From positions 806,001 to 870,000 of the forward strand of contig CP048485.1 of the NCBI GenBank assembly GCA_025560025.1: a stretch of 64,000 nucleotides of DNA, given 5' to 3'. A model generated the notes under the pieces. That model was given only the letters and a program-made list of their open reading frames with translations, was not told the origin of the DNA and searched no databases. The position numbers and the translations under genes are program-made. The DNA is from Agrobacterium tumefaciens (lineage in GTDB: Bacteria; Pseudomonadota; Alphaproteobacteria; Rhizobiales; Rhizobiaceae). Below, in pieces: positions 1 to 64,000 of the stretch (its first letter is position 1; each line of letters begins with the position of its first letter).

Positions 1-150
1 GCCCGCCGAGGCCTTGTCCGATATCACGCAGACGATTTCCGCCGGGAAATCCACCGCCTGACAGGCCTTGGCCAGCGACACCATGTTGGAGCCGCCGCCG
101 GAGATGAAAACGACGACACGTGCGCGGCTGGACGGGAGCGCGGCACTCAT
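1..150 (-). CDS. purN: Phosphoribosylglycinamide formyltransferase (PurN), N-terminal part only
   Basis: The minus strand encodes the N-terminal end of a GAR transformylase, which transfers a formyl group from 10-formyl-THF to glycinamide ribonucleotide in cytoplasmic purine synthesis. The visible part reads [20 protein letters not shown] followed by SNM, the PurN P-loop-like phosphate-binding start. The ATG at 148-150 overlaps the purM stop by one base, so the two genes are translationally coupled; a second in-frame ATG at 151-153 is an alternative start. The gene runs off the left edge of the window. Confidence 0.9.
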   Translation of the reverse strand, partial: MSAALPSSRARVVVFISGGGSNMVSLAKACQAVDFPAEIVCVISDKASAG

Positions 151-1223
151 CATAGGCTGAGAGCGCCCTTGTAGATCGTGCCGTGCGCGCCCTCTTCGCG
201 GGCCACCATGCGGCCGAGCGGGAAAACGGTCTCGCCTTCCGCTGTTAGGGCGTTCGTGACCTTCTCGGCATTTTCAGCCGAAACGACCACGATCATGCCG
301 ACGCCGCAATTGAAGGTTCGCAGCATTTCCTTGGCTTCGACGCCGCCGGTTTTTGCCAGCCACGAAAAGACGGCCGGAACCTTGATCGCGTCGAGATCGA
401 TTTCAGCTGCGAGATGCTTGGGCAGAACGCGCGGAATATTCTCCGGGAAACCGCCGCCGGTAATATGCGCCAGTGCCTTCAGCGCGCCGGTCTCGCGGAT
501 CGCCTTCAAAAGCGGCTTCACATAGATGCGGGTCGGCGTCAGCAGCGCTTCGCCGAGCTTCTTGCCGTCGGCGAAGGGGGCAGGGGCGTCCCAGGCGAGG
601 CCGGAGATGGATACGATCTTGCGCACCAGCGAGAAACCGTTCGAGTGCACGCCGGAGGATGAAAGCCCGAGAATGACGTCGCCTTCGGAAATATCACCGG
701 CCGGCAGAAGCTGGCCGCGTTCGGCAGCACCCACGGCAAAGCCTGCGAGATCGTAGTCGCCGTCGGAATACATGCCGGGCATTTCAGCGGTTTCGCCGCC
801 GATCAGCGCACAGCCGGATTCGCGGCAGCCGGCGGCAATGCCGGAAACGATCGCCGCACCCTGGTCGGGGTCGAGCTTGCCGGTGGCGAAATAATCGAGG
901 AAGAACAGCGGCTCCGCGCCCTGGACGACGAGATCGTTGACGCACATGGCGACGAGATCGATGCCGACGGTGTCATGATAGTCAGCATCGATGGCGATCT
1001 TCAGCTTGGTGCCGACGCCGTCATTGGCGGCCACCAGAACCGGATCGGTGAAGCCCGCGGCTTTCAAATCGAACAGGCCGCCGAAGCCGCCGATTTCGCC
1101 ATCCGCACCGGGACGCCGCGTTGAACGCACCGCCGGTTTGATCTTTTCGACCATCAGGTTGCCGGCGTCGATATCCACACCTGCGTCACTATAGGTAAGA
1201 CCGTTCTTGCCCGACTGGCTCAT
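150..1223 (-). CDS. purM: Phosphoribosylformylglycinamidine cyclo-ligase (AIR synthetase)
   Basis: PurM closes FGAM to aminoimidazole ribotide using ATP, the fifth step of purine synthesis. The protein of about 357 residues begins [20 protein letters not shown] and carries the family signatures DxGN-like VDIDAGN, the glycine-rich [11 protein letters not shown] segment and the C-terminal [10 protein letters not shown] motif. The open frame continues upstream to 1460, but that extension lacks family similarity, so the ATG at 1221-1223 is chosen. It is followed directly by purN on the same strand, the usual alphaproteobacterial order. Confidence 0.95.
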
Positions 1224-1517
1224 GGCTCTCGTCTCCGCTGGTTCCTTTGGCGTCGCCATTCGCACGGCACGGGGCCTGATGCAAGGGTTTGCGTGGCAAA
1301 AGCTCCGGTTTTTAACGGCTTTGCGAAGGTTTGACATTTTACCTGCCTCGGGTTTCTGGACCGGGAATGGTCCGTGCAGGCTTGAAAACGGGCCCTCGAT
1401 GCACCTGTCCGGCGCCTGCCTGCCAGACGCTGCCGGATTGCCGGTCTTGACCATGTGCACATGCGCATCCTATCTCCATCATGGGCGGTTAAGGGACGGC
1501 GACAAGAGGATGAACGG

Positions 1518-2675
1518 ATGCAACCCCATGTGAGTGGTACGAACCTGCGCCGACAGGTGTTTTTCTGGATCGGCGTGCTTGCCGTCTTTATCCTTTTCCT
1601 GATGGTCTTCAGCTCCATTCTCCTGCCTTTCGTGGCGGGCATGGCGCTTGCCTATTTTCTCGATCCGGTCGCCGACTGGCTGGAACGGCGCGGCCTTAGC
1701 CGGTTGATGGCAACCGTCGTCATCCTCGTTTCCTTCGTGCTGATCTTCGCGCTGTCGCTCATCATCATCATTCCGGTGATTGCCGCCCAGGCGTCGGAAT
1801 TCATCACCCGCATCCCGCAATATATATCGTCCCTGCAGCAGCTGATCGCGGGTGCGGATACCAACCTCCTGCCTGATTGGGTGAGCAGCCAGATCAACTC
1901 GGTGAAGGAGAATTTTTCAAAGCTCCTGACGGAGGGCGCCGGCTTTATCGGCACCCTGCTGACGCAGATATGGAATTCCGGCAAATCGCTGGTCGACGTC
2001 GTGTCGCTGCTGGTCGTCACGCCCGTCGTCGCTTTCTATCTGCTGCTCGACTGGGACAGGATGATCGACAAGGTCGACAGCTGGATACCGCGCGACTACG
2101 TGCATACCGTCCGCCAGATCGCCCGCGACATGGACAATACGATTGCCGGTTTCGTGCGCGGGCAGGGGTCGCTCTGCCTTATCCTCGGCGTTTATTATGC
2201 TGTCGGCCTGTCGCTGGTGGGCCTCAATTTCGGCCTGCTGATCGGCCTTTTCTCCGGCCTCATCAGCTTTATCCCCTATATTGGTTCGATGGTCGGCCTC
2301 ATCCTCGCCGTCGGCGTCGCCATCGTGCAGTTCTGGCCGGACTATATTTATGTCTTTCTGACGCTTGCCGTGTTCTTCTCCGGCCAGTTCATCGAGGGCA
2401 ACATCCTCCAGCCGAAGCTCGTTGGCAAAAGCGTCGGCCTGCATCCGGTGTGGCTGATGTTTGCCCTGTTCGCTTTCGGCGCGCTTTTCGGCTTTGTCGG
2501 CCTTCTGGTTGCGGTGCCGGCCGCGGCGGCCGTCGGCGTGCTTGTCCGCTTCGCCTTGTCGCGGTATCTTGAAAGCGATCTTTACCACGGACACGCCGCC
2601 AACCTTCCGTGGGAGGCCAACCCTGCCTTGGAAGAAAGGGAAACGTCCTCCACCAAGGCGGACGGTCAGGGCTGA
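1518..2675 (+). CDS. AI-2E/PerM family membrane transporter
   Basis: This is a 385-residue inner-membrane protein of the AI-2E (PerM/YdiK) transporter family. About eight hydrophobic segments are visible, with a soluble stretch between the third and fourth, and the typical C-terminal half with SGLISFIPYIGS and GNILQPKLVGKSVGLHP signatures. Substrates of the family are poorly defined. The start at 1518 is preceded by AGAGGA-like spacing, whereas an upstream in-frame ATG at 1455 would add a poorly hydrophobic leader. It is divergent from purM and lies two bases from hdaA, so the two are probably cotranscribed. Confidence 0.85.
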   Translation: MQPHVSGTNLRRQVFFWIGVLAVFILFLMVFSSILLPFVAGMALAYFLDPVADWLERRGLSRLMATVVILVSFVLIFALSLIIIIPVIAAQASEFITRIPQYISSLQQLIAGADTNLLPDWVSSQINSVKENFSKLLTEGAGFIGTLLTQIWNSGKSLVDVVSLLVVTPVVAFYLLLDWDRMIDKVDSWIPRDYVHTVRQIARDMDNTIAGFVRGQGSLCLILGVYYAVGLSLVGLNFGLLIGLFSGLISFIPYIGSMVGLILAVGVAIVQFWPDYIYVFLTLAVFFSGQFIEGNILQPKLVGKSVGLHPVWLMFALFAFGALFGFVGLLVAVPAAAAVGVLVRFALSRYLESDLYHGHAANLPWEANPALEERETSSTKADGQG

Positions 2676-2677
2676 CG

Positions 2678-3406
2678 ATGACTGACCAGATCAAAACCGA
2701 CAACGCCCGGTCGAAGGCCGAGCAGCTGCCGCTCGTATTCTCGCACCAGGCCGCCTCCGGCAGGGAAGACCTTCTCGTATCCGCTTCGCTCGAGGCTGCG
2801 GTCAGCCTCGTTGATGAATGGCCGAATTGGCCATCGCCCGTGGTTGTGCTCGCCGGGCCGCCGGGTTCGGGGAAGTCGCATCTCGCCAATATCTGGAAAA
2901 ACATCAGCGGCGCCGTGGAAATCCACCCGCAGGCCGGTGCGGATGCCGCGCGAGCGGCCGAGAGCGCACCGGTGCTTTTCGAAGATGCCGATCGCCGCGG
3001 TTTCGACGACACCGAACTCTTCCACGTCATCAACAGCGTGCGCCAGCACGGCAAGACGCTTCTGATGACCAGCCGGCAATGGCCGGCCGCATGGCCGGTG
3101 ACGCTGCCGGATCTGCGCTCGCGTCTCAAAGCCGTAACCGTGGTGGAGACCGGCGAGCCGGATGAGGGACTTCTGGCGCAGGTGCTGATGAAACTCTTTG
3201 CCGACCGTCAGCTTTACATGGATGACAAACTCATAGGTTACATCGTCAATAGAATGGAGCGTTCGCTCGATACGGCGCAGACGATCGTGGACCGGATCGA
3301 CAGGCTGGCGCTCTCGCGTGGGACAAGGATTACCCGTCCGCTGGCGGCGGAAGTTCTCAACGCGATGGAGAGTGCAGCGGTGGGCGAGGGGCTGGACGGC
3401 GATTGA
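2678..3406 (+). CDS. hdaA: DnaA regulatory inactivator homologue HdaA
   Basis: This 242-residue AAA+ protein resembles the DnaA ATPase domain and lacks the DNA-binding domain. It is the alphaproteobacterial Hda, which works with the DNA clamp to convert DnaA-ATP to DnaA-ADP and prevent re-initiation. An N-terminal QLPLVF clamp-binding motif lies at about residues 15-20, a Walker A GPPGSGKS at about 65-72 and a Walker B-like FEDADRR further on. It starts just after the membrane gene and overlaps no other real gene; ppk follows. Confidence 0.88.
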
Positions 3407-3459
3407 CTGTCACAGTTCCGTCGTCAAACTGTTATACGGGCAAGAAGGACGATCACGCG

Positions 3460-5706
3460 ATGCAGCAGGATCACGGGACGGAATTAGGTCAGGGGATGGA
3501 ACAGGGCATGGACGCAGTAGCGCAGGACAATTTGGACAAGGTTCAGCCGGTGATCGAGGGCGAGAACCTCTGGGACAGCCCCGCCCGTTTCATCAACCGC
3601 GAATTCTCCTGGCTGCAGTTCAACCGCCGTGTTCTGGAAGAAACGCTGAATACGGATCACCCGCTTCTGGAGCGGCTGCGTTTTCTCTCCATCTCCGCCG
3701 CCAATCTTGACGAGTTCTTCATGGTTCGTGTCGCCGGCCTTGAAGGGCAGGTGCGCCAGAAGATCACGGTCAAGACGCCCGATGGCAAGACGCCGGCCGA
3801 GCAGCTGGAAGACATTCTGAAGGAAATCGACAATCTGCAGATGGAGCAGCAGGCCTCGCTTGCCGTTCTGCAGCAATATCTCGCCAAGGAAGACATCTTC
3901 GTCGTGCGCCCTGCGGCACTTTCCGATGCGGATCGGACCTGGCTGGGCACGGAATTCGAGGAACGCATTTTCCCGGTGCTGACGCCGCTGTCCATCGACC
4001 CTGCGCACCCGTTCCCGTTCATTCCGAACCTCGGCTTCTCCATGGGCCTGCAGCTCGACAGCGTCAATGGCCGCGAGCCGATGACCGCGCTTCTGCGCCT
4101 GCCGCCGGCGCTCGACCGTTTCGTGCGTCTGCCGGATGACAGGAACGCCATCCGCTACATCACGCTTGAAGATGTGGTGGGCCTGTTCATTCACCGGCTT
4201 TATCCCGGCTATACGGTGCGTGGTTTCGGCACCTTCCGCATCATCCGCGACAGCGATATCGAAGTGGAGGAAGAGGCGGAAGATCTGGTCCGTTTCTTTG
4301 AAAGCGCCCTGAAGCGCCGTCGCCGCGGCTCCGTTATCCGCATCGAGACTGACAGCGAAATGCCGCAGTCGCTGCGCCAGTTCGTGGTGCACGAACTTGG
4401 CGTGCCGGATAATCGCGTCGCCGTTCTGCCCGGCCTTCTCGCACTCAACACCATTTCGGAAATCGTGCGGGCGCCGCGCGACGACCTGAAATTCGAACCC
4501 TACAACGCCCGTTTCCCCGAGCGCGTGCGCGAACATGCCGGCGATTGCCTCGCCGCCATCCGCGAAAAGGACATGGTGGTTCACCACCCCTATGAAAGCT
4601 TCGACGTGGTTGTGCAGTTCCTGCTGCAGGCCGCACGCGACCCCGACGTGCTTGCCATCAAGCAGACGCTTTATCGCACCTCCAATGACAGCCCGATCGT
4701 TCGCGCGCTGATCGACGCGGCCGAAGCGGGTAAGTCCGTCACCGCGCTGGTGGAGCTGAAGGCACGTTTCGATGAAGAAGCCAATATCCGCTGGGCGCGC
4801 GACCTGGAGCGAGCCGGCGTGCAGGTGGTGTTCGGCTTCATCGAACTGAAGACCCATGCCAAGATGTCGATGGTGGTGCGCCGCGAAGACGGCAAGCTCC
4901 GGACCTATTGCCACCTCGGCACCGGCAACTATCACCCGATCACGGCCAAGATTTATACCGACCTTTCCTTCTTCACCTGCAACCCGAAGATCGCCCATGA
5001 CATGGCGAATATCTTCAACTTCATCACCGGTTATGGCGAACCGGAAGAAGGCATGAAGCTCGCGATTTCGCCCTATACGCTGCGCTCGCGCATCGTGAAG
5101 CACATCAATGAAGAGATCGAACACGCCAAGCGCGGCGCGCCTGCGGCGATCTGGATGAAGATGAATTCGCTGGTCGATCCTGAAATCATCGATTCCCTTT
5201 ACCGTGCCAGTGCAGCCGGTGTGGAAATCGATCTTGTGGTGCGCGGCATCTGCTGCCTGCGTCCGCAGGTGCCGGGCCTGTCGGACAATATCCGCGTTAA
5301 ATCGATCGTCGGCCGCTTCCTGGAGCACAGCCGCATCTTCTGCTTCGGTAATGGTTTCGGCCTGCCTTCCGACAAGGCGCTGGTCTATATCGGCTCCGCC
5401 GACATGATGCCGCGCAACCTCGATCGCCGTGTGGAAACGCTGGTGCCGCTCACCAACCCCACCGTGCACGAGCAGGTTCTTTCACAGATTATGCTGGGCA
5501 ATCTCATTGACAACCAGCAGAGCTACGAGATACTTGCGGACGGAACGTCGAGGCGCATCGAGGTGCGTAAAGGCGAAGAACCGTTCAACGCGCAGCACTA
5601 TTTCATGACCAATCCCAGCCTTTCCGGACGTGGTGAAGCCTTGAAATCCAGTGCGCCCAAATTGATTGCCGGGTTGATTTCGTCCCGCAAGAAACAGGCT
5701 GAATGA
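3460..5706 (+). CDS. ppk: Polyphosphate kinase 1
   Basis: PPK1 reversibly polymerises the ATP gamma-phosphate into inorganic polyphosphate. The N domain contains [18 protein letters not shown] and [13 protein letters not shown]; the catalytic domains show the HAKMSM and HLGTGNYHP histidine motifs and the [14 protein letters not shown] segment near the C-terminus. The start at 3460 has AAGAAGGA ten bases upstream; in-frame ATGs at 3496 and 3508 are alternatives and the frame opens earlier, at 3403. The stop overlaps the ppx start by four bases (ATGA), so synthesis and breakdown of polyphosphate are encoded together. Confidence 0.94.
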
Positions 5707-7226
5707 CTCGATCAGAAGCACAGGGGCGGCTGACCGGCCTTGCCCCCGTTTCCGTCATAGATATTGGTTCGAACTCCGTTCGTCTCGTCGTATATGAAGG
5801 CCTCTCCCGCGCGCCCGCCGTGCTGTTCAACGAAAAGGTCCTTTGCGGTCTCGGCAAGGGGCTGGCGCTGACGGGCCGCATGCATGAGGAAGGTGTTGGC
5901 CGGGCATTGATGGCCCTACGGCGCTTCCATGCGCTTTCCGAACAGGCGCAGGCGCAGCAGCTCTACGTGCTGGCAACGGCGGCAGCGCGTGAAGCGGAAA
6001 ACGGGCCGGATTTCATCCGCGAAGCCGAAGCGATCCTCGGTTGCGAGATCGAGGTGCTGTCAGGCGAGAAGGAAGCGCTTTATTCCGCCTATGGCGTTAT
6101 CAGCGGTTTCCACGAGCCGGATGGCATTGCCGGCGACCTGGGCGGTGGTTCGCTTGAACTCATCGACATCAAGGGCAAAAGCTGCGGCGAGGGCATCACC
6201 CTGCCGCTCGGCGGCCTGCGACTGTCGGAGCAATCGGACGGCTCGCTGGAAAAAGCCGCGACCATTGCCAGAAAACACGTCAAATCCTTCGCAAAACTTC
6301 TGTCCGCGGGCGAGGGGCGTACCTTTTATGCCGTGGGCGGCACATGGCGAAATATCGCCAAGCTGCACATGGAAATCACCGGCTATCCGCTGCACATGAT
6401 GCAGGGTTACGAATTGCCGCTGGAAGAAATGCTGAATTTTCTGGAAGAGGTTATCGTCTCCAGGGACAGCAAGGACCCGGCCTGGCAGGCGGTATCCAAG
6501 AACCGCCGTTCGCTGCTGCCCTTCGGCGCCATCGCCATGCGTGAAGTTCTGAAGGTCATGAAACCGGCAAAGATCGCCTTCTCGGCGCAGGGCGTGCGCG
6601 AAGGTTATCTCTATTCGCTCCTGACGGAGACCGAGCGGGATTCCGATCCGCTGCTGGTCACCGCCGACGAACTTGCCATTCTGCGCGCCCGTTCGCCTGA
6701 ACATGCACGTGAACTGGCGGACTGGAGCGGCCGCACTTTCCCGGTCTTCGGTATCGAAGAGACGGAAGAGGAAAGCCGTTACCGGCAGGCGGCCTGCCTT
6801 CTGGCCGATATCAGCTGGCGCGCCCATCCAGACTATCGTGGCCTGCAGGCATTGAACATCATCGCCCATTCCTCCTTCGTGGCGATCACCCATCCGGGCC
6901 GCGCCTATATCGCGCTTGCCAATTATTACCGTTTCGAGGGGCTGAACGACAACGGCACCACCCAACCGCTCGCAGCCATGGCTGGCGATCGCCTGCTGGA
7001 GCTGGGGAAACTTCTCGGCGGCCTGCTGCGCGTTGTCTACCTCTTCTCGGCCTCGATGCCTGGCGTCGTCGACCACCTGAAATTCCGCAAATCCACCAAT
7101 CCGGATGTGGATCTGGAATTCGTCGTGCCGCATGATTATTGCGATTTCGCCGGCGAGCGACTGGATGGCCGCCTGCAGCAATTGGCGAAGCTGACGGGCA
7201 AGCGGCTGGCGTTCGTATTTGAGTAG
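5703..7226 (+). CDS. ppx: Exopolyphosphatase (Ppx/GppA family)
   Basis: A 507-residue ASKHA-fold phosphatase that removes terminal phosphate from polyphosphate and may also act on pppGpp. The first nucleotide-binding motif is [15 protein letters not shown] at about residues 17-31 and the second is [13 protein letters not shown] at about 143-155, with a longer C-terminal region characteristic of alphaproteobacterial Ppx. It is translationally coupled to ppk by an ATGA overlap. There is no clear T-rich terminator after the stop. Confidence 0.92.
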
Positions 7227-7358
7227 CGAACGGATGTGCGTCTTTTTAGTATTTTATTCGGTGGTATAGGTTTCTAAATAGGCTGCGCCGTGAATCCAAA
7301 AAATGCTTGAGGACCACGCTGGGTGGAAAACGTCATCAAATTTGAGTATTCGTAGTTC

Positions 7359-7838
7359 ATGCTCAAGTTCATAGAACTTCGACTCGGTGAAGATTGGGTC
7401 GCTGATCCAAATGCGCCAGAGCCTCAGGTTTCAGTTGCGGGCTCCTCGGTGAATGTCTGTTTCCGCTCGTATAGGCTCGTGCAAGACAAGAAAACCTCGG
7501 GGTTTTTGAGGGTTTTGAATCTATTTTCAAAAGCAGATCCGAAGTTTGATGAGACACATGGCACTTTAAGCTTCATTGATTGCAGCCGATGGCGCAGGGA
7601 CGACACCAACGATCATGAATGGTATAAGGTAGACGGTCGTGGTCGCTATAGTGGCATAGCACCGCATTGGGGTAAGTTCTATGAGTTGGTTGGCCACGAC
7701 CCGATCCGTGATGCCGTACCTTGGGAAACAATACGGGCAGACACCACTAACTCTCGCCACTTCCTCTATTATTTTCGCGACGAAACGCTTGAGTTTATGG
7801 CCGACGGCTGGTCGTTCAGCCCCAATTTTGGGGGTTAA
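7359..7838 (+). CDS. Hypothetical protein, accessory
   Basis: A 159-residue soluble protein that I do not recognise. It is rich in aromatic residues (SRWRRDDTNDHEWYKVDG, HFLYYFRD) and has no signal peptide or membrane segment. Base use is clearly more AT-rich than ppx on its left, and no convincing ribosome binding site precedes the ATG, so horizontal acquisition is likely. It stands alone between ppx and a minus-strand acetyltransferase. The 280 bases after it hold no open frame I can support. Confidence 0.6.
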   Translation: MLKFIELRLGEDWVADPNAPEPQVSVAGSSVNVCFRSYRLVQDKKTSGFLRVLNLFSKADPKFDETHGTLSFIDCSRWRRDDTNDHEWYKVDGRGRYSGIAPHWGKFYELVGHDPIRDAVPWETIRADTTNSRHFLYYFRDETLEFMADGWSFSPNFGG

Positions 7839-8118
7839 TTCCGCGTCTTACGACGCCGATTGGCACCGTAGAAAATTTGAAGACCGGAGGCTCTTGGGCA
7901 AATGTTTCACCAATATCTAACCGGAAGAAAATCCCGTAGTCGTATGGCGCACGGTGTTACTCACCAATATCCTATGGATGATGTCGATAATCGCTGCGGG
8001 TGCTTCGATTGGTTGGCCTCATTGTTGGCGATTTCCTGAGCTCGCCTGCTCAGCTTTTGAAGCTGTTCATTTAATATCTACCTTCGAAGTTATCGTTAGA
8101 TGCGTCTCGAAGTGTGTG

Positions 8119-8751
8119 TCAGGCCCAGCGCTCGCAAAAGGCTTCAATATCGCTTGATTGAAAGTCGGTAAGCCGCGCGATGATCGTCTCGAACGGCCAG
8201 TCCCACCAGGCGATTGAAGTGAGCGTCTCCGCGATGCGCCGTGAAAATCGCTCGCGAATGATTTTTGCGGGAACGCCACCGACGATCGTGTAGGCCGGCA
8301 CGTCCTTGGTGACGACAGCGCCGGCTGCCAGCACGGCGCCGTTCCCAATTTTCACGCCCGGCAACACAATGACCCCGTGACCAATCCACACATCGTGACC
8401 GATGATGGCGCGGTCCTGTTTGCGCTGATCGAAAAAGGCGTCGTCGCGGACAGCATCTGTTGCGTAATATTCCGGGCAGTAGCTGAAACGATGCATGGAC
8501 GGTCTGTCCATCGGATGGTTTGGCGCTCCTATCCTCACGTCCGCAGCGATGGCGCAGAATTTTCCAATGGTCGCATCTCCAACCATGCAGCGGGGGCCAA
8601 GATAGGAGTAATCTCCGAGTTCCACATTGTGCAGGGAGGTATCCGCCAGAATTTCGCAACATCTTCCGATAGTTGCATCTCTGATGCTCGCGGTGGGATG
8701 GATGACGGTTTGTGCGATTTTTGGACGGTTGATTTTTGCGGTCGAATCCAT
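8119..8751 (-). CDS. Hexapeptide-repeat acetyltransferase, phosphonate-cluster type
   Basis: A 210-residue left-handed beta-helix acyltransferase. Hexapeptide repeats occur at about residues 18-75 ([29 protein letters not shown]) and 118-155 ([24 protein letters not shown]), followed by [22 protein letters not shown] and a WWDW C-terminal helix. The layout matches the transferase usually encoded in phn C-P lyase clusters, but no phn genes are near, so the substrate is unknown. The ATG at 8749-8751 has a GGAGG about six bases upstream. Confidence 0.8.
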
Positions 8752-8886
8752 TCCAGCCTCCGGATTTGCGCCTGCTTAGCCGGGGATGATGAAGGCTCTG
8801 TGACGTGAGACTGCCAGATAAGCCCGACCTTGCCGAGCTACTGCGTCTCGCCCGAAACTATGCTTTCAGGCAGAAGGGCAGCGCGT

Positions 8887-9234
8887 TCAGCCGCCTGAAA
8901 CATCCGCAGCAGCGTCTTTCTTTTTCCAGTAGTGGTCGGATATGTTTTGAGCGTTCCTGATGAGGTGGGCTGCAACTTCGGGGTCCCCGCCCTGGAATGT
9001 TTCCCTGTTGGCGCCGCATAACAACAGGAAAAGCTGCTGATGTGCGACGGCGGCAAAATACTCATAGGCGGGCGGCTGTATTTCTGAGCCAATGCTCTGG
9101 AGTTCCTCGGCGGCCTGTTTGCTGGCGCGCTCAAGTGCTGCGTCAATTGCAGCCACCATAGCCTCTTCTGTCCGTTCCAATATATTCTGTGCCTGCCGCT
9201 CGGCGGGCGTCAGGACAGGACAGCTATCATTCAT
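8887..9234 (-). CDS. Hypothetical protein (115 aa)
   Basis: An unrecognised small soluble protein starting MNDSCPVLTPAERQAQNILE. It is largely helical and alanine/glutamate-rich, with no signal peptide. The start is chosen because a GAGGAGA ribosome binding site lies about nine bases upstream; the longer open frame to 9582 has unlikely composition. The gene is isolated between the acetyltransferase and a YunG-like gene on the same strand. Confidence 0.55.
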   Translation of the reverse strand: MNDSCPVLTPAERQAQNILERTEEAMVAAIDAALERASKQAAEELQSIGSEIQPPAYEYFAAVAHQQLFLLLCGANRETFQGGDPEVAAHLIRNAQNISDHYWKKKDAAADVSGG

Positions 9235-9370
9235 CGGACATATCTCCTCGCTGCGTCTCGTTTTGCGAGCTGATACTATCGCATGGATTGTGTCCGCTTT
9301 GCGGGGAAAGCCTCTAATAAGGCGTTCAAACCGCAACAAACTGTAGGCGACCGGCATCGATGTGTGAGCG

Positions 9371-9718
9371 TCAGCCGTGTCCCAGCGCCTTCCTGATGCA
9401 GGCGCTGAGATAGGCATATTGAAGCGGCGTGATCCTCGCCATCGCCTCGGTGCGGGTGGCTGGCCTGTCCTGATAACCGACGGGGACATCGAACTGGGCA
9501 AAGGTGAAATCCCAGCGAATGTCCTCGATGATATTGTAAAAATGGTCCGCGCCGCTGACGGCGGTTTTGGCGAGTTCGCCACCGAAAATATCCTGAACCA
9601 CCAGCGCTGTGACGCCGCCCTGTCCCCTGGCGGGGTTTTCGCGCGACCAGAGGCTGCTGGTCTCGCCCGACCAGCTTTTCCTTAGGGCATAATAAAGTCG
9701 TTCGGCATGGTCCTGCAT
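9371..9718 (-). CDS. YunG-like family protein
   Basis: A 115-residue cytoplasmic protein beginning MQDHAERLYYALRKSWSGET. The segments GQGGVTALVVQDIFGGEL, DHFYNIIEDIRWDFTFAQF and a C-terminal LSACIRKALG match the YunG-like family of unknown function. The ATG at 9716-9718 is selected over the long upstream extension, which is low-complexity. The family is common as single genes in Proteobacteria and Firmicutes; the role is not known. Confidence 0.65.
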   Translation of the reverse strand: MQDHAERLYYALRKSWSGETSSLWSRENPARGQGGVTALVVQDIFGGELAKTAVSGADHFYNIIEDIRWDFTFAQFDVPVGYQDRPATRTEAMARITPLQYAYLSACIRKALGHG

Positions 9719-9841
9719 GTAAATCTTCCCTGTTTCGGAACCTGGTTCCGGGTCAGGCATGGTCAGAGGAGAAACGGAGCGCCGCGCAGCCTGGGAAGGC
9801 TGTGGGACGCTCCGACCGTTGAATTCGCACCAGGTGCGGAC

Positions 9842-9871
9842 GGTGCCGGAATGGATTCCGGCGCCTTTTTT
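9842..9871 (+). terminator. Hairpin with T-tract abutting the phytase-like gene
   Basis: An eleven-pair stem (GGTGCCGGAAT against ATTCCGGCGCC, one wobble) is followed by six T on the plus strand, the shape of an intrinsic terminator. No plus-strand gene lies upstream. On the minus strand the hairpin directly follows the stop of the phytase-like gene but has its A-run on the wrong side, so it may act as a 3'-end stabiliser there and as a block to antisense transcription. Confidence 0.55.
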
Positions 9872-11228
9872 ACTTCGCGTCGAGCAGGTCCTTGACCTCA
9901 AGCAGGACGAACTCGTTGTCATCGGCCTTGTCCAGCGCACGGCCGGCGGAGAAGGGCAGGTTGTTGTCGTTGCCGACGATGATATGCGTGGCGTCAACGC
10001 GATCGACATTCTCGATGGTGACGAAAGGCATGTCGTAGAAACCGTTGCTGCCGCCCTGACGCTTCTTGTTATCAGGATCGGAGATTTTCAGCAGATCGAT
10101 ATAGCCGATCTTGCGCGCGGCCTTGCCGACATTGGCGTCATTGAACTCGATCTTGTAGATGCGCTTGACCTTGGAGGGCACGGCAAAGCAGTTTGCTTCC
10201 GGCTTCTTCGGGTCGGCGCAGGCCTTGTCGGCGGTGCCGGCGCCATTGTCACGCTCGATCACCAGCGCCGTGCTGTCGTCCAGCATGTTGAAGTCGCCGA
10301 TGGCTTCGCCGCCTTGGGCCAGCGGGTAAAGCCAGGTGCGGCCGGTCCATTCCTTCTTGGCGGTGTCGAGTTCGATGATGCGCAGTGCGGTCGAACCGTC
10401 TTCGGTTTTCTCCACCTGGCCGTCGGCGGTGTAGAGCGGGCCTTCGAGAAGGCCATAGAGCCTGGAGCCATCCTTGGAGAGCGCCATGCCTTCATAACCG
10501 CCTGAACGCTTCAGGTTGAAGGCCGGCATTTTCTGTGTCGGGTTGCCGGGCAGTGCCAGGGTCGGATGATCCGGGGACTTCACCTCGATGTCGCCGGCCT
10601 TGGTGGTGATGACGTCGGTCAACTTGCCGTCGCGGGTGAATTTCAGGATGTAAGGCCCGAATTCCTCGCCCACCCAGAAACCATCGGCAACCGGCTGAAT
10701 GGATTCGACGTCGAAATCCGCACCCGTCAGGTAACGCTTGCTCGAGCCTTCCAGAACGATCGGGAAGGGCGCCTTCATATCAGGGTCGGAGAGGAAAACG
10801 GTTTCAAGCGCATTGACCTTGCCGGCGTCCCAGTCGAATTTCAGATGGTGAAGCATCAGCATGGCGTCGCTGGAATTGAGCTTGGAACCGAAACCATTGT
10901 CGGAAAGGCTCCAGAAGCTGCCATCGGCCATGGCCTTGATGCCGGAAAAGCCCTGCATCGGCTGGCCGTTGAACGGCATGGAAAGGCCGGTGAGGCGCAC
11001 ACCGTCCTTGCCAGGCACGGTGCCGAGACCTTCGGCGCGCTTGCGGTCGGCCGTCGTGAACTTGGCGGAGGTCTTGAGGTGCTCCGGCGCATCGGCGGGT
11101 GCTGCGATGATGGTATTGGCCGGCAGAATGGCGTGGGAGACCAGCTTTGCCGGAAACTCCTTCTCAGCCGCATGCGAAGCGGTGGCGAGCGCAAGAAGAG
11201 CGCAGGATGCGAAAAGAACGTGCTTCAT
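9870..11228 (-). CDS. Periplasmic esterase-like/phytase-like beta-propeller protein
   Basis: A 452-residue protein with a clear Sec signal peptide (MKHVLFASCALLALATASHA, cleavage after the AxA). The mature part matches the esterase-like phytase family (PF13449 type): GLSMPFNGQPMQGFSGIK, DGSFWSLSDNGFG, a GFWVGEEFGPYI strand, and GYEGMALSKDGSRLYGLLEG. Such proteins are periplasmic phosphodiesterase or phytase relatives; the substrate is unproven. It stands alone with its own upstream region. Confidence 0.8.
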   Translation of the reverse strand: MKHVLFASCALLALATASHAAEKEFPAKLVSHAILPANTIIAAPADAPEHLKTSAKFTTADRKRAEGLGTVPGKDGVRLTGLSMPFNGQPMQGFSGIKAMADGSFWSLSDNGFGSKLNSSDAMLMLHHLKFDWDAGKVNALETVFLSDPDMKAPFPIVLEGSSKRYLTGADFDVESIQPVADGFWVGEEFGPYILKFTRDGKLTDVITTKAGDIEVKSPDHPTLALPGNPTQKMPAFNLKRSGGYEGMALSKDGSRLYGLLEGPLYTADGQVEKTEDGSTALRIIELDTAKKEWTGRTWLYPLAQGGEAIGDFNMLDDSTALVIERDNGAGTADKACADPKKPEANCFAVPSKVKRIYKIEFNDANVGKAARKIGYIDLLKISDPDNKKRQGGSNGFYDMPFVTIENVDRVDATHIIVGNDNNLPFSAGRALDKADDNEFVLLEVKDLLDAK

Positions 11229-11368
11229 GATGGAGACCCCTCATTTCCTGTTGAAGACAGGATTGAGGCGATATGGTCGTCGCATGACAGGCAGGTGATT
11301 GTCGTTTGAAGCTTTGATGAATTTTGATGACGATGCCCTAAAAAGCCAGTATCGCCCCGCGTCTTGGC

Positions 11369-12397
11369 TTAAGCAGCAGGGGCCTGATACTGGCTGAGCG
11401 TACACACGCCGAGCGTCTGGCCGCGGCCCTTGACCGCGTGTTCGCCGAGATATTCGCTGCGCACGCCCTTGGGAAGCACCAGCTGATGCGCAAGATCGGC
11501 GGAAATCAGCACGGGGTGTCCCAGCATCTTGCTCAGCGATTCGAGTCGCGAGGTCGTGTTCACCGTATCGCCGAAATAGGTGATCTTGTGATGGTCAACG
11601 CCGATTTCGGCGGTGATGACCGGTCCGCCATGGATGGCGAAGCGCAGGCGCGGCACTTCGCCGAAGCGGGCAAGCCACATGTCGCGATTGCTTTCTATGG
11701 TCGCCTGGACGTCGAAAACGCAGCGCACGCAGGCCGCTCGCCTTATCGCCATGTGATAGGGCCAGGTGATGATGGCGGCGTCGCCGATATAGTCGTCGAT
11801 GACGCCGCCGTGTTTTCTGACTGGCGCGGCATAGCTTGCGAAGATTTCACCGAGAAACTCCTGCGCCTTCAGGTCGCCATGGGTTTCGGCGAAGGAGGTG
11901 GAGCCGACGAGATCGATGAAGATGAAGACCCGGTCTTCGCTCACCGGGCGTCTGTAGCGCCCGAGAATGAGGTCGATGAAGATATCGCGGCCCAGAAGCT
12001 CGCGCACCCGCATGATGAAAACGATGATGCCGCAGACGATGAGGGTAAAGACGAGGGTCTGCACCTCGGCGTGCACCGCCCGCTTCCAGGTGCCGGGAAA
12101 TATCCCGCTCAGCCACAGGATCGTGCCGCCGAGCCCGAAACCGCAAAAGACGAGAATGGCATAGATGATGAGGCCAACGGCGATATAGGCCGGTGTCGGC
12201 AAAGCACTGACCTGCCGCGACAGGCCGGGCATGATGTAACCGCGCTCGAAAGCAAGGATGGGCGTGCAGGCGAACAGCGCATAGGTAGCACCGATCAGCG
12301 CGCCGCCGCCATATTCCAGAAGCGCATAGGCCACGCCGCTGCCGGCCACGGCAACGAAGAGCACCACGTAATCCAGAATGGGCAGCAATTTTCTCAT
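11369..12397 (-). CDS. Membrane-bound adenylate/guanylate cyclase domain protein
   Basis: A 342-residue protein with about four membrane segments in residues 8-130 and a class III cyclase domain from about 155. The first metal Asp is in FIFIDLVGSTSF (D162) and the second in YIGDAA (D206); the late motif FGDTVNTTSRLE keeps the Asp, Asn and Arg expected for catalysis. The residue normally a purine-reading Lys before the IGD motif is Asp (D202), so nucleotide preference or activity may be unusual. It is monocistronic. Confidence 0.85.
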   Translation of the reverse strand: MRKLLPILDYVVLFVAVAGSGVAYALLEYGGGALIGATYALFACTPILAFERGYIMPGLSRQVSALPTPAYIAVGLIIYAILVFCGFGLGGTILWLSGIFPGTWKRAVHAEVQTLVFTLIVCGIIVFIMRVRELLGRDIFIDLILGRYRRPVSEDRVFIFIDLVGSTSFAETHGDLKAQEFLGEIFASYAAPVRKHGGVIDDYIGDAAIITWPYHMAIRRAACVRCVFDVQATIESNRDMWLARFGEVPRLRFAIHGGPVITAEIGVDHHKITYFGDTVNTTSRLESLSKMLGHPVLISADLAHQLVLPKGVRSEYLGEHAVKGRGQTLGVCTLSQYQAPAA

Positions 12398-12580
12398 ATC
12401 GGTTCTTGATCTCGGGAAGGGAAGCCCGCCGTTCCCGCCGGGCGAAGCTTCTGTTCAGGTCATATGCGACATTAATGCGGAAAATGCGCTGCAAAAAGTG
12501 ACCTTTCGGTAAGGTCACATGAAGGATTGGAAAGGTTGTTGCCCTGTTGCCGCAAAACGGGTGCTGATATCGCGCTACGT

Positions 12581-13189
12581 CTAATAGGATGTTCTGTAAT
12601 AGACTGTTTCAAGCGGGGATTGCGGTCGGTCGTCCGGCGAGTGGTTCGACCATTTGACCGGAAAGGCGGCAAAGCGCAGCCGGTTGCCCTCTATCCATGC
12701 CCGGTCGAACAGGGTTTCTCCTCTGCCGGCGAAAGTGATTGCCGCGCAGGTTTTGCCGTCGACATCGAAAGGAATATTCTCTTTCCAGCCGCTCAGGCCA
12801 CAACCGGTGCCTTTCGGGTCGCCATTATAATGGTCGACGACAGCGGGGTCGTTCGGCGTCAAGGTGATCGAGGTGACGGTATGGGCAAACAGCAGGCTGT
12901 CATGGTCTTTCAGCCCGCCATCCAGCGCGCCTTCGTAACGCACCTGTACAGTGGGCTGCTGGCAGCTGTTGCGGGCGTAAATCTGCGAGACGGCATGCAT
13001 GCTTTCGCCGCGTATCGTGATGCGCGTAACGATGCCGTGCCGGTCATTCTTGCCGATCTTCAGACAGTCGGTCGTCCATTCTCCCTGAAGATCGACCTTG
13101 CCATCGTCGGCGTGGGTGCTTGCGGGGGCAGGGAGGATGCCTGCGACCGCCACGGAGGCGGCCACCAGAAGCGTGCTGGCAGGTTTCAT
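12581..13189 (-). CDS. Secreted hypothetical protein
   Basis: A 202-residue protein with an N-terminal signal peptide (MKPASTLLVAASVAVAGILP) and a mature domain with two cysteine pairs (DCLK...NSCQ and GCGLS...KTCAA) that may form disulfides. The function is unknown. The start is the ATG at 13187-13189 with GAGGGT upstream; the frame opens seven codons earlier at a TTG. It precedes no obvious partner; rnd lies upstream on the same strand. Confidence 0.6.
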   Translation of the reverse strand: MKPASTLLVAASVAVAGILPAPASTHADDGKVDLQGEWTTDCLKIGKNDRHGIVTRITIRGESMHAVSQIYARNSCQQPTVQVRYEGALDGGLKDHDSLLFAHTVTSITLTPNDPAVVDHYNGDPKGTGCGLSGWKENIPFDVDGKTCAAITFAGRGETLFDRAWIEGNRLRFAAFPVKWSNHSPDDRPQSPLETVYYRTSY

Positions 13190-13268
13190 GGCAATACCCT
13201 CAAAGCGCAACTATCGGCACAGAGATGGAATGCGATGCGGGCGAAATTACGGTCCGGCGTGCGGGCGA

Positions 13269-14429
13269 TTACGGCTCGCTCGCTGCCACCTCAACCGCCT
13301 CGACCTTCTTGCCGGCGAAACGCAGCGCCACTTCGCCGTTGATGAGTTTCAGCGCCACATCACCGAAGAGTTCCCGCCGCCAGCCGGTCAATGCGGCCAC
13401 GCTCGCCTTCTCGCCCTCCGAGGCGATCTTGTCCAGATCCTCGCTATTGGCGATGACCTTGGCGGCGACGCCATGCTTGTCGGCGGTCAGCTTCAGGAGG
13501 ACCTTCAGCAGTTCCACGGCAGCACCCGAGCCTTCCGGCGCATGGCTGTGACGCGGTGCCTTCGGCATGTCTTCCTTGGGAAGCGCCAGCGCCGCATTCA
13601 CGGTTTCGATGATGGCCGTGCCGGAAGCGGAACGCTCCCAGCCCTTCGGGATGGTGCGAAGCCGCGACAGGGCCTCGGCGTCTTTCGGCTGCTGCTGGGC
13701 GATTTCGAAGATCGCATCGTCCTTCAGCACGCGTGAACGCGGCACGTTGCGCGACCGCGCCTCACGCTCGCGCCAGGCGGCGACGAATTTGAGGATCGCA
13801 AGTTCCGTCGGCTTGCGCAGACGCGATTTCAGCCGCAGCCACGCATCGTCGGGATGCATGTCGTAGGTATCGCGCGATTCCAGAATATCCATCTCTTCTG
13901 TCAACCACAGCGAGCGGCCTTCGCGCTCCAGCTGCGCCTTCAGCGCCAGATAGACATCGCGCAGATGGGTCACGTCGGCCAGCGCGTAATCCAGCTGCTT
14001 GTCGGTCAGCGGGCGGCGGCTCCAGTCGGTGAAACGCGAGGATTTGTCGATCTGCACATTCTTGATCTTCTGCACTAGCTGATCGTAGGAGATCGAATCG
14101 CCGAAACCGCAGACCATGGCGGCGACCTGGGTGTCGAAGATCGGATGCGGAATAAGCCCGCCGAGATGGTAGATGATTTCGATATCCTGGCGCGCGGCGT
14201 GGAAAACCTTCACGACGGCAGGATTGGCCATGAGCTCGAAAAGCGGGGTCAGGTCGAGACCCTTGGCGAGCGGATCGACCAGCACCTCGAGCGTCGGGCT
14301 CGCCATCTGCACAAGGCAGAGTTCCGGCCAGAAGGTCGTTTCCCGCAGAAATTCGGTGTCGATGGTGATGAATTCCGATTTCGCCAGTTCCGTGCAGGCT
14401 TCGGCGAGGGCGGCAGTCGTTTCAATCAT
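13269..14429 (-). CDS. rnd: Ribonuclease D
   Basis: A 386-residue 3'-5' exoribonuclease of tRNA maturation. The DEDD exonuclease motifs are visible: FITIDTEF (motif I), NPAVVKVFHAARQDIEII (motif II) and YALADVTHL (motif III). An HRDC-like helical domain follows with WREREARSRNVPRSRVLKDD. The start MIETTAALAEAC at 14427-14429 matches the family; a frame extension to 14489 is not conserved-looking. Confidence 0.92.
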   Translation of the reverse strand: MIETTAALAEACTELAKSEFITIDTEFLRETTFWPELCLVQMASPTLEVLVDPLAKGLDLTPLFELMANPAVVKVFHAARQDIEIIYHLGGLIPHPIFDTQVAAMVCGFGDSISYDQLVQKIKNVQIDKSSRFTDWSRRPLTDKQLDYALADVTHLRDVYLALKAQLEREGRSLWLTEEMDILESRDTYDMHPDDAWLRLKSRLRKPTELAILKFVAAWREREARSRNVPRSRVLKDDAIFEIAQQQPKDAEALSRLRTIPKGWERSASGTAIIETVNAALALPKEDMPKAPRHSHAPEGSGAAVELLKVLLKLTADKHGVAAKVIANSEDLDKIASEGEKASVAALTGWRRELFGDVALKLINGEVALRFAGKKVEAVEVAASEP

Positions 14430-14511
14430 TGCAAATGGCCACTCGTGAAAATTATCCGTCTTACTTTCCCTTTGCCGGGCGCATGTCAATACAAAGCCCG
14501 CTTTTGAAGGC

Positions 14512-15783
14512 TTAAGGATCGTTTTTCTCGGGCGGATTTGGCTCCTGCCCGTCCTTTTTGGGCGGCGGGGGCGCTGCGAGCTTCTGGAAATAGGCGGATG
14601 TGCGCAAAAGCGAGCGGAACCGCCAGTTCCTCTCCTCCACGGGAACGCCCTCGCGCACCCGCAGCCGGTATATGGTGTAGGCGATGAAAACGATCTGGAT
14701 CGCGGCCGTATAGCTGAACAGCGCTTTCGGACCGAACTGGTCGATCAGCACGGAGGCAAGCAGCGGCCCGACGGTTGCGCCCACCGACCAGAAGAACAGC
14801 AGCCCGGCGGAAACCATCGCATGTTCGCCCTCCTTGGCATGGTCGTTGCCGTGAGCGGAACTCAACGAATAGAGCGGCAGGGCGAAGGCGCCAAAGATGA
14901 AGACACCGATGATGTTGCTCCACTCATCCGTGCCGGCAAAGAAGGCGAGAAACAGGCCGACGATCACCGACCCGGCCGTGGTGGCGAGAATGATGATGCG
15001 CCGGTCGTAGCGGTCGGAATAGACGCCGAGCGGATATTGCAGCACCACGCCGCCGATGATGCCGGCGCTCATGAAGGTGGCGATGGCGGTGACGGAAAGC
15101 CCGATCTGTTCGGCATAGATCGGGCCGATATTGCGAAACGCCGCCATGCTGAGACCGACGGCCACGCAGCCGACCACGGCAAGCGGCGAGATGCGCCAGA
15201 CCGCGAAGAGATTGAAGGGAATCTGTTTCGGCGGCGCGGGGTTGGATTTGTCGGCAAGCGAGATCGGCACCAGCGACAGCGTGAGCGCCATGGCGATCAG
15301 CGAAAATACCACCGGTCCGTCGATGCCGGCGACGGGAATCATATATTGTGCGAGCGTCACGGAGCCGAGATCGACGAAGCGATAGATGGAGAGCGTGCGC
15401 GCCCTGTTGGAATTCGTCACCTGCGCGTTGATCCAGCTTTCTATCGCCGCGAAAAGACAGGCGACAGCAATGCCGATGACGAAACGCATCAGCATCCAGA
15501 ACAGCGGATGAATGACCAGCGGCATGGCGATCGACGCGGCCGACGCGACGGCCGCCATGGTGGCGAAGGTGCGGATATGGCCGATCTTGCGCAGAAGCCG
15601 CGTCACCGAAATGCAGCCAAGCGCAAATCCGATGCTGTAGGCGGCGCTGATGAGGCCGATGGTGCTGGCCGAAAATCCTTCGGAGAGGCCACGCAAGGCT
15701 ATATAGGTTCCCTGCAGGCCGTTACCGCCGATCAGAATGCCGGCGGTGACGAGAAGCGGGATAAGAGGTCTGATCTGGCTCAT
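14512..15783 (-). CDS. MFS transporter, YcaD-like
   Basis: A 423-residue, twelve-helix major facilitator carrier. It begins MSQIRPLIPLLVTAGILIGG, has the loop 2-3 region LLRKIGHIR and the mid-protein VYSDRYDRR motif between helices 8 and 9, and ends in a charged cytosolic tail rich in Pro and Lys. The pattern resembles YcaD/DhaQ-type carriers of unknown substrate. The open frame extends to 15912, but the ATG at 15781-15783 is the plausible start. It is divergent from aspS. Confidence 0.8.
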   Translation of the reverse strand: MSQIRPLIPLLVTAGILIGGNGLQGTYIALRGLSEGFSASTIGLISAAYSIGFALGCISVTRLLRKIGHIRTFATMAAVASAASIAMPLVIHPLFWMLMRFVIGIAVACLFAAIESWINAQVTNSNRARTLSIYRFVDLGSVTLAQYMIPVAGIDGPVVFSLIAMALTLSLVPISLADKSNPAPPKQIPFNLFAVWRISPLAVVGCVAVGLSMAAFRNIGPIYAEQIGLSVTAIATFMSAGIIGGVVLQYPLGVYSDRYDRRIIILATTAGSVIVGLFLAFFAGTDEWSNIIGVFIFGAFALPLYSLSSAHGNDHAKEGEHAMVSAGLLFFWSVGATVGPLLASVLIDQFGPKALFSYTAAIQIVFIAYTIYRLRVREGVPVEERNWRFRSLLRTSAYFQKLAAPPPPKKDGQEPNPPEKNDP

Positions 15784-15973
15784 TGCGGGCCGACTCGGTT
15801 TGGCGGGCTGATTAGGACTATCTAAAGCCAAGGAGGGGGAAAGGACAGCCAGAAGGCGACATTGTTGTGCTTTGCCTTGACAAATCAGGCTGGCCATGCG
15901 CTTTTCCGGCAAATTTCGACAGTGCCGCCCATCTGGCCTCCATCAGGCCCACGACACGTTCCAGGATAAAAAA

Positions 15974-17761
15974 ATGCATCGTTACCGCAGCCACACCTGT
16001 GCCGCTCTCCGCAAGTCCGACGTCGGCGAAACCGTTCGCCTTTCCGGTTGGGTTCATCGCGTGCGAGATCATGGCGGCGTTCTCTTCATAGACCTTCGCG
16101 ACCATTACGGCATCACCCAGGTGGTAGCCGATCCTGACAGCCCGGCCTTCAAGGTTGCCGAGACGGTTCGCGGTGAATGGGTCATCCGCATCGATGGCCT
16201 CGTCAAGGCGCGCTCGGAAGACACCGTCAACAAGGGCATGGCGACCGGCGAGATCGAGCTTTATGCGCAGGAAATCGAGGTTCTCGGCGTTGCCAAGGAA
16301 CTGCCGCTGCCGGTCTTCGGCGAGCCTGACTATCCTGAAGACGTTCGCCTGAAATACCGCTTCCTCGATCTTCGTCGCGAAACGCTGCACAAGAACATCG
16401 TCAAGCGCACGCAGATCATCTCCGCGATGCGCACCGGCATGGCCGATGCCGGTTTCGCCGAATATACGACGCCGATCCTCACCGCTTCCTCGCCGGAAGG
16501 CGCGCGCGACTTCCTCGTGCCCTCGCGCATCCATGAAGGCAAGTTCTTCGCCCTGCCGCAGGCGCCGCAGCAGTACAAGCAGCTTCTGATGGTGGCCGGT
16601 TTCGACCGTTATTTCCAGATCGCGCCATGCTTCCGCGATGAAGACCCGCGCGCCGACCGCCTGCCGGGCGAGTTCTACCAGCTCGACGTCGAAATGAGCT
16701 TCGTGACCCAGGAAGATGTCTGGACCACGATGGAGCCGATGATGACGGCCGTGTTCGAGAAATTCGCCGAAGGCAAGCCGGTTACGAAACAGTGGCCGCG
16801 CATTCCCTATGACGAGGCGATCCGCAAATATGGCTCCGACAAGCCGGACCTGCGCAACCCGATCGTCATGGAAGCCGTGACCGAACATTTCGATGGTTCG
16901 GGCTTCAAGGTCTTCGCCAACATGATCGCTTCCAACCCCAAGGTTCAGGTCTGGGCCATCCCGGCCAAGACCGGTGGTTCGCGCGCTTTCTGCGACCGCA
17001 TGAACGCATGGGCGCAGTCTCAGGGCCAGCCTGGCCTCGGCTATATCTTCTGGAAGGAAGAGGACGGCAAGGTCGGCGGTTCCGGTCCGCTCGCCAAGAA
17101 TATCGGCGAAGAACGCACCGAGGCGCTGCGCCAGCAGCTCGGCCTTGAGGCAGGCGATGCCTGCTTCTTCGTCGCCGGCGATCCCGCCAAGTTCTACAAG
17201 TTCGCCGGCGAGGCGCGCACCCGCGCTGCCGACGAGCTGAACCTGATCGACCGCGACCGTTTCGAAATGTGCTGGATCGTCGATTTCCCCTTCTTCGAAT
17301 ATAACGAGGAAGAAAAGAAGATCGACTTCGCCCATAACCCCTTCTCCATGCCGCAGGGCGGTCTGGAAGCGCTGGAAGGACAGGATCCGCTCTCCATCAA
17401 GGCGTTCCAGTATGACGCGGTCTGCAACGGCTTCGAAATCGCCTCCGGCTCGATCCGTAACCAGTCGCCCGAGCTGATGGTCAAGGCCTTCGAAAAGGTG
17501 GGCCTGTCGCAGAGCGATGTGGAAGAGCGCTTCGGCGGTCTCTACCGTGCCTTCCAGTACGGCGCGCCTCCGCATGGCGGTTGCGCATTCGGCATCGACC
17601 GTGTCGTCATGCTGCTGGTTGGCGCGAAGAACCTGCGCGAAATCACGCTGTTCCCGATGAACCAGCAGGCACAGGACCTCCTGATGAACGCGCCGTCGCC
17701 GGCAACGCCGACCCAGCTTCGTGAGCTGGCGCTGCGCGTCGTTCCGTCCAAGAAGGACTGA
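15974..17761 (+). CDS. aspS: Aspartyl-tRNA synthetase
   Basis: A 595-residue class IIb synthetase that charges tRNA-Asp. The OB-fold anticodon domain ([23 protein letters not shown]) is followed by motif 2 [10 protein letters not shown] with [12 protein letters not shown], a GAD insertion domain and motif 3 GIDRVVMLL near the C-terminus. The ATG at 15974 has AGGA eight bases upstream. Many alphaproteobacterial AspRS also charge tRNA-Asn; the sequence alone does not decide this. One base separates it from the next gene. Confidence 0.96.
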
Positions 17762-17762
17762 T

Positions 17763-18239
17763 ATGGTGAAGACGCTGCTCGACCGCGTTCGTGCAGCCTT
17801 CACCCGTGCATTGGCGGCCGCACTTGCGGCCGCTTTTGCGTTCTGGGTCGCGCATCGGTGGCTGGGCCATCCGCAACCCGTCTTTGCCGCAATCAGCGCG
17901 CTTATCTGCCTTGCTCCGGGAATTCCAAGCCATGTTCGTCAGGGCCTTGGCCAGATGGTTGGTGTCACCATTGGTATTCTCGTCGGGGAGATTGCGCTCC
18001 TCGTCCCGCATGATGTCGCTGAAATCAGGCTGGCCTCGGCGACCTTCATCGCCATGATCCTCGCCTCCATGTTCGGCCTGCCGCCGGTCGTGCCGATACA
18101 GGCTGGCGCTTCGGCCATGCTGGTGCTCTTGATGGGGCCGCAGGCTGCCGGTTTTGTCCGTTTTGTCGATGTGATCGTGGGTGTGGCGACCGGTGTGGCC
18201 GTAGCCCTCATCTTCTTTCGCGAGCGGCTGAAGCTCTAG
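17763..18239 (+). CDS. FUSC-like/aromatic acid exporter family membrane protein
   Basis: A 158-residue protein with four to five hydrophobic helices and the family-type segment HPQPVFAAISALICLAPGIP followed by GVTIGILVGEIA. It resembles the membrane half of FUSC/aromatic-acid exporter proteins; full-length FUSC proteins are larger, so this is a short single-domain form. It starts one base after the aspS stop and is probably cotranscribed, though no functional link is known. Confidence 0.7.
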   Translation: MVKTLLDRVRAAFTRALAAALAAAFAFWVAHRWLGHPQPVFAAISALICLAPGIPSHVRQGLGQMVGVTIGILVGEIALLVPHDVAEIRLASATFIAMILASMFGLPPVVPIQAGASAMLVLLMGPQAAGFVRFVDVIVGVATGVAVALIFFRERLKL

Positions 18240-18342
18240 CGGTCTTGTCATAAAACCTTAATTAAACTGACAAATCCGGTAGAGGAGTTCTTAAGCCTTC
18301 TCAATCATTCATCCCATCGTGAAATCTGCAAACGAGGGTTGA

Positions 18343-20454
18343 ATGTTTTCGCTGATCTCGACGTTTAAAATTGCGCATCGCGTATCCATGCTCGCACTGG
18401 CTGCGCTGTGCGGGATCGCCGTCATCGCGGGCATGCTGCTCTGGCAAAGACAGATGGAGGCGCGTTATCGCGTCGCCGAAGAGACGCTGATCGAGCGGGA
18501 CGGGGTGCTGGCGGCGCTGGAGGACGGTTTGCATGAAAGCCGTCTTCACCAGAGAGATTTTCTGCTGACCCGCGATATGAAATCCGTTGCGCGGTTTGAC
18601 CAGACCATGGATCAGGTCCGGCAATCTTTGAACCATCTCGCAGACGAGGCGACACCGCAGACCCGGACGCGGCTCGAAGCGCTCGCGCAGGGTGCTGCTG
18701 CCTATTCCGACCGCATGAAGGCGCTGGTCGCCAAGAATGCGGAACTGGGCCTCACGCCGACAGAGGGCCTTGAGGGCGCCATGCGCAATGGTGTGCATTC
18801 CATCGAAAAGCTCATCGATGCCGTCGCCAATGCCGAAATCCGTGCCAGCATGCTGATGATGCGCCGGCATGAAAAGGATTTCATTTTGCGGCGCGATGAA
18901 GCCTACACGGGCAAACATGCCGCCGAGGTGGAAACCTTCAAGGCGCTGGTGAAGCAGGAATACCGGCCGGGCGCGGAGCGCCAGCGCATCATGGATGCTC
19001 TGGAAATTTACACTGCCTCCTTCCGCTTTTATGCGCAGGCCGTGCTGGAGGAGCAGAAGGCGCGCGAAACGGTCGCCACTGCGTATAATGCGCTGCTGCC
19101 CGTTGTCGCGGATATTTCCACGGCCTATCAGCAGGAGCGGGAAGCCAGCGCGCTGAAAAATCAGACTGCGGCGGAAACAACCGTTTCCATCGTTGTCGCG
19201 CTTATCGCGCTCGCCGTTATCAGCCTTTTTGCCGGAGTTTATCTCATTGGCCGTTCGATAACCCGTCCAGCCACCGCCATTACCGGCGCGATGCGTCGTC
19301 TGGCGGGAGGTGAGACGGAGCTCGACGTCCCCGGCCTTCGCCGCAGGGACGAGTTTGGCGCCATGGCGCAGGCGCTTGAGGTTTTTCGGCAGGCGGCCAT
19401 CGCCAAGATAGAGCTGGAGACCGAAGCCCTTGTCGCCCGCCGGCAGGCCGAAGAGGAAAAAGCGCGGTTCCAGCGCGAGGCGGAGGCCGAGGCGAAGACG
19501 CGGCTGATGCAGGCGACGACGGGACTTGCGGCGGCGCTGCATCGCCTTGCCGCCGGTGACCTCTCCTTCGAACTCCACGAGCCTTTCGCCCCGGATTTCG
19601 AAGCCCTGCGCCACGATCTCAACCGGACGATCCGCCAGCTCGATGCCGCCATGTCCGGTGTCGTGCAGTCGAGCGTGGCGATTGATGGCGGCAGCCAGGA
19701 GATCAGCCAGAGCGCTGCCGATCTCGCCCGCCGCACCGAGCAGCAGGCCGCCTCGCTGGAGGAAACCGCCGCCGCGCTGGATGAATTGACGACGAATATC
19801 CGCATTTCGGCGGAGCGTGCGGTGGAAGCCCGCGCGGTCGCCCATTCGGCAGACGAGGACGCCAGCCGCACGGCCGATCTCGTTGTCGATACGATCATGG
19901 CGATGGAAAAGATCGAACAGTCATCGGGCAAGATTGGCAGCATCATCAGCGTCATTGATGAGATTGCCTTTCAGACCAATCTTCTTGCACTCAATGCCGG
20001 TGTCGAGGCGGCACGTGCGGGCGAGGCGGGACGCGGTTTCGCCGTCGTTGCCCAGGAAGTGCGTGAACTGGCGCAACGCTCCGCAAAGGCGGCCGCCGAG
20101 ATCAAGGTGCTCATTCGCAACTCCGGTACGGAGGTGAAGGACGGTGCGCGTTTCGTGCGCGAAACAGGTGCCGCCCTGTCGCGTATCGGCGGCTCGGTCA
20201 AGACAATCAACGATCATATCGAGGCGATCGCCGTCGCCACGAAGGAGCAGTCGCTCGGCCTTTCCGAAATCAACGCCACCGTCAACCATCTGGATCAGGG
20301 CACGCAGCAGAACGCCGCCATGGTCGAGGAAAACAATGCCGCCAGCGCCATGCTGGCCGGCGAGACGGCGCGGCTGAAGGAACTGGTCTATCAATTTCAG
20401 CTGAGCGAGACGGACATGCAGATGCAGAGGATGAGCCAGCGCGAAGCGGCCTGA
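18343..20454 (+). CDS. Methyl-accepting chemotaxis protein
   Basis: A 703-residue transmembrane chemoreceptor. There is one N-terminal membrane helix (about 15-33), a helical periplasmic sensor resembling the bimodular HBM type (residues about 38-265), a second helix (about 280-305), HAMP ([19 protein letters not shown]), and a signalling domain with the conserved hairpin tip [37 protein letters not shown]. No C-terminal CheR pentapeptide is evident. The ligand is unknown. An intrinsic terminator follows closely. Confidence 0.93.
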
Positions 20455-20471
20455 TATAGGTCCAGCCATCG

Positions 20472-20505
20472 AAAAGCGGGTGCGCAACTTGCCGCCCGCT
20501 TTTTT
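20472..20505 (+). terminator. Intrinsic terminator after the chemoreceptor gene
   Basis: AAAAGCGGG pairs with CCCGCTTTT around a short loop and is followed by a run of T, eighteen bases after the chemoreceptor stop. Confidence 0.8.
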
Positions 20506-20525
20506 GCTGTTTATAGATGGGTTAC

Positions 20526-20580
20526 TCACCACGGACCCGGTGAAACCCCGGGTGGCTCTTCTGGCCGCCGATCCGCCAGA
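20526..20580 (+). promoter_or_regulatory. Structured leader upstream of sulP, candidate cis-regulatory RNA
   Basis: The leader can form a TCACC/GGTGA stem (20526-20530 with 20539-20543) or, exclusive of it, ACCCGG/CCGGGT (20535-20540 with 20548-20553). A third stem TCTGGC/GCCAGA lies at 20560-20580. The overlap of the first two stems gives a switch-like choice. It sits between the chemoreceptor terminator and the SulP start, so it should lie in the sulP transcript. I cannot assign it to a known riboswitch class. Confidence 0.4.
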
Positions 20581-20659
20581 CAACGCAAAGCACCGACATT
20601 CCTTTTCAATCTACCGGACATGGCTCCGGCCGGTGCGTCATTCTTTGCGAAAAAATCAA

Positions 20660-22141
20660 ATGAACAGATTTCAGACTTACAGACGTGAGTGGTTTTCCAA
20701 TATTCGCGGCGATCTCCTTTCCGGCATCGTCGTGGCACTCGCCCTCATTCCCGAAGCCATCGGCTTTTCCGTCATCGCCGGGGTCGATCCGAAGGTGGGA
20801 TTGTTCGCCTCCTTTGCGATTGCCTGCGTTTCCGCCTTTACCGGCGGCAGACCGGGCATGATCTCGGCGGCAACCGCCGCCACCGCCGTCCTGATGGTTA
20901 CGCTCGTCAAGGAACACGGGCTGCAATATCTCTTCGCCGCCACCATCCTCATGGGCGTGCTGCAAATTCTGGCGGGCCTTGTAAAACTCGGCAGGGTGAT
21001 GCGCTTCGTCTCGCGTTCGGTCATGACCGGCTTCGTCAATGCGCTGGCGATCCTGATTTTCATGGCGCAATTACCCGAGCTGATCGGCGTGCCGGTCGAA
21101 ACCTACGTCATGATCATGGCCGGTCTTGCGATCATCTATCTCTTCCCGCTGGTCACCAAAATAGTGCCGTCGCCGCTGGTCGCCATCATCGTTCTCACCT
21201 GTGTCGCCGTCTTCTCCGGCATGGATATCCGCACGGTCGGCGATCTCGGTGAGTTGCCCTCGACGCTGCCGATATTCGCCCTGCCGCAGGTGCCGCTGAC
21301 CTTCGAGACGCTGCAGATTATCTTTCCCTATTCCGTCGCGCTCGCCGCCGTCGGTCTTCTGGAATCGCTGCTGACGGCGCAGATCGTCGACGACATGACG
21401 GATACGGGCAGCAACAAGAGCCAGGAATGCATCGGGCAGGGGACGAGCAATATTGCGTCTGCCCTCATCGGCGGCATGGGCGGCTGCGCCATGATCGGCC
21501 AGTCCGTCATCAATGTCAGCTCCGGCGGTCGGGGCCGCTTGTCCACCTTCGTCGCGGGCGCGTTTCTGCTGTTCCTCATATTGGTGCTGGATGATCTTGT
21601 ACGCATCATTCCCATGGCCGCGCTGGTGGCGGTGATGATCATGGTCTCCATCGGCACCTTCTCGTGGCGCTCCATCCTTGATCTGCGCCGCAACCCGCCA
21701 TCGTCAAGCATCGTCATGCTGGTGACGGTCGGCACGGTGCTTGCGACTCATGATCTTGCAAAGGGCGTGTTGGCCGGCGTCCTTCTCTCCGGCGTGTTTT
21801 TCGCGGGCAAGGTGTCGAAACTTTTCCATGTCCGGCCGGAGCTTTCAGCCGATGGCCGGGAGCGGGTCTATCGCGTGGATGGCCAGATTTTCTTTGCCTC
21901 GACGGAAAGCTTCATTACCGCCTTCGATTTTGCCGAGGATGTTGAGGCGGTGACAATCGATGTCACCCAGGCGCATCTGTGGGATATTTCCGCGGTTGGC
22001 GCTCTGGACAAGGTGGTCCTGAAATTCCGCAAGGCCGGCAGGCGGGTTGAGGTGATCGGCGTCAATGAGGCGAGCGCCCACATGATCGACCGCTTCGCCC
22101 TGCACGATAAACAGGATGGCGCTGTCGCGCCGCTGCACTAA
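20660..22141 (+). CDS. SulP family inorganic anion transporter with STAS domain
   Basis: A 493-residue SulP/SLC26-type carrier. Ten or more membrane segments begin with [20 protein letters not shown], the family's first helix, and contain [26 protein letters not shown]-terminal STAS domain spans about 415-485. Members move sulfate, bicarbonate or related anions. The open frame reaches 20480, but that part overlaps the terminator and leader, so the ATG at 20660 is used. A bidirectional terminator follows. Confidence 0.88.
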
Positions 22142-22150
22142 GTGCAAAAG

Positions 22151-22178
22151 AAAAGCCCCGGCATGACCGGGGCTTTTT
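22151..22178. terminator. Bidirectional intrinsic terminator
   Basis: AAAAGCCCCGG and CCGGGGCTTTTT form a strong stem around CATGA. It lies between the converging sulP and minus-strand periplasmic gene and has an A-run on one side and a T-run on the other. Confidence 0.88.
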
Positions 22179-22182
22179 GGTT

Positions 22183-23373
22183 CTATTCGTTTGCAGTTAC
22201 CGTCACGCCGAGCATTTTCGGCAGGGTATTCGGCGCGCCCATGGCAGCGCCCATGATCATCGGGAACGGAACCGGCTTTTCCGGCTCTGCCGTGATCGAG
22301 AAGTTCTTCGGATTGTCGATATAGGTGTTGATCGCCGCCGACACCATATTCTGCAATTCCGGAACGTTGAGCGAGGCCATCATGATCGGCGCCATGCCCT
22401 TGATGGTCTGGGAGAGCTGCTCGCCCGTCATGCCCTGCTGGCTTGCCGCATAGTCGATGGCGCGCTTGGTGATGCTGGCGTCTTCGAAGCTGATTTCAGC
22501 GTTGACGAAGGAGAGCTGCTGCATCAGGCCGAGCATGGCGAGGCTTGCTGCCTGGTCCGCCTGTTCCTTGTTCGGATTGGCGGCCTGCGCCTTCACCGTC
22601 TCCTGCATCGACTTGATGAAGTCGAGCGTGTAGCCGGAGAAGCCGAACGACATGTTGAGACGGCCGACATTGTCGAGGTCGATGGCATATTCTTCGACGT
22701 CGATGGTGCCGGAGGCCACTTCCCAGCTGCCGCTCATGGTCATGTCGCCGGAAAGCGCCTGCAGATTGAGCTTTTCAATCGCGTCCTTCGTGCCGGGATC
22801 GGTCACTTCGCTGAGATCGGCCTTGAAGCCGGATGCGTCGAGTTCGAAACCGATAGAAGCCTTGTCGTCGCTGACGGACATGGTTGCGGTGCTCTCTTCG
22901 AGCGAGAAAGCCGGCTTGCCGTCGATGGAAACGGAAACCGGACCGCTATGCGCTTCGTCGTAGAACATCAGCGCGTCGATGGTGCCGGTGGTCGCATCGC
23001 CCGGAATGACGAGGCCGGACATGTAGATGTCGCTTGCCTTGATCTCTACATTTTCCTGCTTGTAGTCGATATTGTCGAAGCGGGCGTTCTTGATCTTGTA
23101 GCCGCCGTTGTTTTCCTCGACGCCTTCGAGCGTCACATTGCCGACCGGGATCTTCTTGGCCGGATCGGCGGCCGCGTTGAAGGTCACGCTGTTCAGGGTC
23201 ACCGTCGAGCCGTTGACGGCGACGGAACCGGCAGCGATCTCGCCGCCCTGCGCGGCATAGGCCGCATTGATCTTCTTCAGCACATCCCCGCCATCCAGCG
23301 CGAAGGCCGGTGCCGAAAGCGTAAGAAGCGCGGCACTCGCGAAAAGAACCTGCCGGGTGGATTTCAGTCTCAT
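22183..23373 (-). CDS. Periplasmic hypothetical protein
   Basis: A 396-residue protein with a Sec signal peptide (MRLKSTRQVLFASAALLTLS, then APAFA). The mature part is beta-rich with many short D/N-G turns, such as GYKIKNARFDNIDY and LSGDMTMSGSWEVASGTIDV. It recalls repeat-rich periplasmic or lipid-handling proteins, but I do not recognise a family with confidence. It is divergent from parC, across a 229-base AT-rich region. Confidence 0.65.
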   Translation of the reverse strand: MRLKSTRQVLFASAALLTLSAPAFALDGGDVLKKINAAYAAQGGEIAAGSVAVNGSTVTLNSVTFNAAADPAKKIPVGNVTLEGVEENNGGYKIKNARFDNIDYKQENVEIKASDIYMSGLVIPGDATTGTIDALMFYDEAHSGPVSVSIDGKPAFSLEESTATMSVSDDKASIGFELDASGFKADLSEVTDPGTKDAIEKLNLQALSGDMTMSGSWEVASGTIDVEEYAIDLDNVGRLNMSFGFSGYTLDFIKSMQETVKAQAANPNKEQADQAASLAMLGLMQQLSFVNAEISFEDASITKRAIDYAASQQGMTGEQLSQTIKGMAPIMMASLNVPELQNMVSAAINTYIDNPKNFSITAEPEKPVPFPMIMGAAMGAPNTLPKMLGVTVTANE

Positions 23374-23602
23374 GATGTTTCTTCCCTCAACGTACGGCTG
23401 TGCACCGTGTCCGAATTCGAATGGTGATACTTATATTCGCGATTATTCAAAGGTCTATAGGATTTAGATCGATTCCCATGACGGCGGCATTGCGGCATTT
23501 GCAACGCGGTTAACAAAAAACAGCATGAAAGAGTTGCTTTCATCCACAGGGCAGACCCCCGAATTTCTTGCCGGGAATCGGCATTTCCGCTAGTCAAGCA
23601 CC

Positions 23603-25855
23603 ATGGGAAAAAATCTTGTACCTCCGTCAGGCGGAGACGATAACATTCATCCGGTCGATTTGAAGGCGGCGCTTGAAGAGCGCTACCTCGCTTACGCCTT
23701 GTCCACGATCATGCATCGTGCGCTGCCGGATGTGCGCGACGGCCTGAAGCCGGTTCACCGCCGCATCATTCATGCCATGAGTGAAATGGGCATTCGCCCC
23801 AACTCGGCCTTCAAGAAATGCGCCCGTATCGTCGGTGACGTGATCGGTAAATTCCACCCGCATGGCGACCAGTCTGTCTATGATGCGCTGGTGCGTCTCG
23901 CGCAGGATTTCTCGCAGCGTTATCCGATCGTCGACGGGCAGGGTAATTTCGGCAATATCGATGGCGACGGCGCCGCCGCCTATCGTTACACCGAAGCGCG
24001 CATGACCGAGGTTGCGGCGCTGCTGCTCGAGGGCATCGGCGAGGATGCGGTGGATTTCCGCGCCACCTATAACGAAGAAGACGAGGAACCGGTCGTCCTT
24101 CCGGGCGCTTTCCCCAATCTGCTCGCCAACGGCGCCTCCGGCATCGCGGTGGGCATGGCGACGTCGATCCCGCCGCATAACGCCCATGAACTTTGCGACG
24201 CGGCGCTTCATCTCATCAAGCATCCCGATGCGACGGTTGAAAAGCTGGTGGAATTCATTCCCGGCCCCGACCTGCCGACCGGTGGTGTGATCGTTGAGAG
24301 CCGTGAGAATATTCTCGATGCCTATAAGACCGGTCGTGGCGGTTTCCGCGTGCGCGCCAAATGGGAAACGGAAGATCTCGGCCGCGGCGGTTACCAGATC
24401 GTCATCACCGAAATCCCCTTCCAGGTGCAGAAATCGCGCCTGATCGAGAAGATCGCCGAGCTGCTGATTGCCCGCAAGCTGCCGCTGCTCGAGGATATTC
24501 GCGATGAATCGGCCGAAGACGTGCGCATCGTGCTTGTGCCGAAGAGCCGCACCGTCGATGCGACGCTGCTGATGGAATCGCTGTTCCGCCTGTCCGACCT
24601 CGAAAGCCGCCTGCCGCTCAACATGAACGTGCTGTCGCTCGGCAAGGTGCCGAAGGTGATGGCGCTGAACGAGGTGCTGAGCGAGTGGCTGGCGCATCGC
24701 AAGGACGTGCTGGTCCGTCGTTCCCGCCACCGTCTGGCGGCCATCGACCGCAGGCTCGAAATTCTGGGCGGCCTGCTCGTCGCTTATCTCAATCTCGATG
24801 AGGTCATCCGCATCATCCGCGAAGAGGATGAGCCGAAACAGGTGATGATGGCCAAGTGGTCGCTCACCGACAATCAGGCCGAAGCCATCCTCAACATGCG
24901 GCTGCGCAACCTGCGCAAGCTCGAGGAATTCGAAATCCGCAAGGAGTTCGATGAACTCAGCAGCGAGAAGGCCGAAATCGAAGGTCTGCTCGCCTCCGAC
25001 GACAAGCAGTGGCAGACCGTCGCCTGGGAAATAGGCGAGGTCAAAAAGAAATATGCCAAGGCAACCGAAATCGGTCGCCGCCGCACCCAGTTCGCGGATG
25101 CGCCGGATGCCGATATCGAGGCCATCCAGCAGGCGATGATCGAAAAGGAGCCGGTCACTATCGTCATTTCGCAGAAGGGCTGGATCCGGGCGCTGAAGGG
25201 GCACATGTCCGATACCTCGTCGCTCACCTTCAAGGAAGGCGATGGCCCGAAGCTGGCCTTCCCGGCGCAGACGACGGACAAGCTGCTGCTGCTGACGACA
25301 GGCGGCAAGGCCTATACGCTCGGCGCCGACAAGCTGCCGGGCGGTCGCGGCCATGGCGAGCCGATCCGCATCATGGTCGACATGGAGAACGATCAGGACA
25401 TCCTGACCGCCTTCGTCCACGATCCATCGCGCAAGCTGCTGCTCGTCTCCACGGCGGGCAACGGTTTCATCGTACCCGAGAGCGAAATGGTCGCGAATAC
25501 CCGCAAGGGCAAGCAGATCATGAATGTCTCGATGCCGGATGAAGCCAAGCTCGCCGTGCCGGTCACGGGCGACCATGTCGCCGTTGTCGGCGAAAACCGC
25601 AAGCTCCTGGCCTTCCCGCTTTCGCAGGTGCCGGAAATGTCGCGCGGCAAGGGCGTGCGCCTGCAGCGTTACAAGGATGGCGGCGTCGTTGACGTGAAAT
25701 GTTTCGCGCTCGCTGACGGCTTGTCATGGTCCGACACGGCCGGCCGTCTGTTCAACAAGGTGGGTGAGGAATTGCGCGAATGGCTGGCCGACCGTGCCAC
25801 TGTTGGCCGCACCGTGCCGAAGGGCTTTCCGCGCAGCGGGAAATTTGGCGGGTAA
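23603..25855 (+). CDS. parC: DNA topoisomerase IV subunit A
   Basis: A 750-residue type IIA topoisomerase subunit that breaks and rejoins DNA to decatenate chromosomes. The N-terminal winged-helix/tower region has [39 protein letters not shown] and the catalytic tyrosine in [15 protein letters not shown]. The C-terminal domain is the short, divergent type of ParC rather than the GyrA beta-pinwheel with its GyrA box. It has its own promoter region and terminator. ParE is not in the window. Confidence 0.94.
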
Positions 25856-25864
25856 CACGTAAAT

Positions 25865-25896
25865 GACGTTCCCGGTTGCAAAGCCGGGACGTCTTT
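25865..25896 (+). terminator. Intrinsic terminator after parC
   Basis: GACGTTCCCGG pairs with CCGGGACGTC, with one bulged base, and three T follow ten bases after the parC stop. Confidence 0.6.
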
Positions 25897-25945
25897 CCTG
25901 CCTTACTTACAAGAACTCGGCATTCGCTGAGGCTTTAACGACAGT

Positions 25946-26704
25946 TCATTTTTCTTCAGGGTGGTAAACCTCCCACCCGCGCGGCGTCAGATGCTCCTGC
26001 GGATGGTAGCGGGTCTTGTAGCCCATCTTTTCCGAACCATCGACCCAGTAGCCGAGATAGACATGCGGCAGGCCAAGCGCGCGGGTGCGGGTGATGTGAT
26101 CGATGATCATGAAGGTGCCGAGCGAGCGTTTTTCGAGATCGGGATTGAAGAAGGAATAGACCATCGACAGGCCGTCGCTCATCACGTCGCTGAGCGCCAC
26201 GGCCAGAAGTTCGCCGCGCTTGCTGGAATCGATGCCGGAGCCGGGTTCGCGCACGCGATATTCGATGATGCGGGTGTTCACATGCGTGTCTTCCACCATG
26301 ATCGCATAGTCCAGCGCCGACATGTCGGACATGCCGCCCGACTGGTGGCGGTGGTCGAGATAGCGGCGAAACAGGGCGAATTGTTCGGTGGAAGGCTCGG
26401 CGGCATGAACCGTGGCGACGACATCCCTGTTGGCGGCCAGAACACGCCGCATCGATTTCGTCGGCTGGAACTGTTCGGTCAGGATACGCACGGAGACGCA
26501 GGCACGGCAGTTTTCGCAGGCCGGGCGATAGGCGATGTTCTGCGAGCGCCTGAAACCGCCCTGGGTCAGAAGATCGTTCATTTCCGAAGCGCGCGGGCCG
26601 ACCAGATGGGTGAAGACCTTCCGCTCCATCTGGTTCGGCAGATAGGGGCAGGTGGCCGGTGCCGTAAGATAGAATTGGGGAGAGGGCGTCGCCTGCGTGT
26701 TCAT
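25946..26704 (-). CDS. bpt: Aspartate/glutamate leucyltransferase (Bpt-type)
   Basis: A 252-residue aminoacyl-tRNA-protein transferase of the Ate1-like Bpt class, which adds Leu to proteins with N-terminal Asp or Glu and so marks them for ClpS/ClpAP decay. The N-terminal cysteine cluster CPYLPNQ...CENCRAC is intact, and the C-terminal half has [10 protein letters not shown] and [16 protein letters not shown]. The start [14 protein letters not shown] at 26702-26704 fits the family. It is often labelled arginyltransferase. Confidence 0.9.
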
Positions 26705-26882
26705 CGAACCGTGATCGCCTCCTGCGTCTGTTATGAAAGCGCGCCGCGATTTCACGGGGTTGGCGGCGGCGCTTCAAGCGACATGCATAATGTCACAGAA
26801 TGGCAAAATGCCGGAAAACGTCAACTGCGAGATGCGGCATTTGCGGGGTTTGAAAGCCACGTTTGCGTGGCTTTCCTCGATA

Positions 26883-27341
26883 TCAGCGCGTTCTGACGAT
26901 GACGGTGCCGAGCAGGAAGTCGTGAACGAGGCGTGAGCGCTCGGTAAACAGGCCTGCAAGCAGGATCAGCGGCGTCAAAACCGAGTTAATGACCCAGAAA
27001 AGCACGATGTGAACGGTCGACAGCAGGAAATCGATTCGCCGCCCGTCCATCCGCGCCATCGCGATCCCCATCGCCCGCATGCCGGGGGTCGCCTGCGAGG
27101 GGCCGCCAAGCGTCATGCCGAAATAAAGCACCGCAACGATGACGAACAGCGCCGGATAGAGGAAGAAGCCGAGGCCGAGGGTAATCACGCCAAGAAAGAA
27201 GACGATGACCGCGGCCGGAATGCACAGCAGGAGAACGATCGCATAATCGATCAGGAACGCGAAGACCCGCCGGCTCAGGACGCCGCTATAGGCGCGCCAG
27301 TCATCCGGTGCGGCATAGGTGGGGTTCTGGTCGAGGCTCAT
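26883..27341 (-). CDS. RDD family membrane protein
   Basis: A 152-residue protein with an RDD domain: the RRVFAFLIDYAIVLLLCIP first helix with the Arg and Asp signature, a second helix pair FFLYPALFVIVAVLYFGMT, and TPGMRAMGIAMARMDGRR. About four membrane helices are present. RDD proteins are small integral membrane proteins, some with ion-antiport activity. It lies between hemB and bpt on the same strand. Confidence 0.82.
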   Translation of the reverse strand: MSLDQNPTYAAPDDWRAYSGVLSRRVFAFLIDYAIVLLLCIPAAVIVFFLGVITLGLGFFLYPALFVIVAVLYFGMTLGGPSQATPGMRAMGIAMARMDGRRIDFLLSTVHIVLFWVINSVLTPLILLAGLFTERSRLVHDFLLGTVIVRTR

Positions 27342-27439
27342 CGGTCGTTTTCTCCTGAGAAGGCATGACAGCGCGGCATGAGTGCCGTGTCAGCAGACAA
27401 TATGGGAAGAAAACGACCGAATACAATAAGTGCGGGGCT

Positions 27440-28453
27440 TCAGCCCTTTGCGAGTTTGCGTGCGGCCTCGATGGCGAAATAGGTCAGAACGCCATCGCAA
27501 CCCGCGCGCTTGAAACAGAGAAGCGTTTCCATCATCACGCGCTCGCCATCGATCCAGCCGTTCATCGCGGCTGCCTTGATCTGGGTATATTCGCCGGACA
27601 CCTGATAGGCGAAGGTCGGCAGGCCGAAATTTTCCTTCAGCCGCCAGCAAATGTCGAGATAGGGCAGGCCGGGCTTGACCATCAGCATATCCGCACCTTC
27701 CTCCACGTCGAGGGCGGCATCGCGGATCGCCTCCATGCCATTTGCGGGGCTGATGTAATAGCTGTTCTTGTCGCCCTTCAGCAGGCCGGCCGTGGAGATG
27801 GCCTCGCGATAGGGACCGTAATAACCGGAAGCGAATTTCGTCGCATAGGACATGATGCCGACATTCTGGTGTCCGGCGGCATCGAGACCGCGACGGATGG
27901 CGCCGATACGGCCATCCATCATCTCCGATGGAGAAATAATGTCCGATCCCGCTTCCGCCTGCAGGATCGCCGCCTTGACGACCTGTTCCACGGTCTCGTC
28001 ATTGACGATCTCGTCGCCGCGCAGAATGCCGTCATGGCCGTGGCTGGTGAAGGGGTCGAGCGCAACATCGGTGATCATGCCGATATTGGGAACGGCTTTC
28101 TTGACGGCGATGGTTGCCTGATTGATGAGATTATTCGCCTCGAGCGCGTTGGAACCGGTCTCGTCGCGCAGCTCCATTTCGATGTTCGGGAAGGTCGCGA
28201 TTGCCGGAATGCCGAGATCGGCGGCCTCTTTCGCGGCTTCGACCAGCTTGTCAACGCTCATCCGGTTGACGCCCGGCATCGCCGGAATGGGATCGAGAAT
28301 ATTGCTGCCCGGCACGATGAAGACCGGCCAGATGAGATCGTCGACGGTGAGGCGGCTTTCCTGCACCAGACGGCGCGTCCAATCCGCCTTGCGATTGCGC
28401 CGCATACGACGATGGCCGGTGATCTCGTCGACCAGATGCGTTTTGTCCTGCAT
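27440..28453 (-). CDS. hemB: Delta-aminolevulinic acid dehydratase (porphobilinogen synthase)
   Basis: A 337-residue enzyme that condenses two 5-aminolevulinates to porphobilinogen in haem synthesis. The Schiff-base lysines lie in SYATKFASGYYGPYR and MVKPGLPYLD. The metal region reads DVALDPFTSHGHDG, without the cysteine triplet of the zinc class, so it fits the Mg-dependent type of alphaproteobacteria. The ATG at 28451-28453 is chosen. It faces a divergent DUF6163 gene. Confidence 0.94.
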   Translation of the reverse strand: MQDKTHLVDEITGHRRMRRNRKADWTRRLVQESRLTVDDLIWPVFIVPGSNILDPIPAMPGVNRMSVDKLVEAAKEAADLGIPAIATFPNIEMELRDETGSNALEANNLINQATIAVKKAVPNIGMITDVALDPFTSHGHDGILRGDEIVNDETVEQVVKAAILQAEAGSDIISPSEMMDGRIGAIRRGLDAAGHQNVGIMSYATKFASGYYGPYREAISTAGLLKGDKNSYYISPANGMEAIRDAALDVEEGADMLMVKPGLPYLDICWRLKENFGLPTFAYQVSGEYTQIKAAAMNGWIDGERVMMETLLCFKRAGCDGVLTYFAIEAARKLAKG

Positions 28454-28626
28454 GTAAGAATGTCCTTCGATCAAATTTGGAAAGCTGCATAACATGAAGC
28501 GTGGCCCATGCGAATGCGACAATCTTCCCTCATCGGCGTCCCGCACCGGCGTGATGTTTTGACAAGGCAGGCCGTGGAATTCAATATGGGCTGGTCGCCC
28601 GTTCGTCGAGACCGTATCTTCCGGCC

Positions 28627-29064
28627 ATGGAACCTGATTCTCAACCTCTGCCGAAGCGTCCGCTTACGGAAATCCTCTTTCTGGTCTTCATGAGGCTGGT
28701 CGCGGTCTCCTGTTTCTGGTTTGGCCTGCAATATTGGGCGATGCTGACAGGATATTCGCTGGGCGGGCAGGGCCGGTTCGACATGCTGAACCTGCCCTGG
28801 CGGGTGGCGGGCAGTGCGCTGGCGGTGATTTTCCCGGTTGCCGCACTCGGCCTCTGGCTCGGCGCCTCCTGGGGGGCGGTCATCTGGGTCATGGGCGCGG
28901 GCGCGCAGATCGCCATGTACAAGGTGTGGCCGCATATCTTCGGCGCCAACACGCTGGTGCCCGTCATGCACGGTCTGGTGGCAACCATTTATATACTATT
29001 TCTGGTCGCTTTCTGGCTGGATCAGCGCCAAAATGAAGAGCGCGCAAGAATTGATTTACCATAA
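28627..29064 (+). CDS. DUF6163 family membrane protein
   Basis: A 145-residue inner-membrane protein with four predicted helices and a short acidic cytosolic end (DQRQNEERARIDLP). The pattern FMRLVAVSCFWFGLQYWAML followed by NLPWRVAGSALAVIFPVAALGLWL matches rhizobial DUF6163 proteins found divergent from hemB. The function is unknown. Confidence 0.7.
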   Translation: MEPDSQPLPKRPLTEILFLVFMRLVAVSCFWFGLQYWAMLTGYSLGGQGRFDMLNLPWRVAGSALAVIFPVAALGLWLGASWGAVIWVMGAGAQIAMYKVWPHIFGANTLVPVMHGLVATIYILFLVAFWLDQRQNEERARIDLP

Positions 29065-29295
29065 GAATAAAGCAATTCGGCCTGATTTTGGGCTGTATTT
29101 CAAGGATAAGCTATTGATTTATAATGGATTGGCCTGAGGCATTCCCGCTTCGCCACAAGTTGGGCCCTCCGGGGAAAATGCAGGTAACCATTTGTTAATC
29201 GTAGCTTTTAAGTAGAATTTTATGCGCATTGATTAGGTTCTCACTCAAGGCGGGAGACAAACAAACACACCGCCAAACAAAACAGTGAGGCAGTC

Positions 29296-29808
29296 ATGAT
29301 CAATAGCAAAGTTAAGCCGCAGGCCGTTGTTGCCGATGCACATGAAGATACCATCCGCTCGCTCTACATGGAGTCGCTGCACCTGGTGGAACGTCTCCAC
29401 CGCCGCCTCCTCGATGTCATCAAGGATGAGTTCGACCGTCAGGGTCGCGATGACGTCAACGCCGTTCAGGCCCTGCTGCTGTTCAACATCGGCAATTCCG
29501 AACTGACGGCCGGCGAGCTTCGTTCGCGTGGTTATTACCTCGGCTCGAACGTCTCCTACAACGTCAAGAAGCTGGTCGACCTCGGTCTCATCAACCACCA
29601 GCGCTCGCGTGTCGACCGTCGCTCGGTCCGCATCAGCCTGACGGAAAAGGGCCAGGAAATCGCCGAAACGGTTGCCCGCCTTTATGAACGCCACGTCGGC
29701 TCGATCGAAAAGGTCGGCGGCATCGGCACCGGCGAGTTCTCCGAAATGAACAAGCTGCTGCAGCGCCTCGATCGCTTCTGGAACGACTCGATCGCTTACC
29801 GCCTGTAA
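29296..29808 (+). CDS. ldtR: MarR-type transcriptional regulator LdtR
   Basis: A 170-residue winged-helix regulator. It contains LTAGELRSRGYYLGSNVSYNVKKLVDLGLI, a helix-turn-helix, followed by a wing (INHQRSRVDRRSVRISLT). The size, family and position just before an L,D-transpeptidase match LdtR, which in Liberibacter asiaticus activates the transpeptidase gene and osmotic tolerance. The call rests on family and position. A 231-base AT-rich region precedes it. Confidence 0.85.
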   Translation: MINSKVKPQAVVADAHEDTIRSLYMESLHLVERLHRRLLDVIKDEFDRQGRDDVNAVQALLLFNIGNSELTAGELRSRGYYLGSNVSYNVKKLVDLGLINHQRSRVDRRSVRISLTEKGQEIAETVARLYERHVGSIEKVGGIGTGEFSEMNKLLQRLDRFWNDSIAYRL

Positions 29809-29830
29809 TACCGCGACGGTTTCACTGTTT

Positions 29831-29860
29831 AAGCCGGGGGCATCCTTTTGCTCCCGGCTT
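29831..29860 (+). terminator. Hairpin after ldtR
   Basis: AAGCCGGGGGCA pairs with TGCTCCCGGCTT (one wobble) around a six-base loop, directly after the ldtR stop. No T-run follows, so it may be a weak terminator or a processing hairpin in the 374-base gap before ldtP. The rest of that gap shows no open frame. Confidence 0.5.
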
Positions 29861-30182
29861 GCGGATTCCGCACGTCACCGCCACGCGCCTTTGCCTGTCA
29901 AGCCCATGCCTTTATTGCGCCTTCGCCCTGTTTTTCAGGCGAACAAAGCTTCGTGAGAATAGGGCCGTGACACGAATCGGCCATATTGATATGGGACCGG
30001 CAAGGGCGAAGGAGCCGGCTGTTTCTCCTGCTGTCGCGGCAAGTCCCGACTGTTCTGCCAGACAATAGCGCCCAGCGGATGGGTGTTGAGTATCACCAGC
30101 CGGCAGGCACGTTATACGTGTTTGTTAATCATATTGATTTAGGCATTGTTGAGAATGCCGAACAAAGTGGCTGGTAGGTAGA

Positions 30183-31514
30183 ATGACAAAGAAATCCGTT
30201 TCCGATTCCGTATCGCGCCGCGCGCTTCTGCGCTCGGCCGTGTCCGTTGGTGCCGCCGCGCTTGCCGCGCCGGCCTTCGCGCAGAACGCGCTCAACGATC
30301 TCATGGGCTCTTCGCGCCGCGGCAACTGGGATGACCAGTTCGACGCCAATACGTCGCGTTCCGCCGTGGGCGTTGTTTCCAACAATCCGGTTCTCGGACG
30401 CGAAGCGCCTGTCTATATGCAGCAGGCGATCATGCAATATCAGCAGATCGTGCAGAATGGTGGCTGGCCGGAAGTGCCCGCCACCCAGCAACGCCTTCAG
30501 ATCGGCGTTTCGGACCCGTCCGTGCAGGCACTCCGCCAGCGCCTGATGGTTTCGGGTGATCTGCCGCGCGAAGCCGGCATTTCCAGCGCTTTCGATTCCT
30601 ATGTCGACGGTGCGCTGAAGCGCTTCCAGGCTCGCCACGGTCTTCCGGCCGATGGCGTCAGCGGCGAATACACCACGAAGGCGCTCAATGTTTCCGCGCA
30701 GATCCGTCTGGCGCAGCTGCAGACCAACCTCGTGCGCATCCAGTCCATGTCGGGCGATCTCGGCCAGCGTCACCTGATGGTGAACATTCCTGCCGCTGCC
30801 ATCGAAGCCGTTGAAAATGAGCGCGTCGTGCTGCGCAACACGGCCGTTGTCGGCCGCGCCAGCCGCCCGACGCATGTCATCAACTCCAAGATCTACGAGG
30901 TCATCCTCAACCCCTACTGGACAGCGCCGCGCTCGATCGTCGAAAAGGACATCGTGCCGCTGATGCAGAAGGACCCGACATATCTGGAGCGGAACAATAT
31001 CCGCCTTATCGACGGCAAGGGACAGGAAGTTTCGCCGACCGCGGTCGACTGGTTCGCGCCCAAGGCGCCGAACCTGATGTTCCGCCAAGACCCCGGCAAG
31101 ATCAACGCCATGTCCTCGACGAAGATCAACTTCCACAATCCGAACAACGAATATATGCACGACACGCCGCAGCAGGGCCTGTTCAACAAGCTGATGCGGT
31201 TTGAATCCTCCGGCTGCGTGCGCGTGCAGAACGTGCGCGACCTCACAAGCTGGCTGCTGCGCGACACGCCCGGCTGGTCGCGTCAGGAAATGGAGCGCGT
31301 CATCGCCACCCGCGTCAACACGCCGATCAAGCTGGCGCAGGAAGTTCCCGTTTATTTCGTCTACATCACCGCATGGTCGGCGAAGGACGGCGTGGTGCAG
31401 TTCCGTGATGACATCTATGAGAAGGATGGCAACGCCGAACTGGCGCTGAACACCACGAGCGGCATGGAGCAGCCGGCCGGCGCTGTGGACGACGACCTGT
31501 TGCCGCGCAATTGA
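30183..31514 (+). CDS. ldtP: L,D-transpeptidase, YkuD family, Tat substrate
   Basis: A 443-residue periplasmic cell-wall cross-linking enzyme. A Tat signal with SRRALLRSA leads to the cleavage region APAFAQ; a peptidoglycan-binding domain lies at about residues 100-165 (SYVDGALKRFQARHGLPADG), followed by the YkuD catalytic domain with FESSGCVRVQNVRDL, carrying the catalytic cysteine, and the upstream HDTPQQGLF histidine. It makes 3-3 cross-links or ligates proteins to peptidoglycan. It follows ldtR, which probably controls it. A terminator lies downstream. Confidence 0.88.
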   Translation: MTKKSVSDSVSRRALLRSAVSVGAAALAAPAFAQNALNDLMGSSRRGNWDDQFDANTSRSAVGVVSNNPVLGREAPVYMQQAIMQYQQIVQNGGWPEVPATQQRLQIGVSDPSVQALRQRLMVSGDLPREAGISSAFDSYVDGALKRFQARHGLPADGVSGEYTTKALNVSAQIRLAQLQTNLVRIQSMSGDLGQRHLMVNIPAAAIEAVENERVVLRNTAVVGRASRPTHVINSKIYEVILNPYWTAPRSIVEKDIVPLMQKDPTYLERNNIRLIDGKGQEVSPTAVDWFAPKAPNLMFRQDPGKINAMSSTKINFHNPNNEYMHDTPQQGLFNKLMRFESSGCVRVQNVRDLTSWLLRDTPGWSRQEMERVIATRVNTPIKLAQEVPVYFVYITAWSAKDGVVQFRDDIYEKDGNAELALNTTSGMEQPAGAVDDDLLPRN

Positions 31515-31547
31515 TCTCTGCCGTTGGGTTTTATCTCTAAATGAAAG

Positions 31548-31580
31548 GCCGCGCCCTGCCGGGTGCGGCTTTTCCTCTTT
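31548..31580 (+). terminator. Intrinsic terminator after the L,D-transpeptidase gene
   Basis: GCCGCGCCC pairs with GGGTGCGGC around TGCC, followed by TTTTCC and a further T-run. Confidence 0.8.
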
Positions 31581-31719
31581 TTACTGCTGCTTTTGAAAAA
31601 ACAACTGTCGTTTTTTGTCGCAACGTCGCAGTTTGACGGGCAAATCTCGCAGCCCGTATTGCTCTTGTCCGGGCAGGGCGCTAAGACGCCATCGCATTAC
31701 TGTTTCAGGAGCCTTCACC

Positions 31720-33009
31720 ATGTCGAACACAGATGCTTTCTTCTCCCGTCCGCTTGCCGAAGTCGATCCGGATATTTTCGGCGCGATCGAGAAGGAACTG
31801 GGTCGCCAGCGCCACGAGATCGAATTGATCGCCTCGGAAAACATCGTTTCCCGCGCCGTGCTCGAAGCGCAGGGTTCGATCATGACCAACAAATATGCGG
31901 AAGGTTATCCGGGCAAGCGTTATTACGGCGGCTGCCAGTTCGTCGACATCGCTGAAGAACTCGCCATCGAGCGCGCCAAGAAGCTGTTCGGCGTCAACTT
32001 CGCCAACGTGCAGCCGAATTCCGGTTCGCAGATGAACCAGGCCGTGTTCCTCGCGCTCCTGCAGCCGGGCGATACCTTCATGGGTCTCGACCTGAACTCG
32101 GGAGGCCATCTGACGCATGGTTCGCCGGTCAACATGTCCGGCAAGTGGTTCAACGTCGTCTCCTACGGCGTGCGCGAAGGCGACAACCTGCTCGACATGG
32201 ACGAAGTGGAGCGCAAGGCCAAGGAAACCCGGCCGAAGCTGATCCTCGCCGGCGGCACCGCCTATTCCCGTATCTGGGACTGGAAGCGCTTCCGCGAAAT
32301 CGCCGATGAAGTCGGTGCTTACCTCATGGTCGACATGGCCCACATCGCCGGTCTCGTTGCCGGTGGCCAGCATCCGTCGCCGTTCCCGCACTGCCATGTC
32401 GCCACCACGACGACGCATAAGTCTCTGCGCGGCCCGCGCGGCGGCATGATCCTCACCAACGAAGAGGATCTGGCCAAGAAGTTCAATTCGGCTGTATTCC
32501 CCGGCCTGCAGGGCGGCCCGCTGATGCACGTCATCGCCGCAAAGGCCGTCGCCTTCGGTGAAGCGTTGCAGCCGGAATTCAAGGACTACGCCGCACAGGT
32601 CGTCAAGAACGCCAAGGCGCTGGCCGAAACGCTGATCGAAGGCGGTCTGGATGTCGTCTCCGGCGGCACCGACAACCACCTGATGCTGGTCGATCTTCGC
32701 AAGAAGAACGCCACCGGTAAGCGCGCGGAAGCAGCTCTTGGCCGCGCCTACGTCACCTGCAACAAGAACGGCATTCCTTTCGATCCGGAAAAGCCTTTCG
32801 TCACCTCTGGTGTTCGCCTCGGCACGCCGGCCGGCACGACGCGCGGTTTCAAGGAAGCGGAATTCCGCGAAATCGGCAAGCTGATCGTCGAGGTTCTCGA
32901 TGGTCTGAAGGTTGCCAATTCGGATGAGGGCAACGCCGCCGTCGAGGCTGCGGTGCGTGAAAAGGTCGTCGGCCTGACGGACCGTTTCCCGATGTACCCC
33001 TACATGTAA
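31720..33009 (+). CDS. glyA: Serine hydroxymethyltransferase
   Basis: A 429-residue PLP enzyme that interconverts serine and glycine with THF and supplies one-carbon units. The PLP lysine lies in [14 protein letters not shown]; the N-terminal signature [19 protein letters not shown] and [15 protein letters not shown] are complete. The start [14 protein letters not shown] at 31720 has TCAGGA upstream. It is followed by nrdR at 12 bases, an order typical of alphaproteobacteria. Confidence 0.96.
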
Positions 33010-33021
33010 GAGAGGAAGACG

Positions 33022-33501
33022 ATGCGCTGCCCATTTTGCGGTTCCGAAGACACACAGGTCAAGGACTCGCGTCCGGCGGAGGACAATACCTCCATCCGCC
33101 GGCGGCGCATCTGCCCCGATTGCGGCGGCCGCTTCACGACCTATGAGCGCGTGCAACTGCGCGAGCTGATGGTCATCAAGAAAAGCGGCCGCAAGCTGCC
33201 CTTCGACCGGGAAAAGCTGGTGCGATCCTTCGAGATCGCGCTGCGCAAGCGCCCGGTCGACCGCGACCGGATCGAGCGCGCCGTCTCCGGCATCGTTCGC
33301 CGCCTGGAAAGCTCCGGCGAGACGGAAATCCCCTCGGAAGAAATCGGCCTGCAGGTTCTCGAAGCACTGAAGAGCCTCGATGACGTGGCCTTCGTGCGTT
33401 ACGCATCGGTCTATCGCGATTTCAGCCATGCCGAGGATTTCGAGAACGTGATTGCCGAAATCAACGCCAAGATCGCCCGCGATACGGACGCCGGAGTCTA
33501 G
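33022..33501 (+). CDS. nrdR: Ribonucleotide reductase regulator NrdR
   Basis: A 159-residue repressor of ribonucleotide reductase genes. The N-terminal zinc ribbon [17 protein letters not shown] with [13 protein letters not shown] is followed by an ATP-cone (about residues 49-139) that senses ATP/dATP. It is encoded in the glyA-nrdR-ribD-ribE row with very short gaps (12 and 2 bases). Confidence 0.95.
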
Positions 33502-33503
33502 CC

Positions 33504-34748
33504 GTGACCACCCGTGCCGATGACGAAAGATTCATGGCCCGGGCAATCGAGGTTTCGCTTCGCCATCAGGGCCAGACGCTGACCAATCCATCGGTGGGCT
33601 GCGTTCTCGTAAAAGACGGAAAAATCATTGCCGAAGCGGTCACCGCCATCGGTGGCCGCCCGCATGCCGAGCGGCAGGCGCTGGAAATCGCCGGCGAGGC
33701 GGCGCGTGGCGCGACAGCTTATGTGACGCTCGAACCCTGCTCACACTGGGGCAAGACGCCCCCCTGCGCCAATGCGCTGGTGGAATTCGGCGTCGCCCGT
33801 GTGGTCGTGGCGGTAGACGATCCGGATGAGCGCGTTTCCGGCCGCGGCTATACGATTTTACGGGATGCCGGCATTGTCGTTGAAACCGGCCTGTTGCGGG
33901 ATGAGGGTAAGAGGGCGCTTGCCGGTTACCTCACGCGTCAGGTGAAAAAACGCCCGCATGTGATTCTGAAGCTTGCCGTTTCTGCCGATGGCATGATCGG
34001 CAGGAAAGGCGAGGGGCAGGTGGCGATTACCGGTCCCGAGGCGCGCCATGCCGTACATGAATTGCGCGCGCGTTGTGATTGCATTCTTGTGGGGATTGGC
34101 ACGGCGATTGCCGACGATCCTGAATTGACGGTGCGAATAGCCGGTCTCGAGGGTCGCTCGCCGGTTCGCATCGTGCTGGCCCGGCATTTTGAATTGCCGC
34201 TGACATCGAAGCTGGTGAAGACAGCGCGGGAGGTGCCGGTGATCGTTGCGGCGATACCTCCCTCTGCCCTGCCGGGCATCTCCCCCTCAAGGGGGGAGAT
34301 CGATGGAGCGCCGCTTCGCCCTGCATCGGCAGCTGGAGAGGGTGAGCCGGAGGCACAATTTACACGAGCGGCTAGACCCTTGCCGATCTCCCCCCTTGAG
34401 GGGGAGATGCCCGGCAGGGCAGAGGGGGGTAGCCGCGAGTCAAAGCGCCAACTCCTCACCGAGGCCGGCGTCCAGATCCTCGAAGCCCCAACCCTCGAAA
34501 ACCTCCTGCGCATTCTCGCCGAAAGCGGCATGTCGGAACTTCTGGTCGAAGGTGGCGCCTTTGCCGCAAAATCATTCCTTGAAGCAGAATTGGTGGACCG
34601 TATCATGCTGTTCGAAAGCCCGGTCGTGATCGGCGAAGGTGGCATTGAAACGCCGCTCAACCGTGCCGATATCACGGGCGACTATGCACTGATCAGCGAA
34701 ACCGCCTATGGGCCGGATCGCTGCTTCGATTATGAAAGGCCGATTTGA
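33504..34748 (+). CDS. ribD: Bifunctional riboflavin biosynthesis protein RibD with in-frame palindromic insert
   Basis: RibD deaminates and then reduces the pyrimidine intermediate of riboflavin synthesis. The deaminase domain shows HAERQALE and LEPCSHWGKTPPCANALVE; the reductase domain begins near MIGRKGEGQVAITG and ends VIGEGGIETP. At 414 residues it is about 50 longer than usual. The excess is a 59-codon insert (about residues 251-309) made of a palindromic repeat with ISPSRGEID and ISPLEGEMPGRAEGG arms, which keeps the frame and splits the reductase domain. Function is probably retained, because the downstream sequence is intact. The stop overlaps the ribE start. Confidence 0.92.
   Translation: MTTRADDERFMARAIEVSLRHQGQTLTNPSVGCVLVKDGKIIAEAVTAIGGRPHAERQALEIAGEAARGATAYVTLEPCSHWGKTPPCANALVEFGVARVVVAVDDPDERVSGRGYTILRDAGIVVETGLLRDEGKRALAGYLTRQVKKRPHVILKLAVSADGMIGRKGEGQVAITGPEARHAVHELRARCDCILVGIGTAIADDPELTVRIAGLEGRSPVRIVLARHFELPLTSKLVKTAREVPVIVAAIPPSALPGISPSRGEIDGAPLRPASAAGEGEPEAQFTRAARPLPISPLEGEMPGRAEGGSRESKRQLLTEAGVQILEAPTLENLLRILAESGMSELLVEGGAFAAKSFLEAELVDRIMLFESPVVIGEGGIETPLNRADITGDYALISETAYGPDRCFDYERPI
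34255..34431. repeat. Palindromic intergenic-type repeat inside ribD
   Basis: Arms of 48 bases (34255-34302 and 34384-34431) are reverse complements with one mismatch, separated by 81 bases. Each arm also contains a near-palindrome ATCTCCCC/GGGGAGAT. The whole is 177 bp, a multiple of three, and has no stop in the ribD frame. It resembles the palindromic elements normally scattered between rhizobial genes; I cannot name its family with certainty. Confidence 0.85.
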
Positions 34749-35359
34749 TGTTTACCGGAATTGTCACCGACGTTGGAACCGTGTCCGAGCTGGAAGCCCT
34801 GGCGGAAGGCGTGCGTCTGCGGGTGGCGACCAATTACGATCCCAAGACCATCGATATGGGCGCATCGATCTCCCATGGCGGCATTTGCCTGACGGTGACG
34901 AGATTGCCGGAAGACGGCAGCAATGAGCGCTGGTACGAGGTCGAGGCCTGGGAAGAGGCGCTGCGCCTGACGACGATTGCCGGCTGGCAAAAGGGCACCC
35001 ACGTCAATCTGGAGCGGGCGCTCAAGATCGGCGATGAGCTTGGCGGCCACATCGTTTCCGGCCATGTCGATGGCAGAGCGGAAATCCTTTCGGTGGAATC
35101 GGAAGGCGAGGCGGTACGCATTCGCCTGCGCGCACCGGAGCATCTGGCGAAATTCGTTGCGCCCAAGGGTTCCGTGGCGCTCGACGGCACTTCGCTGACC
35201 GTCAACGCCGTCGAAGGTACGGATTTCGACGTGCTGCTGATCCGCCATACGCTGACCGTCACCACATGGGGTGAACGCCAACCGGGTGATTTCGTCAATT
35301 TCGAAGTCGATACCATGGCGCGTTATGCCGCAAGGCTTGCGGAATTTCCCTCAGCGTAA
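34748..35359 (+). CDS. ribE: Riboflavin synthase alpha subunit
   Basis: A 203-residue protein of two lumazine-binding repeats that dismutates two dimethylribityllumazines to riboflavin. It begins MFTGIVTDVGTVSELE and contains SHGGICLTVT, GGHIVSGHVDG and the second-repeat SVALDGTSLTVN. Its ATG overlaps the ribD stop (TGATG). The substrate is made by RibH encoded at 36451. Confidence 0.95.
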   Translation: MFTGIVTDVGTVSELEALAEGVRLRVATNYDPKTIDMGASISHGGICLTVTRLPEDGSNERWYEVEAWEEALRLTTIAGWQKGTHVNLERALKIGDELGGHIVSGHVDGRAEILSVESEGEAVRIRLRAPEHLAKFVAPKGSVALDGTSLTVNAVEGTDFDVLLIRHTLTVTTWGERQPGDFVNFEVDTMARYAARLAEFPSA

Positions 35360-35399
35360 TGTGACGATGCTTTGGAGAGGAGGACGCACCGACGCCTCC

Positions 35400-35516
35400 T
35401 CCGTCATTCCGGCCTTGAGCCGGAATCCAGCCAGCCCAAGTCTTTGGGCTGAAAGAATTTTTCCCGCCGCGCAGACGCGCGTCGACTGGATTCCGGCTCA
35501 AGGCCGGAATGACGGA
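35400..35516. repeat. Palindromic intergenic repeat after ribE
   Basis: Two perfect 31-base inverted arms (35400-35430 and 35486-35516) starting TCCGTCATTCCGG flank a 55-base spacer. This GTCATTCCGG-type palindrome is common between genes of Alphaproteobacteria and can also act as a bidirectional hairpin at the 3' end of the glyA-ribE row. It differs in sequence from the repeat inside ribD. Confidence 0.85.
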
Positions 35517-35653
35517 AAGGGGAGTGCCAACACCTGAAATCGCGGCATATGCAATTGTTCTCAAGCACCCCGCTTCCGATGAAGCCGGAAACGCTATAAG
35601 ACCTTTTAGCCGTTTGATATCGACCGCAAGCCAAACGGGTAGGGAAATACATC

Positions 35654-36286
35654 ATGCCGTCCTTCGAACTGCTGACAGCCTTTTTCATGACCACCGCCTT
35701 GTTCGCCTATATCCCCGGTCCGGCCATGCTTTATGCGGCGGCGCAGACCATGGCGCGCGGCCGGTTTGCCGGGCTGATGGCGGTGCTTGGTATCCATGTC
35801 GGCTGCTATTTCCACATTTTTGCCTCTGCGGCAGGGCTTTCGGTGCTGTTTCAGGCCGTTCCATGGCTTTATCTGGCGGTAAAGCTGTGCGGTGCGCTGT
35901 ATCTCATCTGGCTCGGCTTCTCGATGCTGCGCAGCAAGCTTGAGGGCGAGGCGGTCAATCTGGCCATCGAGCCGAAATCGGCGCGCCGCGCCTTCATCGA
36001 CAGCATCATCGTCGATGTGCTCAATCCGAAGACCGCGCTGTTCTTTCTGGCCTTCCTGCCGCAATTCGTGGACCCTGCGGCGGCCTTTCCGGTCTGGCTG
36101 CAATTGCTGATCCTCGGCATCGCCGTCAATTTCATTTTTTCCTCGGCCGATCTTGTCGGCGTGCTTCTCGCGGGTGCCATGGTCGGGCGTCTGAAGCGTT
36201 CCGGGGCGGTGCAGGTGCTTGCCCGGCGCGCGGCCGGGACGGTGCTGATGGGGCTTGGCGTCCATCTCGCCTTCCAGAAAACCTGA
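35654..36286 (+). CDS. LysE family translocator
   Basis: A 210-residue inner-membrane exporter of the LysE/RhtB type with six helices. The first is MPSFELLTAFFMTTALFAYI with PGPAMLYAAAQTMARGR, the family's conserved start, and DVLNPKTALFFLAFLPQFVDP follows the third helix. Substrates are usually amino acids or their analogues. It interrupts the riboflavin genes and is likely a separate unit. Confidence 0.88.
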   Translation: MPSFELLTAFFMTTALFAYIPGPAMLYAAAQTMARGRFAGLMAVLGIHVGCYFHIFASAAGLSVLFQAVPWLYLAVKLCGALYLIWLGFSMLRSKLEGEAVNLAIEPKSARRAFIDSIIVDVLNPKTALFFLAFLPQFVDPAAAFPVWLQLLILGIAVNFIFSSADLVGVLLAGAMVGRLKRSGAVQVLARRAAGTVLMGLGVHLAFQKT

Positions 36287-36450
36287 TTGTCGCGAAGCCT
36301 CGCCGGAAGGCGTGAAACCCGGCCAAATGCCCCGCAAACGTGGCCTCTTACGCCGCTGACACATGAAATTACTTGCCAAAAATGGCCAGCCGTGGTTTGA
36401 CCGCCGCAAAAGCCGGTATGATCCGGCATCAAGCTTTTCAGGAAAATATC

Positions 36451-36897
36451 ATGTCCAAACCCCATCTTCTTATCGTGGAAGCACGTTTTTACGACGATAT
36501 GGCGGATGCCCTTCTTGAAGGCGCGAAATTCGCGCTCGATGAGGCCGGCGCCACCTATGACGTTATTACCGTTCCGGGCGCGCTGGAAATCCCTGCCGCC
36601 ATCGCCATGGCGCTTGACGGTGCTGACAATGACGGCACGGAATATGACGGTTTCGTCGCACTCGGCATGGTAATCCGTGGCGAGACCTATCACTTCGACA
36701 TCGTTTCCAACGAATCCTCCCGCGCGCTGATGGATCTTGCCGTCAGCGAATCGCTGCCGATCGGCAACGGCATCCTCACCGTTGAGAATGACGAGCAGGC
36801 ATGGGCACGCGTGCGTCGTTCCGACAAGGACAAGGGCGGTTTCGCGGCGCGTGCGGCGCTGACGATGATCGAGCTGAAGAAAAAACTGGGTGGCTGA
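36451..36897 (+). CDS. ribH: 6,7-dimethyl-8-ribityllumazine synthase
   Basis: A 148-residue lumazine synthase that joins the RibD product with dihydroxybutanone phosphate. The segments [28 protein letters not shown] and [19 protein letters not shown] with the catalytic His are present. The start at 36451 has TCAGGA twelve bases upstream. It is followed by nusB after four bases, a very common pairing. Confidence 0.94.
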
Positions 36898-36901
36898 ACG
36901 C

Positions 36902-37399
36902 ATGTCGAATGTTGAAAATGGCGGTGAACCGCGCCAGCCTTCGGTAAAGCCAGCCAACCAGCGCGGCGCGGCCCGCCTTGCGGCCGTGCAGGCGCTTTAC
37001 CAGATGGATGTCGGCGGAACCGGCGTTATGGAAGTGGTGGCCGAATATGAGGCGCACCGTCTTGGCCAGGAAGTCGATGGCGACACCTATCTGAAAGCTG
37101 ACCCGTCCTGGTTCCGTTCCATCGTTTCCGGCGTTGTCCGCGATCAGACCAAGATCGATCCGCTGGTCCGCTCGGCCCTTCTGGAAGACTGGCCGCTTTC
37201 GCGCCTCGATGCCACCGTGCGCGCCATCCTGCGTGCCGGCACTTTCGAGATTCTGGAGCGCAAGGACGTGCCGGTCGCCGTCATCGTCACGGAATATGTC
37301 GAGATCGCCCGTGCTTTCTTCGAGCATGATGAGCCGAAGCTCGTGAATGCGGTGCTTGACCGCATTGCCAAGCAGGTGCGCGGCGAGGCAAAACGCTGA
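36902..37399 (+). CDS. nusB: Transcription antitermination protein NusB
   Basis: A 165-residue all-helical protein that binds boxA RNA with NusE and supports rRNA antitermination. It contains [19 protein letters not shown] and [16 protein letters not shown], with [14 protein letters not shown] near the end. The start at 36902 is preferred; a GTG at 36890 within ribH is a possible alternative. Confidence 0.92.
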
Positions 37400-37420
37400 A
37401 GTAAAACAGGTGAGGAAGAG

Positions 37421-38644
37421 ATGAGCGCCGTTTCCGTCCCCGGACTAGAAGTTCAACTGGACGAGGCGAAGCGCAACGTCTTCCTCCTCACCATCGCGCA
37501 GGCGATCATGGGATCGGCTGCGCCCCTGAGCTTTTCGGTTGGCGCACTTGCCGGCTATCAGCTGCTCGGCGCGGACAAGTCGCTGGCGACCGCACCTCTC
37601 ACCGGCTTCAATATCGGCGTTGCGCTCGGCGCCATCTGCGTGGCAGCCGCATCCCGCTTTCTCGGCCGCAAGGCAGGCTTCATGGTCGGCGCGCTGATGT
37701 GCTCGATTGGCGGCGGCATTGCTGCCGTAGCGCTTTTCCGTGCGGATTTCTGGCTGTTTGCCGTCGGCCTGCTGCTGATCGGTATTTCCGGCGGTTTCAC
37801 GCAGAAAATACGCTTCGCCGCCGCCGATGCCTCGCCATCTTTTTACAAGCCGAAAGCCATTTCCTGGATCCTGGCGGGTGGAATCATCTCGGCCATCGTC
37901 GGCCCGCAGCTTGCCATTTTCGGTAAGGACGTGTTCGCGCCGGTCACCTTTGCCGGCGCCTTTATCGCGCTGGTGCCGCTTGGCATCATCTCGATTGCGA
38001 TTCTGGCATTCCTGAAATTACCGGATCCAAAGGTCGCCTCTACTCATGCGCATGCGGTACGGCCCCTGTCGGAGATCGTCCGCACGCACCGTTTCGTCAC
38101 CGGCATGGTCTGCGGCATCGGTTCTTACGCATTGATGACCTTCATGATGACCGGCGCACCGCTCGCCATGGTCGTCGGTTGCGGTTTCCCCTCCGAACTC
38201 GCGACCCTCGGCATTCAGTGGCATGTTCTGGCCATGTTCGGCCCGAGCTTCTTCACCGGCATGCTGATCTCCCGATTCGGGGCGGAGAAAATCGTCGCGA
38301 CCGGCCTCGTTGTGCTGATGGCCTGCGCCGTCGTCGCCCATATGGGCATCGAATTGTGGAATTTCTGGGCGGCGCTCATTCTTCTTGGGCTCGGCTGGAA
38401 TTTCGGTTTTATCGGCGCGACCGCCATCATCACCTCCAGCTACCGCCCGCATGAGGCGGATAAGGTGCAGGGTTTCCACGATATCGTGCTTTTCGGCACG
38501 GTGGCGCTTTCATCCTTCTCTTCCGGCAAGGTGTTCACGGCCTGGGGCTGGTCGGTAATGAACCTCGTCATCTGGCCGGTGGCCGGCCTTTGCCTGCTGC
38601 TCGTGCTGTCGCTGCTGCTGACCCCGCGCAAAAACGCCGCCTGA
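37421..38644 (+). CDS. MFS transporter
   Basis: A 407-residue twelve-helix carrier with an N-terminal hydrophilic stretch (MSAVSVPGLEVQLDEAKRN). The loop 2-3 RFLGRKAGF motif and FTQKIRFAAADASP after helix 4 are visible. The substrate is unknown. It lies 21 bases after nusB and may be read from the same transcript. Confidence 0.8.
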   Translation: MSAVSVPGLEVQLDEAKRNVFLLTIAQAIMGSAAPLSFSVGALAGYQLLGADKSLATAPLTGFNIGVALGAICVAAASRFLGRKAGFMVGALMCSIGGGIAAVALFRADFWLFAVGLLLIGISGGFTQKIRFAAADASPSFYKPKAISWILAGGIISAIVGPQLAIFGKDVFAPVTFAGAFIALVPLGIISIAILAFLKLPDPKVASTHAHAVRPLSEIVRTHRFVTGMVCGIGSYALMTFMMTGAPLAMVVGCGFPSELATLGIQWHVLAMFGPSFFTGMLISRFGAEKIVATGLVVLMACAVVAHMGIELWNFWAALILLGLGWNFGFIGATAIITSSYRPHEADKVQGFHDIVLFGTVALSSFSSGKVFTAWGWSVMNLVIWPVAGLCLLLVLSLLLTPRKNAA

Positions 38645-38759
38645 GATTGCGTCAGCGCTCTACCCCTTTCATGTTTCAGGCAAAATTGTGGGCTTGACGC
38701 CACGCCTTTCGCCAACGCAATCTTGCCGCGCAGGTCATTCTTCCTTGGGAGGGGAACAA

Positions 38760-38858
38760 ATGGCCACGACAGGACCCGGAGCGCTTGCGATCATCCGGTC
38801 CTTGCACAAGGTTTCGCCACGCCGGGGAGGGAGTGAGACCCGGCTTTTTGGGAGGTAA
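38760..38858 (+). CDS. Leader ORF upstream of hppA (32 aa)
   Basis: A short reading frame starting MATTGPGALAIIRSLHKV follows a strong GGGAGGGG ribosome binding site five bases before its ATG. Its TAA ends six bases before the hppA ATG, and its last codons cover both the hppA ribosome binding site and a terminator-like hairpin. Such a position suggests a leader peptide whose translation affects hppA expression. The peptide itself has no recognisable domain. Confidence 0.5.
   Translation: MATTGPGALAIIRSLHKVSPRRGGSETRLFGR
38821..38849 (+). terminator. Attenuator-like hairpin in the hppA leader
   Basis: GCCGGG (38821-38826) pairs with CCCGGC (38839-38844) and is followed by five T, one base before the GGAGGT ribosome binding site of hppA. 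No gene ends just upstream, so a simple 3' terminator role is unlikely. Confidence 0.55.
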
Positions 38859-38864
38859 GTGCGC

Positions 38865-41003
38865 ATGACCGTAATACCCATAGTGATTTTATGCGGTATC
38901 CTGTCCGTGGTTTACGCGGTATGGGCGACCAAGAGTGTTCTCGATGCCGATCAGGGCAACGAGCGTATGCGTGAAATAGCAGGTTATATCCGTGAAGGCG
39001 CACAGGCTTATCTCACCCGTCAATATCTCACCATCGCCATCGTCGGACTGATCGTCGCCGTTCTCGCCTGGTATCTGCTGTCGGCCATGGCGGCCATTGG
39101 TTTCCTCATCGGCGCGGTGCTTTCGGGCGCCGCCGGTTTCGTCGGCATGCATGTGTCCGTGCGCGCCAATCTGCGCACCGCGCAGGCCGCCTCGCACAGC
39201 CTTTCCGCCGGTCTCGACATCGCCTTCAAGTCGGGCGCGATCACCGGCATGCTGGTGGCCGGTCTCGCGCTGCTCGGCGTCTCCATTTATTATTTCATCC
39301 TGACCTCGGTGATGGGCCATGCGGCCGGTTCACGTGAGGTGATCGATGCGCTGGTGTCGCTTGGCTTCGGCGCATCGCTGATTTCCATCTTCGCCCGCCT
39401 CGGCGGCGGCATCTTCACCAAGGGTGCCGATGTCGGCGGCGATCTCGTCGGCAAGGTCGAAGCTGGAATTCCCGAAGACGATCCGCGCAACCCGGCAACC
39501 ATTGCCGACAATGTCGGCGACAATGTCGGCGATTGCGCCGGCATGGCCGCTGACCTCTTCGAGACCTATGCCGTCTCTGTCGTCGCGACCATGGTTCTTG
39601 CGGCAATCTTTTTTGCCGGAACGCCGATACTGGAAAGCGCCATGGTCTATCCGCTGGCGATTTGCGGCGCCTGCATCCTGACGTCGATTGCCGGCACCTT
39701 CTTCGTCAAGCTTGGCACCAACAATTCCATCATGGGCGCACTCTACAAGGGCCTGATCGCCACCGGCATCTTCTCCGTTGCCGGTCTTGCGGTTGCCACC
39801 CATGCGACGGTGGGCTGGGGCACGGTCGGCACGGTGGCCGGTATGGAGATCACCGGCACCAACCTCTTCCTGTGCGGCATTGTCGGCCTTGTCGTGACGG
39901 CGCTGATCGTTGTCATTACCGAATATTACACCGGCACCAACAAGCGCCCGGTCAATTCCATCGCGCAGGCGTCGGTCACCGGTCACGGCACCAATGTCAT
40001 CCAGGGTCTTGCTGTCTCGCTGGAATCGACGGCGCTGCCGGCCATCGTCATTGTCGGCGGCATCATCGGCACCTATCAGCTCGGCGGCCTGTTCGGCACC
40101 GGCATCGCGGTCACCGCCATGCTGGGTCTGGCAGGCATGATCGTGGCGCTCGACGCCTTCGGCCCGGTGACGGATAATGCCGGTGGTATCGCTGAAATGG
40201 CCGGTCTCGATCCTGACGTGCGCAAGGCGACCGACGCGCTGGATGCCGTCGGCAACACCACCAAGGCCGTCACAAAGGGTTACGCCATCGGTTCTGCCGG
40301 TCTCGGCGCGCTGGTGCTGTTTGCGGCCTATTCCAACGACCTGTCCTATTTCGCCGCCAATGGCGATACCTATCCCTACTTCAAGGATATTGGCGAGATT
40401 TCCTTCAGCCTTGCCAATCCTTACGTCGTGGCGGGCCTGCTGTTCGGCGGCCTCATTCCGTATCTGTTCGGCGGCATTGCGATGACGGCGGTAGGTAAGG
40501 CGGCAAGCTCGATCGTCGAAGAAGTCCGCCGCCAGTTCCGGGAAAAGCCGGGCATCATGGCTGGAACGGAAAAGCCGGACTATGGCAAGGCGGTCGATCT
40601 TCTGACCAAGGCGGCGATCAAGGAAATGGTCATTCCGTCGCTCCTGCCGGTTCTGGCGCCGCTCGTCGTTTATTTCGGCGTCCTGCTGATTTCCGGTTCC
40701 AAGGCGTCGGCCTTCGCGGCACTGGGCGCATCGCTGCTCGGCGTCATCATCAACGGCCTGTTCGTGGCGATTTCCATGACCTCCGGTGGCGGCGCGTGGG
40801 ATAATGCCAAGAAGAGCTTCGAGGACGGTTTCATCGACAAGGACGGCGTGCGCCACGTCAAGGGTTCCGATGCCCACAAGGCCTCGGTGACGGGCGATAC
40901 GGTCGGCGACCCCTACAAGGACACCGCCGGTCCGGCCGTCAACCCGGCCATCAAGATCACCAATATCGTGGCGCTGCTGCTGCTTGCGGTTCTTGCCCAC
41001 TGA
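38865..41003 (+). CDS. hppA: K+-insensitive pyrophosphate-energised proton pump
   Basis: A 712-residue membrane H+-pyrophosphatase with about sixteen helices. It couples PPi hydrolysis to proton export. The catalytic acidic motif [21 protein letters not shown] with [19 protein letters not shown] is complete. [10 protein letters not shown] has Lys at the position that distinguishes K+-independent from K+-dependent pumps. The ATG at 38865 has GGAGGT upstream. In agrobacteria the pump is associated with acidocalcisomes (known for the family). Confidence 0.95.
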
Positions 41004-41025
41004 GGGCTTAGGTCCGACAAATGAA

Positions 41026-41055
41026 AAAGGCCCGGGGAGCGATCCCCGGGCCTTT
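41026..41055. terminator. Bidirectional terminator between hppA and bamE
   Basis: AAAGGCCCGGGGA and TCCCCGGGCCTTT form a thirteen-pair stem. A run of five T follows on the minus strand; the plus side has a weaker T-rich tail. Confidence 0.88.
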
Positions 41056-41078
41056 GAATTTTCCGTTTCTTCTTCCGA

Positions 41079-41609
41079 TCAGGGGGTGTTGTTGCCCTGA
41101 CCGAGAATGCTCTTGGCGATATTGGCGCCCGAGGTGCCGCCGGAGAGCAGCTGCTGCAGGAACGTCAGATCCTTGCCGCCTGTCGGGGTGGTGCGGGAAA
41201 TCGTGTCGAAGACCTTGCCGTCCTGCAGCGCGTAATTGGCCTTGCGTTCGATCACGCCGTCCTTGTTGAAATAGATCGCGAGAATATTCTGCTCGACCAG
41301 CGTCGGCTTCATGAAGGCGGCGCGGCGCACACGCTTCTGCGAGATGTAGTAGAAAACTTCGTTGCCGAAGGTCGCCGTGGTCGAGGGCGTACCCATGGTC
41401 AGCAGAACCTGCTCGCGGCTGGAACCTTCGGGGATCAGCTGGAGCGCCTGGTCGTCCATGACATAACCATTGTGGAACACATCGGTCGTGCTGGTGCAGG
41501 CGGAAAGCAGGCCGGACGCGAGGACGATTGCGATGGCCGTTTTGCTCAGAATTTTGCCCTGACTTGCGGATTTCTGCTTGCTCAACTGCGTTTTCCCGAC
41601 TGCGATCAT
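41079..41609 (-). CDS. bamE: Outer-membrane assembly lipoprotein BamE
   Basis: A 176-residue SmpA/OmlA-type lipoprotein of the Bam complex. The lipobox is at ASGLLSACTST after a hydrophobic segment, and the mature domain has GSSREQVLLTMGTPSTTATFGNEVFYYIS, the BamE signature. The C-terminal extension is rich in Gly and Ser. The ATG at 41607-41609 is used, giving a basic leader before the membrane segment. It is divergent from the CBP3 gene. Confidence 0.88.
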   Translation of the reverse strand: MIAVGKTQLSKQKSASQGKILSKTAIAIVLASGLLSACTSTTDVFHNGYVMDDQALQLIPEGSSREQVLLTMGTPSTTATFGNEVFYYISQKRVRRAAFMKPTLVEQNILAIYFNKDGVIERKANYALQDGKVFDTISRTTPTGGKDLTFLQQLLSGGTSGANIAKSILGQGNNTP

Positions 41610-41879
41610 GAATGGCACCTTCCGGCATTGCGTGGTGCACAGTGTCTGTGCACATGATTGTGTCAATCCGGGGACGGAAAATCCCGATCACCCCCCAAAT
41701 TCAATGCTTTCCCGGCCTTCTGGAACTCCTCCGGTTCTCTTCGACTGTTTCAGCGCAAAGACGAACGTGACCGCGACAGCATTGCAATTCGTGGATGCTT
41801 CGGTAAACCAGCTTTGACAATCATGCAACAAGTGCGATGGGCGGTAAGCGAATTCACCGGTCACGTTCGGAAAAAAACA

Positions 41880-42419
41880 ATGATATTCGGGCTGTTCAGG
41901 AAGAAAAACAACAATCGCGCCATAGTCGACCGCCAATATGCGACCTTGACGGCTGCTGCCCGCACGCCTGAATTTTATCTCGATCTGGGTGTTCCCGACA
42001 CGGTGATGGGCCGTTTCGAAATGCTGTCGATCATCATGATTCTCTATTTCCGCCGCACCAAATCATCAGGTGTAAGCGGGCAGGAGATCGCTCAGGAGAT
42101 CGTCGACGCCTTTTTTCAGGATATCGATCATTCCATCCGTGAACTTGGCATCGGCGACCAGGGCGTGCCGAAACGGATGAAGAAATTTGCCGGCATGTTT
42201 TACGGGCGGCTGGAATCCTACGCGGCGGCGCTGGATGCATCCGACCCCGTTGCCCTTGCCGCGGCGCTTGCGCGCAATATATATCCGCAGACAGACGATA
42301 AGGCGCCGCAGCTGGAGGGGCTGGCGGGTTGGATGATGGAAACGTCTTCCGCCCTTTCCGCATGCTCCGAGGAAACGATAGCGACCGGAAGCCTGATGCT
42401 GCCCCTGCCTGGACAATGA
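41880..42419 (+). CDS. Ubiquinol-cytochrome c chaperone (CBP3 family)
   Basis: A 179-residue member of the CBP3/UQCC1 family that aids cytochrome bc1 assembly. Recognisable parts are YFRRTKSSGVSGQEIAQEIVDAFFQDIDHSIRE and KRMKKFAGMFYGRLESY. The ATG at 41880 gives MIFGLFRKKNNN; the longer frame to 41658 has atypical composition. Its stop overlaps the alternative upstream ATG of the DUF177 gene. Confidence 0.8.
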   Translation: MIFGLFRKKNNNRAIVDRQYATLTAAARTPEFYLDLGVPDTVMGRFEMLSIIMILYFRRTKSSGVSGQEIAQEIVDAFFQDIDHSIRELGIGDQGVPKRMKKFAGMFYGRLESYAAALDASDPVALAAALARNIYPQTDDKAPQLEGLAGWMMETSSALSACSEETIATGSLMLPLPGQ

Positions 42420-42427
42420 GGTTTACG

Positions 42428-42991
42428 ATGAACGCGCGACACGCCGCAAATGACGACCTGCCTTTTTCCTATCCCGTAAAGGTAGGCCATATTTCCGCCA
42501 ATCCCGTCAGGATTGGTCTCGAAGCCAATGCCGAAGAGCTGAAGGCGCTGGCGAAATTCTGGGATGTGGTGTCCGTCGACTATCTGAAGGCGGAGCTGCA
42601 GGTTACCCGCTGGAAGAAGGATGGCATCAAGATCAAGGGCGAAGTGCATGCGGCCGTGACCCAGTCCTGCGTGGTGACGCTGGAGCCGGTCACGAGCAAG
42701 ATCGACGAGGCGGTGGAGCACATCTTCGTTCCCGAAGGGTCGAAGCTCGCGCGCATGGTCACCAATGAGGAGGGCGAGATCGTGCTCGACCCCGATGGTC
42801 CCGATATTCCCGACCAGTTCACCGGCGACAGCATCGATGTGGGCGCCGTGGTGGCGGAATTCGCGGCCCTTGCGATCGATCCCTATCCACGCAAATCGGA
42901 TGCCGAATTCGCCGATACGGCCGACAAGGAGCCCGAAGCAGAGAAGCGTCCGTCGCCCTTTGCCGTGCTGAAAGACTGGAAAAAAGACTGA
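42428..42991 (+). CDS. DUF177 (YceD-like) protein
   Basis: A 187-residue soluble protein of the DUF177 family linked to 23S rRNA processing and fatty-acid operons. The C-domain has [12 protein letters not shown] and [43 protein letters not shown]. The ATG at 42428 has GAGG seven bases upstream. It stands before plsX; the usual rpmF gene is absent between them. Confidence 0.85.
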
Positions 42992-43091
42992 ATGGCCCCG
43001 ACAGGCTGAAATAAATATATTGTATCAGGAGCCGGAAAAGGTATTTTCGCGCGAAATCCGCTTGAGTGGCGGCAAGAAGGATAAGGGACGA

Positions 43092-44153
43092 GTGATCAGA
43101 ATAGCGATTGACGTCATGGGTGGCGATTTCGGCCCTGATGTTGCCATACCCGGTGCTGCCAAGGCGCTTGAACGGCATAATGATGTAACTTTTCTGCTCT
43201 ACGGGCAGAAGAGCAAATGCGACCCCATTCTGGCACAATATCCCGCCCTTCGGGAAAAGTCGGTCTTTCACGATTGTGAAGTCTCGGTCGGCATGGATGA
43301 AAAGCCGAGCCAGGCGCTTCGTCGCGGCCGTTACGTCTCCAGCATGTGGCGCGCCATCGAGGCCGTGAAGCTGGGTGAAGCCGACGTCGTCGTTTCCGCC
43401 GGCAATACCGGCGCGCTGATGGCCATGGCCAAATTCTGTTTGCGCACCATGGCGCGGGTGGAACGCCCGGCAATCGCCGGCATCTGGCCGACCCTGAAAG
43501 GTGAAAGCATCGTTCTCGATGTCGGCGCGACGATTGGCGCCGATTCCCAGCAATTGCTCGATTTCGCCCTGATGGGTGGCGCCATGGCGCGCGCGCTGTT
43601 CGATATCGACCGTCCCACTGTCGGCCTGCTCAATGTCGGCGTCGAGGAGGTCAAGGGTCAGGAAGAGGTGCGTGAGGCAGGACGTCTCATTCGCGAGGCC
43701 GATCTCGGCACCATCGACTATCGCGGTTTTGTCGAGGGCGACGATATCGGCAAGGGTACGGTGGATGTGGTGGTGACCGAAGGTTTCACCGGCAACATCG
43801 CGCTGAAAGCCGCCGAAGGCACCGCGCGCCAGATCACCACACTTCTGCGTGAGGCGATCTCCCGCAGCTTCTTTGCCAAGATCGGTTATATCCTGGCGAA
43901 AAGCGCCTTTGATGTGCTCAGGGAAAAAATGGACCCGCGCAAGGTCAATGGCGGCGTGTTTCTCGGCCTGAACGGCATTGTCATCAAAAGCCATGGCGGC
44001 ACGGATGCCATCGGTTTTGCTTCCGCCGTCGATGTCGGCTACGACATGGTCCATAACGGACTGACGGCGAAAATTGAAAACGATCTGAAGATTTACCACG
44101 CAAGACGGCTTCCGCCCCCGGCGCCCGAAGCTCTCGTGGCTGACGAGGAATAA
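43092..44153 (+). CDS. plsX: Phosphate acyltransferase PlsX
   Basis: A 353-residue enzyme that makes acyl-phosphate from acyl-ACP for phospholipid synthesis. The N-terminus is [31 protein letters not shown] and [20 protein letters not shown] are typical. The GTG at 43092 is preferred because AGGGA precedes it and the frame upstream to 43020 (TTG) adds unconserved residues. It is followed by fabH at four bases. Confidence 0.93.
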
Positions 44154-44157
44154 GGGA

Positions 44158-45129
44158 ATGATCCGTTCTATAGTCCGTGGTTTCGGGGCAGCGCTTCCGA
44201 AGCGTGTCATGACCAACAGTGAAATCGAAGGTGTCGTCGAGACCTCCGACGAGTGGATCGTTCAGCGCACGGGCATCCGGCAGCGCTATATCGCCGGCGA
44301 AGGTGAAACGACTGCGTCGCTTGGCGAGGCGGCGGCCCGCGCCGCCCTCGACAATGCCGGCCTGACGCCTGACGATATCGATCTCATTATTCTGGCCACA
44401 TCGACCCCGGACAACACCTTTCCGGCAACGGCGGTGAACATCCAGAACCGCCTCGGCATGACCCACGGTTTCGCCTTCGACATGCAGGCGGTCTGCTCCG
44501 GCTTCGTTTATGCCGTATCGACCGCCGATCTCTATATTCGCGGCGGCATGGCCAAGCGTGTTCTGGTGATCGGTTCGGAAACATTCTCGCGCATTCTCGA
44601 CTGGAAGGACCGCACCACCTGCGTTCTGTTCGGTGACGGCGCCGGCGCGCTTGTGCTTGAAGCCGGTGAAGGCGAGGGCACCTCTGACGATCGCGGTATT
44701 CTCACCGCGCAGCTGCGCTCCGATGGTTCGCACAAGGAAAAGCTCTATGTTGACGGCGGACCTTCCACGACAGGTACGGTCGGTCATCTGCGCATGGAAG
44801 GCCGGGAAGTATTCAAACACGCCGTCGGCATGATCACCGACGTCATCGAGCAGGCCTTCGAGGCGACGGGCACGACGTCCGACGATCTCGACTGGCTCGT
44901 TCCGCATCAGGCGAACAAGCGCATCATCGACGGTTCCGCGAAGAAGCTCAACATCGACCCGGAAAAGGTCGTCATCACCGTCGATCAGCACGGCAATACC
45001 TCGGCGGCGTCCATTCCGCTGGCGCTGGCCGTTGCAGCCGGTGACGGACGCATCAAGAAGGGCGATCTGGTCATGCTGGAAGCCATGGGCGGCGGCTTTA
45101 CCTGGGGCGCAGTGCTGCTGCGTTGGTAA
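44158..45129 (+). CDS. fabH: Beta-ketoacyl-ACP synthase III
   Basis: A 323-residue condensing enzyme that starts fatty-acid synthesis by joining acetyl-CoA and malonyl-ACP. The catalytic triad is visible: Cys in [12 protein letters not shown], His in [11 protein letters not shown] and Asn in [12 protein letters not shown]. It is in the plsX-fabH-ihfA order common in Proteobacteria. Confidence 0.96.
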
Positions 45130-45372
45130 GGCGCAATTTGCGCGTTTGCCGGGGTGATGGCGCGAAATCGGTTGTAATTTTCGCGCTCATGCCCCGATCA
45201 GATGCGCTGGAGCGGCCCGAGCCTGTGTCAAAACCGTATCAGTCGCTCTAAGCCCTTGCACTGATTGCCGAAAGCCTCAAATGAATCTGGAACAATCGCT
45301 TGACCGGTCGCCACAAGGGAAATAATCTCGGCGGCTCCTAGAGAAAAATTCAGACACGGTTTGTGGGGAAAA

Positions 45373-45711
45373 ATGGCCGGGAAGACAGTGACACGCGCAG
45401 ATCTTGCAGAATCTGTGTTTCGTAAAGTCGGGCTGTCCCGCACCGAATCCGCCGAACTGGTCGAAACGATCATCGACGAAATTTGCAACGCGATCACCCG
45501 TGGCGAGGTCGTCAAGCTGTCGTCCTTCGCGACATTCCAAATCAGGGAAAAGAACGAGCGCATCGGCCGCAACCCGAAAACGGGTGAGGAAGTTCCGATT
45601 TCACCGCGCCGCGTCATGACCTTCAAGGCATCGAACGTGCTGAAACAGCGAATCCTCAAGGCGCATACGGCCCGCAAGGCAAAACAGAAGGGCCAGAAGG
45701 CTGGCTCCTGA
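45373..45711 (+). CDS. ihfA: Integration host factor alpha subunit
   Basis: A 112-residue DNA-bending protein of the HU/IHF family. [20 protein letters not shown] is followed by [32 protein letters not shown], the beta-arm region with the conserved Pro. The C-terminus is basic. The ATG at 45373 is preferred to the one at 45361. It follows fabH by 243 bases, so it may have its own promoter. Confidence 0.93.
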
Positions 45712-45983
45712 GCCGGCTGTCCCAAAGCCTTTTTTGCCCCCTGGCAGGCCTTTTCGCCATTCTTCCTGTGAACATACTTGAATTTCACCGTGCAAGCCGT
45801 TGAAATCCGGTCGACTCGCATCATAATCAATTTTACTAAATGGCATCTTGCCGCTTCGGGCATCGATGCGGGGATCGCTTGAGGTCTTCGCGATTTGTGA
45901 TGCACGGATCGGCGGTTGAGAAGCGTTCTTGTTCAGTGCCCGGCTTTATGCAAGGCGCTCCGGGTCCGGATGGGAGTGGAAAT

Positions 45984-46517
45984 TTGGACAAAAGCCCCGA
46001 CGCGTTTCGGACGATCAGTGAAGTGGCGGATGAGCTGAACCTGCCGCAGCACGTGCTGCGCTTCTGGGAAACACGCTTTCCGCAGATCAAGCCGATGAAA
46101 CGGGGCGGGGGCCGCCGTTATTACCGCCCTGATGATATCGATCTCCTGAAGGGCATTCGTCACCTTCTTTATGACCATGGCTACACCATCAAGGGTGTCC
46201 AGAAGCTGCTGAAAGCCAATGGCAACCGCTTCGTGGCGGCCATCGCCTCCGGCGATCTCGCCACCATGGAAGCCATCATGGCGGCGAGCGGTGAAAAGGA
46301 AGTCGCCGAACCGCGCGTCATCGATACCGATGGGGACGAGGTCGTCGGCCGTCCGAAGGCGAAGCCGAGCGGCCGTTTTTTCGGCTTCGGCGGTGGCGGC
46401 GGCGATGCCGAAATATCGGTCGGCAAGTCAGGTATCGGCAAGGATGATCAGGCGCTTTTGCAGGAAGCCCTGTTCGACCTCCTCGAATGCAAGCGGCTGC
46501 TCGATCAGGTTCGCTGA
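45984..46517 (+). CDS. MerR family transcriptional regulator
   Basis: A 177-residue protein with an N-terminal MerR helix-turn-helix ([44 protein letters not shown] is split by a PMKRGG turn) and a C-terminal Gly-rich then helical part. The likely start is the TTG at 45984, giving [11 protein letters not shown], with GGAG upstream. An ATG at 45840 would add 48 residues of unlikely sequence. It regularly follows ihfA in rhizobia. Confidence 0.8.
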
Positions 46518-46704
46518 CGGTTTTCCACAGCTCTCTTGAGGCACTTCCACCAAAAAGGTGGACCGCGGATTTTCGCCCGGGAATACGCAAAAACAAGGCG
46601 TTAGATCGTTTTCGCGATTTGGGGAAAACGCAAACTCTCTAAAATGCCAACCTTTCGGAAACTCCTTTGGCCGATAATGCGGCTCCGTAAAAAGGAGTCC
46701 GATC

Positions 46705-47421
46705 GTGAGCAACCGAAAATCGACAGCACGGCGCCGCACGGCGAAGAAATCGGGCGGCGGCAGCGTGTGGCCCTGGGTGCTGATGCTGGGCGTGGTTGCC
46801 GGCGGCATTCAGGCTTATGAACATCGCGACAGCCTTCTGCCACAGCGCCTTGCCGCGAGGTCCACGCAGACGACGACAAATTCACCCAAGGTTGCCGTTG
46901 CCGCGAAACGCGAGGCCGCCGCGCCGGAGAGGGTGGCGGCCATTCGGCCAGCATCGCCGGTCTTGCCGGGCAGCGGGCCGGTGCCGCCACGCTCAATCGC
47001 CATGCCGCCGGCGCAGGTCGCTGCTATCCTGCCGGAAACACGTCCATCGGTCGAAAAAATCTCGCTTGGAGAAAAAACCGGCGCCTTTGCCTTTTGCGGC
47101 CGCTCGGGGCTTAACAACTGCGTGGCTGATGGCAACACCTTCTGGATGAAGGGCGTGAAAATGCAGCTTGCCGGTATCGAGGTTCCGCAGATCGACCGGG
47201 CGCGATGCATGGAAGAGCGCCAGCGCGGTTTCGTTGCGAAGGTCAGGCTTCGGGATATGCTGAATGCCGGCGCCTTCGATGTGGCCTCTTCCGGGGCCGC
47301 GGGCGAGCAAACCATGGAACGTAAACGGCTTTCGCGTTCGGGCGTGTCCTTTGCCGATCAACTCGTGCGGGAAGGTCTGGCACATCCGGCCTCGGCAAAA
47401 AATCAGTCCTGGTGTGGCTAA
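46705..47421 (+). CDS. Membrane-anchored thermonuclease-like protein
   Basis: A 238-residue protein with a basic N-terminus, one membrane helix (WPWVLMLGVVAGGI), a long Pro/Ala-rich linker and a C-terminal SNase-like domain from about residue 130: NCVADGNTFWMKGVKMQLAGIEVPQIDRARC ... VREGLAHPA. The usual catalytic Arg/Glu pair of SNase is only partly recognisable, so activity is uncertain. The GTG at 46705 has AAGGAG eight bases upstream. It is the last core gene before the tRNA. Confidence 0.7.
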   Translation: MSNRKSTARRRTAKKSGGGSVWPWVLMLGVVAGGIQAYEHRDSLLPQRLAARSTQTTTNSPKVAVAAKREAAAPERVAAIRPASPVLPGSGPVPPRSIAMPPAQVAAILPETRPSVEKISLGEKTGAFAFCGRSGLNNCVADGNTFWMKGVKMQLAGIEVPQIDRARCMEERQRGFVAKVRLRDMLNAGAFDVASSGAAGEQTMERKRLSRSGVSFADQLVREGLAHPASAKNQSWCG

Positions 47422-47561
47422 GGCCCCGTTGACCGAAACGGTCCCTCCTGTGTAGATGAGGCACTGTGGAGGCTTGGGGCTGGACGCTGTTTGTCCAAGG
47501 CCCGAACAATGACGAAACAGTTTTGCAGCGCCAGAGCCGGATCGGCAAGCGGCGCGGCATT

Positions 47562-47647
47562 GCGGACGTGGCGAAATCGGTAGACGCAGCAGACTTAAAA
47601 TCTGCCGACCATTGGTCTTGCGGGTTCAAGTCCCGCCGTCCGCACCA
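47562..47647 (+). tRNA. tRNA-Leu (anticodon TAA)
   Basis: A complete 86-base cloverleaf with encoded CCA. The acceptor arms are GCGGACG and CGTCCGC, the anticodon stem GCAGA/TCTGC surrounds CTTAAAA with the TAA anticodon at 47596-47598, and a long variable arm fits a class II tRNA. Base composition and gene type change immediately after it, so it is probably the insertion site of the region to the right. Confidence 0.95.
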
Positions 47648-47759
47648 ACTGTTTATGAAATATATATATATATCAACTATTTGGCGTATTTCGATGGTTT
47701 CAAGTCCACCTTTCCGTCCACCTTTTGCGCGTCGGTAAGCGAACGTTCACAATCCCGTG

Positions 47760-47936
47760 ATGCGAAGTCTTTCCGACCTCCCTCTGTATAGGGAGGAAAA
47801 AGCGCCGCACTTTGCCTTCCGCAAACTGGCAGAAATTGCTGACTTCTTCGGTTTATACGTCCGCACCATCCATCGCTGGAAAATTGATCACGAGGAGTTT
47901 TGTCATAAGCCGGGAAGGATAAAGCAAACGAAGTGA
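47760..47936 (+). CDS. Small HTH-like protein (58 aa)
   Basis: A 58-residue basic protein, MRSLSDLPLYREEKAPHF onward, with LAEIADFFGLYVRTIHRWK, which looks like a helix-turn-helix of the excisionase or small phage-regulator type. It sits 112 bases after the tRNA, where elements often carry directionality factors, and overlaps the next gene by four bases. No strong ribosome binding site is seen. The role is inferred from motif and place. Confidence 0.5.
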   Translation: MRSLSDLPLYREEKAPHFAFRKLAEIADFFGLYVRTIHRWKIDHEEFCHKPGRIKQTK

Positions 47937-48538
47937 CTTGCCCTCTTACCCATGCCGAGCGAGAATATACGGTATGGGTAGCCTTGGGGATGGGGATGGA
48001 TCAAAACTCGATATTGGAAGTTGCTCAGCAACTGAACGCGATGGATCTACCATTTGGTTCTGCTTTTATTGTTGCTGCATTGGCCATCTACATTTTCAAA
48101 CAGTATCTCGAACTTAAGAAACAACACCTTGAGATTAGAGCAAAACTGATGGAGATGAGCACGACCACAAGTGGTGCGGCGATTGCTGGTCCCCCTCCGC
48201 AACCAACACCTTTGGCAGAAATTTCACGCGACAAACGCGCAGGCACCTACATCGCAGGTTTTGGAATTGGTGTACTAGCTACCTTGTTCAGATATTTCTT
48301 GTCGGAAGCGTTTGATTTTCTGGCCTCAATGGGAGACACATTTCAGGTGCTTCTATGGGGGTCTCATGGAAGGCAATTTGGTGTTTGGGCGTATCCTACA
48401 ATGGCGCTACTTGCCACAAAAATAGTCTTCAGTGACCACATCACGAAGCGAGACTTCTTTATCGCTGTTGTGTTGTTCACGACTATTTTGCCAGTATTCC
48501 TAAGCACCATAGCAGTTTTGGTTGATTCCATTTTTTGA
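47933..48538 (+). CDS. Hypothetical membrane protein
   Basis: A protein of up to 201 residues with one hydrophobic segment near 43-55 and three more from about 105, a charged coiled-coil-like part between (KQYLELKKQHLEIRAKLMEM) and a Pro-rich hinge. I do not recognise the family. The GTG at 47933 overlaps the HTH gene stop; ATGs at 47990 and 47996 are alternative starts. The sequence is more AT-rich than the core. Confidence 0.55.
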   Translation: MTCPLTHAEREYTVWVALGMGMDQNSILEVAQQLNAMDLPFGSAFIVAALAIYIFKQYLELKKQHLEIRAKLMEMSTTTSGAAIAGPPPQPTPLAEISRDKRAGTYIAGFGIGVLATLFRYFLSEAFDFLASMGDTFQVLLWGSHGRQFGVWAYPTMALLATKIVFSDHITKRDFFIAVVLFTTILPVFLSTIAVLVDSIF

Positions 48539-48542
48539 ACGG

Positions 48543-48749
48543 ATGACACCGAGTTTCGCGGCGCAGGCCGTAGCGATCGACTTACGACTTCAATTTTTTT
48601 TGGATGTTTCGCGGGCAATACCTTATCCGCTACTTGTAGTGGTGGTCGTTTACGTTATCCAATTTCTGATGGGTCGTAATTGGAGGCAGTCAGTGAAGAG
48701 CGTCGTGCTGAAATGGACGACCAACTCCCTCAATGGCAAAGGCGCGTGA
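48543..48749 (+). CDS. Small membrane protein (68 aa)
   Basis: A short protein with one strong helix (PYPLLVVVVVYVIQFLMG) and a basic C-terminal tail. It starts four bases after the previous stop and overlaps the next frame by 17 bases, so it is likely part of the same transcript. Unrecognised. Confidence 0.4.
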   Translation: MTPSFAAQAVAIDLRLQFFLDVSRAIPYPLLVVVVVYVIQFLMGRNWRQSVKSVVLKWTTNSLNGKGA

Positions 48750-49026
48750 GAAACTGTTGATTACCCAATCGTTGCAACTAGCATCTGGATTATTGGCATT
48801 TGTTGCTGCCGTCCTCTGGTACGCATCTTCTCGGGTGAAAATTCCGAAACACATCGCCTATGTCGATTTGGGCCGCGTGACCGGCGACGATGACACCGAA
48901 GATGACCTTGATCGTTTGATGAGCGGTCTTCACCGGCAAGGCGTACTCAGCGCGTATGGAGCAACAGCGGCAGCCGCCGCCGCTTTCCTCCAAGGCTTAT
49001 CTTTGCTCTTAACTGCAATATGTTAA
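48733..49026 (+). CDS. Small membrane protein (97 aa)
   Basis: Two hydrophobic segments (LQLASGLLAFVAAVLWYAS and an Ala-rich C-terminal helix) frame an acidic loop TGDDDTEDDLDRLMSG. It begins within the previous gene. Unrecognised; the topology suggests a hairpin membrane protein with the acidic loop on one side. Confidence 0.45.
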   Translation: MAKAREKLLITQSLQLASGLLAFVAAVLWYASSRVKIPKHIAYVDLGRVTGDDDTEDDLDRLMSGLHRQGVLSAYGATAAAAAAFLQGLSLLLTAIC

Positions 49027-49114
49027 AGCTGATTCATACGCCTCGTTGCCGTTCTCGCCCGTTTCATCCGATCTAGCGTTTAAGCTTGGAAAGTGGTCGA
49101 CTCAATGTAGCAGA

Positions 49115-49450
49115 TTAATCGTCCGCCGGATCGGCCTTTTCATCTGAGCTATTCTGTCGTGAGAGCTTCCATCGATCGATCTCAGAGCCGATTTTGTTGC
49201 CTGCAGCAACGCCAACGGCGCCGACAGCCAGTGCTCCGGCTACTGGAACCGCTGTCCCTAGAGCAGCTAGTCCCATGCCGCCGATCAGGGTAGCGCCTCC
49301 CACGGCGCCAATTATACCTCCGGCGGTGGTGATTCTAATTTCGTTGGCTCTAGTCTTAGGCAACGCCCGGTTAGCCTTGATCGCTAAATCAGTAACCTTC
49401 GCCGCTGTGACCTTTGACGCCTTCACGGCGCTCCGTAGTTTATCTTTCAT
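49115..49450 (-). CDS. Glycine-zipper protein (111 aa)
   Basis: Starting MKDKLRSAVKASKVTAAKV, it has a basic helical N-terminus and then a long Gly/Ala-rich stretch (GGIIGAVGGATLIGGMG) typical of glycine-zipper membrane domains, ending acidic. TAGGG precedes the chosen start; a frame to 49552 exists. The function is unknown, possibly membrane-inserting like small phage or toxin-linked proteins. Confidence 0.5.
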   Translation of the reverse strand: MKDKLRSAVKASKVTAAKVTDLAIKANRALPKTRANEIRITTAGGIIGAVGGATLIGGMGLAALGTAVPVAGALAVGAVGVAAGNKIGSEIDRWKLSRQNSSDEKADPADD

Positions 49451-50058
49451 CTGCCCTAGCCCCCAAGCCAAACTGTCTGGATAGGACATAACAGGATTTA
49501 TCAAGGTGGCGTAGCCGGAAAAGAAAAGGCCGCATCCCTGAAGGCCGACCAATCCTGTTGCGCCAATTCATCCGTGGTCGCTGCGCTCTCATAACGCATG
49601 ATGATTTTTGTGGGCTTTCCGATGCAGCCCCAATGGGGTTCGATGTCTACATTTGACAGCTTGGCAGCACGAAACGGAAGTGGGCTTCCGTTATGCCTTC
49701 TATGTCATTTCCCCCAATCTCGGTGAAAACTCGGCCCGTGTCCGGAATGCTTGCGACTTCAGGTTTCTTCAGGTTCTAGACTGACTGGAAAAAAGCCGGA
49801 AGCGACATTTTACAATCCTGCATACTGAGTCAAAAAAAGCGGGAGCCGGTATTTTCAGCCCCATAGACTGACGCAAAAAAAGCCGGCACGTGGTCTTGGG
49901 ACGCTTGACAGGTGGTCGCCTGAACCATGTGAAAAATAGTTTGCCTTCACCCGCGCAAAACGCGACTTACCGATTGCCTGAAGAAAAACAAATGAACGGT
50001 CAAATTGAGGAGCCTCTCGCACAAAAGACTTGAGGCTCCTCGTCATCACGTGGAAGCG
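49451..50058. other. Gene-poor stretch with tandem degenerate repeats
   Basis: About 600 bases without a frame I can support. The only structure seen is a set of three degenerate tandem units at 49778-49897, described separately. The left part overlaps a dubious N-terminal extension of the glycine-zipper gene. Confidence 0.5.
49778..49897. repeat. Three degenerate tandem units of about 43 bp
   Basis: Units begin with ACTG at 49780, 49824 and 49867 and share an A-run followed by GCCGG or GCGGG about 14 bases on, for example AAAAAAAGCGGGAGCC. A fourth, single copy of the same pattern lies at 56215-56250. The spacing is regular but the units are too diverged and too few to be a CRISPR. Confidence 0.55.
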
Positions 50059-51141
50059 CTATTTCCGGTATGCGAGGCCGCCCCAGATCCGCCCTTCATC
50101 CCGATGTCGGCCGCCATGAACGGCACCGATATAGGCCGCGGCAGATGCCACAATGGCTGAAGCTGCCAGCAGGAATGCCGTGAGGATGCCTGCAACGCGC
50201 GCTTTCTCAGCCGCATCAGCCGCCTTTGTCTTGGCGTCGTCCAGTGCCTTCTGAGCCTGGGCCTTCATGTCATCAATCTGCTTTTGAGCTTCATCGACCT
50301 TCTTCTGCGCTTCGGTTCGCACGGCCTGAACACGTTCAACCGTCTCGTTTACCCTTGCCTGCGCATCGGTCTGGCTGATGCCGGTACGAGCCACGATCTG
50401 ATTTGTGAGCCAGGTTCTGTCTGCATCAGAAATCTCACCGGTCGTGAGCAGATTGCCGAGAATGCCGCTAATCTGCCGCTGATAATCGCCAGCGGTCTGA
50501 TCACCCTGCGGCTGGGTCGCCTGCGCATCCGTCCGCAACAATGTGTCGGTGAAGTAGTCGATGGGATTTGCCCTCATGCCCTGCGGAAGCATTTGCTCGA
50601 TGCTGGGCGCTGCAGCCTGACCGGCACCTTGCGCCATGCCGCCTGCCGCACTGCCAGCTCCCGAAATCAACCCGCCTGCGACCTGACCGGCGCCTTGCAC
50701 CACTCCGCCAACCGCCGATCCGGTTGCTTCAACTGCGGTTTGCGCCACACTTCCCACGGCTTTCGCCCCGCCGGACAACACGCCGAGAGCAAGGAACGCG
50801 GAGACGACCGTGCCTATCCCCCAGACCACCAGGCCATTGAGACCGTCACGAACAGTCTGTTCGTTTCGATCAGCCTGACCGGCTGGACGACGCATCCGGC
50901 CGGTGATGTAGCCGCCAAGCATGTAAGAACCGACCATGGAAATAATAACAAACAGGCCGGTTATGATCAGCCAGATCGAACTGACCTCGCCGCCATCATC
51001 CACCGAGATCGAACTCAGGCCCAATCCGCCGGCAAAGGTGGTGAGTACCGCCATGGCCCCAGATGCAATGACCGCCCCGGCGAAAATGGCAGGCCAGTCG
51101 ACGTAGCTGCGATTGGTTTCAGTAACGATTGAATCGACCAT
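50059..51141 (-). CDS. PhnA-like rhizobial membrane protein
   Basis: A 360-residue protein with helices near 18-40 (YVDWPAIFAGAVIASGAMAVL), 55-78, about 105-125 and a C-terminal pair. Between them are Gly/Ala-rich repeats (GAGQVAGGLISGAGSAAGG) and a long coiled-coil (KKVDEAQKQIDDMKAQAQKALDDAKTKAADAAEKAR). Such proteins are annotated PhnA-like in rhizobia but have no link to phosphonates that I know. It is preceded by a 24-residue gene and shares the stress-type neighbourhood with CsbD. Confidence 0.65.
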   Translation of the reverse strand: MVDSIVTETNRSYVDWPAIFAGAVIASGAMAVLTTFAGGLGLSSISVDDGGEVSSIWLIITGLFVIISMVGSYMLGGYITGRMRRPAGQADRNEQTVRDGLNGLVVWGIGTVVSAFLALGVLSGGAKAVGSVAQTAVEATGSAVGGVVQGAGQVAGGLISGAGSAAGGMAQGAGQAAAPSIEQMLPQGMRANPIDYFTDTLLRTDAQATQPQGDQTAGDYQRQISGILGNLLTTGEISDADRTWLTNQIVARTGISQTDAQARVNETVERVQAVRTEAQKKVDEAQKQIDDMKAQAQKALDDAKTKAADAAEKARVAGILTAFLLAASAIVASAAAYIGAVHGGRHRDEGRIWGGLAYRK

Positions 51142-51215
51142 TAGCGTAACCCCAGCAGTGAAAGAATGAACAAGACGATTACGACAAGCCCGACGAGATA
51201 GATGATAGAGTTCAT
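51141..51215 (-). CDS. Tiny membrane protein (24 aa)
   Basis: The frame encodes MNSIIYLVGLVVIVLFILSL plus LGLR, a single hydrophobic helix with an Arg end. A GGAGGGGAT ribosome binding site precedes the ATG by seven bases, and its stop overlaps the next gene's ATG by one base. Similar tiny proteins occur before PhnA-like genes in rhizobia (recalled, not checked). Confidence 0.65.
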   Translation of the reverse strand: MNSIIYLVGLVVIVLFILSLLGLR

Positions 51216-51394
51216 AGGGTATCCCCTCCGAAAGGACGATAAATCCTCCGCGTAGCGGTTGATTATGTGCTGGTGACAGGTGCGAGCTAATTGCCCTGCA
51301 CATCAAACTCGTCGCGCCTCAAAAAGTTTCACGATCGGTGATTTTCGCGACAAGGATGTTGAGGCATCATCGGGGAACCGATAACCCCGAAAAG

Positions 51395-51416
51395 AAAAAA
51401 CCCCGCCGAAGCGGGG
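51395..51416 (-). terminator. Intrinsic terminator after csbD
   Basis: CCCCGC and GCGGGG form a stem around a CGAA/TTCG tetraloop, followed on the minus strand by six T. It lies eight bases after the csbD stop. Confidence 0.85.
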
Positions 51417-51423
51417 TCTCTGG

Positions 51424-51627
51424 TTACCAACCCTGACGACCGTACCAGTCGTCAATATCCTTCTTAGTCCGGTCTTTTTCGTAACCGTAACGCTCCTGGA
51501 TTTTGCCTTCGAGCTGCTCTCGCTTGCCGTTGATGACGTCAAGGTCGTCGTCTGTGAGTTTGCCCCACTGCTCTTTGACCTTACCTTTCATCTGCTTCCA
51601 GTTGCCTTCGACACGATTCCAGTCCAT
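51424..51627 (-). CDS. CsbD family stress protein
   Basis: A 67-residue hydrophilic protein, MDWNRVEGNWKQMKGKVKEQ with WGKLTDDDLDVINGKREQLEGKIQ, the complete CsbD domain. Members are abundant general-stress proteins of unknown mechanism. It has a good terminator and an independent upstream region. Confidence 0.9.
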   Translation of the reverse strand: MDWNRVEGNWKQMKGKVKEQWGKLTDDDLDVINGKREQLEGKIQERYGYEKDRTKKDIDDWYGRQGW

Positions 51628-51688
51628 TTGGGCCTCCCTTTGGTTATCGTTCCAATGGTAAATAACCCCACGTCAACAAGGTTCCGAA

Positions 51689-51784
51689 ATGGTCGTAAAA
51701 TCGCTTTTGATCGGCCTCATCTTTCTGAATTTGGTAGCCTTAGTGCTTGGCATCGCAAACATTGCCGGGTTGATGTCGCATTAA
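51689..51784 (+). CDS. Small membrane peptide (31 aa)
   Basis: MVVKSLLIGLIFLNLVALVL followed by GIANIAGLMSH gives a single hydrophobic helix. AAGG lies about eight bases upstream. It is divergent from csbD. Support is modest because so short a frame could arise by chance. Confidence 0.35.
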   Translation: MVVKSLLIGLIFLNLVALVLGIANIAGLMSH

Positions 51785-51792
51785 CCTGAGCG

Positions 51793-52014
51793 TTAGTCGC
51801 CGGAGGGCGTCTCAGCGCTGGAGTAGACTAGCATGGGCTTTGATCTAGGCGACTCGTCGTAAATCTGTTTTGCTTCTGATCGAACCATATCCAGCAGGTA
51901 GGTGAGGAACATTACTCTGTCGCTCGGCTGGCAAAAATTGACGAGAGAGATCAACTCGTCCGTTTGTTCAGCAATATATCGCGCAATAGCTTGTTCGGTT
52001 AACTGCTCATGCAT
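51793..52014 (-). CDS. Hypothetical protein (73 aa)
   Basis: A short soluble protein beginning MHEQLTEQAIARYIAEQTDE and ending SSAETPSGD. Its start overlaps the end of the luxI gene by eight bases on the same strand, so it is probably cotranscribed and could have a role in the quorum-sensing unit. No family is recognised. Confidence 0.5.
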   Translation of the reverse strand: MHEQLTEQAIARYIAEQTDELISLVNFCQPSDRVMFLTYLLDMVRSEAKQIYDESPRSKPMLVYSSAETPSGD

Positions 52015-52693
52015 AGGACACCTGCGCAATCGGCTCTCTATGCGCCCGATCAACAAAAGCAATCAGGGTTTTCCCGGTTATAGGATTCAAGGCACCAGCG
52101 GCCAGTTCTAAAACGCTGCCATTGATGCCTGCGCCACGGTGATGAGACGCCAGAGCGGCGGAAGAGGGGGAGGCGTGGATTGGGACAACAAGGGACCCGT
52201 CATACACCATCGGCGCAGCAAGCGGCGTTACCTCCCAGAGATTGGACACGAGTAGGTTCACCAGCTTCGGATGCGTCTCGACTATGAGAGCTTCAATGCC
52301 GGCACTCAGGCAGAATTCGGCAACCCCGGTTAGTAGCATGTGAGAGGCTTCGACACCGCGGAGCGTCGCACCCGGTTCAGCAACGCATCGCGTCCATTCA
52401 TAAACACTCTTCTCGCGTGGATAGTCGCGGCCACCCATGATTTCTGGATAGACGTCGGAGAGCAGATGCGCTGCGTTTGTGGCAAGAAGTCGAGAGTAGC
52501 CTAAGATGACACCTTCATCATCTAGGACGAGGTGAATGGCCTCGTCAGTATCGAAGATATCCATTTCCCGGCCGTCCGGCTTACGAAGCGCTTCCCACCC
52601 GAAACGCTCTACAAAATGCCGGTGCCTGAATTGCCAAACTCGCTCGGCAAAACCGGAAGCTTGGAGCGATGAACCCTTGAAATATCGAAGCAT
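52007..52693 (-). CDS. Acyl-homoserine-lactone synthase (LuxI family)
   Basis: A 228-residue autoinducer synthase that makes an acyl-homoserine lactone from SAM and acyl-ACP. The invariant residues are present: Arg, Phe and Trp in FRHRHFVERFGWE, Glu-Asp in MDIFDTDEA, Arg in LGYSRLL and Glu-Arg in YEWTRCVAEPG. The signal type cannot be read from sequence. It lies 74 bases after luxR on the same strand, with a lux-box candidate in the gap. Confidence 0.9.
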   Translation of the reverse strand: MLRYFKGSSLQASGFAERVWQFRHRHFVERFGWEALRKPDGREMDIFDTDEAIHLVLDDEGVILGYSRLLATNAAHLLSDVYPEIMGGRDYPREKSVYEWTRCVAEPGATLRGVEASHMLLTGVAEFCLSAGIEALIVETHPKLVNLLVSNLWEVTPLAAPMVYDGSLVVPIHASPSSAALASHHRGAGINGSVLELAAGALNPITGKTLIAFVDRAHREPIAQVSYA

Positions 52694-52723
52694 TAAAACC
52701 CCCACAGATTTGCAGGGGTAGGG

Positions 52724-52766
52724 ATAATGCAGCGCGCTTTTGGGTAAATAGGCCGTTCTGCCTATT
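52724..52766 (-). promoter_or_regulatory. lux box and promoter of the luxI gene
   Basis: A 20-base inverted repeat at 52747-52766 has perfect seven-base arms (AATAGGC/GCCTATT), one base after the luxR stop. Reading towards luxI, a CATTAT -10-like hexamer lies at 52729-52724. The centre of the repeat would be about 40 bases before the expected transcription start, the classic place for a LuxR-type activator. A second dyad (ACCCC...GGGGT, 52698-52719) covers the luxI ribosome binding site. Confidence 0.6.
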
Positions 52767-52767
52767 G

Positions 52768-53514
52768 TCAGCGAATGATACCTATGCGGATGGCTTCGGC
52801 TATGAGCTGCGCTCGATTGACGCAATTCATCTTCCGTTGGGCATTGTGAAGCTCATGCTGGACGGTTTTCTCAGAGCGCCCGAGAATTTGCCCAATCTCC
52901 CAATTGGTCTTGCCTTCCGCACACCAGCGAATTACGTCGCGTTCGTGCTGGGTGATATAGGGCGCGTCTTTCCTACCAGCGCCGCTTTGTTGCTCAAGAA
53001 GCGCCCTGAGGCGATTGTGGGCATAAATGGCAACGATGTGCAGAATACCTTTCGCCTCGGTCGAGAGGTCAATTTTCTCGGCACCGAATGTGACGATGGC
53101 CTGAAGCGCACCCGGCATGTGTAGTGGCACGCTATAGCCATCGATCATCCGAAATTCGGACGCCTCGTTCATTAGTTTTCTGGCTTCACGACGGATAGGC
53201 TTGCCGGCCAACTCCTCTGACCAGACAAAAGCACCGTCTGAAATTTTGCTTTGATAAATAACGGGATCGATGTGGACATAGTTTTCGGCCACATAGCGCT
53301 CAAACCAACCTTCCGGCCAGGCACTCAGTAGAACGTATCGATCGATCTTTTCCCCAGGTAGCGGGATTCCGGAAATAGCAAAACAATCGAGGCCAAAGCC
53401 CTTGGAGACCTTCGACAGGTCATGGATGATTGCATCCGTTGTATTCGCAGTGGTCATCGCGGTGATAAAATCAAACATGACGTTAGCGGCATGCTGTCTG
53501 CTCTGTGGATCCAT
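52768..53514 (-). CDS. LuxR family quorum-sensing regulator
   Basis: A 248-residue regulator with an N-terminal autoinducer-binding domain (YVLLSAWPEGWFERYVAEN, YVHIDPVIYQSK, GAFVWSEE hold the usual Trp, Tyr, Asp and Trp ligand residues) and a C-terminal GerE helix-turn-helix (GKTNWEIGQILGRSEKTVQHELHNAQRK). It probably binds the signal made by the adjacent LuxI and activates luxI through the box between them. Confidence 0.9.
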   Translation of the reverse strand: MDPQSRQHAANVMFDFITAMTTANTTDAIIHDLSKVSKGFGLDCFAISGIPLPGEKIDRYVLLSAWPEGWFERYVAENYVHIDPVIYQSKISDGAFVWSEELAGKPIRREARKLMNEASEFRMIDGYSVPLHMPGALQAIVTFGAEKIDLSTEAKGILHIVAIYAHNRLRALLEQQSGAGRKDAPYITQHERDVIRWCAEGKTNWEIGQILGRSEKTVQHELHNAQRKMNCVNRAQLIAEAIRIGIIR

Positions 53515-54187
53515 AATGCACTCGCTGCAAAACAGTCTTACGGAATGAACAATGATGTACGACAAAGCAATTATAAAAATATTGCTTCAAAGAACCCGAT
53601 CCGAATTCTGTAAAGGTACAAACGCTCAAGCTGCGCTGGAGATAGTGCGATTGATGGCCGAAAATAACGAGTTGGCGGGCAATTCAGTTACGACGATGTC
53701 TCCGAAGCAATGAATGTTTAAACCTATTAGCAAACGGGCACTCCTTTTTACGGCTTCCGAAAATTCGGGGTTATCGCTTACCATCCCTTACCTGGGTTTG
53801 CGTCACGGTGGCGCACCCCCCCGTCATTCGGAGTTTTCGCCAAATCCGGCGCCAATCACTTTCCATCGCTGCGATGCAAAGCCGGTTTGATTTCCTTTGA
53901 TTAAATTCAAAGCCTGGGCGTTACCGGTTTAAGGTTTTACTGTATCGCCCACCCCAAAAGCCACCGACAGCGCAGACCTCATGAAGACTGTCAAACAAAC
54001 CAGAACATACCAAGCGATTAGCAAAAGTATGATCGACGCAGGCCGTGACGCTGCGCTATAGTTCTTTGTCAAGAGCACCTTGTGGATTTTCACTGGAAGG
54101 TACACTATGTACGGGAACATAGGGCGTAGTGGCATGAGTCGCTGCGCTTATCGTGTCGGTAGCTTCGATCCCGACAAGCGAGGTCAG
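53515..54187. other. Intergenic stretch before the ImmA-cyclase module
   Basis: About 670 AT-rich bases with no frame I can support. It holds the left copy of a 25-bp direct repeat (53743-53767), a run of seven C near 53815, and presumably promoters for luxR and the peptidase gene. Confidence 0.5.
53743..53767 (+). repeat. 25-bp direct repeat, left copy
   Basis: Identical over 25 bases to 56065-56089 in the same orientation (starts CCTTTTTACGGC, ends AAAATTCG). The flanks differ. The two copies bracket the ImmA-cyclase module, 2322 bp apart. Confidence 0.85.
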
Positions 54188-54721
54188 ATGGCGTCAATTT
54201 ATAAAGACCCGATACCAACGAGAGCATCGAAAGCCAGCGTCGCAGCTTTTGCGGAAAGCGTAGCTGCAGAATTGTCCTTCAATGCGGGTGAGCCAATCGA
54301 AGATGTTGTGTCGTCTCTTGGTGGCGCTATTTCTTATAGAAACCCTGTAGGTGAAGCTATACCTGAATCAATTCGTGTAGAGCCGTCCTGTAAATTCAAA
54401 ATATTTTTATCGAGCTTGACATCTGTAAGTCGCGACCGTTTCACTTTGGCTCATGAACTTGGCCATTTTTTCCTTCATTTCCCCCTCGTTAGCCAAGCCT
54501 TTCCGGGATTTGGTATGAGAGCAACAAGATGGGTAGATGAGAGCAATCCCGACCTACAGCGCTGTGAGTGGGAGGCAAACTGGTTTGCTGCCTCATTCGT
54601 CATGCCAGAAGCTCCCTTCCGTGAAGTTTTCCCCCAAGGCATCGCCTCGGCATCTTCGTTTTTTGGCGTTAGCGAAAAAGCTGTAGTCGTGCGTGCAAAA
54701 AGTCTGGACTTACCTGTCTGA
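54188..54721 (+). CDS. ImmA/IrrE family metallopeptidase
   Basis: A 177-residue zinc peptidase. The HExxH motif lies at residues 89-93 (LAHELGHFFLHF) and the third ligand is likely Glu129 in the WEANWFAASFVMP segment, the arrangement of ImmA/IrrE proteins that cleave repressors or regulators. Unlike phage ImmA it has no attached helix-turn-helix. The start at 54188 follows GAGGT; the frame opens at 54080. Two bases separate it from the cyclase-like gene, so the pair is a unit. Confidence 0.85.
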   Translation: MASIYKDPIPTRASKASVAAFAESVAAELSFNAGEPIEDVVSSLGGAISYRNPVGEAIPESIRVEPSCKFKIFLSSLTSVSRDRFTLAHELGHFFLHFPLVSQAFPGFGMRATRWVDESNPDLQRCEWEANWFAASFVMPEAPFREVFPQGIASASSFFGVSEKAVVVRAKSLDLPV

Positions 54722-54723
54722 TT

Positions 54724-55902
54724 ATGGCGACCTGTCCTGACTACCGCGTTCGCCTTTTCTTATCCGTCGACTTGGTTGGCTCAACCGCCTTCAAGGGAAA
54801 TTCCGAACCTGACGCGGATGTGCTCTACCCAGAGTGGGTGGAGAGCTTTAGGCAATTCTATAATGCGTTCCCGGCCCGCGTTGACGCAATATACAACGAA
54901 TCAAAGCTGGCCGCGGCTGACGGTGAGAAGTTCCTCAACGGGGGTCCGAAGGTATGGAAAACAATAGGGGACGAAATTCTCTTTTGCGCGAGAGTAAATA
55001 GTATAAGGCATCTCGCTTGTTGTATCACTTCATTTCTGGGAGCGCTCGATGCCTACGGCAAGTTGCTGGAAAACTCCGGCGTACCACTCGATGTGAAAGG
55101 ATCGGGCTGGTTAGCAACTTTCCCTGCGCATAACATATCGATATCTGTGCAGAGCAACACCGAAAGCGCCGGATCTAGCGTGAGCCACGACGCAACAGAA
55201 GAGTTCGAACAGCAGGTTGATGCTTCTCCATTGCTTTTCGATTTTTTGGGCAAGGATATTGACGCTGGCTTTAGGATTGCAAAGAACGCGTCTACCGATA
55301 GATTTACATCCTCCCTTGAACTCAGTTTTCTTCTGGCGCAGGCCAGCCTACAAGATATGTTCTCAGGCAGGTTCACATACCACGGCAAGGAAACATTTAA
55401 AGGTGTTATTCGAAATCAGCCTTATCCCGTGATATCAATTGATACCGAGCGCGATTTTGCGAAGCGCAACCTAAGATACAGGGAACGTCTTCTCACGAAA
55501 GAAGTCGACGCGCCCCCCCAAGCTTTGCAGGACTTTCTCTCAGCATTTATGAACTACGAAGGTATCGAAATCCCGGTGCTACCTGTCGAGACCGGGTCCC
55601 ATCCCCCACCCAAACCGGCCTCTTATGAAAGGTTCAAAAGCGCTTGGAGTTTAAGTTTCAAGGAGACAGAGGAGCGGGATGAAAGCATCGAGGCATCTGA
55701 AGCTGTCGCAAATCAATCTGGGTTGGCCCGTTTAGATGATGTGATAACGGATTTCGCCAAGCAAGTCAGAAGCGAAAGTTTCAAGTCATCACTCAATCAC
55801 GTACGGGATAATTTCCAGCAATATTCGGAAGCTATAGCGGAATTTAACAAACACTTTGGAGCTTCCGGGAGCGCAAAAAAAAACGAAAACGACCAGAAAT
55901 AG
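54724..55902 (+). CDS. Class III nucleotide cyclase-like protein
   Basis: A 392-residue soluble protein. Its first half resembles a class III cyclase: metal Asp in LFLSVDLVGSTAF (D16), substrate-type Lys79 and second Asp in KTIGDEILF (D83), and GKDIDAGFRIAKNA (176-189) where the catalytic Arg (R184) is kept but the usual Asn is Asp (D180). The C-terminal 150 residues have no recognised domain and no membrane helix. It recalls cyclases of Pycsar antiphage systems, by inference only. It is coupled to the peptidase gene. Confidence 0.7.
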   Translation: MATCPDYRVRLFLSVDLVGSTAFKGNSEPDADVLYPEWVESFRQFYNAFPARVDAIYNESKLAAADGEKFLNGGPKVWKTIGDEILFCARVNSIRHLACCITSFLGALDAYGKLLENSGVPLDVKGSGWLATFPAHNISISVQSNTESAGSSVSHDATEEFEQQVDASPLLFDFLGKDIDAGFRIAKNASTDRFTSSLELSFLLAQASLQDMFSGRFTYHGKETFKGVIRNQPYPVISIDTERDFAKRNLRYRERLLTKEVDAPPQALQDFLSAFMNYEGIEIPVLPVETGSHPPPKPASYERFKSAWSLSFKETEERDESIEASEAVANQSGLARLDDVITDFAKQVRSESFKSSLNHVRDNFQQYSEAIAEFNKHFGASGSAKKNENDQK

Positions 55903-56329
55903 CGACCAGATTCTCCGATTAGCGTAGAACTTGCTGGCCTATTTCTCTCTGCGCTAGTTCATCCGTAGACGCAGGCAACTCATAACCTAAATCGATCGAT
56001 CTTATCAACCCCATCACAGACTTTGATGCGCTCTGTTTTCGCTCTGTATTATCAGGCGGAGCTGCCTTTTTACGGCTTCCGAAAATTCGATCTCTTTTAG
56101 GGAGTGACAAAATTCCTTCATCTGCCGTGCGGCCAGCGTGGAAGCAGCCCGTTCCCCTATTTCGGCCTATTTTACGCTCTAATCAGTATTTCCCACCGTT
56201 TTTAGTCGCTCATGGGGTGAGTGAAAAAAAGCGGGAACGTGGGTTTCAGGCTTGTTTCCCTCCCCGTTGTTGCCCGCAAATTCAGGGCGTCCATGCTCCT
56301 GCCAGAGCATCCCGAAAGATTCGGGACAC
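55903..56329. other. Intergenic stretch after the module
   Basis: About 430 bases. It contains the right copy of the 25-bp direct repeat and a lone copy of the A-run/GCGGG motif. A minus-strand frame of 63 codons (55919-56110, TTG start) crosses the repeat but has no supporting evidence. Confidence 0.5.
56065..56089 (+). repeat. 25-bp direct repeat, right copy
   Basis: Exact match to 53743-53767 in direct orientation, lying 160 bases after the cyclase-like gene. Confidence 0.85.
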
Positions 56330-56881
56330 CTATTCGCCTTTGTCGAAGAGCTTCCGGAACGGTGCTGTGACTAGGTGCGCGGGAAGTTCCGCGATATATG
56401 TGCCGATGCACATCAACATGTCCCAAATAAGCATTCGCTTAATTTTTTTAGATTCTGCCTCGTCGCCATCTTTCAGCGCTTCATAATACTCCTCTCGGGC
56501 GTCTGCGACCATTTGGCCGAAGGTGCGCTGATAGGCGGATTTCGGCAAAAACATCTGGAGCACCCTAATCAGGTGATGTCCAGGCGGGCGCTCGATTACG
56601 GAGGTTTTCCGAGCACGAACCTCGCCGCCGGCCTGCTCGACGATGGAAAGCAAGGATTTATCCGCTTTTTCCGCTTGCTCGTATAGGTGAATGATATGCA
56701 GGGGCGTGACGGGTGTTTCCGAAGAGTTCAAGTGCGCCTCTACTCTCTCCGTTATCAATTTGCGCAAATCAGCCTGAAGCTTCGAATCTTTTCGAAGGCT
56801 CTTCAGCTCAAAAAGCCTTATCTGATTGTCATGCCTATATGAGAAATCGCAATACCACTTCTTGTCGTCATCGCTGCTCAT
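56330..56881 (-). CDS. Hypothetical protein paired with PadR
   Basis: A 183-residue protein with a charged N-terminal half (FELKSLRKDSKLQADLRKLITERVE) and a C-terminal amphipathic to hydrophobic part (MLIWDMLMCIGTYIAELPAHLVTAPFRKLF) that could attach to membranes. Its ATG overlaps the PadR gene stop by four bases. No known family is recognised; it is likely the partner or target of the PadR regulator. Confidence 0.55.
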   Translation of the reverse strand: MSSDDDKKWYCDFSYRHDNQIRLFELKSLRKDSKLQADLRKLITERVEAHLNSSETPVTPLHIIHLYEQAEKADKSLLSIVEQAGGEVRARKTSVIERPPGHHLIRVLQMFLPKSAYQRTFGQMVADAREEYYEALKDGDEAESKKIKRMLIWDMLMCIGTYIAELPAHLVTAPFRKLFDKGE

Positions 56882-57174
56882 ACCGCCAAACCCTCACTCA
56901 AGGCATTGAACTGCCTGCGAATTTCGTTAGCGCGGTCAAACACACGCTGGCCTTTGCCAGTGATCCAATAACGCCTGCGCGGCAGACCGGGCACGGATGC
57001 CTCTTTCTCGGCTTCTGACTTGACCCATTCTTTGTCTTCCATCCTGCCAAGGTAGACGTAAATCGTTCCTCGTTTCAATTTTTCCGACTCCTTCACCATC
57101 TCCAGTCCATAGAGGCGGCGACCGCTCGTCAGGAGCCGCAGAATCTCCATTTCCAAGTCCGTGGCACCAAACAT
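56878..57174 (-). CDS. PadR-like transcriptional regulator
   Basis: A 98-residue winged-helix protein, MFGATDLEMEILRLLTSGRR followed by LYGLEMVKE and KRGTIYVYLGRMEDKEWVKSE, then a wing with RRRYWITGKGQRVF. This is the PadR/PF03551 pattern. The ATG at 57172-57174 is used instead of a TTG five codons earlier. It probably represses its own two-gene unit. Confidence 0.8.
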   Translation of the reverse strand: MFGATDLEMEILRLLTSGRRLYGLEMVKESEKLKRGTIYVYLGRMEDKEWVKSEAEKEASVPGLPRRRYWITGKGQRVFDRANEIRRQFNALSEGLAV

Positions 57175-57256
57175 AATCAATCCAATCAAACGTAAACCAT
57201 AGACACCAACGAGTCTTACAATAGGTAAGAATTTTGAGTCTTACAAGATTTAATAG

Positions 57257-57706
57257 TTAGAATTGTCGAGGTGTATGATCTAGCATCAGAGGGCTGTCTG
57301 CCGTTCGGGCTATCTGCGTGAAAATGGCGTGTACGGCGCTCTCATCGCAATAGAAGTACGCCTGGCAATCGTTCAAGCGGGCGTGAACCCATTGTGTGAG
57401 GGTCAGCACATCATCCAGCGTTGAAAGCTGGTAGGCAAAGATTGTCGCCTCCATTCGTTCCACAACGGTCTTTGCATCCTGGCACCGTGCCTCTTGCGTG
57501 AGATATTCAGGCGACGGGTCTACCCGAAGGCCGGAAGGGTCGAGGTCAAACAGCCTGCCCCATTCCGCGCTATCTGCCTCATAGGCAAACGTGTGAAGCT
57601 CGATGAGGTGAGAGAGCGTCACATGGTCCGCTGTATCGGCAAGGGCGGTGACGGTCGGCGTGGCGGCTGCGATGACTGCGGCCTTCATGAAGGTTCTGCG
57701 GTTCAC
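57257..57706 (-). CDS. Hypothetical protein with export signal (149 aa)
   Basis: The N-terminus MNRRTFMKAAVIAAATPTVT followed by ALA is a Tat-like signal with the RRTFMK motif. The mature part is helical with several Cys and a TQEARCQDAKTVVERMEATIFAYQ helix. The family is unknown. It is the last gene of the phage-like operon, overlapping the GcrA-like gene by four bases. Confidence 0.5.
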   Translation of the reverse strand: MNRRTFMKAAVIAAATPTVTALADTADHVTLSHLIELHTFAYEADSAEWGRLFDLDPSGLRVDPSPEYLTQEARCQDAKTVVERMEATIFAYQLSTLDDVLTLTQWVHARLNDCQAYFYCDESAVHAIFTQIARTADSPLMLDHTPRQF

Positions 57707-57888
57707 TTGGATTTACCTTTCGGACGATAGGCAAGCGCGCAGTGCGCGGCGCAATAAGGTTTGCCGTCGATTGATGGGGAACCGCAAAACATATGCGGAT
57801 CATGACGTTCGGGAGAGGTGAGCGGAAAGCGGCAATCGCTATTCTTCAGCAGATGCAGCGGCCTTCCTTCGGCAAGGGCTTCCGTCAT
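57703..57888 (-). CDS. GcrA C-terminal-like mini-protein (61 aa)
   Basis: This protein contains only the zinc-type C-terminal motif of the cell-cycle regulator GcrA: SDCRFPLTSPERHDPHMFCG followed by GKPYCAAHCALAYRP, and lacks GcrA's N-terminal DNA-binding part. It overlaps both neighbours by four bases. It may interfere with or mimic host GcrA, which binds sigma70, but that is inference. Confidence 0.55.
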   Translation of the reverse strand: MTEALAEGRPLHLLKNSDCRFPLTSPERHDPHMFCGSPSIDGKPYCAAHCALAYRPKGKSK

Positions 57889-58127
57889 ACCTTTGGCTCG
57901 CTCGGCTTGTAGAGTCCGACGATAGCGCCAACGAACTTGCTTTCCAGATGGTCGAAGCTGAAAGGGCCTTCAGCCCATCCGCCGCACCACTGAGGCACCA
58001 TGCCCTTGCGGTTGGCTTCTGCGGCATCGGCAAGCCAGTCTTCGAGCGGCGGCAGGGTGCGATAGACGTTCAACGTGATGTGCTGTTGCGGACGATGCGC
58101 TGGCAAAGATGATATCTGTTCAGCCAT
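57885..58127 (-). CDS. Hypothetical protein (80 aa)
   Basis: A small soluble protein with MAEQISSLPAHRPQQHITLN and several Trp residues (EDWLADAAEANRKG, WCGGWAEG). The start is the ATG at 58125-58127, overlapping the previous stop by one base. No family recognised. Part of the coupled operon. Confidence 0.5.
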   Translation of the reverse strand: MAEQISSLPAHRPQQHITLNVYRTLPPLEDWLADAAEANRKGMVPQWCGGWAEGPFSFDHLESKFVGAIVGLYKPSEPKV

Positions 58128-58540
58128 CACGCATACCTCCCATCGCCGGGCGCCACGCGGGTGGCATCAAGAGCCTTGGCGAGCTTGCGCTGGTCCTTCA
58201 CATGCTCACGAAGAAGCTTGCGTCCGATGTGGTGGCCGTCGCCGTCAAACTTCGTTCCAGCGGAGACCGGGCCGAACTCGTCGTGCGTGGGATTTGGGTT
58301 GCAGTTGTGCAGGGATTCGTGTTCGGACCATCCGAGAAAGGGCTCAGCGTCTGCCGTGTCCTCTTCGAGGTCGTATTCGAGCCTACCGCGTTTGTACTGC
58401 GCCACTCCGAAAGATGGCTCAAGGTCGCCGGTTTCTTCAAGATTCTCGTCGCCGTCGACTTGATCGAGCAGGTGGATCAGTTCCTCAATCTTGGCTTCGA
58501 GGCGGGCGCGGGTGATTTCGATGGGGGGAGGCTGTTTCAT
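58127..58540 (-). CDS. Phage-associated hypothetical protein (137 aa)
   Basis: It starts MKQPPPIEITRARLEAKIEE with a helical N-terminus, then an acidic DLEPSFG...EPFLGWSEHESLHN segment that recurs in rhizobial prophage and island proteins of unknown role, and ends in a basic helix. It overlaps the next upstream gene by four bases. Confidence 0.55.
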   Translation of the reverse strand: MKQPPPIEITRARLEAKIEELIHLLDQVDGDENLEETGDLEPSFGVAQYKRGRLEYDLEEDTADAEPFLGWSEHESLHNCNPNPTHDEFGPVSAGTKFDGDGHHIGRKLLREHVKDQRKLAKALDATRVAPGDGRYA

Positions 58541-58764
58541 ACTGCGCCCCCTTTCTTCGGATTAATTGGGTCGTTGTCGCGGGCGCGGTTGACGATCAGG
58601 ATGAAGTGATGCTCATGGGAAACATCAATCTTCCACTTTCCGCCATGAATGCGGGCCATTGCATCCGCGAGATATTCGGCGGCTGCCTGGACATCCATTT
58701 CCGCCGCATTGGCGGCAAGGGTGGCCTTGACGAGAGAGGGGTGAAGGGCTGGCGTGGTTTTCAT
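58537..58764 (-). CDS. Hypothetical protein (75 aa)
   Basis: A small protein with AAEYLADAMARIHGGKWKIDV followed by HHFILIVNR. It is one of the set of overlapping small genes here. Composition and reading-frame coupling support it being real; the family is unknown. Confidence 0.5.
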   Translation of the reverse strand: MKTTPALHPSLVKATLAANAAEMDVQAAAEYLADAMARIHGGKWKIDVSHEHHFILIVNRARDNDPINPKKGGAV

Positions 58765-59399
58765 GCCTTTGCCCTCAGATCAAACACACCGACCTTGGCA
58801 AGCATGACCGTGTGGCCGGCCGACGAAGAAGGCAGAACAACAGCCTGAAACGCGCCGTTCTGATACCGGCTCAAAGCGTCCGAAAGCTCCCACGACAGGC
58901 GCTCGACATGGTCAAACGGCAATTCGTCGGGCTTCTGGCCCATAGGATAGGCCGCGAACCCGTTGAACACGGGCGGCACCGGCGGCATGACGCAAGCGGA
59001 CCATTTCCCGCCGTTGCAGTCGGCAAGCGTGGCCGAAAGCTCATCCATCAATCGGCGTGCCTTGACCCAAGGTGTTTCGCTCTTCTGCGCTTCAAAGAAT
59101 GACAACGCTGCGGAAATCATTCGTTCTCCCGCATCGCAATGGTAGAAGCCGCCGGCCTCATGTACGGTCTTGAGGGCTTCCACAGCTTCTTCGAACGTGG
59201 CGGCGGGCTGGTCCCATGCATCAAGCCGCCGCATCATGGGCACATAGGTTTTTTCTCCGTATGAAGAATAGGCTGCGTCATCGTCGGCAGGCGCATTTGC
59301 AGTGAAATCGGCAAAGGCTTCCCGGTAGGCCTGAATGGTTTCAAGTAGTGTTTCGGTTTTCGGCATAGCTTCGCCAGCGGCCGGATTCATCTTCGGCAT
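58761..59399 (-). CDS. Phage-like hypothetical protein (212 aa)
   Basis: An acidic, mostly helical protein, MPKMNPAAGEAMPKTETLLE, with a GGFYHCDAGERMISAALSFFE segment and a C-terminal ending VGVFDLRAKA. GAGGAG precedes the chosen ATG. It is unrecognised. Its length and place match early-region proteins of rhizobial prophages. Confidence 0.5.
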   Translation of the reverse strand: MPKMNPAAGEAMPKTETLLETIQAYREAFADFTANAPADDDAAYSSYGEKTYVPMMRRLDAWDQPAATFEEAVEALKTVHEAGGFYHCDAGERMISAALSFFEAQKSETPWVKARRLMDELSATLADCNGGKWSACVMPPVPPVFNGFAAYPMGQKPDELPFDHVERLSWELSDALSRYQNGAFQAVVLPSSSAGHTVMLAKVGVFDLRAKA

Positions 59400-59431
59400 G
59401 GTGGTGTCTCCTCTTTGTCGGTCTGGCTGGT

Positions 59432-59800
59432 TCAGTGCGCCGTGATGGCGGCGATTTCGGATTTGATGGCAGCCCGGCGAGCGGCGGCGCGGTAGCGGAA
59501 TGAAAGCGTGTCTGTATCGGCCAGAGCGGCACGGAGAGCGTGGAGGCGTTCACCGGAAGGGGTTCCGGCCAGCGTAGCAACTTTGGCAGCTACCGCGGCT
59601 TTGGTCCGGTTCTGCTTTGCAACGCGCCACGCAGTCTTGAGGCAGGCGGAGAACGAGGCGTCCACAATGCCGCGCTCAATCTGCCGTGCCGAGTACTGGC
59701 GGCGGATGTAACGATAGCGCTCCCATGCATCCGACATGATTGCAGCCATGTCGAATTTGGGCATGCCTTCGGCGGTGGCCGGAACGGTGGTGTTCGGCAT
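59432..59800 (-). CDS. Hypothetical protein (122 aa), first gene of the operon
   Basis: A basic helical protein with MPNTTVPATAEGMPKFDMAA, YRYIRRQYSARQIERG and an Ala-rich C-terminus. It is the first gene behind a strong promoter and 32 bases before the following 212-residue gene. Unknown function. Confidence 0.5.
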   Translation of the reverse strand: MPNTTVPATAEGMPKFDMAAIMSDAWERYRYIRRQYSARQIERGIVDASFSACLKTAWRVAKQNRTKAAVAAKVATLAGTPSGERLHALRAALADTDTLSFRYRAAARRAAIKSEIAAITAH

Positions 59801-59836
59801 TGCTTTGTCCCTTTGAATTAATTATGTTGTACTTTA

Positions 59837-59888
59837 GGTATAATAAACGTATTGCAGGGTGTCAACCGTCAGGATACGTTTATTGTAC
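59837..59888 (-). promoter_or_regulatory. Operon promoter with inverted-repeat operator
   Basis: On the minus strand TTGACA (59865-59860) and TATACC (59842-59837) are 17 bases apart, a near-consensus sigma70 promoter for the leftward operon. Inverted arms at 59838-59852 and 59874-59888 match 14 of 15 (GTATAATAAACGTAT-type) with 21 bases between. The left arm covers the -10. The divergent XRE gene is the likely repressor. Confidence 0.75.
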
Positions 59889-59913
59889 GAAAAGTGACAT
59901 TCAGGAGTTCCGC

Positions 59914-60162
59914 ATGATAACCGCCGCCCAGATCAAGGCAGCACGCGCCCTAGTTGGGCTCACACAAGACGACATCGCGAAGGCCACGGAGCTTTCCGTT
60001 CAGACGATCAAAAGAATGGAAAGTGTTGGCACCGAGCGCAGCACTGCCGGCAACGTAGATGCCGTGAAGAAAGCATTGCAGACGGCTGGAGTGATGTTCT
60101 TAGAAGACGGTGAAGCAACGAGCGGCGGTCCCGGCGTCCGCCTCGCAAAGAAGGATACTTGA
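59914..60162 (+). CDS. XRE family repressor-like regulator
   Basis: An 82-residue helix-turn-helix protein: MITAAQIKAARALVGLTQDD, then IAKATELSVQTIKRMES, the usual XRE domain. CAGGAG precedes the ATG. It is divergent from the phage-like operon across the operator and overlaps the initiator-like gene by one base. It resembles small phage or island repressors. Confidence 0.85.
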   Translation: MITAAQIKAARALVGLTQDDIAKATELSVQTIKRMESVGTERSTAGNVDAVKKALQTAGVMFLEDGEATSGGPGVRLAKKDT

Positions 60163-60746
60163 TGCCTCCAGTCTTTGACCCGCGAGACAAAAGCCGAACT
60201 TCTGCCGGCAAGACCTACAACCTGGTCAAGAAGAATACGCAGCCGCCCGCCGATCAAGGCGGTTGGATGGCGCTAACCCGTGAACTGCTGGAGTGCGCTG
60301 CTTATCGCTCGCTTTCTGTGAATGGTCGCAAGGCGCTGGACCGGCTCATTATCGAGCACATCTCACATGGCCGCTCCGAGAACGGTAAGCTCGTAGTTAC
60401 ACACGACCAGTTTTACGCTTATGGGGTGACCTTCAGCAGCATAGCCGATGCTCTGGACGAACTCGCGTACAAAGGTCTTGTAAAAATGTCGAAAGGCAGG
60501 GCGGGCAATGGGACAGCCCACCCTACAATTTACACTCTTACCTTTGACGGCACCCACGACGGCGCGGCAGCAACAAACGAGTGGAGGCGCTTCACAATGG
60601 CGGAAGCCCGCTTGTGGTCTGAGGTGGTGAGAAAGCAACTGGCCGATGCTCGTTCAAAACCGGGCAGGAAGAAAAAAAGCCCGCTACGGGATTCCGTAGT
60701 CCCCCCGCTACGGGTTCCCGTAGTCCGTCGCCAAAACGGGGAGTGA
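60162..60746 (+). CDS. wHTH initiator-like hypothetical protein
   Basis: A 194-residue protein with a winged-helix middle (CAAYRSLSVNGRKALDRLIIE, YGVTFSSIADALDELAYKGLVKM) and a basic Arg/Lys-rich C-terminus. The structure fits phage or plasmid replication or regulatory proteins. Two palindromes lie in its last 65 bases and give the repeated RDSVVPPLRVPVV end. The ATG at 60162 overlaps the XRE stop. Confidence 0.55.
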   Translation: MPPVFDPRDKSRTSAGKTYNLVKKNTQPPADQGGWMALTRELLECAAYRSLSVNGRKALDRLIIEHISHGRSENGKLVVTHDQFYAYGVTFSSIADALDELAYKGLVKMSKGRAGNGTAHPTIYTLTFDGTHDGAAATNEWRRFTMAEARLWSEVVRKQLADARSKPGRKKKSPLRDSVVPPLRVPVVRRQNGE

Positions 60747-60802
60747 CAGGTGGAAAATTGTCTTTTGTTTTCAATGCACCAACCGACTACGGGTTTCCGT
60801 AG
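60684..60802. repeat. Three palindromic CTACGG...CCGTAG sites
   Basis: CTACGGGATTCCGTAG at 60684-60699, CTACGGGTTCCCGTAG at 60708-60723 and CTACGGGTTTCCGTAG at 60787-60802 share six-base arms. Two are inside the 3' end of the initiator-like gene and one lies before the DUF6074 gene. They could bind the wHTH protein or XRE factor, or form a set of replication sites. Confidence 0.8.
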
Positions 60803-60835
60803 TGCTATATATACTCTGGTGAGGGAGTGCAGCGC

Positions 60836-61147
60836 ATGAGCAACGACGCCGACGAGCTACTGCTGTTCGCATGGAAGCAGCCAGAATGCAGGCTGATACC
60901 CTTTCCAATGGTCAACCGGGTAGGGCGCATTCGCGACACTGCAACCAAGATGCTCGACAAACCCACGGAAAAGAGCGCGGAGCATTACCGCCGTCAGGTG
61001 GACGAGGCACTGACCGGGCAGCTTTCAAAAATAGCGCTATCGAGTGAAGTTATCGAAACGGAGCGTGCGGCATTCTGGAATGCGGTTGAGGCAGAAATGA
61101 CGCGGCAGGCTTACGGTAGGCGCTACGAGCCGGATGGAGCGGCTTGA
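60836..61147 (+). CDS. DUF6074 family protein
   Basis: A 103-residue soluble protein, MSNDADELLLFAWKQPECRL followed by IPFPMVNRVGRIRDTATKML and a helical AEHYRRQVDEAL, the pattern of rhizobial DUF6074 proteins found in islands. The function is unknown. The start at 60836 is preferred because GGAG lies upstream. Confidence 0.7.
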   Translation: MSNDADELLLFAWKQPECRLIPFPMVNRVGRIRDTATKMLDKPTEKSAEHYRRQVDEALTGQLSKIALSSEVIETERAAFWNAVEAEMTRQAYGRRYEPDGAA

Positions 61148-61272
61148 GTTAAAGTACTCCGAACCAGTTCCGCAATCGAATGGGCGCTCAAGGTCACATC
61201 AACTCGCCCGTAACAGCTGCGTCCCTGTGACCCCCACCGACTAAACGCAATGGGGGCCAGAGGTAATTTGAA

Positions 61273-61767
61273 TCAGGCAGCCTTCGCCTTGGAAGACGCC
61301 TTGTTAATCGAAGTAACTGCCAAGTTGGTGAGCTTGTTGTTCGTCGCCTTTTCTTGGTCGAGAATTTCACTGAGAAGCGTGTGTGCTTCCTCATGACCCA
61401 AATCCTTCGCCCATTCGCGCAGTGACCCGTAGCGGGCGATTTCATAATGCTCAACTGCTTGGCAGGCAGCCAAAAGCCCTGCATCAAGTGCTGTGCCTTC
61501 AGCCTCTTTCATCAGTCCGTCAGCTTCTTTGATCAGGCCTTCGATGGCGTCGCACTTTTCACCCGACGCCTTTTTGCCGATTGATTTAAAGACCTGATCG
61601 AGCTTCTTTATCTGCTCCCTCGTTTCCGCAAGATGGCTCTCGGCGGCCTGCTTCAGTTCAGGGCTGGTGGCCGCTTTGGCTACCTTTGGCAGAGCCTTCG
61701 TTATCGCCGTTTCGGCGTAATAGATGTCCTGCAGGGTATGTTCGAAAATATCAGCTAGTGATTTCAT
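61273..61767 (-). CDS. YciE/YciF ferritin-like protein
   Basis: A 164-residue four-helix protein of the DUF892 ferritin-like family: MKSLADIFEHTLQDIYYAET, then a central HLAETREQIKKLDQVF helix with carboxylate/His residues, AACQAVEHYEIARYGSLREWA and LLSEILDQEKATNNKLTNLA. It is a stress protein in many Proteobacteria. An EcfG-type promoter lies 31 bases before its start. Confidence 0.9.
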   Translation of the reverse strand: MKSLADIFEHTLQDIYYAETAITKALPKVAKAATSPELKQAAESHLAETREQIKKLDQVFKSIGKKASGEKCDAIEGLIKEADGLMKEAEGTALDAGLLAACQAVEHYEIARYGSLREWAKDLGHEEAHTLLSEILDQEKATNNKLTNLAVTSINKASSKAKAA

Positions 61768-61797
61768 GGTCTCTCTCCCTATTGTTTGCACCAGACA

Positions 61798-61822
61798 AAC
61801 GAGAGACACCGGCAAACGTTCC
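61798..61822 (-). promoter_or_regulatory. EcfG general-stress promoter for yciE
   Basis: On the minus strand GGAAC (61822-61818) and CGTT (61801-61798) are separated by 16 bases, the consensus of alphaproteobacterial EcfG sigma factors. It lies about 30 bases before the YciE gene's ATG, so stress induction of this gene is likely. Confidence 0.7.
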
Positions 61823-62019
61823 CGGGCAGCGAAAGTTAGCCGTCAGCCGCTCGGAGAATGCCAAGGAATGTGTGCTTGCAAACCGCAGCTTCAATGATCA
61901 ACACTGAAATCTGTCGCCAGATTTAAGCATGGTATCACTAGCCGCATGGAGCACCCTAATTCGACTGGATACTGTCCGCAGATTGCGTCATAAGCCAGGT
62001 TGCAACTTTGGGGGACGCT

Positions 62020-62274
62020 ATGTTTTTTTCACACCTTTCTCGGATTTTTGCAGCGCTGGCCTTTATCGCGGGCGTGTACAAAATGGGGCTGGGGATATCG
62101 ATCGCACAAGAGTGGCTTCTTCCATACGAGGAAGCCTTGGCGCGTTACGCACCTAGGGCGAAAAGCTCAGGCGAACTTATAGACCGTGGCTTCTATACCG
62201 TCGTCGTAGCGGTCGTCTTGGGGACGCTGGCTGAGGTCAGCTTTCGCTTGCGGCAGATGCAGCGAGACCGGTGA
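62020..62274 (+). CDS. Small membrane protein (84 aa)
   Basis: MFFSHLSRIFAALAFIAGVY begins a first hydrophobic helix, and GFYTVVVAVVLGTLAEVSF forms the second; both ends are basic. GGGGG precedes the ATG. It ends one base before the secreted nuclease gene and is probably cotranscribed. Unrecognised. Confidence 0.5.
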   Translation: MFFSHLSRIFAALAFIAGVYKMGLGISIAQEWLLPYEEALARYAPRAKSSGELIDRGFYTVVVAVVLGTLAEVSFRLRQMQRDR

Positions 62275-62275
62275 C

Positions 62276-62725
62276 ATGAACAGAGTTCTTTTCTCAATCG
62301 CCGCGATTGCTACGCTTACGCTGTCTCCCGTTATATCAACATCTGGGCAAGGTGTGGCGTGCGCGTCCCTGGTGGTTATCGACGGTGATACGATCAAGTG
62401 CGACGGGCAGAACATGCGTCTGCTCGGGGGAGGGGTCCCATTCAAGTCTGGCGTGGATGCCCCTGAGATGGGGAGCCGCGCCAAATGCGAGTTTGAGCGG
62501 GATCTAGCCTTGAAGGCAAAGGCGCGCTTGAAAGAACTGCTGCTGGCTGGCGTCCCCCGCATTGAGGACAGCGGCGCGAGGGACCGGACGCAAAGCCGCC
62601 GGCCGCTCGTCAAAATCTATCTCCCCGATGGCCAAGAAGTTGGGCGGGTGCTTATGTCAGAAAGGCTAGCGAAGCCGTGGCATCCGAAGAGACGAATTGA
62701 TTGGTGCCATACGTCAGGCGTATGA
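62276..62725 (+). CDS. Secreted thermonuclease-like protein
   Basis: A 149-residue protein with a signal peptide (MNRVLFSIAAIATLTLSPVI) and an SNase core: VVIDGDTIKCDGQNMRLLG, FKSGVDAPEMG and a C-terminal VGRVLMSERLAKPW. It has the beta-barrel and the Asp-Gly-Asp-Thr motif. The domain is short, and some catalytic residues cannot be placed. A second SNase-like gene lies at 46705. Confidence 0.7.
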   Translation: MNRVLFSIAAIATLTLSPVISTSGQGVACASLVVIDGDTIKCDGQNMRLLGGGVPFKSGVDAPEMGSRAKCEFERDLALKAKARLKELLLAGVPRIEDSGARDRTQSRRPLVKIYLPDGQEVGRVLMSERLAKPWHPKRRIDWCHTSGV

Positions 62726-62732
62726 AGACCGG

Positions 62733-63362
62733 ATGGAGAAAAAACTATATGCCCGCATTCGCCTATACGAACTTCTTGAAGGAGGCGAACTAGTCTCACT
62801 TCTCGATTATCCACTTGACCATTTTGGTACCTGCCCCAACGTGGGTGACACTCTTATTCTTGAGTTTGCAGATCATTCGTTTCTGTCAGTCGTACGACGG
62901 TATTACATAGAAATGCGAGGATGGGCCGTCGTTGTCAGGAAACTCGAACGGTCTGCCCAAATAGATTCGTTGCTCCGCGCTTGGCAGGAAGATGATGCTT
63001 TCGACGCTGCATTAGACGCCGAAGAGGAAGAAGAAAAGCGGCAGATTTCGCGCCGCGAGGAAGAAAAACGAGAATTTATCTACGGTAAGCCGCCGAAAGA
63101 GTTTGCATTGGATCATTGGGAAGAGCCGACCATGGAACGTTTAGTTAAGCGGGGTGTTGGCAAACATGTTCTTTTCAGCAGTCTCATAGGCTGCGGACGA
63201 AGCACCCGCGATAAGCTTAAGCGACGCGGCTTCATCAACGTTCAGTCAGATGGAAGTGGAAAGAAAAACAATCTGATTTCTCTCACATCAGAGGGCGCCA
63301 AAGCTTGGAGAAATCTAATGAATCACCGGAAGAAGGTTGAGGCGGCGAGAAAGGGCTTTTGA
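62733..63362 (+). CDS. Hypothetical protein with C-terminal wHTH-like part (209 aa)
   Basis: Starting MEKKLYARIRLYELLEGGEL, it has an N-terminal beta-rich domain, a highly charged helix (AEEEEEKRQISRREEEKREF) and a C-terminal region RDKLKRRGFINVQSD...ISLTSEGAKAWRNLM that looks like a winged helix. No family is recognised. The frame upstream to 62697 uses a TTG; the ATG at 62733 is chosen. Confidence 0.5.
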   Translation: MEKKLYARIRLYELLEGGELVSLLDYPLDHFGTCPNVGDTLILEFADHSFLSVVRRYYIEMRGWAVVVRKLERSAQIDSLLRAWQEDDAFDAALDAEEEEEKRQISRREEEKREFIYGKPPKEFALDHWEEPTMERLVKRGVGKHVLFSSLIGCGRSTRDKLKRRGFINVQSDGSGKKNNLISLTSEGAKAWRNLMNHRKKVEAARKGF

Positions 63363-63593
63363 CACGGCCAGTAGATTCGTTTTTGGCAACAAGCATGGCT
63401 TAAGCAATTTGGGACAACGAGATTAAATTGTCCTCATATATCCAATGATTTAGTCTCCGCTTAAGCCATGACTGGTTGAGACTGCATTGACTCCCTTGAT
63501 GTTGAGAACATAATAAGAACTCGCTTGGCACGGCGGCGTGTGCCTTTCGGAAAATCAGGGACGATTTGAACTCTTGAACCGGAGAATGAGAAC

Positions 63594-63788
63594 GTGCGCC
63601 CAGAAAAACGAGAACCGGAAGCCGATCCTGTGGATCATATCATTGCATGGCATGACGGAGACAGCCGCGCCGCGATCGAAACCTTGATGGAAGACATCCA
63701 GCATTTGCGGATGCAGCTTGCTTTAGCAACCGCCGCAATGGGCACGGGATTTACGAGGGGGTGGAAACCGGAGGCAGATCGGACGTGA
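63594..63788 (+). CDS. Small conserved rhizobial protein (64 aa)
   Basis: Begins with GTG: RPEKREPEADPVDHIIAWHD followed by GDSRAAIETLMEDIQHLRMQL. Small proteins of this pattern recur in rhizobial islands (recalled, not checked). GGAGAA precedes the start. It is followed by a partial gene after one base. Confidence 0.6.
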   Translation: MRPEKREPEADPVDHIIAWHDGDSRAAIETLMEDIQHLRMQLALATAAMGTGFTRGWKPEADRT

Positions 63789-63789
63789 C

Positions 63790-64000
63790 ATGCACCATCG
63801 TCGCGGGATCGATCTTACCGGCGGCAACAACGACAATCAGCCGCCAAAGCCCACGGGCATCTTCGTCCCCCAGCGCGACCACTCCGCCACCTTGGCCGAT
63901 CTGCCACAATGGTATGTTCTCGGTGCTCAGTGTTGGCGGTGCAAGCGGGTCGGCATGCTGGATAGGTGGGCAATCCAGCGCAGGCATGGAAAGTTCAGGC
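63790..64000 (+). CDS. Zinc-ribbon-like hypothetical protein, C-terminus cut by window edge
   Basis: The frame from the ATG at 63790 stays open to the edge and reads MHHRRGIDLTGGNNDNQPPK, then LADLPQWYVLGAQCWRCKRV with a CxxC pair, and DRWAIQRRHGKFR. This is more protein-like than the antisense frame 63751-63987. It starts two bases after the preceding stop and is probably cotranscribed with it. Confidence 0.6.
   Translation, partial: MHHRRGIDLTGGNNDNQPPKPTGIFVPQRDHSATLADLPQWYVLGAQCWRCKRVGMLDRWAIQRRHGKFR

Follow-up and report, generated by a model that had tools for sequence, protein, structure and literature searches.

A mobile M78 peptidase and cyclase-fold gene pair in Agrobacterium tumefaciens as a possible damage-linked switch

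The 64,000-nucleotide stretch of Agrobacterium tumefaciens DNA analysed here (contig CP048485.1, positions 806,001 to 870,000; hereafter the window) holds a peptidase gene and a cyclase-like gene side by side between two identical repeats, which raises the question of whether the two genes act together, what carries them, and to what end. A first-pass annotation, made from the sequence letters, had proposed a defence or signalling unit. Our own reading, held tentatively and at somewhat less than an even chance, is that the two genes form a single functional unit, a mobile switch linked to DNA damage in which the cyclase turns on the peptidase. The genes of the module and their upstream neighbours are:

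54191..54721, plus strand: gene for an M78 (ImmA/IrrE-type) zinc peptidase, 176 aa, single domain, with the start chosen by us
54724..55902, plus strand: gene for a class III nucleotide-cyclase-fold protein, 392 aa
52768-53565, minus strand: LuxR-type regulator (Pfam), upstream of the module and on the opposite strand
52007-52825, minus strand: LuxI-type synthase (Pfam), upstream of the module and on the opposite strand

The cyclase ORF begins 2 bp past the peptidase stop, the spacing originally described. The longest reading of the peptidase ORF runs from 54080 to 54721 (+) with a TTG start, and the ATG at 54191 is most likely the true start, since the resulting length fits relatives. On the 3′ side of the module, the opposite strand carries a PadR-like regulator and one ORF that matched nothing in Pfam.

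The gene-pair search that the first-pass annotation had suggested as a check upheld the adjacency. In a first set of 106 loci (the best 80 of 223 genome relatives plus 26 viral loci), an M78 gene lies directly upstream of the cyclase, on the same strand, in 98; two of the eight others stop at a contig edge (L046, L100), and the remainder are L069, L082, L085, L087, L089 and L118. A phylum survey of evenly drawn genomes placed the cyclase in 25 of 349, the window's own included, and of the 24 other places taken, each with E below about 1e-20, 18 have the peptidase immediately upstream, or 15/21 once three places shared with the first set are removed; the places without it are stand-alone (L161, L171, L172) or broken (L170, L175, L177). 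A class survey, with the cyclase in 15/385 genomes (own included), gave the peptidase in 10/13 other places with E up to 1e-30 and in 6/9 after removal of four earlier-found places, all with the peptidase, which was absent from two weaker places (G835, G960). Peptidase and cyclase distances are correlated (r = 0.82 over 43 pairs; 0 of 2000 permutations), as expected from joint inheritance, although common descent alone would give the same result.

Carriers span at least Proteobacteria, Spirochaetes, Firmicutes and Actinobacteria, and the pair occurs on Leptospira phage LE1 and Leptospira plasmids, on Clostridioides phages phiC2 (near an endolysin and an abiF-like gene) and phiCD27, and on Mycolicibacterium and Tistrella plasmids; a Sphingomonas plasmid carries the cyclase without the peptidase. 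Within the genus the module is present in 2/39 genomes, as two copies 39% identical, and G062, the species' other genome, lacks it. Carriage is accessory, and the settings across relatives support the pair as a mobile unit of prophages, plasmids and islands, in line with the mobility first suggested. One viral contig holds two different module copies (L096 and L115). Short stand-alone cyclases occur in sphingomonads (L087, 277 aa; L089, 262 aa; record L009), with a porin-like gene beside those of L087 and L009, and at an acidobacterial locus (L085, 4095-6855) two unannotated genes, neither with a Pfam match, take the peptidase's place ahead of the cyclase, on the same strand. The close spacing of the two genes, their presence on plasmids and phages, a patchy distribution (25/349 genomes) and divergent copies in one genus could also describe a toxin-antitoxin-like addiction pair, one protein being toxic and its partner restraining it; with catalytic sites kept in both proteins and cyclases that stand alone, we regard this as improbable.

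The features of the peptidase are consistent with a catalytic role in the proposed cyclase-to-peptidase switch. The HExxH motif first read from this gene is present, the protein matches Pfam PF06114 (E = 5.7e-17), and the predicted structure has the zincin fold of the M78 family, which places it in the ImmA/IrrE group. HExxH is kept in 97/98 paired peptidases, and H88, E89, H92 and E126 are invariant across 43 aligned sequences, an alignment outside which L067 falls; at that locus (5330-5947) an M78 gene without HExxH lies beside an intact cyclase. A C-terminal sensor domain, sought on the peptidase, is missing in 98/98, each having at most 20 residues past the M78 fold, and in structure comparison the window model spans residues 6-184 of the 278-residue CapP chain. 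We propose that the protein is an active M78 protease, its activity being predicted, without the C-terminal sensor domain by which IrrE/PprI takes up its signal.

For the second protein, sequence models were silent, with no match in Pfam (E up to 0.1), PADLOC (E up to 1) or NCBIfam (E up to 0.05), and a profile search of the PDB gave nothing significant: Rv1900c came at E 0.24, and two glycosylases at 0.56-0.69. The predicted structure, by comparison, agrees with the original class III guess and with the metal-binding fold set as its test: a cyclase homology domain (residues ~3-243) is followed by a helical tail (245-392), and the metal site is present in the model. The two metal-binding aspartates and the transition-state arginine correspond to D16, D83 and R184, with equivalents in 21/21 unbroken profile-found copies (24 in all, three of them broken). 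The transition-state Asn of class III cyclases is replaced by Asp180 in 59/59 family members, a register taken from a very low-probability hhalign alignment (0.8% against the host's own class III cyclases, used for motif register only) with which motif spacing agrees, and GDE and DxGFR motifs are invariant over the 59 aligned cyclases. The host genome has four ordinary class III cyclases (PF00211), one of which lies in the window at 11414-11926 (-). The base-pocket positions S14, K79, I81 and D173, placed by offset from the metal aspartate in a family whose clades differ among themselves, differ from F100/R142/Q144 of EaPycC and F60/K104/F109 of AnPycC as given in excerpts of PMC11224242. The pocket looks adenine-type, and we predict that the protein is probably an active class III enzyme with ATP as its probable substrate. 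All 11 members of cyclase-family set A1 match both phrog_18024 and phrog_6174, which are catalogued as families of unknown function, without fold or pairing information. A relative in that set, from phiCD27, has a tail that reads as NUDIX-like, with weak matches in NCBIfam (0.026) and PHROG (0.0074) and none in Pfam.

The tail past residue 245, judged by eye, is poorly conserved, and this bears on the direction of signalling. At L018 (6001-7368), with a peptidase adjoining, the cyclase tail reads as a Cro/C1-type HTH domain; one of 59 cyclases matches Pfam HTH_3 (4e-13) and PADLOC capH (1.2e-6), and we assigned it to L018 by reading tails, as the match tables give no member name. The peptidase might then cut the variable tail of the cyclase and so switch cyclase activity, in the manner of M78 precedents in which the peptidase cleaves a protein encoded next door (ImmR, DdrO, CapH; excerpts of PMC2701414 and PMC10904395), an HTH protein being the substrate class of known M78 peptidases. 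This reverse direction is a serious rival, if on balance an unlikely one: the HTH tail is found in 1/59 only, and near-tailless cyclases occur (L087 and L089), though without a peptidase. We favour the direction from cyclase to peptidase.

A link to DNA damage, which had not been foreseen in the first-pass annotation, comes from the promoters of relatives. The 250 bp before the peptidase fold were scanned on either strand for GTTCN7GTTC, the Caulobacter SOS box as listed in Table 1 of PMC9578287, with groups sorted by record title. The motif precedes the module in 18/49 alphaproteobacterial loci, compared to 0-3 for each other spacing from 2 to 12, and in 1/46 loci of other groups; pooling the 94 loci whose upstream DNA was long enough gives 19 boxes where flanking DNA predicts 0.96. 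Promoters of neighbouring genes at the same alphaproteobacterial loci show no peak (6/186 at spacing 7, 0-5 elsewhere), and the box-bearing promoters are mostly distinct in sequence, with 2 similar pairs of 153. Ten further alphaproteobacterial loci outside the first 106 (L004, L155, L157, L166, L212, L213, L214, L216, L218 and L223) gave three boxes, at L004 (the same-genus module copy in G022), L155 and L213; among profile-found loci with a peptidase the count is 1/18 (L155). Other LexA consensus types (CTGT/ACAG, GAAC/GTTC and TTTG/CAAA, spacings 2-12) gave no spacing-specific signal in any group. By its promoter operators, the module family in alphaproteobacteria is predicted to belong to the LexA regulon, with the box limited to a minority even there. 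In the window itself, a scan of 250 bp of promoter DNA at up to 1 mismatch gave no LexA box; the region holds:

54115..54129, plus strand: a remnant LexA-like box at most, with 2 mismatches to GAACN7GAAC on counting by eye

SOS-type control together with prophage carriage could also describe a phage immunity or lysogeny module, in which an ImmA-type peptidase, tuned by the cyclase, cuts a phage repressor. The peptidase of Leptospira phage LE1 bears the annotation 'immunity region protein in prophage', and ~0.5 kb past the cyclase there is a gene for a CI-like repressor, whereas the window module is adjoined by the LuxR/LuxI genes, the unmatched ORF and the PadR-like gene, with no XRE repressor, and copies also reside on plasmids and bacterial chromosomes; we consider this quite unlikely.

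Whether the repeats delimit the module could be assessed from other genomes. The relevant features are:

53743..53767, plus strand: left 25-bp direct repeat, an island-associated motif and not a module boundary
56065..56089, plus strand: right 25-bp direct repeat, within a conserved 361-bp block
55932..56292, plus strand: the 361-bp block, 88% identical to a block in the related element of genome G019, which lacks the module

The two copies are as first claimed, 25 identical bases 2322 bp apart; at up to 3 mismatches they are the only ones in the 5.68-Mb genome, where a reversed control pattern gave 0, and the exact repeat is far beyond chance. The idea that they bound a moving unit did not hold. 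A search for genomes with a single copy and no module, the check proposed with that idea, found G019, whose one exact copy sits in the matching 361-bp block with both flanks of the right copy, and the repeats were rejected as module ends. G027 has a single inexact copy (3 mismatches) 1.9 kb downstream of a tRNA gene, and G167 a single copy (1 mismatch in the 21-bp core) 0.35 kb downstream of one; among 297 family genomes the core with up to 1 mismatch occurs only in the window's genome and G167. Four viral contigs (L135-L138) hold the core inside a gene that we take, by eye, to be terminase-small-subunit-like. In our view the motif is a feature of islands of this kind rather than of the module.

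The ends of the carrying element instead appear to lie at a tRNA gene and its partial copy:

47562..47647, plus strand: tRNA-Leu(TAA), likely integration target of the element
47632..47647, plus strand: likely attL core, the last 16 bases of tRNA-Leu(TAA)
47706..47725, plus strand: paired CCACCTTT repeats, possible integrase arm sites

The second 16-bp copy falls beyond the window, at G000:C1:881740-881755, next to a tyrosine-type integrase (Arm-DNA-bind_3 and Phage_integrase matches), so that the element likely ends at 16-bp tRNA-Leu repeats ~28 kb apart. Between them, one protein matches a major-head family (7e-28) and another, weakly, an excisionase (1e-4); together, the 16-bp repeats, the integrase and the phage-type matches indicate that a ~28-kb prophage-like element carries the module as cargo. 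GC content is about 0.60 up to tRNA-Leu(TAA), 0.48 directly after it, 0.48 to 0.60 deeper in the element and 0.48-0.50 over the module. The LuxI/LuxR-type quorum-sensing pair (52007-53565) rides the same element, and genome G012 has DNA 79-80% identical to that region. In G019 a ~6-kb relative of the element, with an integrase 86% identical, one repeat and no module, occupies tRNA-Thr. Paired CCACCTTT repeats also follow the tRNAs in G019 and G027 and are absent in G167; as the compared stretches of G027 and G167 also gave no match to the integrase of the element, a related element is established for G019 only.

To what end the pair might act was considered from its neighbours and the literature. 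At 1e-10, PADLOC matched 67 families in 113 module-neighbour ORFs (112 of 148 nearest-neighbour ORFs plus one added by hand, 36 being removed by length limits or as probable artefacts) compared to 18 in 117 control ORFs, in tables that count families, not proteins. The matches listed near the module, 25 of the 67 families, include type IIG restriction enzymes, MADS, DISARM-type and Druantia families, type I/III methylases and PycTM, whereas those of the controls are mostly UvrD-like helicase models. The proposed check of defence-gene enrichment thus found more families near the module, but in a weak comparison with a rough control, the 30 control regions, of 40 intended, lying always near the start of contig 1 and so not random; the evidence for enrichment in defence islands is weak. 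PycTM-like proteins are 2/113 nearest neighbours (L029 4757-5245 (-), L074 7100-7642 (-)), and by coordinates these account for 2 of the only 10 PycTM matches across 49 module-bearing genomes; they were noticed post hoc, so that our own low chance expectation of about 0.02 overstates them. A Pycsar variant, with a separately encoded PycTM-like effector answering the cyclase, is nevertheless highly improbable, as both genes are on the strand opposite to the module, none was found beside the window module, PycC models matched none of the 59 members at E 0.01, and the base pocket looks adenine-type.

Among CC-licensed papers, our literature search found none that treats the M78-cyclase pair as a system. 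Excerpts of the review PMC4009436 mention a gene cassette of phiC2 and phiCD27 and a phiC2 gene, weakly tcdB-like, adjoining a DUF955 gene, and M78 genes from phiC2 and LE1 are listed in excerpts of PMC2701414, though as members of XRE pairs. For both ORFs the phiC2 record gives a similarity to LE1 ORF 1 and 2, and the phiCD27 cyclase copy matches the same PHROGs as other set members (phiC2 p41 corresponds to L013 4824-6410 and phiCD27 orf37 to L007 4824-6410). By place and elimination, insofar as those excerpts describe it, the weakly tcdB-like gene appears to be the cyclase-family gene, and the old annotation of this C. difficile phage may be corrected accordingly.

Touching or overlapping genes, and a sensor-less protease beside a likely signal maker, both catalytically conserved, point to a switch. 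From the computed pairing, fold, conserved catalytic residues, missing sensor, LexA boxes in relatives and mobile setting, we infer a product, a direction of signalling, a target and a defence or stress outcome as follows. Damage or phage infection would derepress the pair, by way of LexA in many alphaproteobacteria; the co-translated cyclase would stand in for the missing sensor domain and activate the peptidase through its cyclic-nucleotide product or by direct contact; and the activated peptidase would cut a host or phage target, upon which growth or infection would stop. The pair may thus be a stress or anti-phage switch, and its cargo positions in phages, its patchy spread, the damage control seen in relatives and some defence-type neighbours suggest defence without proving it. 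Against this reading, the peptidase has no recognisable cyclic-nucleotide-binding domain, stand-alone cyclases in a minority indicate that the cyclase can act without the peptidase, and we also count the HExxH loss at L067, the Asn-to-Asp change and the window copy without a LexA box. The initial interpretation is thus supported in part, for pairing, fold and mobility, but not for its repeat boundaries, and its likeness to Pycsar is weak. A more specific version, that a trans-encoded class III cyclase replaced the IrrE/CapP-type sensor to give an undescribed kind of immune or stress machinery built on a cyclic-nucleotide-gated protease, LexA-controlled in many alphaproteobacteria and phage- or plasmid-borne, is possible but doubtful. 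The pair joins two themes that are usually apart, M78 damage-activated proteases and cyclase-based signalling, and if the cyclase does gate the peptidase, the result would be a nucleotide-activated protease switch of two proteins. A phage protein family catalogued under unknown function meanwhile gains a fold and a partner, to which alphaproteobacteria add a regulatory input.

Among known systems, CapP/CapH (CBASS-associated), IrrE/PprI-DdrO and ImmA-ImmR each combine an M78 peptidase with an XRE repressor, whereas the partner here is a cyclase-fold protein with no adjacent XRE-type repressor and, unlike in IrrE-DdrO and CapP-CapH, the peptidase is without a C-terminal sensor domain (98/98). 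Unlike CBASS, the module has a cyclase homology fold and not a CD-NTase. Compared with class III adenylyl cyclases (CyaB, Rv1900c, Ma1120, mammalian C2), the protein matches no Pfam cyclase model, and it has Asp180 for the catalytic Asn, the invariant GDE and DxGFR motifs and a helical tail of its own. The Pycsar comparison drawn at the outset is weak: the class III cyclase fold, the two metal aspartates and the compact two-gene unit recall PycC with PycTM or PycTIR, whereas PycC family models gave no match to the 59 members at E 0.01, neither effector was found among the scanned window neighbours, and PycC structures are absent among the structure matches listed, which is not evidence of difference. 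The module also differs from Pycsar in having a peptidase as partner, and the residues at its base-pocket positions are not those of EaPycC and AnPycC in the excerpts cited above.
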